Source of the DNA: Treponema sp.
GTDB taxonomy: Bacteria; Spirochaetota; Spirochaetia; Treponematales; Treponemataceae
NCBI GenBank assembly: GCA_024687165.1
Contig: JAILEY010000034.1
Coordinates: 1 to 34,704, forward strand
DNA: 34,704 nt
Reading direction: 5' to 3'
The position numbers and the translations under genes were made by a program. Below the pieces are notes generated by a model. That model searched no databases. It worked only from the letters and a program-made list of their open reading frames with translations, and was not told where the DNA came from. This document shows positions 1-34,704 of this stretch, one piece after another (within the stretch, counting starts at the first letter, position 1; every line of letters starts with the position of its first letter).

Positions 1-1
1 G

Positions 2-751
2 AATTCTGGAGAAAAAATGAACGGTTGTTTGAATAAAAATTTAAAATCTTACGCGAAAAGCTGGCTGTCACCGGTAAAATACGCCGAAATGCGGTCAAAA
101 AACGCAGTTAGGAATCAATATACCAATTTGTATGCCTACGCTGCAAATAATCCAATACACTATATAGACCCTGATGGAAGACGTAATTTATCTTACGAAG
201 AATATAGTTTTATAAGAGAGATCTTAGGAAATATAGGCACCACTGCAATATCTAATGCGACTATAATAAATAGTCCAAGTGGCAGATCTGCTTCAACACA
301 TTTATTTTATTCTGGTCAAATTTGGCTTTCAAACGATATTTATTATAATCCTCTTGGTTCATATGACGGGAAGAATACTCTGATTCATGAGGCTTTTCAT
401 CAAGTTCAATATCTTTTTAACCCCGGTGGTTGCACTTTGGTAAATGGACCAAGTGCTTTTGATTATCTATTATGTGAGCAGTACTTATATACTTCTGGTA
501 AGGTTGATGTTTATAGTTTTGGTGATTACCGTATAACAGATTTATCTCAATATACTACTTTAGATGACATAGAATACTACGAATCACAAGCGCAAATGGT
601 CGGAGATTTTGCAGAATTATATTCATTCGCAAAAGACGGAAGAAAACTTTCGGAAAAACAATCAAAAGCTTTGAAAGATGCTGCGACTATATTATCAAAT
701 TCAGGATTTAAATCAGAGGCAATAGAATGGGTAAAAGAAAATATAGAGTGA
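2..751 (+). CDS. Rhs-type polymorphic toxin tip with zincin metallopeptidase motif (5' partial)
   Basis: The reading frame is open to the left window edge, so this is probably the end of a longer Rhs/YD-repeat protein; the first ATG is at 17 with GGAG just upstream, so an orphan tip is also possible. Numbered from that ATG, residues 38-54 carry the classic Rhs core end (YAYAANNPIHYIDPDG), after which Rhs proteins switch to a variable toxin domain. The tip has HEAFH at residues 124-128, an HExxH zinc-protease motif, and a downstream Glu in YYESQAQ (about residue 189) that could be the third zinc ligand, as in DUF4157-like zincins. No signal peptide is seen. The gene overlaps the next lipoprotein gene by 25 nt, the usual toxin-immunity arrangement. 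Base composition is more AT-rich than the housekeeping genes, suggesting transfer. The Rhs assignment is firm; peptidase toxin activity is inferred from the motif. Confidence 0.75.
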   Translation, partial: NSGEKMNGCLNKNLKSYAKSWLSPVKYAEMRSKNAVRNQYTNLYAYAANNPIHYIDPDGRRNLSYEEYSFIREILGNIGTTAISNATIINSPSGRSASTHLFYSGQIWLSNDIYYNPLGSYDGKNTLIHEAFHQVQYLFNPGGCTLVNGPSAFDYLLCEQYLYTSGKVDVYSFGDYRITDLSQYTTLDDIEYYESQAQMVGDFAELYSFAKDGRKLSEKQSKALKDAATILSNSGFKSEAIEWVKENIE

Positions 752-1167
752 TATTTTTATTCTTTGCAGTGTTTTTGTTTTTTGGTTGCGTGCAAACTAA
801 AAGTATGACAATTTCTAGCTGCTCAATACAAAAAGAGTCTATCAGGATAAATATAGATTGCTTAAATTTTAATCAGAGAATAAATGAGGCTTCTCTTACA
901 AATGATGAGTATTATTATGTTTTTGACATGGAAGATATTGATTGTAAACAATCTAATAATCAAGTATTGGTAAAGTTAAATTGTTCGGATAAGAAAATAA
1001 AGACTAATCAGGAATACAGATTAACTCTGCGTTTTTCCGGAGGATATGCATATGCTAATATTTTTTTGGGGAATCCTATAAAAAAAATAGGGGAAAATTA
1101 TCCCTGTGAAGATTTTGAACATATTCAGATTCTTATTTTTGATCAATCTGCGGTAATAGGAATTTAA
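727..1167 (+). CDS. Small lipoprotein, candidate immunity protein of the Rhs metallopeptidase tip
   Basis: Encodes 146 aa. A basic N-terminus and a hydrophobic stretch end in FFGC (Cys21), a lipoprotein signal, so the mature ~125-residue protein should be a membrane-anchored lipoprotein facing the periplasm. The mature part has several Cys (SCS, DC, NC, PC) and looks beta-rich; no family is recognised. The ATG lies inside the 3' end of the toxin tip frame (25-nt overlap), implying translational coupling. Gene order and overlap match polymorphic toxin-immunity pairs, and a periplasmic lipoprotein would suit a toxin acting in the envelope. The immunity role is inference from position only. Confidence 0.6.
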   Translation: MGKRKYRVIFLFFAVFLFFGCVQTKSMTISSCSIQKESIRINIDCLNFNQRINEASLTNDEYYYVFDMEDIDCKQSNNQVLVKLNCSDKKIKTNQEYRLTLRFSGGYAYANIFLGNPIKKIGENYPCEDFEHIQILIFDQSAVIGI

Positions 1168-1226
1168 AAAGAAAAAATAAAATCTTTTGATGTAAGACCA
1201 TATATAAAAGGATCATGGTTTGAAAA

Positions 1227-2222
1227 ATGGAATGGACAAAATATATGTTATTAAAATTGATTATTAAAAATAGATTAATAGAAATATTATTTTCCTGTAT
1301 GAGTTTTTGTATATTGGCGCTATCATCATGCAGTATTTCTAGTGAACAAAAAATAAAAGATTTACAAAAGAGTTTTTATTCTTCTGATTATAAAAAAATT
1401 GAAAAACTATTGAGTAGTGATTTAAAGCTTTATCCATCTCTTCAAAATGAACTAATGAGAATTTCTCTTGAAATAAAAAAGGATCCAAAGTCTACGCTAT
1501 TACTTACAGATTATTTTAATGATGCAGATATTTTGTATAAAGAGCAGACTGCTTTATATTGGACATTGAAACTTGGAGATAATGAAACTGCTAAAAGCCT
1601 GGTTATTAAAGGTGCAAATTTATTTTCATGTAATAATGATGATATTGATGATACGCCTTTTTCTTTAGTATTGAATACTAAAAATCAAAAATTCATAGAT
1701 TGGCTTGTGAAAGAATATTTAGAATCACATGATCTTAATTCAACAACTGTTGAGAAAGTATTTAGCGGACTGTTGAATAAAGGTTATGTTGTGTCAGCAG
1801 AATGTTTAATTCAAAATCCCAAAAATAAAGCCAAATTAATTACTTGTCCTGATGTGGTTAGTTTGATTGTTTATAATTTTTATGATAAAAAATGTGAACA
1901 CATTATAAATGAATTGAAAAAAAGTGAACTTAAGTTTGATAAAGATTATGCCTATTATCACATGGCATTGATTTCAGATGAAAAGGATATCACTTCTGTG
2001 ATTAAGTGGTTAGAAAAAAATCACGTTAAAAAAAATTATAAATATTATTTTACAGATCATCCTTGCACTGTAGATAATGAATATACTTCACCTGCAGAAT
2101 TTTCAGCTTTGCTTGCACATTTTCATTCAAAGAAAATTTCCGCCTCGGATACAATTGATTCAGAACTCATATTGAAATATAAAAAGTGGGCTGAATACTT
2201 TGAAAAATCTTCTTGTAAATAA
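1227..2222 (+). CDS. Ankyrin-like repeat lipoprotein, hypothetical
   Basis: Encodes 331 aa with a hydrophobic N-terminal segment ending in LSSC (about residue 35), a probable lipoprotein signal. Residues ~105-165 contain helix-turn-helix repeats of ankyrin type (TALYWTLKLGDNETAKSLVI, then KGANLF and a TPFSLVL unit), and further helical pairs follow. It is Lys- and AT-rich and follows the toxin/immunity pair on the same strand after a 59-nt gap. Ankyrin-repeat proteins are common as immunity or accessory proteins beside polymorphic toxins, so this may be a second immunity-type gene; that is inference. The start is uncertain: ATG 1227 has only a distant AAGG, and a second ATG lies at 1245. Confidence 0.55.
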   Translation: MEWTKYMLLKLIIKNRLIEILFSCMSFCILALSSCSISSEQKIKDLQKSFYSSDYKKIEKLLSSDLKLYPSLQNELMRISLEIKKDPKSTLLLTDYFNDADILYKEQTALYWTLKLGDNETAKSLVIKGANLFSCNNDDIDDTPFSLVLNTKNQKFIDWLVKEYLESHDLNSTTVEKVFSGLLNKGYVVSAECLIQNPKNKAKLITCPDVVSLIVYNFYDKKCEHIINELKKSELKFDKDYAYYHMALISDEKDITSVIKWLEKNHVKKNYKYYFTDHPCTVDNEYTSPAEFSALLAHFHSKKISASDTIDSELILKYKKWAEYFEKSSCK

Positions 2223-2287
2223 ATTAGGAGAATAATATTCCCCGCTACATCTAGCGTTTTCAGCCAGTCTGAAGACGCAGCGCTTTA

Positions 2288-2313
2288 CTCCCACAAATAA
2301 AGATATGTGGGAG
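2288..2313. other. Perfect 8-bp hairpin between the ankyrin-like gene and the DUF1703 gene
   Basis: CTCCCACA (2288-2295) and TGTGGGAG (2306-2313) form a perfect stem with a 10-nt loop. No T-run follows on either strand, so this is not a standard intrinsic terminator. A related CCCACA...TGTGCGGGAG hairpin lies near the right end of the window, also after an immunity-type gene. Confidence 0.5.
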
Positions 2314-2343
2314 AAGGTGTATTTTAAGGGGAATTTTGTTTTA

Positions 2344-2372
2344 TTGTAAACAATCCTAAACAATGCTAGAAT
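2344..2372 (+). promoter_or_regulatory. Promoter giving a likely leaderless transcript of the DUF1703 gene
   Basis: TTGTAA (2344-2349), a 17-bp spacer and TAGAAT (2367-2372) preceded by TGC (extended -10). The ATG at 2380 lies 7 nt after the -10 and there is no Shine-Dalgarno sequence, so transcription would start at or next to the start codon. Confidence 0.55.
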
Positions 2373-2379
2373 AAAAACC

Positions 2380-3948
2380 ATGAAAGCAAGATTATTACCG
2401 ATTGGTATTCAGGATTTTGAAGATTTACGAAAACGAGACTGTATTTATGTTGATAAAACGGACCTTATTTATAAACTTATCACAGAAGGAAAGCCATATT
2501 TCCTAAGCCGTCCCCGTCGTTTTGGTAAAAGCCTTTTGCTTTCAACTTTAGAAGCCTACTTTCTTGGTAAGAAAGAACTTTTTAAGGGGCTTGCAATCGA
2601 AAAACTTGAAAAGAAATGGGAAGAATATCCTGTTTTGAAAATAAGTTTTGGAGCAGACAATTATCCGGATTTGGTAAGTTTAAAATCTGCAATTAATCTG
2701 CAACTTTCAAAATATGAAAAAGCATATAATATTGAAGTAACAGATGAACGTTCTGCACCAAGATTAAATAATATTATTTCAACAGTTTATCAGCAGACCG
2801 GCAAACAGGTAGTTATTCTGATCGACGAATATGACAAGCCTATTCTTGATGCGCTTTACACAGAATACGAAGACCAGAACCGTCAGGAGCTGCGCAGTTT
2901 TTACAGTCCGCTCAAAGACCTTGATAAATACATACGTTTTTTGTTTATCACAGGAATTACAAAAGTAAGCCACGTAAATATCTTCAGCGGGCTTAATCAG
3001 CTGAATGATATAAGTTTGAATAAAAACTATTGTACATTATGCGGAATTTCAGAATCTGAGCTTGAAAAGTATTTTGAGCCTGAAATTGAAAAACTTGCAG
3101 AAGAACAGGAAATGACAGTATCACAAGCTAAAGAAAAACTGGCTGTAATGTATGACGGATATCATTTTGCTCACACAGGTGAAGGGGTATATAACCCGTT
3201 CTGCCTTTTGAAATGTTTTATGGAAAAAGATTTTGGTTCATACTGGTTTGAAAGTGGAACTCCATCATTTCTTGTAAAAACATTGCAGAATCAGCCGCTG
3301 GAACTTTCTACACTTGTAAATGGTCGACAGGCAACTGAAAATCAGTTTAAGAATTATGATCCAGACAGCAAAAATATGCTTCCTGTAATTTACCAGAGCG
3401 GCTATCTTACAATAAAAGGCTTTGAAAAAGAATCAAGACTTTTTACGCTTGATTTTCCAAACCGCGAAATAGAACAAGGCTTTCTCGAAGTTCTTCTGAA
3501 AAAGTTTGTCAATGTTCCATATGATGATATGGGGCTGGAAATAAATAACATGAAGCAGGCCTTGAAGAATAAAGATGTAGACAGAGTGCTTACAATTATA
3601 AAATCCGCAATTGCAGACTTGCCGACCGTGGTAAAAAAGGATATGTGCGAAAATTACTACGAATCTGTAACTCACCTTATTTTCCGATTGACAGGCTTTA
3701 ATGTTGTAAGTGAACTTCAGTCAGTTGCCGGCCGTAGCGATGTAATTGTTACAACAAAAGACAGCGTCTTTATTTTTGAACTGAAAATGGACAAAGGCCG
3801 TAAGTTTGAAGAAGTTGCGGAAGAAGCTTTAGCACAGATTGATGCAAACGGTTATGCGGAACGCTATGCAGTGAGTGGAAAGACAATGTATAAAACAGGT
3901 GTTGTTTTCTCAAGTACAGGAAAGGGGATGATTGGCTGGAAATATTAG
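2380..3948 (+). CDS. AAA-ATPase-like / PD-(D/E)XK nuclease family protein (PF09820 + DUF1703)
   Basis: Encodes 522 aa. The N-terminal half is the AAA-ATPase-like domain: an LPIGIQDFEDLR opening, YVDKT, then a Walker-A-like SRPRRFGKS (residues 43-51) and Walker B VVILIDEYDKP (about residue 147). The C-terminal domain is PD-(D/E)XK nuclease-like (DUF1703), with GRSDVIV and FIFELK giving Asp454, Glu467 and Lys469. The length is full for the family. These proteins are often present in many copies in Treponema, Bacteroidetes and Fibrobacter genomes; their function is not established, and defence or mobile-element roles are suspected. It lies between toxin/immunity genes and a decayed gene tail, which fits an accessory insertion. 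The start is fixed by the family N-terminus and by the promoter 7 nt upstream. Confidence 0.9.
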   Translation: MKARLLPIGIQDFEDLRKRDCIYVDKTDLIYKLITEGKPYFLSRPRRFGKSLLLSTLEAYFLGKKELFKGLAIEKLEKKWEEYPVLKISFGADNYPDLVSLKSAINLQLSKYEKAYNIEVTDERSAPRLNNIISTVYQQTGKQVVILIDEYDKPILDALYTEYEDQNRQELRSFYSPLKDLDKYIRFLFITGITKVSHVNIFSGLNQLNDISLNKNYCTLCGISESELEKYFEPEIEKLAEEQEMTVSQAKEKLAVMYDGYHFAHTGEGVYNPFCLLKCFMEKDFGSYWFESGTPSFLVKTLQNQPLELSTLVNGRQATENQFKNYDPDSKNMLPVIYQSGYLTIKGFEKESRLFTLDFPNREIEQGFLEVLLKKFVNVPYDDMGLEINNMKQALKNKDVDRVLTIIKSAIADLPTVVKKDMCENYYESVTHLIFRLTGFNVVSELQSVAGRSDVIVTTKDSVFIFELKMDKGRKFEEVAEEALAQIDANGYAERYAVSGKTMYKTGVVFSSTGKGMIGWKY

Positions 3949-3961
3949 CTTGATTTATTAA

Positions 3962-4192
3962 GGAAGTTTTCCTGCAATTTATCCAAGTGATCCAAATTGT
4001 CCAGATAGAAAAAATAAAATAGATGCATATAAACAGCCGGATGATTTTACAATCTCAAAATCTGATTATTTAAACAATAACGGGCATGTAATATATCCTG
4101 CAAGAAATTATGATTTATTAATTACAATTAAGAATGCAGAAGAAAAGAAAATATTAAAATCTTTGTTATCAAAAAAAATCAAATGGGCTTAA
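3962..4192 (+). pseudogene. Headless C-terminal gene remnant (76 codons)
   Basis: Directly after the DUF1703 gene there is a 76-codon open frame with no ATG, TTG or GTG start and no ribosome-binding site. It begins after an in-frame TAA and ends at TAA 4190-4192. The translation is protein-like (GSFPAIYPSDPNCPDRKNKI near its start, then a Lys/Ile-rich helix ending KKIKWA). I read it as the tail of a gene whose 5' part was lost, perhaps when the DUF1703 gene arrived. The family is not recognised. The remaining bases up to 4252 show nothing further. Confidence 0.45.
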
Positions 4193-4252
4193 AGAAGAAA
4201 TCATAAATTATTGATTATAAATAAGTACGCTTTTGATAACTGATGCTTTTTG

Positions 4253-4717
4253 TTAAAACTCATCTTCATCAATGCAGATGATCAGGCTTCTGTTTTCTTT
4301 GTATTCCGCGAGATTTTTTTCAACTTCTTCGCGCGAAATAAGTTTTCTCTCGTTTATTCCCGGACAGAAGTTTTTTTCTTCATTCCAGCTTTTTTCATCA
4401 GACATTATTTTTGTCCAGAAAGGGTAGGTCCTGCATTGAGTCGGGCGTGCTTCATAACAGGTGCAGCCTTTGTCCCAGAAAATGCATTGAGCTGTGTCAG
4501 CCTTATCTAAAAGGCAAAGATAATATTTTTTGTCGTCATTATTTTGAAGAAACTGACAGTTTCCTTTTATAAACTCTTCTTCTGTCTGATTTAAATATGA
4601 CGCAAGCCTTGATAAATCTTTCTGACTGAGCATTACAACTCCGCCTTCAAGACAGCAGCAGGCCGTGCAGTTTTTACATTCAAATTTCAATCCGTCGCTG
4701 TAAAAATTATTCATCAT
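4253..4717 (-). CDS. YkgJ-family cysteine-cluster protein (CxxCxxCC, PF03692)
   Basis: From the ATG at 4717 it encodes 154 aa. The family signature is present: CKNCTACC near the N-terminus, then CIFWDKGCTCYEARPTQCRT with the characteristic ARPxxCRxYPFW block. These cysteines are predicted to bind zinc or iron; the biochemical role of the family is unclear. The frame extends further upstream into dgt, but the start is best placed at 4717 (or 4714), where GGCGG precedes it by 3 or 6 nt, leaving 19 nt after the dgt stop. It is therefore the second gene of the dgt operon. Confidence 0.8.
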   Translation of the reverse strand: MMNNFYSDGLKFECKNCTACCCLEGGVVMLSQKDLSRLASYLNQTEEEFIKGNCQFLQNNDDKKYYLCLLDKADTAQCIFWDKGCTCYEARPTQCRTYPFWTKIMSDEKSWNEEKNFCPGINERKLISREEVEKNLAEYKENRSLIICIDEDEF

Positions 4718-4736
4718 GTTCCGCCGTATCAGTTGA

Positions 4737-6020
4737 TTAAAAGTTGCTGATTTCTTCAAAAATTGAAATTGCAAACTGGTCAGTCATTCCGCTGATGTAT
4801 TCAATGATGCATTTTTCGTAGCTTTCAGGATCGTTGATGTCAAAAACTTCTTTTGTGTAATATCTGAAAAGCTGCTTTTTTTCTAAATCATAATTTGTAT
4901 ATTTTACAAGCCAGTCGATGAATGTCTCGCGGAGTTTCTGAGTATATTTGAGACATCTGTCCATCGTTCTTTTCTTTGCAAAATCCTGTGTCTGAATGAG
5001 TGCGTTGTAGATGCAGCCTAAAACTACTTCCGCATATTTCTGGAATTCAATAAGGCGCCAGTTGTTGTAAATATTTGCAAAGCTGAATCTTTTAAGTTCG
5101 TGTATGAATTTAAAATACGGCTCGCTGAAGCAAAGTCCTTTTTCCGGATATGATTCATTGCATAAGTCTACAATCATATCGTTAATCAGTGTCGTTGTGT
5201 TTACGGCTCTTCCAGATCTGAAGGCACCGTTTGTTGTATGATTTGAATATTTTTTATTCGGTCCGAATCCAAGTGTTGCACCAACGATATCGCGCAGCTG
5301 ACGGTATGCCCCCATGTCGATTAAATGGCAGGCTCTTGCGTCTTCAATATCTCTTCCAAGAAATGCAATTTTATCACTGATTTTTACAACGCATCCTTCC
5401 CATGTGAAAGGTGAAACAATTCCTGGTCTTTTAATTTCGTAAAGATCAATTGCTTTGTCCCGTGGTTTCAATGCCTGTTGATCAATCTCTCCGCAGTGAC
5501 AGATAAGTCCGTCCCTTACAGCATATGTAAGATCAAGATTTTTTCTGCCTCCGTCCGGGTCCTGCAGAGTTTCTATATAATCAGCAAAAAAAAGACTGTT
5601 TCTTTCATGCCAGAATTTCTTTGGAGCATTTTCACCTTCCTTCTGTTTTTTTATGAGGGAGTTCAAAATGTTTTCTCCGGTGTGTCCGAATGGTGCGTGC
5701 CCGATGTCGTGGCCGGTTGCAATTGCATTTGTCAGTTCAACATTAAGTCCAAGATGCTTTGCAATTGTTGTGCTTACACTTGCAACGTGATTTACATGTT
5801 CAATTCTTGTGCACAGATGATCATTGTTTGGAGCAAAGAAAACCTGAGTTTTGTGTTTTAATCTTCTGTATGCTTCGCTGTGAAGTATTCGTGTATAGTC
5901 GCGCTCAAAATCACTGCGGATTCCGTTTCCTCTTGAGTAGAGTTCGCTTTCTCTTGTGATTGCAGCTTTCCATTTTGGATTGTCTTCATTTGTGCAGACA
6001 TTTTTGAATGAGTCTTTCAT
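4737..6020 (-). CDS. dgt: Deoxyguanosinetriphosphate triphosphohydrolase-like protein (HD domain)
   Basis: Encodes 427 aa. It hydrolyses dNTPs (classically dGTP to deoxyguanosine and triphosphate) and shapes the dNTP pool. The N-terminus has the family block RSDFERDYTRILHSEAYRRL (residues 35-54) followed by KHKTQVF. The HD metal site is visible as RIEHVNHV (His75, His78), GHDIGHAPFGH (His104-Asp105) and a later KISDKIAFLGRDIEDA Asp. The length matches the dGTPase-like type 1/2 proteins. It is followed by the CxxCxxCC gene. A promoter sits so close (TATAAT, 7 nt, ATG) that the mRNA is probably leaderless. The precise nucleotide preference cannot be read from sequence. Confidence 0.92.
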   Translation of the reverse strand: MKDSFKNVCTNEDNPKWKAAITRESELYSRGNGIRSDFERDYTRILHSEAYRRLKHKTQVFFAPNNDHLCTRIEHVNHVASVSTTIAKHLGLNVELTNAIATGHDIGHAPFGHTGENILNSLIKKQKEGENAPKKFWHERNSLFFADYIETLQDPDGGRKNLDLTYAVRDGLICHCGEIDQQALKPRDKAIDLYEIKRPGIVSPFTWEGCVVKISDKIAFLGRDIEDARACHLIDMGAYRQLRDIVGATLGFGPNKKYSNHTTNGAFRSGRAVNTTTLINDMIVDLCNESYPEKGLCFSEPYFKFIHELKRFSFANIYNNWRLIEFQKYAEVVLGCIYNALIQTQDFAKKRTMDRCLKYTQKLRETFIDWLVKYTNYDLEKKQLFRYYTKEVFDINDPESYEKCIIEYISGMTDQFAISIFEEISNF

Positions 6021-6027
6021 GTTTTTT

Positions 6028-6056
6028 ATTATAGATTGATTTTTTTAATCTGTCAT
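6028..6056 (-). promoter_or_regulatory. dgt promoter, predicted leaderless start
   Basis: On the minus strand: ATGACA (6056-6051), 17-bp spacer, perfect TATAAT (6033-6028), then 7 nt to the dgt ATG. The -35 overlaps the stop codon of the upstream methyltransferase-fusion gene. No Shine-Dalgarno sequence fits between -10 and ATG. Confidence 0.65.
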
Positions 6057-7297
6057 TATGACTCAATATCCAGAAATGGTTTTATCTTTTCAAAAGAGGT
6101 TTCAGTTTTAATCAGATATATTCCTGCAAAATCCTTTGAAATAGTTTTGCTTAAAAATTTGTAAGTGCATGCAATGTCGAATTCAACAGGACCTTTTACT
6201 GTGTGTGAAAAATTAATCGGGCAGAGTGAACCGTCATCTTTTAAAATTATTTTTTGCGGTTGAAAGTTTCCATAACAAATTCTGTTTCCTTCTGGAAGAT
6301 GTTTGATTTTTCTTATAGTTTCAAAATTTTCCGGATTGCTTTTGTCTTTTATTTGTGAAAGAAGAAAATCTTTGTAGTTTTCAAAATCTTCCGTCTGAAT
6401 ACTGCTGATTTTTTTCTGTAGTTCAACGTATTTAAGTATTGCATTTAATCTTTCTTTTTCATCTTCAATTTGAGACAGTGTTTCCCCGTTAATCTTTTCG
6501 TATATTGCAGCATACATTCCGTCCTGAAAAAATACTCTGAATGCTTTTGGAGCGGGAATACCAAGACTGTTGATTTTAAGCGTATTTAAAAATTCTTTAA
6601 GTACATCGTCTTTTGAAAAATCTTTTTTGTAGAGCTTTATTACTTTGTTGTTTTTGTATTCAAAAAAATCTGCTGAGTTTCCCTGTGCAATTTTTTTGAG
6701 CTGTGAAAAATCTATAAAATCATTTTTTTTGCTTACAGAAATTCCGTCTCCGCATTTGTAGAAGGTTGTTGTAAATTCTGTGTTGAATTTTAAAAAGTCA
6801 ACATAGCGTTTGATTTTTCTAACAAGCTTTATCGTGCTGTAATTGTGCGTCAGTGAATGATCTTCAACCATGCCGTGAAAGCTTAAGTTGTCGCTGATGA
6901 TTACTCCGTTTTTTGAAAGATTTTTTTTGAATTTTTCAAAGAATCTTGTGTATTGTGCTTTTGCTGCATCGATGAAAATTAAATCAAAAGAATCTTTTAG
7001 ATCTACTGCCATTGCGTCCATGTTGATCAGTGTTATTCTGTCGCTGAGGTTTTCGCTCTTTATGTTTTCAATTGCTTTTATTGCACGGTCTATATCGATT
7101 TCTATTGTCGTAACATTAACGTCCGGTTTTACTGATGCAAATCTGATTGCTGAGTATCCGATTGCAGAACCGATTTCAAGAATATTATGTACTTCATGTT
7201 CCGCAATATATTTACAGATGAAGTCACTTGTTTCGTCGAACATTATTGGGACTGAATTTTTCTTTGCGTATTCTTTTATGCTTTGTAATTTATCCAT
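6056..7297 (-). CDS. TrmR-like O-methyltransferase fused to a degenerate APH-type kinase domain
   Basis: Encodes 413 aa from ATG 7297, which overlaps the prmC stop (ATGGATAA) with AGCGGA 7 nt upstream; ATG 7315 is an alternative. Residues ~1-190 are a class I SAM methyltransferase: LEIGSAIGYSAIRFA (39-53), TTIEID, LIFIDAAKAQY (107-116) and GVIISDN, most like TrmR/YrrM, which methylates 5-hydroxyuridine in tRNA. Residues ~195-400 resemble aminoglycoside-phosphotransferase-like kinases, with N-lobe VIKLY (Lys221), IYEKINGETL and a C-lobe catalytic loop. That loop reads YGNFQPQKI (342-350) where active enzymes have HGDxHxxN, and the metal-binding IDxx motif is INFS (361). Catalytic Asp, His and Asn are thus replaced, suggesting a pseudokinase or substrate-binding role. 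The domain calls are confident; function of the fusion is unknown. Confidence 0.75.
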   Translation of the reverse strand: MDKLQSIKEYAKKNSVPIMFDETSDFICKYIAEHEVHNILEIGSAIGYSAIRFASVKPDVNVTTIEIDIDRAIKAIENIKSENLSDRITLINMDAMAVDLKDSFDLIFIDAAKAQYTRFFEKFKKNLSKNGVIISDNLSFHGMVEDHSLTHNYSTIKLVRKIKRYVDFLKFNTEFTTTFYKCGDGISVSKKNDFIDFSQLKKIAQGNSADFFEYKNNKVIKLYKKDFSKDDVLKEFLNTLKINSLGIPAPKAFRVFFQDGMYAAIYEKINGETLSQIEDEKERLNAILKYVELQKKISSIQTEDFENYKDFLLSQIKDKSNPENFETIRKIKHLPEGNRICYGNFQPQKIILKDDGSLCPINFSHTVKGPVEFDIACTYKFLSKTISKDFAGIYLIKTETSFEKIKPFLDIES

Positions 7298-8204
7298 TGA
7301 AAATTCCGCTGACATTTCTAAGTTGTCCTTCAAGATCTCTGTAAAGTTTTGTTTGTGAAAATCCGTTTTGTTTCATAAATGATTCTGTTTTTTCTGCATT
7401 GTATTCGCCTGTTTCAAGAATCAGAATTCCGTCTTTTGTAAAATGTGCTTTTGACTGGATTATAAGATTTCTGATCAGCTCAAGGCCGTCTGTTGTTCCG
7501 CTTGGAGATCCGTCTGTGTTAACGTCTCCGTCAAGTGCAAGGCGAGGTTCATTTCTTCCGTCTTTTAAAAGTTCATCTGTTTCTAGAGCAGGTACGTACG
7601 GAGGATTTGAAACGATGATATCAAATTTTTCGTTTATGCTGTTAAAAAGATTTGTTTCAATGAATTTAATTTTTTTTGCAGAATCTGAAAGAAGTCTTTC
7701 AGAATTTTTTTCAGCAATTTTAAGTGCATTAACGCTTATATCTGCTAAAATAAAATCTGGAAGTAATTCTGTCGTAATGATTTTTTCTTCTTTAAGAAAT
7801 TTTAAAATACTTACTGCAATGCAGCCGCTTCCTGTGCACAAATCAAGAACTTTAAGTGCACGTTTTTTTTCTTCAGTTTTTTCTTTTATAAACTGGATTG
7901 CATTTTCTACAAGTATTTCTGTGTCTGGTTTTGGAATCAGTACATCTGGTGTAACAAAAAAATCATATCCGTAGAATTCTTTATGTCCTGTTATATATGC
8001 AACCGGCAGTCCTGTCTTTCTTTTTTCAATGGCTTCTTTTAAAATGGTTTCCTGTTCATCAGTAAGCTCTTCATCTCTGTGAAATAAAATGTATGTTTTG
8101 TCTTTGTTTGTAAAATGCTGAAGCAACACATCTGCGTCAAGTGCGGCAGAAGGGGATGATGTTAATTCTTTGATTGCATGTTGTTTGAATTGCTGGAAAG
8201 TCAT
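7290..8204 (-). CDS. prmC: Peptide chain release factor N5-glutamine methyltransferase
   Basis: Encodes 304 aa from ATG 8204. It methylates the Gln of the GGQ motif of release factors using SAM, in the cytoplasm. The N-terminal helical domain (LDADVLLQ) is followed by GLPVAYITGHKEFYG, then the SAM-binding VLDLCTGSGCIAVSIL and the catalytic DIIVSNPPYVP (NPPY), the hallmark of PrmC/HemK. Its substrate gene prfA lies immediately upstream, as in many bacteria. The ATG overlaps no other gene and has no clear Shine-Dalgarno sequence; an upstream TTG in frame at 8222 is less likely. Its 3' end overlaps the next gene by 8 nt. Confidence 0.93.
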   Translation of the reverse strand: MTFQQFKQHAIKELTSSPSAALDADVLLQHFTNKDKTYILFHRDEELTDEQETILKEAIEKRKTGLPVAYITGHKEFYGYDFFVTPDVLIPKPDTEILVENAIQFIKEKTEEKKRALKVLDLCTGSGCIAVSILKFLKEEKIITTELLPDFILADISVNALKIAEKNSERLLSDSAKKIKFIETNLFNSINEKFDIIVSNPPYVPALETDELLKDGRNEPRLALDGDVNTDGSPSGTTDGLELIRNLIIQSKAHFTKDGILILETGEYNAEKTESFMKQNGFSQTKLYRDLEGQLRNVSGIFNG

Positions 8205-8282
8205 TTTTTGTAAAATGCACAATCCATAATCCTTAAATTAAAAATTGAAATTTAAAAGTAAGAATTATGAATTGTGAATATT

Positions 8283-9359
8283 TTATTTATCAAGTTCGCT
8301 GAACTTTTCTTCTTTTGCGTAAACGTTCAATGCATCGAGCATTTCGTCCATGTTACCCATCATGAATGAAGGAAGGTTGTGTACGCTTAAATTGATTCTG
8401 TGATCTGTAATTCTGTCCTGAGGATAGTTGTAAGTACGGATTTTTTCCGAGCGGTCTCCGTTTCCAACCATGTTCTTTCTTTGAGCGGAACGTTCTGCAT
8501 CTTTCTTGCTCTGTTCAAGATCAAAAAGTCTTGCGCGAAGAACCGACCATGCCTTTTCTTTATTTTTAATCTGACTTTTCTGGTCCTGCTGAATAACAAC
8601 GATTCCTGTTGGAATATGAGTCAAACGAACTGCAGAGTCTGTTGTGTTAACACACTGTCCGCCTGGACCACCTGCACGCATAACATCTACGCGTACATCG
8701 CCTGGGTTTATCTGAATGTCAGTTTCTTCTGCTTCAGGCAAAACTGCAACTGTTGCCGTTGAAGTTTGAAGACGGCCCTGGCTTTCTGTTGCAGGAACAC
8801 GCTGAACCCGGTGAACTCCTGATTCCCAGCGGATTGTTCCGTATACGAAGTTGCCTGAAATAGAAGTAACGATTTTGTTGAATCCGCCGACTTCAGTTTC
8901 CTGAGCTTCCATTGTTTCTGTTTTCCAGCCCTTTCGTTCTGCAAGATGACAGTACATTTCCCAAAGATCGCGTACAAAAAGTGAAGCTTCATCTCCACCT
9001 GCTGCCGATCTGATTTCAAGGATAATATTTTTTTCATCAAGAGGATCTGGAGGAATAAGTTTAAGCTTAATCTCTTCCTCAAGCTTCGGTTGTTTTTCTT
9101 CAAGTGTCTTAAGTTCTTCACGTGCCATTTCTTTCATTTCAATGTCATCTTCTGCCGTGATCATTTCTGTGGCATCTTTAATTCCTGAAAGCACTTTCTT
9201 GTATTCGTCATAAAGTGTGCAGACATCCGTAAGATATCCATTTTCGCGCATTGTGTCTTTGTATTTTTTCTGGTCTTTTACAAGCTCAGGATCCATAATG
9301 ATTTCCTGAAGTTCCTTGAGTCTTGCTTCACATTCGTCGAGTTTTTTGATTAAATCCAT
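8283..9359 (-). CDS. prfA: Peptide chain release factor 1
   Basis: Encodes 358 aa from ATG 9359, the usual RF1 length. RF1 reads UAA and UAG stop codons and triggers peptide release in the ribosome. The stop-codon recognition tripeptide PAT (residues 189-191, in RVPATESQGR) identifies RF1 rather than RF2, and the catalytic GGQ is at 233-235 (RAGGPGGQCVNTTDSAVRLT). The N-terminal coiled-coil domain is complete. The start is set by homology (MDLIKKLDECEARLKEL) and by a promoter 7 nt before the ATG. The downstream neighbour prmC encodes the enzyme that modifies the GGQ glutamine. Confidence 0.96.
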   Translation of the reverse strand: MDLIKKLDECEARLKELQEIIMDPELVKDQKKYKDTMRENGYLTDVCTLYDEYKKVLSGIKDATEMITAEDDIEMKEMAREELKTLEEKQPKLEEEIKLKLIPPDPLDEKNIILEIRSAAGGDEASLFVRDLWEMYCHLAERKGWKTETMEAQETEVGGFNKIVTSISGNFVYGTIRWESGVHRVQRVPATESQGRLQTSTATVAVLPEAEETDIQINPGDVRVDVMRAGGPGGQCVNTTDSAVRLTHIPTGIVVIQQDQKSQIKNKEKAWSVLRARLFDLEQSKKDAERSAQRKNMVGNGDRSEKIRTYNYPQDRITDHRINLSVHNLPSFMMGNMDEMLDALNVYAKEEKFSELDK

Positions 9360-9366
9360 AGCAGAA

Positions 9367-9395
9367 AATATAAAGGTTTTGAGGTAAAAAATCAA
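9367..9395 (-). promoter_or_regulatory. prfA promoter, predicted leaderless start
   Basis: On the minus strand: TTGATT (9395-9390), 17-bp spacer, TATATT (9372-9367), then 7 nt to the prfA ATG. No ribosome-binding site is present. It lies between the rarA stop and prfA. Confidence 0.55.
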
Positions 9396-9426
9396 TTGAG
9401 GCTAATCTGCAGAATTGTGTGAATGC

Positions 9427-11877
9427 TTAATTTTTTTCAAGAACAAATATGCAGTTTCGTGTTTTCCAGTTCAGTGTAAATTTTGCAGCGGTCTCATAAA
9501 ATAGATCCTTGAATCGTGCAAAAGCATTTTCTCCCATTTTTGAAAGAATAAATTTTGCGTAACCTGAGGAATCTTTGTTGAACCATTTCTGACATTCTTC
9601 CGTAGAAATTTTTCTTTTTTCTGTAATTAAAAAAGTCTTTGCAGCGCAGTTTAAACCTTCATCTTGAATGATTTTTGCTGCTGTTTTTTCATCCCAGTTG
9701 AAGAGTTCACTTTGAGGATCTTTGAAAAATTCTTTTTCTGCATTTTCGGCTTTTGTCAAAATATCATTATCTTCTTTTGAAATTTTAAGTTCCTTAAAAA
9801 GATTTTCTCTTATAAGCTGATTTAAGTGCTGCCCGCTTGATGGAATTCTCTGACTGATTACAACGCGTGCATCCTTGTTGAATAACGGAAAAAGTTCCTT
9901 GCTTCCATCTTCCACTTCAAGTGAAGAAAATGAAATGTCTTTTTTAGTTTTTTCAGTTCCGTCAAAAGCTTCTTTTATGGAAGAAGTAAATGCTTTTATG
10001 TCTTTAACAGATGCAAAAATATCGCGCGCAAATATTCTGTCAAATTCTGCATCAGGAATTTTATTCAGTGTGTGCCTGAAATTTTTATTTTCAAATAACG
10101 GAAGTTTTTCCTGTACAATAAGTTCCGGCTTATCAAGATCGCTGAGAGTTGAAGCATATTTTGAAAGAGTTTCTGCTGCTTTTTCGCTTCTGCAAATTCC
10201 GCAGGTTCTTCCTTCTGGAGTTGAGCGGATTAAATCAAAAAGCATAAGACCATCATCTGCATTTATAACAAGACATCTGTGATGGCGCAGAAGTTCTGCA
10301 CTTTCTTTCATTGAATTTTTTATCTGTGCAAGAACATCAGCCTTATTTAGATCTGTGCGTTTTCTCCATAAAGTTTCGGCCTTGTTAAGATTATTGTCTC
10401 TGCTTAAATCTTTGGGACTGTAAGTTAAATTTTCTTCAGTCTTCTTAAAACCGTTAAAGTGACCTGTTGCATTCCACCAGTCTGAAACAGGATTTACCAT
10501 CAGACCTTTCTGATTTTCTTCATCTGTGTTTGCACCTTCAAGAATTGCTGCAATCTGAATTTCCCTTCGAGCAATTACTTCATCGCGGATTGTTTTTTCG
10601 TAGCCCTGATCCTGCGGTGTATAAAAAACTCTTCCGGTAAGTGTGTCCGGTAAATACTGCTGAGCAACCCAATGATCCCGGTATGCATGAGGATAAAGAT
10701 AACCTGCACCATGACCAAAGCCTTCTGCATCTCTTGAAGCATCCTTTAAGTGATTTGGAACATCTGCATCTTCCTTTTCAACTGCGCTCATTGCATCAAA
10801 AAATGCCATGCTTGAATTTGATTTTGGAGCAGTCGCAAGATAAAGAGCCGCATGTGCTAAAAAATAATTTCCTTCAGGAAAACCAACTCTGTCAAAGGCT
10901 GTAGCACAACTTTCAACAACAGAAATCGCATGCGGATCTGCAAGCCCTGTATCTTCACAGCTTGAAATCAGCATACGTCTGAAAATAAAATGAGGATCTT
11001 CTCCTGCCTTTACCATTCGTGCAAGCCAGTAACATGCGGCATCCGGATCACGACCTCTTAAACTTTTTATAAATGCGCTGATTATGTCGTAATGATAATC
11101 TCCGTCTCTGTCATAAAGAACAACTTTTTTCTGAATAGATTCTTCTGCTGTCTCTTTGCTTATGTAGATTGTGCTTCCGAATGATGGAGGCCAGTGTTCA
11201 GGAGTAGTTTCAACTGCAAGTTCAAGTGCATTCAAAAGACTTCGTGCGTCCCCGTTTGCAGTTTCTACAAGATGTTCAAGCGCTCCGTTTTCAAATTCAA
11301 CTTTCCAGTGTCCGTAGCCTCTTTCAACATTTTTAAGTGCCTGCCATGCTGCTTTTGTTAAATCTGATTTTTCAAGCGGCTTAAGCTGAAATACACGGCT
11401 TCTTGAAACAAGAGCTTTGTTTACTTCAAAAAAAGGATTTTCAGTTGTTGCACCGATAAGAATAATTGTACCATTTTCTACCCAAGGCAAAAGTGCATCC
11501 TGCTGACTTTTATTCCAGCGGTGAACTTCATCTACAAAAAGAATTGTTTTTCTGTTGTAAAGATTTTTCTGCTGTTCTGCTTCTGCAATTGCTTCCCGGA
11601 TATTTGCAACTCCTGTGAGTACGGCATTGAGTGTAATAAATGCAGAGCTTGTGTGATTTGCAATAACTCGGGCGAGAGTAGTTTTTCCAGTTCCCGGAGG
11701 TCCGTAGAAAATTACTGAGGTAAGCTGGTCAGCCTGAATTGCACGGCGTAAAAGACGACCTTTACCTACAATGTGATCCTGACCGATATATTCATCTAAA
11801 GTCTGTGGTCTCATTCGTGACGCAAGAGGTTCGTGTTCATTCTTTGCTGTTGATTCAAAAAGATCAGCTGATTTCAT
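9427..11877 (-). CDS. rarA: RarA/MgsA AAA+ ATPase with long C-terminal fusion (methyltransferase-like)
   Basis: Encodes 816 aa, almost twice the ~440 of ordinary RarA. Residues 1-445 are a complete Rar[18 protein letters not shown], Walker A GPPGTGKT (59-66), Walker [10 protein letters not shown] (112-120), sensor-1 GATTEN (142-147), then the MgsA C-terminal region ([40 protein letters not shown]). RarA acts at stalled replication forks with SSB. Residues ~495-816 form an extra domain with [16 protein letters not shown] (536-551), which resembles the first strand and glycine loop of a Rossmann methyltransferase. RarA proteins with a C-terminal domain of unknown function are known in some lineages such as cyanobacteria. 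The RarA part is certain; the nature of the extension is uncertain. Confidence 0.9.
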
Positions 11878-11884
11878 GGCTTTG

Positions 11885-11914
11885 ATTATATCATATGGAG
11901 CTGCCTTGTGCCAT
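11885..11914 (-). promoter_or_regulatory. rarA promoter, predicted leaderless start
   Basis: On the minus strand: ATGGCA (11914-11909), 18-bp spacer, extended -10 TGATATAAT (hexamer 11890-11885), then 7 nt to the rarA ATG. The protein N-terminus is conserved from that Met, so the start is not in doubt and no Shine-Dalgarno sequence is possible. Confidence 0.6.
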
Positions 11915-11927
11915 GAGGTTTAAAATG

Positions 11928-11959
11928 AAAAAAGGATTGCCATTTTACTGACAATCCTT
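11928..11959 (-). terminator. Intrinsic terminator of the lipoprotein gene
   Basis: On the minus strand AAGGATTGTC (11959-11950) pairs with GGCAATCCTT (11941-11932), a 10-bp stem with one G-U and an 8-nt loop, followed by a run of six T (11933-11928). It lies just after the lipoprotein stop at 11977. Confidence 0.8.
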
Positions 11960-11976
11960 CTTTTTGCAGATGACTT

Positions 11977-13143
11977 TTAGTCTCCGTCTACGTTCCAGTT
12001 TCCGCGGCCCGGGTAGTATGCGTAAAGTCCCATGTCGCGCCAGGTATCAGAACTTGAACCGATTGAACCGTAAATTGTATTTACAATGTATTCATCTGTT
12101 GCACCTTCATTCTTTGAAGAATCAAGTACAAACGTTACATATACATGTTCTGAAACAATCGAATTTCCGTTGTTGCTGAACTTAGATTTGCCTGTAGGCT
12201 CTTTTGCTGAATTAAGATTTACAAGATGAATACCGTTTGTAGTTCCTACAAGAAGCTTGTTTGCCATACAGCTGATTGAAAGAAGATATCCTTCATCTAC
12301 ATCAATTGAATCATAATCTGTTATTTCTGTTACGTCCTTTTTACCGGATGCTGCTGATAATGTAGCATAGTACAGATAATCTGATTTTCCGTCTGAATCA
12401 ATATTTGCAGTTCCGTCTTTATTTTTGTCTGAATAAACTTTTGAAAAATAGATGTAAGTGCCGTTTGTTGCAAGTGCGTAATATTTTGAGAAAAGGTCAC
12501 CGGAGCCTGCTTTTACGGCTGTAACACTTTCTCCGTCTACTCCGGAAACTGCATCAGATGGAGCAGAGAGATTTCTGATTTCGAATGAACCGTTTGATTT
12601 TCTGACTCTTGCGTATGCATTTCTTCCTGATGCTGCACCAGAAAGACTTCCGTTTGTATCAGCTGCTGGAAGAGCCTGGTTGTCAAAAATCCATTTTGGT
12701 TCAGCGCCGTCAAAATCAACTTTTGTCCATGAAGAACCGTCTGTAGTTTTGAATACGGCTGAATCTTTTATTGTCTGTCCGCCTTCGTTGTCTTCTTTCC
12801 ATGTTATTACAAGTGCATAAAGATAACTTGCGTCTGAGGCCAGTCCCCATACAATGGAAGGAGCTTCTGTACCTGAACTTAAAGTCGGCTTGTCAATTTT
12901 AGACCACTGCTTGTTGTATTTTCCTGTAGAATAAGATGATTCTGCAGTTTTCTTATAAATTTTTCCGTTTGCTGCGTAAAGGTTCCCGTTAAAATAAACA
13001 ATCTTCTGAACTTCTTTTAGACCGTTTCTATCAAGTGGAACTTCATTATCAATCATGCCGTAGATATTGTCGTGACATGAAGTTAATGTAAAACATGCTG
13101 CAACGGCAAGAATTGAAAGTGCTTTTGTAATTATTTTTTTCAT
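11977..13143 (-). CDS. Hypothetical lipoprotein, possible beta-propeller
   Basis: Encodes 388 aa. The signal peptide (MKKIITKALSILAVAACF) ends in LTSC, a lipobox. The mature part has repeated segments of the type YFNGNLYAANGKIYK, SDASYLYALVITW, TNGTYIYFSKVY and MANKLLVGTTNGIHLVNL, which read like blades of a beta-propeller. No catalytic motif is seen. The start has GGCGG 6 nt upstream. It follows the OmpW-like gene after 13 nt, so the two are probably co-transcribed and both destined for the envelope. The function is unknown. Confidence 0.65.
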   Translation of the reverse strand: MKKIITKALSILAVAACFTLTSCHDNIYGMIDNEVPLDRNGLKEVQKIVYFNGNLYAANGKIYKKTAESSYSTGKYNKQWSKIDKPTLSSGTEAPSIVWGLASDASYLYALVITWKEDNEGGQTIKDSAVFKTTDGSSWTKVDFDGAEPKWIFDNQALPAADTNGSLSGAASGRNAYARVRKSNGSFEIRNLSAPSDAVSGVDGESVTAVKAGSGDLFSKYYALATNGTYIYFSKVYSDKNKDGTANIDSDGKSDYLYYATLSAASGKKDVTEITDYDSIDVDEGYLLSISCMANKLLVGTTNGIHLVNLNSAKEPTGKSKFSNNGNSIVSEHVYVTFVLDSSKNEGATDEYIVNTIYGSIGSSSDTWRDMGLYAYYPGRGNWNVDGD

Positions 13144-13156
13144 TTTTTACCGCCGT

Positions 13157-13813
13157 TTAGAAAATATATCTTGCTACAAGATCGATTGTTGTGTAATGAC
13201 CCATTCTGTTTTCTGCATTCTTATCGTAGAGTGCGCAGAACTGAGGCATAAACATATAACTTGCTTCAAGCCCAAGAGACCAGCTTTCTGTTACTCTGTA
13301 ATGAGCTCCACCGCCGAGCTTGAGTACAAGCCCCGGGAAGTAGTGCTGGCTGTTGAAGTTTTCCCATGCAAATCCGATTCCTGCTGTAATAGGAAATTCA
13401 AATTTTTCTTTTGTAAACTGGTATGTTCCTTCAAAAATTACAGGTACATAATTAAACACATGGCTTCCGATTGAAACATTAAAGCCGAAACCTACATCTA
13501 CACCAAGTGCAATGTTGTTTGTAATAAAGTAGTGGTAGCCGAGAAATCCGATTCCGCCGATTTTAAGCTGACTTTTGTCCTTCTGAAAAAGACTTGAAAA
13601 ATCAGGGAAATTCATTGGAAAATCAACTCCAAGACTGATTCTGATGTACTGATCGCCTGCTAAAGTCGTACCGAATTCAAATCCGGATGTATCATCATCA
13701 CCTTCTATGTATTCATCTTCTGCCTGATTCGACTGTGTGTTTTCTGCTGCTTCCTGAGCGTAAATGCATGAAAAAGAAACCATCATGCACAACAGGATTA
13801 AAAAACGTTTCAT
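13157..13813 (-). CDS. OmpW-like 8-stranded outer-membrane beta-barrel protein
   Basis: Encodes 218 aa from ATG 13813, chosen because AAGGA lies 7 nt upstream and a clean signal peptide follows (MKRFLILLCMMVSFSCIYAQ, cleavage after AQ). An acidic linker precedes a series of alternating amphipathic strands (YIRISLGVDFPM, GIGFLGYHYFI, NIALGVDVGFGFNV, FPITAGIGFAWENF, WSLGLEASYMFMP), and the protein ends in VARYIF, a C-terminal aromatic residue typical of BAM substrates. Size and pattern match OmpW-type barrels, for which homologues have been proposed in Treponema. It is divergent from folD and upstream of the lipoprotein. Ligand or pore function is not inferable. Confidence 0.65.
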   Translation of the reverse strand: MKRFLILLCMMVSFSCIYAQEAAENTQSNQAEDEYIEGDDDTSGFEFGTTLAGDQYIRISLGVDFPMNFPDFSSLFQKDKSQLKIGGIGFLGYHYFITNNIALGVDVGFGFNVSIGSHVFNYVPVIFEGTYQFTKEKFEFPITAGIGFAWENFNSQHYFPGLVLKLGGGAHYRVTESWSLGLEASYMFMPQFCALYDKNAENRMGHYTTIDLVARYIF

Positions 13814-13959
13814 ATTTTTTTCCTTGATGTTTTTTTTATATGGCAATTTATCTTGTTTTTTTATAAGATGTTGCTCAAGTATACTTATTTTGCCCTGAAT
13901 ATTCAACTCAGGCAATTTCTACTATATTTACAAATAATTCTTTTACGGGAAGGTTACAG

Positions 13960-14835
13960 ATGAGTGCAAAAATTATCGACGGAAAACAGATTGCTGCTGA
14001 AGTAAAGGCAGATGTTGCAAAGAAAGTTTCAGAACTTAAAGCAAAAGGAATTACACCTTGTCTTGCTGTTATTCTTGTCGGTGATAATCCTGCAAGTGTA
14101 AGCTACGTTACAGGAAAAAGAAAGGCTCTTGAAGAAGCTGGGATGGCAGACAGAAGTGTTGTTCTTCCTGCAGATACTACAGAAGAAGCTTTGCTTAAAC
14201 TTATTGATGAACTTAACAACGACAAAACAGTTCACGGAATTCTTGTTCAGCTTCCTCTTCCAAAGCATATCGATGAAAAGAAAGTTACAAATGCAATCAT
14301 TCCTGAAAAAGATGTTGACGGCTTCCATCCTGTAAATGTTGGAAAACTTGTTACCGGTGAAAAAGGATTTTTGCCTTGTACTCCAAACGGAATTACTGTT
14401 CTTCTTAAAAAAATGGGCGTTGAAACAAGCGGAAAAAATGTTGTTGTTGTTGGCCGCTCAAATATCGTAGGAAAACCTATGGCACTTCTGATGCTCAGAA
14501 AAGAATTCAATTCAACAGTAACAATCTGTCATACAGGAACAAAAAATCTTGCTGATTATACAAAGAATGCAGATATTCTTATTGTTGCAAGCGGAAAACC
14601 ATCTACTGTTACAGCAGACATGATTAAAGAAGGGGCTTGTGTAATCGACGTTGGTGTAAACAGAATTCCTGACAGTACAAAAAAGAGCGGATTCCGTCTT
14701 GTAGGTGATGTTGATTTTGAAGGCGCAAAAGAAAAGGCTTCATTTATTACACCTGTTCCAGGCGGAGTTGGTCCTATGACAATTGCAATGCTCATTTACA
14801 ATACACTTGAATCTGCTGAAAATAATGTGAACTGA
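13960..14835 (+). CDS. folD: Bifunctional methylenetetrahydrofolate dehydrogenase / cyclohydrolase
   Basis: Encodes 291 aa. It interconverts 5,10-methylene-, methenyl- and 10-formyl-THF in one-carbon metabolism. Visible signatures: [13 protein letters not shown] (catalytic Tyr/Lys), [28 protein letters not shown], the NADP-binding [14 protein letters not shown], and [15 protein letters not shown]. The start has GGGAAGG 6 nt upstream. It heads a run of three tightly packed genes: folE2 begins 1 nt after its stop, then miaB. Confidence 0.97.
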
Positions 14836-14836
14836 A

Positions 14837-15634
14837 ATGATAGACATACAGAATAGCATTGATGAAAGGGAAGTTCCTCTTAAAAAAGTCGGCGTGCGGA
14901 ATGTTGAATATCCTGTCTGTGTTCTGGATAAAAAACATAAGGTTCAGAATACGACGGCAAGGGTAAATCTTTTTGTGAATCTGCCACATCATTTTAAAGG
15001 AACTCACATGAGCAGATTTATAGAAGTCTTCCATAAATATAAAGATGATATTTCGATCAACCATTTTATGGAGATGCTTGAGGAAATCCGCACAAAGCTT
15101 ACGGCAGAAAAATCCTTCGGTGAAATTTCGTTTCCTTATTTTATTGAGAAAGAAGCTCCTGTTTCAAAATCAAAAGGAATCATGAAATATTTGTGCACTT
15201 ACGAGGCAGAAGTTTCTGAGAGTGAAAAAAAATTTTATCTTGAAGTAAAAGTCCCTGTTACAACTTTATGTCCGTGCTCAAAAGCAATTTCTCAGTACGG
15301 CGCACACAATCAGCGTGGAACTGTAACTGTTAAAGTTTTATACAAGGATTTTTTCTGGCTTGAAGATTTAATTGATGCTGTTGAAAAATCAGCTTCTGCT
15401 CCTTTGTATTCAGTTTTAAAAAGACAGGATGAAAAATTTGTTACGGAGCAGGCTTACGATAATCCGCGGTTTGTGGAAGATGTTGTAAGGGAAGTTTATA
15501 TTGCACTTAAAAATTTTGAAGGCGGCGGAAAATTCAGATGGTTCAGCATAGAAGCAGAAAATGAAGAAAGCATTCATGCACACAACGCTTATGCTTACAC
15601 AGATTCTGATGCACCGCTTGTTTCGCAGGAATAA
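14837..15634 (+). CDS. folE2: GTP cyclohydrolase IB (GTP cyclohydrolase FolE2)
   Basis: Encodes 265 aa. It converts GTP to dihydroneopterin triphosphate, the first step of folate synthesis. The FolE2 signature is intact: CPCSKAISQYGAHNQRG (residues 145-161, with the conserved Cys pair) and HHFKGTHMSR (51-60). Type IB enzymes do not require zinc, unlike FolE, and can use Mn or Fe; in several bacteria they replace FolE under zinc limitation. Here the gene sits 1 nt after folD, so it looks like the constitutive folate enzyme. No zincless-paralogue regulation is visible. Confidence 0.96.
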   Translation: MIDIQNSIDEREVPLKKVGVRNVEYPVCVLDKKHKVQNTTARVNLFVNLPHHFKGTHMSRFIEVFHKYKDDISINHFMEMLEEIRTKLTAEKSFGEISFPYFIEKEAPVSKSKGIMKYLCTYEAEVSESEKKFYLEVKVPVTTLCPCSKAISQYGAHNQRGTVTVKVLYKDFFWLEDLIDAVEKSASAPLYSVLKRQDEKFVTEQAYDNPRFVEDVVREVYIALKNFEGGGKFRWFSIEAENEESIHAHNAYAYTDSDAPLVSQE

Positions 15635-15636
15635 TT

Positions 15637-17013
15637 ATGACTTATTTTATTGAAAATTACGGCTGTGAAATGAACATTGCTGAGTCTGCAGCCGTTGAAC
15701 AGATATTGATTAAACGCGGCTGGAAAAAAGCAGATGATGTTCAACTTACAGATCTTGTTATTATAAATACCTGTTCTGTCCGCGGAAGTGCAGAAGAGCG
15801 AATCTTTGGCCGTCTTGGATTTTTTACAGGATTAAAGAAAGTACGCAAGTGTTCACCGGACGCAAAATACCGTCACATGGAAACAGCAGCTGAATATGTA
15901 AAAAAGAACGGACCTGTTCCGCTTACTGTAATCGTGATGGGGTGCATGGCAGAGCGTCTTTTAAAAGAATTAAAAAAAATGTGGCCTGTTGTTGATTATG
16001 TTGTGGGAACTTTTGGAAAAGAAAAGTTTAATGAAATCATTCCTGCAATTGAAAAAAATGATGTCTATGAAATGGGCGAAATTGAGCCTGTTTATAAATT
16101 TGCAGAAAGTTATTACGAAGAAAATGCATTCAGCACTTTTGTTCCGATTATGCATGGCTGTAATAATTTCTGTACGTACTGCATAGTTCCGTATCTTAGA
16201 GGCAGGGAAATCAGCAGAAGTGTAAATGATATTCTTCATGAGCTTGATATTCTCTCTGAAAGAAAGGTTCGTGAAATCTGTCTGCTTGGTCAGAATGTAA
16301 ACAGCTACAATGATAACGGCGTAAAATTTCCTCAGCTTCTAAAAATCATCAGTAAGCATCTTGATGAAATAAAATCTTCAATAGAATGGATAAGGTTTGA
16401 ATCAAGTCATCCGAAAGATTTCAGCGATGAACTGATTGAAGTTATAAAAACAGACAGAAAAATCTGCCGCGGAATTCATCTTGCAGTTCAGCATGGTTCG
16501 AGTGAAGTTCTGCGCCGTATGAACAGAAAGTACACAAGGGAAGATTATATCAGTCTGATTAAAAAACTAAGGGAATCAGTTCCGGATGTTGAAGTTACAA
16601 CTGACATCATGCTGGGCTTCCCGGGAGAAACAGAAGCGGAATTTGAAGAGGCATATTCTTTGATGAAAGAAATTGAATACGAAAGTGCCTTCATGTACTT
16701 TTATAATCCGCGCGAAGGAACTCCTGCAGAAAAAATGGAAAATCAGGTTCCGCTTGAAATTAAAAAGGAAAGACTTCAGAAGATTATAGACCTTCAGCTT
16801 GAAATTACACAGAAGGTTATGAAACGTCGTGTAGGAAAAACTATAAAGGTTCTTGCAGATATTGTTTCAAAAGATAATCAGAATGAGCTTCTTGGAAAAA
16901 CTGAACAGAATGAGCGTGTTGCATTTAAGGCTGATCCGAAATTAATCGGAAGTTTTGTAACTGTAAAACTTGAAAGTCTGAACGGCAATACATTTAAGGG
17001 AACATTGGTTTAG
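15637..17013 (+). CDS. miaB: tRNA-2-methylthio-N6-dimethylallyladenosine synthase
   Basis: Encodes 458 aa. This radical-SAM methylthiotransferase adds the 2-methylthio group to i6A37 of tRNAs. The first [4Fe-4S] cluster ligands are Cys10 (YGC), Cys46 (NTCSVR, typical of MiaB rather than RimO) and Cys103 (MGCMAER). The radical-SAM CNNFCTYC is at 175-182. A TRAM domain ends the protein. An insertion of ~25 residues (about 68-95) separates the second and third cluster cysteines. It begins 2 nt after folE2. The stop codon TAG lies inside a 16-bp direct repeat that recurs 96 bp downstream. Confidence 0.95.
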   Translation: MTYFIENYGCEMNIAESAAVEQILIKRGWKKADDVQLTDLVIINTCSVRGSAEERIFGRLGFFTGLKKVRKCSPDAKYRHMETAAEYVKKNGPVPLTVIVMGCMAERLLKELKKMWPVVDYVVGTFGKEKFNEIIPAIEKNDVYEMGEIEPVYKFAESYYEENAFSTFVPIMHGCNNFCTYCIVPYLRGREISRSVNDILHELDILSERKVREICLLGQNVNSYNDNGVKFPQLLKIISKHLDEIKSSIEWIRFESSHPKDFSDELIEVIKTDRKICRGIHLAVQHGSSEVLRRMNRKYTREDYISLIKKLRESVPDVEVTTDIMLGFPGETEAEFEEAYSLMKEIEYESAFMYFYNPREGTPAEKMENQVPLEIKKERLQKIIDLQLEITQKVMKRRVGKTIKVLADIVSKDNQNELLGKTEQNERVAFKADPKLIGSFVTVKLESLNGNTFKGTLV

Positions 17014-17119
17014 CGAGTTTTCATGGTTTTGCATCGCAAAACGGACACGGACTGTGGCCGAATGAAAACTCGGGTTTTGAAAGGCCGCAGGACTTTCAAA
17101 TACGTTTAGCGAGTTTTCA
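17008..17119. repeat. Palindromic repeat element with 16-bp flanking direct repeats
   Basis: GTTTAGCGAGTTTTCA occurs at 17008-17023 (spanning the miaB stop) and at 17104-17119. Between them are three stems: CGAGTTTTCAT (17014-17024) with ATGAAAACTCG (17062-17072); GTTTTGC/GCAAAAC (17026-17042); and TTTGAAAG/CTTTCAAA (17076-17100). The core motif therefore appears three times, alternating in direction. There is no T-run, so it is not an ordinary terminator. The right copy supplies the -35 of the tyrS promoter. Confidence 0.75.
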
Positions 17120-17142
17120 GTGATGTTGAATTCTGCTATAAT
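17114..17142 (+). promoter_or_regulatory. tyrS promoter
   Basis: TTTTCA (17114-17119), 17-bp spacer, extended -10 TGCTATAAT (hexamer 17137-17142). The -35 is the end of the right-hand copy of the 16-bp repeat. Confidence 0.55.
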
Positions 17143-17179
17143 TACCCTGCTTAAAATAATTAAACATAAGGAAGAAAAT

Positions 17180-18412
17180 ATGACATTTTACGAAGAACTT
17201 CAGTGGCGCGGACTTGTTAAAGATGTAGCCGGTGAAGACATTGCAGACAAACTCAACAATGAAAAAATAACTTTTTACTGGGGAACTGACCCTACTGCAG
17301 ACAGCCTCCATCTTGGGCATTATTCTTCGCTTGTAACTGCAAAGCGCCTTGCTCGTGCAGGTCATCATCCAATCCTTCTTTGCGGTGGAGCAACAGGACT
17401 TATCGGTGATCCACGTCCTACAGCAGAACGCGAGATTATGGCAAAGGAACGCCTTGAAAAAAATCTTGCCGGAATTAAAGCTCAGGTTGACCGTATTTTT
17501 GAAGGAAAGGCAGAAATAGTAAATAACTACGACTGGACAAAAGATTATACATTCCTTGAATTTCTTCGCGATATAGGAAAGTACATCAATGTAAGTTACA
17601 TGCTTGGTAAAGATATTATTGCACGCCGCCTTGAAACAGGAATTACTTTTGCAGAATTTTCATACACACTTTTGCAGGGATATGACTTCCTTCATTTGTA
17701 CCGCACAAAGAACTGTATCATGCAGTGTGAAGGTGCAGATCAGTGGGGAAACATTACAACAGGTCTTGAACTTATCCGCAAGATTGAAGGAAAAGAAGCA
17801 TACGGATTTACAATGCCTCTTGTTCTTGATAAATACGGCAATAAGTTCGGTAAGTCTGCTGGAAATGCACTCTGGCTTGATATCAACAAAACTTCAAGTT
17901 ATGAACTTTATCAGTATCTTGTTAACGTTGATGACAGCATGGTAATTGATTATCTTAAAATCTTTACATTCCTTTCAAAAGAACAGATTGAAGAACTTGA
18001 AGCAAAAAATAAAGAACATCCTGAACTTCGTGAAGCACATAAAGCTCTTGCCCGTGAAATTATCACTGATCTTCATGGAGCTGCTGAATATGAAAAGGCT
18101 GTTGATATTTCTGCAAAGCTTTTTAGTGGTGATCTTAAGTCTCTTTCTCTTAAGGATATTGAAATTGGTTTCCGCGATGTTCCGACTGTTGAACTTAAAG
18201 AAGAAGGCAAATCGATTATTGATATTCTTGTAGAAAATAAAATCTGTGGAAGCAAAAGAGAAGCTCGCGAATTTTTTGCACAGGGATCGATTACATGTAA
18301 CGGTGAAAAAATTACAGATGAAAATACACCTGTAACAAAAGCAATGGCAATTGAAGAAAAAGTGATTGTTGTTCGCCGTGGAAAGAAAAAGAATTATATT
18401 CTTAAATTCTAA
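17180..18412 (+). CDS. tyrS: Tyrosyl-tRNA synthetase
   Basis: Encodes 410 aa from ATG 17180, chosen for AAGGA 7 nt upstream and the conserved start; an upstream ATG at 17120 would fall inside the promoter. It charges tRNA-Tyr. The class I HIGH motif is HLGH (residues 44-47), the KMSKS loop is KFGKS (222-226), and tyrosine-site residues lie in QGYDFLHLY and CEGADQWGN. A C-terminal S4 RNA-binding domain (about 340-410, SKREAREFFAQGSITCNGEK) is present. It appears monocistronic, with its own promoter, followed by adk with a separate promoter. Confidence 0.96.
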   Translation: MTFYEELQWRGLVKDVAGEDIADKLNNEKITFYWGTDPTADSLHLGHYSSLVTAKRLARAGHHPILLCGGATGLIGDPRPTAEREIMAKERLEKNLAGIKAQVDRIFEGKAEIVNNYDWTKDYTFLEFLRDIGKYINVSYMLGKDIIARRLETGITFAEFSYTLLQGYDFLHLYRTKNCIMQCEGADQWGNITTGLELIRKIEGKEAYGFTMPLVLDKYGNKFGKSAGNALWLDINKTSSYELYQYLVNVDDSMVIDYLKIFTFLSKEQIEELEAKNKEHPELREAHKALAREIITDLHGAAEYEKAVDISAKLFSGDLKSLSLKDIEIGFRDVPTVELKEEGKSIIDILVENKICGSKREAREFFAQGSITCNGEKITDENTPVTKAMAIEEKVIVVRRGKKKNYILKF

Positions 18413-18423
18413 ATTTCTGAAAT

Positions 18424-18452
18424 TTGCAAATACAGAAAATCTGCATTAAAAT
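18424..18452 (+). promoter_or_regulatory. adk promoter
   Basis: TTGCAA (18424-18429), 17-bp spacer, TAAAAT (18447-18452). A clear ribosome-binding site, AAGGAG (18469-18474), precedes the adk ATG by 9 nt. Confidence 0.55.
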
Positions 18453-18483
18453 TGTAGGAAATTATCAGAAGGAGTATTAAATT

Positions 18484-19116
18484 ATGAATTTTATTTTTTT
18501 AGGACCACCGGGAGCAGGTAAGGGAACTTTGGCAAGTCAGGTTGCAGAAGAATACAAGATCCCACAGATTTCAACTGGTGATATTTTCCGTGAAAACATT
18601 AAGAATGGAACTGAACTTGGAAAGAAAGTAAAGGCTATTATGGATGCAGGCGGACTTGTTGGAGATGATGTTGTTCTTGAAATCGTTGAAGACCGCCTTA
18701 AGAAAGATGACTGCAAGAACGGATTTATTCTTGACGGATTCCCACGCACAATTCCACAGGCTGAAGCTTTTGAAAAACTTGGTATTGATGTAAAAGTTGT
18801 AAATTTTGAAGTAGACAACGACCTTATTATTGCACGTCTTTCAAATCGCCGCGTTTGCAAAAACTGTAAGGCAAACTACAATGTTAAATTTCTTCCTCCA
18901 AAGGTTGAAGGTGTTTGTGACAAGTGTGGTGGAGGACTCTTTACTCGTGAAGATGACAAGATTGAATCAATTACACACCGCCTTGAAGTTTACCGCAAGG
19001 AAACAGAGCCACTTATCGGCTTCTACCGTAAACTGAATAAAATGACAGACATTGATTCTGCAAGAGATTCACAGGAAGTTCTTGTAGACTTCAGAAAGAT
19101 GTTTCCTGCAAAATAA
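18484..19116 (+). CDS. adk: Adenylate kinase (zinc-lid type)
   Basis: Encodes 210 aa. It interconverts ATP + AMP and 2 ADP. P-loop GPPGAGKGT (residues 7-15), AMP-binding STGDIFR, DGFPRT and lid-region arginines are present. The lid carries four cysteines (Cys125, 128, 145, 148 in CKNC...CDKC), the structural zinc-binding version found in many Gram-positives and spirochaetes. AAGGAG lies 9 nt upstream. It ends at a strong terminator. Confidence 0.97.
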   Translation: MNFIFLGPPGAGKGTLASQVAEEYKIPQISTGDIFRENIKNGTELGKKVKAIMDAGGLVGDDVVLEIVEDRLKKDDCKNGFILDGFPRTIPQAEAFEKLGIDVKVVNFEVDNDLIIARLSNRRVCKNCKANYNVKFLPPKVEGVCDKCGGGLFTREDDKIESITHRLEVYRKETEPLIGFYRKLNKMTDIDSARDSQEVLVDFRKMFPAK

Positions 19117-19139
19117 TTTTTTTATTGCATGATTTAAGA

Positions 19140-19171
19140 ATGTCCTGAGTAAAATCAGGGCATTTTTTTTT
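19140..19171 (+). terminator. adk terminator
   Basis: ATGTCCTGA (19140-19148) pairs with TCAGGGCAT (19155-19163) through one G-U, loop of 6, followed by T9. Confidence 0.85.
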
Positions 19172-19255
19172 GCTTATGCGGTGAATAATCATCTAATCTC
19201 CGCAAAAAATGCGGTGAATAACTTACATTTACGCGGAACATGATATAATGTGCGT
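19172..19255 (+). promoter_or_regulatory. Candidate promoter with repeated ATGCGGTGAATAA motif
   Basis: The region after the adk terminator has two copies of ATGCGGTGAATAA (19176-19188 and 19209-19221), a CCGCA/TGCGG mini-hairpin (19200-19214), and a promoter CTTACA (19222-19227), 16 bp, TATAAT (19244-19249). The second repeat abuts the -35, so the repeats could be operator sites. It would start transcription near 19256 into a short terminated unit. Confidence 0.4.
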
Positions 19256-19330
19256 CAGAAGGTGAAATTATGTCTGAATTAGCTCCTGCTAAATCTTGTA
19301 TCTCCAAGCAAGCAGGAGCCAATTTTTTTT
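19256..19330 (+). ncRNA. Candidate small RNA or leader transcript (~75 nt)
   Basis: Downstream of a TATAAT box there is a tiny unit ending in a terminator: GCTCCTGCT (19282-19290) pairs with AGCAGGAGC (19311-19319), AATT arms extend the stem, a CTTG/CAAG stem sits in the loop, and T8 follows (19323-19330). A short frame from ATG 19270 (MSELAPAKSC...) has GAAGG 9-13 nt upstream but runs through the terminator, so a coding role is doubtful. The unit converges on the lipoprotein gene ending at 19329. No known RNA family is recognised. Confidence 0.35.
19277..19330 (+). terminator. Rho-independent terminator of the candidate small RNA
   Basis: Nine-bp GC-containing stem (19282-19290 / 19311-19319) plus AATT arms and T8. 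The T-run is on the plus strand, so it does not primarily serve the minus-strand lipoprotein gene. Confidence 0.7.
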
Positions 19331-20420
19331 ATTTCAGGTTGTTAAGATATCCGTTGAATTCTGCACCTGTGATTTCTTTTTCGGGTTCAAAATTAACACC
19401 GTCTTCAAGGTCCATGATTTCGTTTTCTACAACTCCAAGAATTGCATCAAAATCCTGATCAAAAAGATCAATATCTTCCACAGGACTTACGGCTCTTTCT
19501 TTTCCTCTCAGTTTTTCTGAATATTTATTTCCGTTGATTTTATGTTCGCTGATGTATAGGTTCCAGAGGAATCTTGCGCACAGACGTTTCGTAACTACAG
19601 AAATATCTTTTATCTCTTCTTTGTCTTTTTTTTCAATTGCAGAAATGCTTGCAAGAAGATTGTTTTTCATGAGGATTTTAAATAACTGCTGTTCAGAAAA
19701 CTTTTTTTCTCCTGTATAGTCTTCAATTTTTTCTGGAGTTGTCTCCTGAACTACATAAAACATTTTTGCAATCGTAATCCGCGGAAGTGCAAGAATCGCA
19801 ACAACAGATGAGTTTTCCGGAGTTACGTCTTTTAACTGCCATGCAGAAGCTCTTAAATCACTATAGGCATCCTTATAAAATTTATCCATGTCCTTGAATG
19901 CTTTATCAAAGAGTCCGCTTGAAACTGCAAAATTTGAATTCTGATAATTCTCAATTGCCATTTCAAGAGTAATAAGGTGCGGAAGATCATCTTGATCCTT
20001 GAATTTTTCTATAATCGAAAATTTTCCAAGACGGCGTCCAAGAATAAGAACTTCACTGTCTCCTGCAGATTTTTTTACTGCTTCTTTGTAGTTGCTTTCT
20101 GCGGCAGATTTATTTTTCAAAAGAAGATATGAGCGGCCCTTGAGTGCGTAAAGGCGTGCTTCAATAACTTTGTCCAGTGATGGAGTTTTAAGCTTTTCAT
20201 TAATGTCTTTCAACAGGCTGCTGATTTCCTTCTGGTCAATTTTGTTTCCCATCAGATCTTTTGCATCCTGGAAAACAAACTTTGATTCTACATCAGCTAC
20301 GAATGCAAAATCCTGAGTTTCTTCTGCGGAAACAAGAACATCTTTCTGTACGGAAGAACATCCACTAAATGCGGCAACAAGTGCTGCGGAACAAATTAAT
20401 GCTGAAAGTAATTTTTTCAT
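19329..20420 (-). CDS. Hypothetical TPR-like lipoprotein coupled to the large propeller protein
   Basis: Encodes 363 aa from ATG 20420, which overlaps the stop of the upstream gene as ATGA. The signal peptide (MKKLLSALICSAALVAAF) ends in SGC, a lipobox. The mature part is helical with TPR-like pairs (VIEARLYALKGRSYLLLKN, KSAAESNYKEAVKKS, YQNSNFAVSSGLFDKAFK). No catalytic motif. The ATGA overlap implies coupled, near-equal synthesis with the upstream membrane-anchored protein, so the two may form a complex at the envelope. Function unknown. Confidence 0.7.
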   Translation of the reverse strand: MKKLLSALICSAALVAAFSGCSSVQKDVLVSAEETQDFAFVADVESKFVFQDAKDLMGNKIDQKEISSLLKDINEKLKTPSLDKVIEARLYALKGRSYLLLKNKSAAESNYKEAVKKSAGDSEVLILGRRLGKFSIIEKFKDQDDLPHLITLEMAIENYQNSNFAVSSGLFDKAFKDMDKFYKDAYSDLRASAWQLKDVTPENSSVVAILALPRITIAKMFYVVQETTPEKIEDYTGEKKFSEQQLFKILMKNNLLASISAIEKKDKEEIKDISVVTKRLCARFLWNLYISEHKINGNKYSEKLRGKERAVSPVEDIDLFDQDFDAILGVVENEIMDLEDGVNFEPEKEITGAEFNGYLNNLK

Positions 20421-23353
20421 TTGTAATCCCATGCGTAAAGTTTTTTATCTGTTGAAAGAATGATACATTCATCCTTTGAGTCACCGTTAACATCTGCAAA
20501 TACAGGAATACCGTGTCCAATCAGCGGGAATGCAGGATAAAGTTCAAGATCTGAATTAAAGCCGTAGATAAGGTTTTCATCTGCACTTGCATAGACACCT
20601 TTGTTCTTTCCTGATCTGACAGTCGTTATAGTTCCTTCCTTTGCAGTTTTTGAAGTTGGAATCTGAACTGTTGTGTAATTTCCGTTCATGTTGATTTTGT
20701 AAACAAGAGCGTCGTCCCCAATCAGGTAGAATGCGTGGTCAAGGTATGCTGCATTTGTGTGGAATGTTGATTCAAGCTGTACCGGGAATCCTGGTGCGAT
20801 TGAATTGTTCTTGAAGAGATAGAATGCTCCGCTTTGAGTAACGAAAGCTGTGTATGTTAAACCGTCTTCTTCAACAAGACATGGAGAGCCGAATCCGATA
20901 CCTTCGATGTAGCATGTTTTTGATTCATCAAATTCTTTTGAAACGCTGTCTGCATAAAGAATCTGACCGTCAAATCCCTTTGCGTAGAATGCAAGCTTGT
21001 TTCCGCATACAGCAGGCTTTGTCCTAACTTTTCCAGCGTCTTCTGGAAGTTCTGCGTACTTGTTTTTCTCTGTGCTGTAGAAAACAATTCTTCCGTCTTT
21101 TGTAGGATAAATCAGTTCGTTCTTTGCTGTTGTGCACAATTCAAATGGATTTGCAGGACTGTCTGCGATTACAGGATATTTGTCGATTGCCTTTAAGCTT
21201 CTGTTCAAAAGATAAACTGTTCCGTTCGATGTAAGTGCCCACAAATCACCTTTGTCCTTAAGACTCTTTGCAAGAGGTGCAACGGCTGCTTTTCCCGCCA
21301 TAGGCATTCTGTTGTGCTGCAGGGAATCAAGTTCGAATGAATTTATATCGCGTGAATTTTCAACCCAGTAAACTGTATCTTTTTGTGAAGAACTCATCAG
21401 CTTGTAATCGAGTTTGCCCTGACATTCAACCGGGAATCCTTCAATAACTTTTGTTTCGTCTGATTTTACTGATGTTGCGTTGAGTTCAAATGAAAGTGTA
21501 TTTTCACCGATTCTTACGTCTGCGCGTCCGAATTTATAGAGCTTGAGGATTTTGCTTATCATGCTGTTCTGTGTGATAAAGAATGGCATGCTGCGTTCAA
21601 GGTTGTAGTAGAGGCTTAATGAAGAAGAGTCCTTGAGGTTTCCGGATGCGTCCTGCCATCTTTCTGTGTTTACAAGATAATCATTCTCTTTTGCCTGTGC
21701 GTAGATTGCGGAAAGATTCTGCGGTGAAAGACAGAAGTAAATGAAGTTTCCGTGTACAAAGTAATATGCTTTTGGAAGATCTACACTGAAGCATGAAAGA
21801 AGATTTGTAATAAAATCAGGAAGCTGGAGACATGGAATTCTTGCGCCTCCAAGGATAAGGCTTGAATTGTCTTTTATAAGCCACGATGAATCAAGTTTTT
21901 TGAATATGTTGATTCTCTGAGTTTCGTCTACAATCTGAAGTGCAAATACAGGATCAGAGTTTCCTTCCATTCCGATTACGCCGAGTTCTGAACCTGACCA
22001 CGAGAAGAGCATGTCTTCAACGGAAAGCCCAAGAAGTCTGTTTGACCATTTGTTTGCGTCTCTCCAGATTGATTTAATGTCCTGTGTTTTCTGCAGCAGC
22101 GGGAATGAAGCATCCTTCAACTCGTTGAGCGGTGCAATGTGAACGCTTGTGTAATACTGAGTTTTTCTTGTAAGCTCAGGAACAAGTGTACTCTTTACGC
22201 TTTTGTGTTCAAAAAGTTTCTTTGCTTCGAATTTTGAATTTTCAATGTCGAGCGGAAGCTTTGTTTCTACAGAAATATTTTTCTTGGAAATTGTAATCTG
22301 AATTGTTGATTTTTGTTCAGCATCAAACATTGTGTGAATATTTTCAAGCATCTTGTCGTCTTTAAGGAACTGCTTTGAAAGATATTTTGTGTCCGCAGAA
22401 ATTTTGATTTTGTGAGCTTCTGTTTTTGTCATTTCCTTTTCTTCAGCTTTTGAATAAGTGATATTATTCATGCCGGAAAGTGAGCGTGTTAAAAGCTCTT
22501 TTGAATCTGACGCAATCAAAAGATTTTTGTAGGTCTTAATGTAGAAAGTTGCATCTTCTGTTTCGTAAGTGATGTATTCCTTAAGATATTCACATTCTGC
22601 TTCTGAGTCGTGAACTACGCTGATTCCATTTAGTTCCTTCATTTTGATAAAAGGAAGAACTTTTGGTGCAAGTCTTGATGTAAATGAAAGATATGAAAGA
22701 TCAGCAACTGCAAGAAGTTTGAAAACATTCGGATCTTCATCGTTGTAGAAGGCGATATTTGCCTTTCTCTTAAGTAGGAACTGAATGAGCTTATTTCTGC
22801 GTACATCATTTTTTCTTAAATCCATGAACATCGGCCGCAATGATGAATATTCAGGATCTGCAAGGAAAGTGTCGCATGCTTCAAGATCAAGAATAGGGTT
22901 AAGAGAGTCGAAAACTGATTCCGTGTGAACAAAGGCCGCATAATTCTTTGGGAAAAGTGTAAGTGCATTTTTGCTGTCAATTGCGGAATAAAGGAACAGT
23001 ACGCTGAATAGTGCAAAAATAACTGCGCAGAATACGATCACTGCTTTTAATAGCCTTGCAAAGAAGCCCTTTTTCTTTTTTTCTGTTTTAGCAGGTGCTT
23101 CTTCTTGTGCAGCAGGTGCAGCTTTTTCTTCAGCAGGATTTTCAGCGGCTGGAGCTTCAGTTTTTTCAGCATCTTTTGCTTCTGAAGTTTCAGTTTCTCC
23201 TGTTACTGCAGCTTCTTCCTTTGGAGCTTCTGCTTCTACAGGATTTTCTATTTTTTCTGATTCTACTGCTGTTTCTTCAACAGCGTTTTCTGTAACAGAA
23301 TTGTCTGTTTTTTCTACAATCTGATTTTCGTCTTTGTTTTCAAAATTTTCCAT
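20417..23353 (-). CDS. Large membrane-anchored protein with acidic N-terminus and C-terminal beta-propeller
   Basis: Encodes 978 aa from ATG 23353. Residues 1-90 are an acidic Glu/Ala/Thr-rich low-complexity cytoplasmic tail, then KKKKG and one transmembrane helix (about 100-124). The long extracytoplasmic part begins with KNAALTLF-type sequence (FPKNYAAFVHTESVFDSL), resembling DUF3352-like domains. The last ~330 residues contain repeats like DLWALTSNGTVYLLNRSL, ELIYPTKDGRIVFYS and ADVNGDSKDECIILS, which are PQQ/FG-GAP-like propeller blades. The start is decided by the promoter: the other ATG at 23362 lies inside the -10 box. The role is unknown; an envelope-assembly or surface-scaffold role like BamB is one possibility. 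Confidence 0.75.
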   Translation of the reverse strand: MENFENKDENQIVEKTDNSVTENAVEETAVESEKIENPVEAEAPKEEAAVTGETETSEAKDAEKTEAPAAENPAEEKAAPAAQEEAPAKTEKKKKGFFARLLKAVIVFCAVIFALFSVLFLYSAIDSKNALTLFPKNYAAFVHTESVFDSLNPILDLEACDTFLADPEYSSLRPMFMDLRKNDVRRNKLIQFLLKRKANIAFYNDEDPNVFKLLAVADLSYLSFTSRLAPKVLPFIKMKELNGISVVHDSEAECEYLKEYITYETEDATFYIKTYKNLLIASDSKELLTRSLSGMNNITYSKAEEKEMTKTEAHKIKISADTKYLSKQFLKDDKMLENIHTMFDAEQKSTIQITISKKNISVETKLPLDIENSKFEAKKLFEHKSVKSTLVPELTRKTQYYTSVHIAPLNELKDASFPLLQKTQDIKSIWRDANKWSNRLLGLSVEDMLFSWSGSELGVIGMEGNSDPVFALQIVDETQRINIFKKLDSSWLIKDNSSLILGGARIPCLQLPDFITNLLSCFSVDLPKAYYFVHGNFIYFCLSPQNLSAIYAQAKENDYLVNTERWQDASGNLKDSSSLSLYYNLERSMPFFITQNSMISKILKLYKFGRADVRIGENTLSFELNATSVKSDETKVIEGFPVECQGKLDYKLMSSSQKDTVYWVENSRDINSFELDSLQHNRMPMAGKAAVAPLAKSLKDKGDLWALTSNGTVYLLNRSLKAIDKYPVIADSPANPFELCTTAKNELIYPTKDGRIVFYSTEKNKYAELPEDAGKVRTKPAVCGNKLAFYAKGFDGQILYADSVSKEFDESKTCYIEGIGFGSPCLVEEDGLTYTAFVTQSGAFYLFKNNSIAPGFPVQLESTFHTNAAYLDHAFYLIGDDALVYKINMNGNYTTVQIPTSKTAKEGTITTVRSGKNKGVYASADENLIYGFNSDLELYPAFPLIGHGIPVFADVNGDSKDECIILSTDKKLYAWDYK

Positions 23354-23360
23354 AGCTGAC

Positions 23361-23389
23361 ATTTTATCATATGATGCACATATAGTTAA
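23361..23389 (-). promoter_or_regulatory. Promoter of the 978-aa membrane protein, predicted leaderless start
   Basis: On the minus strand: TTAACT (23389-23384), 17-bp spacer, extended -10 TGATAAAAT (hexamer 23366-23361), then 7 nt to ATG 23353. Confidence 0.55.
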
Positions 23390-23417
23390 GTGAGGATTTT
23401 TAAAACTGCTTTATGGC

Positions 23418-23448
23418 AAAAAAAAGCCACCCGAAAAAAACGGATGGC
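23418..23448 (-). terminator. Terminator of the GH5 glucanase gene
   Basis: On the minus strand GCCATCCG (23448-23441) pairs with CGGGTGGC (23433-23426) with one G-U, a 7-nt T loop, then T8 (23425-23418). Confidence 0.85.
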
Positions 23449-23474
23449 CTGGTTGGGGGGATTAAGTTTGTATG

Positions 23475-24788
23475 TTAATTTCTTGCGCTAATTGCGGCTT
23501 CAATCATATCTGGAAAGTACCAGGTTTGTGCATTTCGGTTATAAAAGCCAAAAAGCTCTTTATAACTTACGTTCGATGGAATTTGATAATTACCATTATC
23601 CCACAGAAGAGCTGCCATCTGATAATCTTTCACTTTTCCTAAATAATACTGGAACCATGCAGTTCTTTGTTCTGTGTTATTCTTATTTGTTGCACCCATC
23701 TCTCCAATTACAACAGGAATTTCGTGTGAAACAAATTTTGTATTAAGCTGTTCAAACCAGTAATCAAGATCTCCACGGTGTTCATCTGTAAAAGTTGAAT
23801 TCCCCGGATCTTCCATTGCAAAATTATATGGCGAATACATGTGTACAGAAAGTGCAAGATGTCCGCTTCCAGCTGGATCATTCGGTAAAGTAAATGAACT
23901 ATCCATTGCAGCACCAGGAGCTGCAACGTAAGATGGTGCCATAATCAAGCGGTGAGCATTGTTTCCACCAGATTCTCTTATTGTTTCTAAACAAAGCTGA
24001 TTCAATGACTTAATACAAGCCATAGCTTCCTGGCAAGTTGAACATGATGAATTCCAGTTCCATTCATGAGGATCTCCTGGGAGACGAGGTTCATTAATTG
24101 TTTCAAAGATCAAATGCTCGTCGTAACCATTGTTGAATGCTTCAGTAATCTGACACCATACATTGTAAAGATAGCGTTTAGATTCATTTATACAAGATGC
24201 TGCCGGCGAATATCCTAAATGACAACCTGTTGTACAATAAGCTGGAGTTATATTGTCATGGTGAACATTAATGATTACATATAGGTCAGCAGCAATAGCC
24301 CAGTCAACAATCTGCTTAACTCGGTTCATCCATGCAGAATTAATTGTATAATTTGCATCGATATGATCATGCCATGAGACAGGAATTCGAATTGAAGAAA
24401 ATCCTTTTGCTTTTATTCCTTGAATCATTGCCTGTGTTGTCTGCGGCATACCCCAGTTTATTTCTGTATCCAAACCAAGGTTTTCATTTCTTCCTGCCCA
24501 TCCTGCTTTTTCATCACCACCAGCACTAGCATCGAGTGTATTTCCTAAGTTCCAACCAAACTTCATTGCACCTACAATCTGTGAAGCTGTTGAAGAACCT
24601 AAAGGTGCTGATCCATTGTCTGTTACAAGATTTGCTGTGGAATAAAGTTTTTCTTTTGTAAAGTCATTGGGAATATTAATTCCACTTGATCCACTACCAT
24701 CACTACATCCTGCGAATATAATCATTGAAAAAGAAAGTGCAATGATTCCGGTAAAAAGTTGTCTAAGTGATTTGATTGTCTTGTTCAT
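23475..24788 (-). CDS. GH5-family endo-glucanase, lipoprotein (cellulase-like)
   Basis: Encodes 437 aa. The signal peptide ends in FAGC (Cys28), so the enzyme is lipid-anchored after a Ser/Gly-rich linker. The GH5 (subfamily 4-like) fold is clear: MKFGWNLGNTLDA, FSSIRIPVSWHDHID, LYVIINVHHDN, the acid/base Glu in LIFETINEPR, HMYSPYNFA and the nucleophile Glu in IPVVIGEMGA. It should cleave internal beta-1,4 bonds of cellulose, xyloglucan or mixed-linkage glucans; exact substrate cannot be read. No carbohydrate-binding module is present. Ribosome-binding site AGAGG lies 6 nt before the ATG, and a strong terminator follows. It suggests a plant-fibre-rich habitat. Confidence 0.92.
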   Translation of the reverse strand: MNKTIKSLRQLFTGIIALSFSMIIFAGCSDGSGSSGINIPNDFTKEKLYSTANLVTDNGSAPLGSSTASQIVGAMKFGWNLGNTLDASAGGDEKAGWAGRNENLGLDTEINWGMPQTTQAMIQGIKAKGFSSIRIPVSWHDHIDANYTINSAWMNRVKQIVDWAIAADLYVIINVHHDNITPAYCTTGCHLGYSPAASCINESKRYLYNVWCQITEAFNNGYDEHLIFETINEPRLPGDPHEWNWNSSCSTCQEAMACIKSLNQLCLETIRESGGNNAHRLIMAPSYVAAPGAAMDSSFTLPNDPAGSGHLALSVHMYSPYNFAMEDPGNSTFTDEHRGDLDYWFEQLNTKFVSHEIPVVIGEMGATNKNNTEQRTAWFQYYLGKVKDYQMAALLWDNGNYQIPSNVSYKELFGFYNRNAQTWYFPDMIEAAISARN

Positions 24789-24990
24789 AAAGAACCTCTC
24801 TTAAAAAAGATTTTTTGTGAACTTTTTGAAATTTATAGGCGGGTAAAACTCGTTGATAGTTCGAATTTAATGCAGAACAATTTTCTTTTATATCAGATTT
24901 ATACTTGTTATGTAAAATTTCTACAGTTTTTTAATATTTTTGCAGATTTTTTTTATGGATTATAACTTCAATGTACGATAAAATGGCGTC

Positions 24991-26235
24991 ATGAAAATCA
25001 AGAAATTTATTTTACCGCTTTTATTTATTAATGCCGTATTTTCTTATGCGAGTATGTCTGTATCAGAATTTTCAGCTGCCCCGGTCAATTCAACATATGT
25101 AGTACATGAGACAGGAGTTACGGTTTATTCAGCTCCGTCACTTGATTCAGAAAAAATAACTTTTCTTCCCCCGGGAACCCAGGTTCTTTTTTTGTCGTTA
25201 AACGGACCTAGTCATAAGGTTAAGGCATGGTGGGATGATCCTTCTGAGAAGTACGTTGACTGTAACTGGTCTGCAATCCTTTTACCGCCTGATTTAAGAA
25301 CAGATGATAATATTATGGGCTGGATTGAAACCTGTGATTATACCTGGTGGAGCTACCCTGAGGAATTTTCAACTGAAGAATGGACAAAGGAAACTCTTGA
25401 AGCTTATCTTAAAAACAGCGTCTGGTATCTTTCCTTTGAGTCGGATGAGTTTTATGATGGTCCAAAAAATGCCATCTGTGTGTTTGATGAAGGAGAATAT
25501 TCTGTATTTTTTTATGATGACGGAAAGCGAAGTTCACACAAAGATACATATTCAGTTAATTCTGTAAATTCACTCACTATGTATGGTGAGCAGGTTGAAG
25601 ATCTTAAAATAGGCAGCTATGAATTCAGTTTTAAGACTGATGAAGGATATTTCAATTTTAAGAAAATAAATTTAGCTTCCCTTGATTCAATTCCTGAATA
25701 CAATGATTCTAAAAAATATGAGCAGGCCCAGGCACTGATTTATAAGGCTTCAAAAAAATATTTCAGAATCTTTTCCCGTGATTATTATACTGAAGCAAAC
25801 ATCATGGATTATACTATGGAAGGTGAATGTGACAAGGCTTTAAGGCTGCTTGCGGTTACTGCCGGTGTAGATGTTGATATAGACAATAAAAGCTGGAGCG
25901 ATTATGGATTTAATGATTACTGGGGAAAAATCATCCGTGAATGTGAAGAAAGTGTAAAAAAAGGCAGTTACACATTTACACTAAAAGATCAGCAGCCTCT
26001 TTATCTTTTGGAGAATCATACTTATGTTACTGATGATCGTCTGCGTTTAAGAAAAAATGAAGATACTTCAAGTGAAATCATCACTACTATGGAAAAAGGC
26101 ACTGAGGTTAAAGTCCTTGAATACGGCAAGTTTGAGGTAATTGACGGTGCCGCAGGATACTGGGTTCACGTGCAGCTTAAGGGATCAAAAAAGAAAGGCT
26201 GGTGTTTCGGCGGCTTCTTAGAGGAAAAGAATTAA
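24991..26235 (+). CDS. Secreted protein with N- and C-terminal bacterial SH3 domains
   Basis: Encodes 414 aa with a signal peptide (MKIKKFILPLLFINAVFSYA). An SH3b-like domain occupies about residues 35-115 (VTVYSAPSLDSEKITFLPPG) and a second about 343-412 (LRLRKNEDTSSEIITTMEKG, then YWVHVQL and GWCFGGFL). The middle region is of unknown type and acidic. SH3b domains commonly bind peptidoglycan or peptides, so an envelope role is likely. TAAAAT (24979-24984) lies 6 nt before the ATG and there is no Shine-Dalgarno sequence, so the message may be leaderless, although the matching -35 is weak. It is divergent from the glucanase gene. Confidence 0.75.
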   Translation: MKIKKFILPLLFINAVFSYASMSVSEFSAAPVNSTYVVHETGVTVYSAPSLDSEKITFLPPGTQVLFLSLNGPSHKVKAWWDDPSEKYVDCNWSAILLPPDLRTDDNIMGWIETCDYTWWSYPEEFSTEEWTKETLEAYLKNSVWYLSFESDEFYDGPKNAICVFDEGEYSVFFYDDGKRSSHKDTYSVNSVNSLTMYGEQVEDLKIGSYEFSFKTDEGYFNFKKINLASLDSIPEYNDSKKYEQAQALIYKASKKYFRIFSRDYYTEANIMDYTMEGECDKALRLLAVTAGVDVDIDNKSWSDYGFNDYWGKIIRECEESVKKGSYTFTLKDQQPLYLLENHTYVTDDRLRLRKNEDTSSEIITTMEKGTEVKVLEYGKFEVIDGAAGYWVHVQLKGSKKKGWCFGGFLEEKN

Positions 26236-26285
26236 TGTTAGAGTAATTCATTGTAATTTTGAATTTTTATGAATACAATAAAATT

Positions 26286-26424
26286 GGCGCAAAGGAGTAT
26301 TGAGCGGAACGAAAACATTCTGTTTGTTGTTGTCGCGAAGCGACAAAGTGAATAGTTCCTTTACAACAAACAGCATGTAGATTCGATAGCATCGGTTTTG
26401 TTACGCGCAAGACGACTGGAAGTC
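26286..26424 (+). repeat. Palindromic dispersed repeat, copy A
   Basis: About 139 bp. The core CTGTTTGTTG (26320-26329) and CAACAAACAG (26364-26373) are inverted, with an inner TTGTCGC-GAA-GCGACAA hairpin (26330-26346). The whole element aligns to the reverse complement of 29673-29813 from end to end (same TTGAGC edge, same core, same GACTGG edge). It has no coding capacity. It fills most of the 259-bp gap before the mcp promoter. Confidence 0.85.
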
Positions 26425-26447
26425 AATTTTAATTTTTTTTTAGAGAG

Positions 26448-26476
26448 TTTATACTTTGCTTTTTTAGTGTTAAAAT
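26448..26476 (+). promoter_or_regulatory. mcp promoter
   Basis: TTTATA (26448-26453), 17-bp spacer, TAAAAT (26471-26476); GGAG at 26484-26487 serves the ATG at 26495 with 7-nt spacing. Confidence 0.45.
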
Positions 26477-26494
26477 ATATAGCGGAGTAAAACA

Positions 26495-28573
26495 ATGGCA
26501 AAAAAGCAGTATAAAATTTCAGTCATTCTTTGTGTTATTCTTGTTTCACTGGTTCTTGCAATTAATATCATTCAGGTAATTGCAATTTCTTCTTTCAGCA
26601 AAAAATCAACTGTTGAAAGCTACGCAATGGACTGCACTCAGATTACTAATGCGTATTCACTCGCGATTGCAAACAAAATCAGTGAGTATATGAACCAGAT
26701 GACATTCTATTCGGATGCCGATGTTGTCACGACTGGCAATAATGAAGAAATTGTAAAGTGGCTTAAAGAACACAACGGTACACGAAAAACTTATTTCTCT
26801 TCTATTTTATATGCGGGAAAAGATGGAATGGGCTACAGCGATACAGGCGGAATAGAAAATGTATCGACTGAGAGATTCTATAAAGAAATCATTCAGAACG
26901 GAAAATCAAGTTATGTTGATAATCCTGTTCGTGATTCAAACGGAAATCTTGTATTCCATATTGCACGTGCCGCAAAACTTCACGGTGAAATCATCGGGCT
27001 TTTCTCTGCTGTAGTTTCTCTTGATAACGTTAAAAATATGGTTGAGTATATTCAGCTTGGAGACTCAGGACAGACATGGATTATTGCTGATAACGGAACT
27101 GTTGTTGCAAATATGAATCAGAATGCAATAATGCGCCTTAATCTTCTTGACGGTTCTGCATCTGTAAAAAATCTTATTCAAAAAGCTGTAAACGGCGGAA
27201 TTGGAACAGGTTGGGTTAAAAACTGGGGCGATCTTCCGGGTGATGTTTTTGTAACTTACACACCGATTGCTTATACTCCATGGGTTCTTGCTTTTACAAT
27301 TGGAGAAGATCAGGTTTATAAAACTGGTAATATGCTGCAGAGCACAACAATGATTATTTCAATTTTTACAATTCTTGTGCTTGCCGCTTCTATTCTTTTG
27401 ATTTCAGGCTTTATGCTTAAGCCGCTTGGAGTTGTTGAAAAATCAATCAACGAAATTGCTTCTGGTCATGCGGATTTAACACAGCGTATTCAGCTTAATT
27501 CAAAAACTGAAATCGGTTCTGTAGTTGAAGGCTTCAACAGCTTTACAGCAAAATTGCAGAGTATTGTCAGTGAGCTTAAAAAGTCAAAGGAGCAGCTTTC
27601 TGATGCAGGGGATAAAATGCATGACTGTTCTCTGGAAACCGCTTCATCAAATTCTCAGATTCTTGAAAATATCGATACTGTTTCAGAGAGAATTTCACAT
27701 CAGTCTGCAAGCGTTGAACAGACAGCGGGTGCAGTTAACGAAATCGCATCTAACATTGAATCTCTTGAGCGAATGATTGAGCAGATGGTTCAGAGTGTTT
27801 CACAGGCAAGTGCTGCCGTTGAACAGATGATCGGCAATATTGATTCTGTAAATGATTCTGTTAAAAAGATGGCAGATCAGTTTGAAGAACTTGAAGGAAC
27901 TTCTGCAGTCGGAACAGAAAAACAGAATGATGTAAATGAAAAAATTGCTGTAATTGAACAGGAATCGGTAATGCTTCAGGAAGCAAACACTGCAATTGCA
28001 AGTATTGCAAGTCAGACAAATCTTCTTGCGATGAATGCGGCAATTGAAGCAGCTCATGCGGGTGAAGCAGGAAAGGGCTTTGCTGTTGTTGCTGATGAAA
28101 TCAGAAAGTTGTCTGAAACTTCTACAGTTCAGTCAAAGACAATCGGAATGCAGCTTAAGAAAATCCGCGATTCAATTACAAGTGTTGTTGAAGCATCCCA
28201 GGCTTCAAGTTATGCGTTTAATTCTGTAACTGAAAAAATCCAGAGCACAGATATGCTTGTAAATCAGATTAAGGGTGCAATGCAGGAACAGGCAGAAGGT
28301 TCCCGTCAGATTGGTAGTGCCTTGAGTACGATGAATGACAGCACTCTTGAAGTCCGCACTGCATCAAAGGAAATGTCAGAAGGAAATCAGGCAATTCTTC
28401 AGGAAATCAAGCAGCTTCAGGATGCAACGGGTGCAATTAAGGAAAGTATGAGTGTAATCTCTAAGACTACAGAAAAAATTACAGAAACAGGTCAGTCACT
28501 CGATAATATTACAAAAATCATGTACGACTCAATTGTTGAAATTGGAAATCAGGTTGATCAGTTTACGGTCTAG
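26495..28573 (+). CDS. Methyl-accepting chemotaxis protein with periplasmic dCache sensor
   Basis: Encodes 692 aa. TM1 (about 8-31), a ~250-residue periplasmic dCache-type domain ([38 protein letters not shown] and a membrane-proximal second module), TM2 (about 283-307), HAMP (about 308-360), and a long coiled-coil signalling domain. The kinase-control tip is canonical ([20 protein letters not shown], then [13 protein letters not shown]). It would couple ligand sensing to CheA/CheW. The next gene, 9 nt downstream, encodes a sugar-binding lipoprotein, so the receptor may sense a bound binding protein, a free ligand, or both. Confidence 0.93.
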
Positions 28574-28582
28574 GGGGAAAAA

Positions 28583-29662
28583 ATGAAAAAGATTTTATTA
28601 ATTTTGATTTCAGCAGTTTTTGCTTTTTCTTTTTCTGGATGTTCAAAAGATAAGGATTCAAAAAAGAAGGTGGTAGGGGTTCTTCTCCGCAACGATTATG
28701 ACGCTTTTTTTGTTGCTTACAAAAGCGGATTGATTGAGGCTGCACAACAGGATGGCATTTCACTTCAAATTTATTCTGCAAATAATGATGCTGCAATTCA
28801 GATTGATCAGATGAAAACATTGCTTTTGAATGGTGTAAAAAACTTTGTCATCGTTGCACACAGTACTGATTTGACTGAGCAGATGGCAAAGATAATAAGT
28901 TCACAAGGTGGTTCTGCTGCTTTCTCAAATATTATTCCGTCTATTGATGCTTTAAGAGTTGGTAAGAATTTTTTCTATGCTTCATCTCCAGAAACTGATG
29001 CGGGAAATTTCCAGGCACAGATTATTGATGATTACTTTAAGAAAAATCCTGGAAAACTTTCAGGAAAAAAACTGAAGGTGATTTATTTTAACGGTGAGTA
29101 TGGTCATCCTGCTCAGATTTACAGAAAAGTCGGTGTAATGGAAGGCCTTGCAAAACTCGGGTATGATGTTGAAGTTATAGCAGAGTATGGTGCAAACTGG
29201 GATCGCTCAAGTGCCCGCCAGTATCTTGATCTGTTCATCGAAGGAAAGGGTAAGAAAGAAAAGTTTGATGTTGTAATCGCTCAGAACGATGAAATGGCTC
29301 TTGGTGCTGTTGATTCGCTTGTAAATCATGGTTACGTTGATAATCCATCAAACCCGACTCTTGATGCAGATAATGACGGTACAGCCCTTCGTGTTCCTGT
29401 TCTTGGAATTGATGCAACTGAAGGCGGAAAAAAATCAATGCGCGACAATCAGATGTATGGAACTGTACTTCAGGATGCAAATGCTCAGGCTGAAACGGCT
29501 CTTGAACTTGTGTACCAGTGCATGAAGAACGGTTCGGCACAGGGATACACCACAAAAGCCGGTTTGAGGTCTGCATCTCAGGTAACAAAAGAAGCTCCAC
29601 TTACTGAAAGATCAGTTATTGATCAGTGTTTCGTAGTTCCTTTTGTTCCTGTTAAAAAATAA
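28583..29662 (+). CDS. Periplasmic sugar-binding lipoprotein (Peripla_BP_4, MglB/RbsB-like)
   Basis: Encodes 359 aa. The signal peptide ends in FSGC, a lipobox. The fold is that of ribose/galactose-type ABC binding proteins: VVGVLLRNDYDAFFVAYKSG, DQMKTLLLNGVKNFVIV, FDVVIAQNDEMALGAVDSL, then VPVLGIDATEGGKKSM and YGTVLQDANAQAETALEL. A DADNDG segment resembles the calcium loop of galactose-binding proteins. GGGGGA lies 6 nt upstream and the mcp gene ends 9 nt before, so the two are co-transcribed. No permease or ATPase gene is adjacent, suggesting a chemosensory rather than transport role. The exact sugar is unknown. Confidence 0.88.
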   Translation: MKKILLILISAVFAFSFSGCSKDKDSKKKVVGVLLRNDYDAFFVAYKSGLIEAAQQDGISLQIYSANNDAAIQIDQMKTLLLNGVKNFVIVAHSTDLTEQMAKIISSQGGSAAFSNIIPSIDALRVGKNFFYASSPETDAGNFQAQIIDDYFKKNPGKLSGKKLKVIYFNGEYGHPAQIYRKVGVMEGLAKLGYDVEVIAEYGANWDRSSARQYLDLFIEGKGKKEKFDVVIAQNDEMALGAVDSLVNHGYVDNPSNPTLDADNDGTALRVPVLGIDATEGGKKSMRDNQMYGTVLQDANAQAETALELVYQCMKNGSAQGYTTKAGLRSASQVTKEAPLTERSVIDQCFVVPFVPVKK

Positions 29663-29672
29663 ATATCCAATT

Positions 29673-29813
29673 GGCTCCCAGTCGCGTTGAGCAGTCCAAA
29701 ATCGATGCTTTACAGCATCTATATACTGTTTGTTGCAAGGTAACTATTAATAATGTCGCTGTCGCGACAGCAACAAACAGAATATTTTCGTCCTGCTCAA
29801 CATTCTTCGCACC
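29673..29813 (-). repeat. Palindromic dispersed repeat, copy B (inverted)
   Basis: About 141 bp, inverted relative to copy A. On the plus strand it has terminal inverted repeats GTTGAGCAG (29686-29694) and CTGCTCAAC (29793-29801), a GATGC/GCATC stem (29704-29719), the CTGTTTGTTG...CAACAAACAG core (29726-29780) and a perfect 14-bp palindrome GCTGTCGCGACAGC (29758-29771). It is non-coding and lies between the convergent binding-protein and reductase genes. Confidence 0.85.
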
Positions 29814-29868
29814 AATTTTATTATATCTTTAACAATTCGAAATTAAGACTAAATATATTGAACGGAAA

Positions 29869-30387
29869 CTATCTTTTTCTTGTTCCCGCTTTGAATTTTT
29901 TGCTTATAATTTTTATTCCTGAAGATTTGAATATTTCGTTTATTGCCTTATAAACTCCTGTTACCTGGCCGCACAAGTGGCTGAAAGGAAATGGAGTAGT
30001 GCAGGCAGTTAAAATGATTCCTTTTTTCCCTTTAAGCTTTGGAACTGGAATTCCCAGTCTGCTTTCTCCCATCATACGGTAAACGTTTCTGTCAAATAGA
30101 CTTTTAAGATGCCCGGGGATATTTCCCCACCAGACAGGAGCTGCTATTGCAATAATGTCTGCATTCGAGATTTTTTCTCCGACAAAAGTTGCATCATCAT
30201 TAAATACACAACAGTTTTGTGAGCGGCATTTCATACAGGCGATGCATGGTGTAAATTTAAGCTTTAGAACATCAACTTCTTCAGTCTCATAGCCTAGTGC
30301 AGAATATTTAGCAGAAAGCTCTTTTGCCATTTGAGAAATGTTTCCATTCTTCCTTGGACTTGCATTTAAAATCAAAAGCTTCTTCAT
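29869..30387 (-). CDS. NAD(P)H-dependent FMN reductase / iron-sulfur flavoprotein-like
   Basis: Encodes 172 aa. The flavodoxin-like fold begins LLILNASPRKNGNISQMA (FMN phosphate loop) and continues with ADIIAIAAPVWWGNIPGHLK (isoalloxazine loop). Between them CIACMKCRSQNC gives a CX2CX2CX4C pattern like that of archaeal and anaerobe iron-sulfur flavoproteins, which bind a [4Fe-4S] cluster next to FMN. It likely moves electrons in an anaerobic redox or oxidative-defence pathway. AAGGAGAG lies 6 nt before the start. It is divergent from the fur-type gene. Confidence 0.85.
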   Translation of the reverse strand: MKKLLILNASPRKNGNISQMAKELSAKYSALGYETEEVDVLKLKFTPCIACMKCRSQNCCVFNDDATFVGEKISNADIIAIAAPVWWGNIPGHLKSLFDRNVYRMMGESRLGIPVPKLKGKKGIILTACTTPFPFSHLCGQVTGVYKAINEIFKSSGIKIISKKFKAGTRKR

Positions 30388-30404
30388 TTTTTTCTCTCCT
30401 TGCT

Positions 30405-30466
30405 ATTATCATCTTAATATATTTATCTAACAATGATAATTTAACAATGTTTAATAATAAAGTCAA
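30405..30466 (-). promoter_or_regulatory. Promoter and inverted repeat of the flavoprotein gene
   Basis: On the minus strand: TTGACT (30466-30461), 17-bp spacer, TAAATT (30443-30438). ATGATAAT (30433-30440), overlapping the -10, and ATTATCAT (30405-30412) form a perfect 8-bp inverted repeat with a 20-nt spacer; GATAAT-type arms recall Fur-box half-sites. Confidence 0.4.
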
Positions 30467-30546
30467 TTCCTTTTTATATATCTGGGAATTGATTTTCTGC
30501 ATATTAAATTTTGAAACTAGATATTTGATTAATGAAATATTTCTTG

Positions 30547-30590
30547 TTGACATATCAATCAATTTTTGATAAATTGCAACCATGTTGCAA
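30547..30590 (+). promoter_or_regulatory. Promoter and two candidate operators of the Fur/Zur-family gene
   Basis: Perfect TTGACA (30547-30552), 17-bp spacer, TAAATT (30570-30575), 6 nt to ATG 30582; no Shine-Dalgarno sequence. The spacer holds the inverted repeat TATCAATCAATTTTTGATA (30553-30571). A second perfect inverted repeat, TTGCAAC-CAT-GTTGCAA (30574-30590), spans the start codon. Both are placed to allow autorepression. Confidence 0.6.
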
Positions 30591-30995
30591 AAGTCATACC
30601 ACACGAAGACAACGGAATTAATTTCTCAGTTTATAAAATCAAAAGTTGAGAAGGGCTTTACTGCCGGTGAGCTTTCTGAATTTCTTAAGGAAAATGGTAT
30701 GGATGTAAACAAAACAACGGTTTACAGAAATCTTGACAAGCTGACGGAAAAGGGCGAGCTTATAAAGCATAAGTCAATGATTTGTGACGGCTTTATTTAT
30801 CAGAATGCCGATGAAGAAAAACACTGTGATGAGCATATTCATTTTCAGTGCAGTAAATGCGGAACTGTAGTTCATCTGACTGATGAGAAAACAAAAGAAT
30901 ATTTAAGTTCAATATCAAAAGAGCTTGGTTTACAGATTGATTTGAATCACTCTTCGCTGAATGGAATTTGTCCGAAATGCAAAACAAAAGATTAA
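30582..30995 (+). CDS. Fur-family metal regulator, probably Zur
   Basis: Encodes 137 aa. The winged-helix DNA-binding part (FTAGELSEFLKENG, VNKTTVYRNLDKLTEKGEL) is followed by the metal region: EKHCDEHIHFQCSKCG and a final CPKC, giving two CxxC pairs for the structural zinc site, plus His-rich regulatory ligands. The neighbours (small HxC membrane protein, COG0523 GTPase, ZnuA) point to zinc as the co-repressor, so Zur is the best guess. The next gene overlaps its 3' end by 19 nt. Two inverted repeats in the promoter suggest autoregulation. Confidence 0.85.
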   Translation: MLQKSYHTKTTELISQFIKSKVEKGFTAGELSEFLKENGMDVNKTTVYRNLDKLTEKGELIKHKSMICDGFIYQNADEEKHCDEHIHFQCSKCGTVVHLTDEKTKEYLSSISKELGLQIDLNHSSLNGICPKCKTKD

Positions 30996-31276
30996 ATAAA
31001 GCAAAAACTTTTTTTGCAGTTTTAATTTTTTCAGTTTCAATTTTCTCTGTTTTTTATGTTGCTCTGGAAAAAAATCATCAGTGCTCGGGTGAGGATTGTC
31101 CAGTCTGCTTTATCTTTAATCTGATTGAAAGAGGCTTTGAACTTTTCTTTATTTCTGCAACTGTAAAAAATTGCAAATCATCAAAAAGAATTTTTAAGCC
31201 TTTTATCTGTTTTATCAGCTCTTATATATTAAAATTAAATACTCTTGTTTCTCAGAAAATCCGCATGAATAATTAG
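30977..31276 (+). CDS. Small membrane protein with HxCxGxxCxxC motif, zinc-cluster associated
   Basis: Encodes 99 aa from ATG 30977, which overlaps the end of the fur-type gene by 19 nt (a TTG at 30968 is an alternative). A transmembrane helix (about 11-29) is followed at once by EKNHQCSGEDCPVC (His34, Cys36, Cys41, Cys44), which on the predicted topology faces outside. Further hydrophobic segments (about 55-64 and 74-92) may cross the membrane. Small proteins with an H-C-GEDCPVC motif next to zinc regulators and zinc transporters occur in Firmicutes from my recollection; no function is established. Metal sensing, delivery or transport assistance is inferred. Confidence 0.7.
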   Translation: MQNKRLNKAKTFFAVLIFSVSIFSVFYVALEKNHQCSGEDCPVCFIFNLIERGFELFFISATVKNCKSSKRIFKPFICFISSYILKLNTLVSQKIRMNN

Positions 31277-31372
31277 TTCCCTTTTTTTACATTAAATATT
31301 TTTATTTTTATAATTTTAATAATGTTTTTGTAAAGATTGAAATTATTATTAAAAAAATTACAGGAAACTAAA

Positions 31373-32488
31373 ATGAAAAAAAAGCCGGTGACTTTAATTA
31401 CAGGGTATTTAGGTTCAGGTAAGACAACTTTGCTTAATGAAATTCTTCGTCAGGAAAAAAGAAAAGTTGCTCTTATCGTGAATGATATGGGCAGTATAAA
31501 TATTGATGCTGCTATAATTAAAAAAAATGGATCTGCAGTTGCTCAAAGTGAAATGTATGAAATGCAGAACGGATGTATCTGCTGTACTTTGCGCGAGGAA
31601 TTCCTTAAGCAGATTGAAAAGCTTTCTGATAATGAATCGATTGAAACAGTTTTTGTTGAAGCTTCCGGTATCAGTGACCCTGGTGCTGTTGCTGCATCTT
31701 TTCTTGCTTATGAAGAAGATAATCCTGAAACAAATGTCTATCTTTCAAACATTGTTACTGTTGTTGATGCAGACCGCATTTACCGCGAGTTTATGACAGA
31801 TCTTGAAAGTTATGATGAGAATGATCCGAACAATTTGAATTCAAATGATATTACAACTCTTATTGTTGATCAGATTGAATTCTGCAACACGATTGTTCTT
31901 AATAAACTTGATCTTTTGAATGAAGAACAGACTCTTCAGGTTGAAAAAATTATCCGCGACTTCCAGCCTAAAGCAGAAATAATCAGGGCTGTTCATTCAA
32001 AGGTTGATATTGAAAAAATTGTTTCAGATCAGAAGTTTAATTATGAAATGGTTGATTCTTCTTCTGCAATTCAAAAAGCTATAAATTCTCTTTCTGATAA
32101 AAACAGAGGATTTACAGATGAGTATGGAATCTCAAGTTTCTCTTATGAAAATAAAAAGCCTTTTGATCAGAAAAAATTCATGGACTTTATAAATGAAGAT
32201 TTCCCGAAAGAATTGATTCGTGCAAAAGGTTACATCTGGTTTAAGGAAAGACCTCAGGATGTTCTGCTTTTTGAACAGGCAGGGCGCAACTCTTCTGTGA
32301 TGGCTGTTTCTTACTGGATTGCAGCACTGGATAAAAAAACACAGTCGGAATATCTTGCGGATGATGAGGAACTTAGATCTTCATGGGATAAGGAATACGG
32401 CGACAGAATCAATCAGCTTGTATTTATCGGAAAAAATTATGACAAAAACAGGATTGTAAATCGTCTTGAAAAATGTCTTGCAGAATAA
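31373..32488 (+). CDS. COG0523 (CobW/G3E) GTPase, likely zinc metallochaperone
   Basis: Encodes 371 aa from ATG 31373, with AGGA 8 nt upstream. G3E GTPase motifs: GYLGSGKTTLL (11-21), metal-binding GCICCTL (67-73, the CxCC site), the Walker-B-like FVEASGISDP and the LNKLDLL guanine-specificity loop. The C-terminal CobW_C domain (GYIWFKERP) is present. The family uses GTP hydrolysis to deliver metal, and members near Zur and ZnuA are typically zinc-starvation chaperones (ZigA/YciC/ZagA type). It is 18 nt before znuA, so the two are co-transcribed. Confidence 0.88.
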   Translation: MKKKPVTLITGYLGSGKTTLLNEILRQEKRKVALIVNDMGSINIDAAIIKKNGSAVAQSEMYEMQNGCICCTLREEFLKQIEKLSDNESIETVFVEASGISDPGAVAASFLAYEEDNPETNVYLSNIVTVVDADRIYREFMTDLESYDENDPNNLNSNDITTLIVDQIEFCNTIVLNKLDLLNEEQTLQVEKIIRDFQPKAEIIRAVHSKVDIEKIVSDQKFNYEMVDSSSAIQKAINSLSDKNRGFTDEYGISSFSYENKKPFDQKKFMDFINEDFPKELIRAKGYIWFKERPQDVLLFEQAGRNSSVMAVSYWIAALDKKTQSEYLADDEELRSSWDKEYGDRINQLVFIGKNYDKNRIVNRLEKCLAE

Positions 32489-32506
32489 ATTATAAGGAAG
32501 TTTAAA

Positions 32507-33565
32507 ATGAAAAAAGCAGTTAAATTATCAATTTTTGCAGTAATCGTTGTAATCGGTTTGTTTGCAGTTCTTTGTGCAATTACAAAAAAATCAGGCAGCA
32601 GTTCAAAAAAATCTATTGTTTGTACAACTTATCCTGAATATGACTGGATCATGAATATTCTTGGTGATAAGGCATCTTCTTTTGATGTAACATTGCTTCA
32701 GAACAAAGGAACTGATTTGCACAGCTATCAGCCATCTATTGAAGATATTGCAAAGATTTCTAAGTCTGACATTTTTGTTTATGTTGGCGGAGAAAGCGAT
32801 GAATGGGTAGAGAAGGTTATTGAGGATTCAAAAAATAAAAATCAGATTGCAGTGAACATGATGGAAGTTCTCGGTGATAAAATCCGCGAGGAAGAAATTG
32901 TTGAAGGAATGCAGGCTGAAGAAGAACATGAACATGAAGAAGGTGAAGAGCATGAGCATGAACATGAACATGAAGAAGGTGAAGAGCATGAACATGAACA
33001 TGGCCATCATCATGATGAAGAAGGAGCTGAATATGATGAACATGTATGGCTTTCTGTAAAAAATGCAGTTTTAATCACTGAGGCTCTTTCTGAAAAAATC
33101 CAGAAGCTTGATGAAGAAAATGCAGAAGTATATAAAAAGAATACTGCTTCTTATGTAAAACAGCTTTCTGATCTTGAAGCAGAATATACAAAAGCTGTTA
33201 ATGCTTCAAATAAAAAAGTTCTTCTCTTTGGTGACCGTTATCCGTTCCGCTATCTTTCTGATGATTACGGTTTAAAATATTATGCTGCCTTTGTCGGATG
33301 TTCTGCAGAAACAGAAGCAAGCTTTAAAACAATTATTTTCCTTGCAAACAAAGTTGATGAATATAAGTTGAATGCAGTTCTTACAATTGAAAAGGGTGAC
33401 AAGAAAATTGCAAAAACTATTGTGTCAAACACAAAGAACAAAAATCAGGAAATTCTTGAAATGGACTCACTTCAGTCTATAACAGAAGATGAAATTAAAA
33501 AAGGAAGAACATATCTTTCTGCAATGAAAAAGAATCTTGAAGTTTTGAAAAAAGCTCTGAATTAG
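32507..33565 (+). CDS. znuA: Zinc ABC-transporter substrate-binding protein with His/Glu-rich loop
   Basis: Encodes 352 aa. An N-terminal hydrophobic segment (about 5-25) acts as signal or anchor; its Cys (AVLC) is not a good lipobox. The cluster A-I binding-protein fold shows one metal ligand at His72 (DLHSYQPS) and one at His179 (DEHVWLSV). Between them lies a charged loop (about 138-171) with about 13 His and many Glu, typical of zinc-specific ZnuA. The third position reads GDRYPFRYLSDDYG, where classical ZnuA has a His, as in a clostridial-type subgroup I recall. AAGGAAG lies upstream and a terminator follows. No ABC permease or ATPase gene is adjacent. Confidence 0.9.
   Translation: MKKAVKLSIFAVIVVIGLFAVLCAITKKSGSSSKKSIVCTTYPEYDWIMNILGDKASSFDVTLLQNKGTDLHSYQPSIEDIAKISKSDIFVYVGGESDEWVEKVIEDSKNKNQIAVNMMEVLGDKIREEEIVEGMQAEEEHEHEEGEEHEHEHEHEEGEEHEHEHGHHHDEEGAEYDEHVWLSVKNAVLITEALSEKIQKLDEENAEVYKKNTASYVKQLSDLEAEYTKAVNASNKKVLLFGDRYPFRYLSDDYGLKYYAAFVGCSAETEASFKTIIFLANKVDEYKLNAVLTIEKGDKKIAKTIVSNTKNKNQEILEMDSLQSITEDEIKKGRTYLSAMKKNLEVLKKALN
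32924..32991 (+). repeat. Tandem DNA repeat encoding the ZnuA metal loop
   Basis: A 32-bp identical stretch occurs at 32924-32955 and again at 32960-32991 (36-bp period, in frame), encoding EHEHEEGEEHE-type units. Slippage here would change the loop length by 12 residues without a frameshift. Confidence 0.8.
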
Positions 33566-33585
33566 TTTTCTTGTTTTCCATATTT

Positions 33586-33626
33586 CCCGCATGCTTTAAA
33601 TTAATATAAGGTGCGGGATTTTTTTT
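33586..33626 (+). terminator. Terminator of the zinc cluster
   Basis: TCCCGCA (33585-33591) pairs with TGCGGGA (33612-33618), 7 bp with a 20-nt AT-rich loop, followed by a run of T (33619-33626). It lies 20 nt after the znuA stop. Confidence 0.75.
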
Positions 33627-34235
33627 ATTAAAATATCTTTGCTTATTTGTATCTGCCGCAAAATAAATGTTTCTCCAATTCTTGACGGATACTCCTTATA
33701 TTATGAATGCAAGGAAACTTCTGAGATAAATAATGTAAAATCTTTTTCCGAAATTATTGCAGAAAATTTTGGTCTGCCACCATTAGCCTTTGACTCCTTT
33801 GAATCAACTCTTGCCGTAATGGATTCAGAAGTTTTTTATGATAAATTCATTGAAGCCGATTTTGAAGAGCATTATGTACCACTGGCATTTGAGCAGGTCT
33901 GCAAACAATTTTTAATCCGTAAAAATCGTTCAGGTGAATTAGCAGATTCTTTTGAAAAAATCGGGAAGTACTGGTATGACGATCCTATAAATCAGAAAAA
34001 CGGTGAATTTGATGTCGTCACTGAAAACGATAATTCCTATATTTTCTATGAAGCAAAATTCCGTGATGGTAAATTAGATTCAAACCTCATGTGGAACGAA
34101 ATTCAGCAGGTAAACAATACTGGTCTAGTTTGCAACAAATACGGATTTTTCTCTAAATCTGGTCATAAAGAGATTGATGAGTTCTGCTTGCAACAGTTGA
34201 TTCTTTATACACTTGAAGATATATATAAGGAATAA
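33600..34235 (+). pseudogene. Headless C-terminal fragment of a DUF234-type ATPase/PD-(D/E)XK protein
   Basis: The frame is open from 33600 with no ATG until residue ~62 of the readable part; only a TTG at 33639 could start it, with no ribosome-binding site. The sequence matches the C-terminal part of the archaeal-type ATPase/DUF234 family: FEQVCKQFLIRKN, FEKIGKYWYDDP, then GEFDVVTENDNSYIFYEAKF, the PD-(D/E)XK core with Asp and Glu-Ala-Lys. The ATPase domain is missing. It is most simply the remnant of a larger gene, fused by recombination to the zinc-cluster terminator region. Confidence 0.6.
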
Positions 34236-34285
34236 TAGAAAATGGGTGGAATGATTTTTTGCCTAGAGATGAAGAGGAACCATGA
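34229..34285 (+). pseudogene. Vestigial reading frame (possible toxin tail) overlapping the Imm74-like gene
   Basis: An 18-codon frame without a start reads GIIENGWNDFLPRDEEEP and ends in TGA overlapping the ATG of the next gene (ATGA). That overlap is the classic toxin-immunity junction, so this may be the last residue stretch of a deleted toxin. The evidence is short and the call tentative. Confidence 0.3.
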
Positions 34286-34509
34286 TAAAAATCAGTGGAA
34301 CTAATACATATATCGACGTAGAAATTAATGGTAGAACTGTAAGAATTTTTGGAGAGCTGATAATCGGTGGATTTGTCTGTTTTAAAAACTCAATGAAAAA
34401 CTGGCTTATCCCGGATAATCAATCGTTGACAGAAGAAGAAAAAGAAGAGATCATTCGAAAAGTTACTGAAAAAACTGCTGGGTCAAACATGATAATAACG
34501 TTTGAATGA
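34282..34509 (+). CDS. Imm74-like immunity protein
   Basis: Encodes 75 aa, small and beta-rich at the start (ISGTNTYIDVEINGRTVRIF, then GELIIGGFVCFKNSMKNW) with an acidic helix (LTEEEKEEIIRKVTEK) and a final IITFE strand. Size and pattern recall the Imm74 family of polymorphic-toxin immunity proteins. AGAGGA lies 4 nt upstream. The cognate toxin is absent from the window except perhaps for the 18-codon tail in front. It is cytoplasmic, with no signal. The family call is from memory and moderate. Confidence 0.6.
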   Translation: MIKISGTNTYIDVEINGRTVRIFGELIIGGFVCFKNSMKNWLIPDNQSLTEEEKEEIIRKVTEKTAGSNMIITFE

Positions 34510-34704
34510 ATTTATAGATCTCGCTCGTCATATTTATTTGCTGCGTCACTCGCAACCTTATTCCCGAAAATGTCTGTTCAGTATATGAGTTTTCGTTGGA
34601 GTACCCACATTGTGAAGACTTGGAGCAATGTGCGGGAGCGTTTTGCGAAGCAAGAACGCGACCTGTAAAATTGAACGACAATGAAAACAGCAAAAAAAAA
34701 GCCT
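34510..34704. other. Non-coding hairpin-rich tail of the window
   Basis: No convincing gene. It contains CCCACATTG (34601-34609) facing CAATGTGCGGG (34624-34634; stem with one bulge) and GCGTTTTGC facing GCAAGAACGC (34638-34660; stem with one bulge). These look like dispersed repeat or attachment-type hairpins common around toxin cassettes; no T-run follows. Confidence 0.4.

Follow-up and report, generated by a model that had tools for sequence, protein, structure and literature searches.

The Correia repeat enclosed elements (CREE) of Neisseria insert with a TA target duplication. They are otherwise intergenic, MITE-like repeats of ~150 bp that have a conserved core as well as terminal inverted repeats, can fold as RNA and are present in many copies (PMC2649163). 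Inversion of CREE in place in N. gonorrhoeae, a precedent for reversal of a core, is mentioned as a cited report in PMC10969869. The SPRITE, RUP and BOX repeats of Streptococcus pneumoniae are interspersed, folded and enriched between convergent genes; SPRITE, with AAAA/TTTT ends and a position near gene 3' ends, has been proposed to be a co-opted terminator (PMC3049150). Rickettsia palindromic elements and the QMITEs of Coxiella are small palindromic repeats that fold as RNA and amplify within one lineage (PMC5896051, PMC10969869).

The window analysed here, a 34,704-nt stretch of the genome of a Treponema sp. (G000), contains two repeats, copies A and B, that are ordinary members of a high-copy, tightly folded MITE-like family of gut Treponema with no earlier name. 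The family shares the general build of CREE, from which it differs in phylum, in having target duplications of 10 bp or ~6 bp, and in a covarying three-way-junction core that recurs inside several terminal shells unrelated to one another. SPRITE consists of one simple long hairpin, whereas the Treponema element has a complex conserved fold and relatives with transposon ends.

An initial annotation had described A and B as an inverted pair aligning over their whole length, and this was borne out. Copy A matched the reverse complement of copy B with 77% identity over 191 columns (BLAST, E 6e-34), and a repeat search joined the two through three inverted blocks in succession (44, 44 and 41 nt, 80–86% identity). 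The ends then assigned to them needed revision, as the cores have the limits given in Table 1 and degenerate terminal arms of ~34 nt lie beyond; on one side the homology reaches as far out as 26254 and 29845. The sequences GTTGAGCAG and CTGCTCAAC, taken for terminal inverted repeats of copy B, are the internal stem P2 of the fold, and the inner hairpins, described as diverged, do differ in sequence but fold identically in both copies. Copy B is flanked by a possible 7-bp direct repeat, TAAATAT, which is AT-rich and may have arisen by chance; its first occurrence overlaps the stop codon of the binding-protein gene, where the right terminal arm of copy B is absent. Copy A showed no clear target duplication.

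Table 1. Features of copies A and B and neighbouring genes in the window; the training sequences of the covariance model (CM) behind the two scores included copies A and B themselves.
Feature	Position	Strand	Evidence
Copy A core, 142-nt three-way-junction palindrome	26284..26425	+	CM R1 138.7 bits, E 3e-35
Copy A left terminal arm, degenerate, outer edge approximate	26251..26283	+	Family alignment
Copy A right terminal arm, T-rich, degenerate, edge approximate	26426..26459	+	Family alignment
Copy A, P3 stem 5' strand CTGTTTGTTG	26320..26329	+	
Copy A, P3 stem 3' strand CAACAAACAG	26364..26373	+	
Inverted block I3	26254-26294 with 29805-29845		Supports copy A left arm
Copy B core, 144-nt three-way-junction palindrome	29672..29815	-	CM R1 138.2 bits, E 4e-35
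Copy B left terminal arm GTCTTAATTTCGAATTGTTAAAGATATAATAAAA	29816..29849	-	2 mismatches to genome-wide arm pattern
Copy B, possible target duplication TAAATAT	29660..29666	+	Read from sequence
Copy B, second TAAATAT, possible 7-bp direct repeat	29850..29856	+	Read from sequence
Methyl-accepting chemotaxis protein (dCache_1, HAMP, MCPsignal); neighbour, outside element	26495..28573	+	Pfam
Periplasmic binding protein (Peripla_BP_4); neighbour, outside element	28583..29662	+	Pfam

The core of ~143 nt is predicted to fold into an outer stem (P1 and P2), an internal loop in which the conserved GCGAAGGAG faces GACTGGGAG, and a three-way junction bearing a long stem, P3 (CTGTTTGTTG/CAACAAACAG in copy A), and a side hairpin, P4. 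P3 contains an apical hairpin and a conserved AUAGUUWCU stretch. Predicted folding energies were -43.6 kcal/mol (z -3.3) for the core of copy A and -57.5 kcal/mol (z -6.7) for that of copy B. Over five genomes, 97.7% of alignment cells were paired, falling to at most 46% in slid-partner controls, and double-sided changes were found in 104 cells against 31 after shuffling. Family-wide compensation arises mainly between diverged copies: it was modest among vertical orthologues, with 10 compensated and 8 broken pairs, and orthologous pairs of the replaced class had 75 and 7. Part of the covariation could stem from template switching within hairpins or from gene conversion, and it is therefore read as a conserved fold and not, by itself, as RNA function.

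A BLAST query with copy A scored 40 places in the 2.38-Mb genome at 76–100% identity, the best 40 of 135 candidates. A covariance model built from 23 copies in five genomes gave 74 hits at E 0.01, fragments included, of which 57 scored above 85 bits and were near full length. The genome-wide count of the core that the initial annotation proposed thus arrives at ~57 near-full-length copies, so that A and B are not a special pair. Elsewhere in the window, a weak covariance-model match at 22245-22401 (12.4 bits, E 0.15) falls within the coding region 20417-23362 and is probably due to chance. Of the 146 genomes sampled from the genus, 78 carried the family, often with at least 21 copies per genome, and its copies are dispersed, shorter than ~600 bp and without coding capacity. 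A strict pattern searched over 85,000 species matched 94 stretches, including the isolates T. bryantii NK4A124 and XBD1002; among the 80 listed, all were Spirochaetales/Treponema records, and viral contigs gave no match. Rfam gave no match in the window at the gathering score and nothing up to E 1 at the loci of five copies, and no published description of the repeat was found in the literature searched on Treponema and on candidate structured RNAs, which took in few subscription journals. The motifs GTTGAGC/GCTCAAC prompted a comparison with integron attC sites, which was rejected on the sequence itself, the motif order being reversed and copies being spread over dozens of contigs; a retron msr-msd or ribozyme identity was set aside, being without Rfam support. 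In G010 and G145, many contigs start or stop within the repeat, at about base 30-200, and short-read assembly of these genomes is therefore limited.

The clearest signs of mobility came from relatives. In six genomes (G145, G107, G135, G010, G006 and G021) the core is framed by CAGGGC(AAA|TTC)CGCATTATAAA ... GCCCTG, and exact direct repeats of at least 8 bp lay directly outside these ends in 16 of 28 copies, 14 of them with at least 10 bp, compared with 0.26% of mismatched flank pairs. An ISAs1-family insertion sequence (IS) of 1279 bp in G160 encodes a 388-aa transposase matching PF13808 and PF01609. Its ends are CAGGGCAAACGCATGTAAAAA, with the first 14 bases identical to the ends of the CAGGG copies; it is flanked by 10-bp duplications, and core-bearing repeats adjoin two copies of it. 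Because ends and duplication length match, the copies of these six genomes are taken to be MITEs of an ISAs1-type transposase, and their mobilisation in trans by such an enzyme would be the natural inference. Beyond these shared features the two differ: the repeat has no coding sequence and an inner core that bears no relation to the IS, and the copies of G000 lack such ends.

Several further loci were recorded in these and other genomes. At two loci in G160 (L268 and L271) an ISAs1-type IS lies within or directly next to partial or full repeat copies, and G006, which has CAGGG copies, also contains a transposase remnant of this type with two in-frame stops (L265, G006:C150:2052-2195). The exact direct repeat around one mobile copy in G145 (L119, contig C54) is 20 bp long rather than 10 bp. 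In G112 (L164 and L165) the core occurs in an apparently further terminal shell with GCCGAGTTT/AACTCGGC-like arms.

In the window genome, the terminal arms GNCYTAATTTCGAATT (GNCYTAATTTCGAATTATTATAGATATAATAAAATTGG) differ from the CAGGG ends, and 7 of 37 copies had a 6-bp duplication at a fixed spot (control, 3.0%). No match to PF13808 or PF01609 and no DDE_Tnp_1 partner was found in this genome, which is 97% complete, and a search with the arm pattern for a parent IS returned internally deleted copies of the repeat and nothing else. Eight loci (L283-L290, on contigs C55, C62, C69, C82, C13, C86, C53 and C71) have kept the arms and lost the palindromic core mostly or wholly, as in TTGG-CGCGACTGGGAGCCAA, and the palindrome is therefore considered deletion-prone. 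Given the different ends, the weak ~6-bp duplications, the divergence among copies and the missing DDE_Tnp_1, the copies of G000 are probably old and immobile. As their arms are unlike CAGGG and their duplications shorter and weaker, A and B are linked to ISAs1 through core homology alone. The initial suggestion that A and B are MITE-like is thus upheld by copy number, intergenic sites, terminal inverted repeats and target duplications, the last strong in relatives and weak here, and is further supported by relatives in which the neighbouring gene pair is free of the element; the transposase with matching ends that it called for exists in a relative (G160) and was not found in the window genome. 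Rickettsia palindromic elements can insert in reading frames, whereas no Treponema copy was found inside a gene. All parsed copies of G000 are intergenic, with roughly a third each between tandem genes in the same orientation as the copy, divergent genes and convergent genes, and few between tandem genes in the opposite orientation.

At orthologous sites in relatives the core lies in either orientation. Two-sided flank matching defined 39 orthologous pairs at 23 loci, and the core was opposite in orientation at 8 of these loci (13 pairs), a call to be read with caution as most genomes compared are draft assemblies. Reversed cores were 75–91% identical when compared in core orientation and 47–60% otherwise. 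The element has palindromic ends, and its core can therefore turn round or be exchanged for another at the same site. Instead of inversion of one copy, the opposite orientations may reflect independent insertions at preferred sites or replacement by another copy, an explanation whose chance is only a little short of even. The orthologue is not the best match at about half of the orthologous loci, and at the other reversed and many unreversed loci it ranks 3rd to 25th, which points to replacement by another copy or to renewed insertion. However, the reversed pairs L354/L377 and L325/L309 are mutual best matches and L343/L305 ranks 1-2, and these point to inversion.

A resident form of the repeat was found in four genomes, G004, G039, G067 and G077, here labelled clade b for having this form and not as a tested clade. 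Most of their copies lack recognisable ends, although some retain CGCATTATAA remnants. None of 90 copies lies inside a gene, and 33 of 90 sites are convergent; among neighbouring genes of the window, 3 of 26 pairs are. The distance from stop codon to core was at most 60 nt in 99 of 113 cases (median 21), and at least 5 A in the 8 nt before the core together with at least 5 T in the 8 nt after it were present in 47 of 90. By their layout, these copies look like bidirectional intrinsic terminators, in line with the suggestion made for SPRITE in pneumococcus (PMC3049150). A stable hairpin with a direct U-tract after a stop codon was found among clade b copies only, and a simple terminator scan near copy A found none. 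As the copies of G000 lie between divergent genes as often as between convergent ones, a role at 3' ends would not be general.

These observations raise the possibility that the core is primarily a structured RNA useful to the host, in 3'-end formation, stability or regulation, selected as RNA and only secondarily mobile. This would account for the compensatory changes across genomes and for the retention of orthologous copies in four genomes directly after stop codons with A/T tracts. It would also fit the 87 G-U pairs against 26 A-C mismatches in clade b, a strand test not taken as proof because its cells are not independent; in G000 the same counts were 9 and 10, with no excess. The orientation of the core relative to genes is not conserved, however, 68 of the 146 genomes have no match, and other genomes show recent amplification with duplications. 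A primary role as host RNA is considered unlikely.

The repeats do bracket the chemotaxis and binding-protein genes, as first described, yet ~55 further near-full copies are spread over the rest of the genome. The same gene pair, in the same order, was found in G016, G039, G004, G003, G015 and G002, and no element was present in 61.6 kb around the pair in those relatives or around the binding-protein gene of G045. The outer neighbours of the pair differ, and the comparison is not base-exact. A and B are private to the window lineage within the genomes sampled and, since the pair exists without repeats in relatives, are regarded as separate insertions. Copy A probably acts as an insulator between the gene at 24991-26235 and the chemotaxis gene, and copy B sits between convergent genes ending at 29662 and 29869.

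The proposal that A and B might jointly mobilise or invert the 3.5-kb operon, drawn from their inverted placement on either side of the two genes, is very improbable. An exact match of 13 bp is below the length needed for RecA-type recombination. With 77% overall identity and a longest common exact run of 13 bp, inversion of the operon by this route is unlikely; the ~57 copies across the genome, the element-free gene pairs in relatives and the lack of a DDE_Tnp_1 transposase in the genome also stand against it, and neither copy is expected to invert the operon. The GTAG that precedes the P4 hairpin in many copies suggested a REP/REPIN-type element dependent on a RAYT (Y1) transposase. This is very improbable too: GTAG is not conserved across all subfamilies, no Y1_Tnp was found in five of ten carriers (G004, G039, G067, G077 and G160), G000 has a sub-threshold Y1_Tnp fragment only, and long terminal repeats occur with 10-bp duplications.

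Taken as a whole, it is likely that A and B inserted independently, as copies of an element of ~180-220 bp that is non-autonomous, MITE-like and specific to Treponema, its structured 143-nt core flanked by terminal arms. In relatives, an ISAs1-family transposase would recognise the CAGGGCAAACGCAT ends and move the element in trans, leaving 10-bp target duplications. The copies of the window genome, with other ends, ~6-bp duplications, mutual divergence and no remaining DDE_Tnp_1 transposase, would represent an old and probably immobile population. Insertions would persist in intergenic DNA, and those directly 3' of stop codons could stay as terminator-like hairpins with A/T tracts. The core is inverted or swapped in place, probably by recombination or template switching.

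A more tentative reading, held at clearly less than even confidence, is that the folded core is itself the persisting unit, which resembles an exchangeable RNA cassette, occurs in several unrelated shells (the ISAs1-type CAGGG ends, the G000 arms and the further type in G112), has a terminator-like afterlife and is inverted or swapped in place. After decay of a shell, the core would stay at fixed sites and swap between dispersed copies via its palindromic base.

A structured repeat family is thereby named that is spread through roughly one in two of the genomes sampled from a major gut and rumen genus and has a likely transposase in relatives; in draft genomes of Treponema, many contigs have such a repeat at an end. 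Its copies form a natural series between two states: transposon copies that were amplified recently and, at orthologous sites, resident elements that resemble terminators, with 143 nt of covarying structure to follow. This series makes it testable how mobile DNA turns into a 3'-end element, and how long palindromes reverse in place within bacterial chromosomes.
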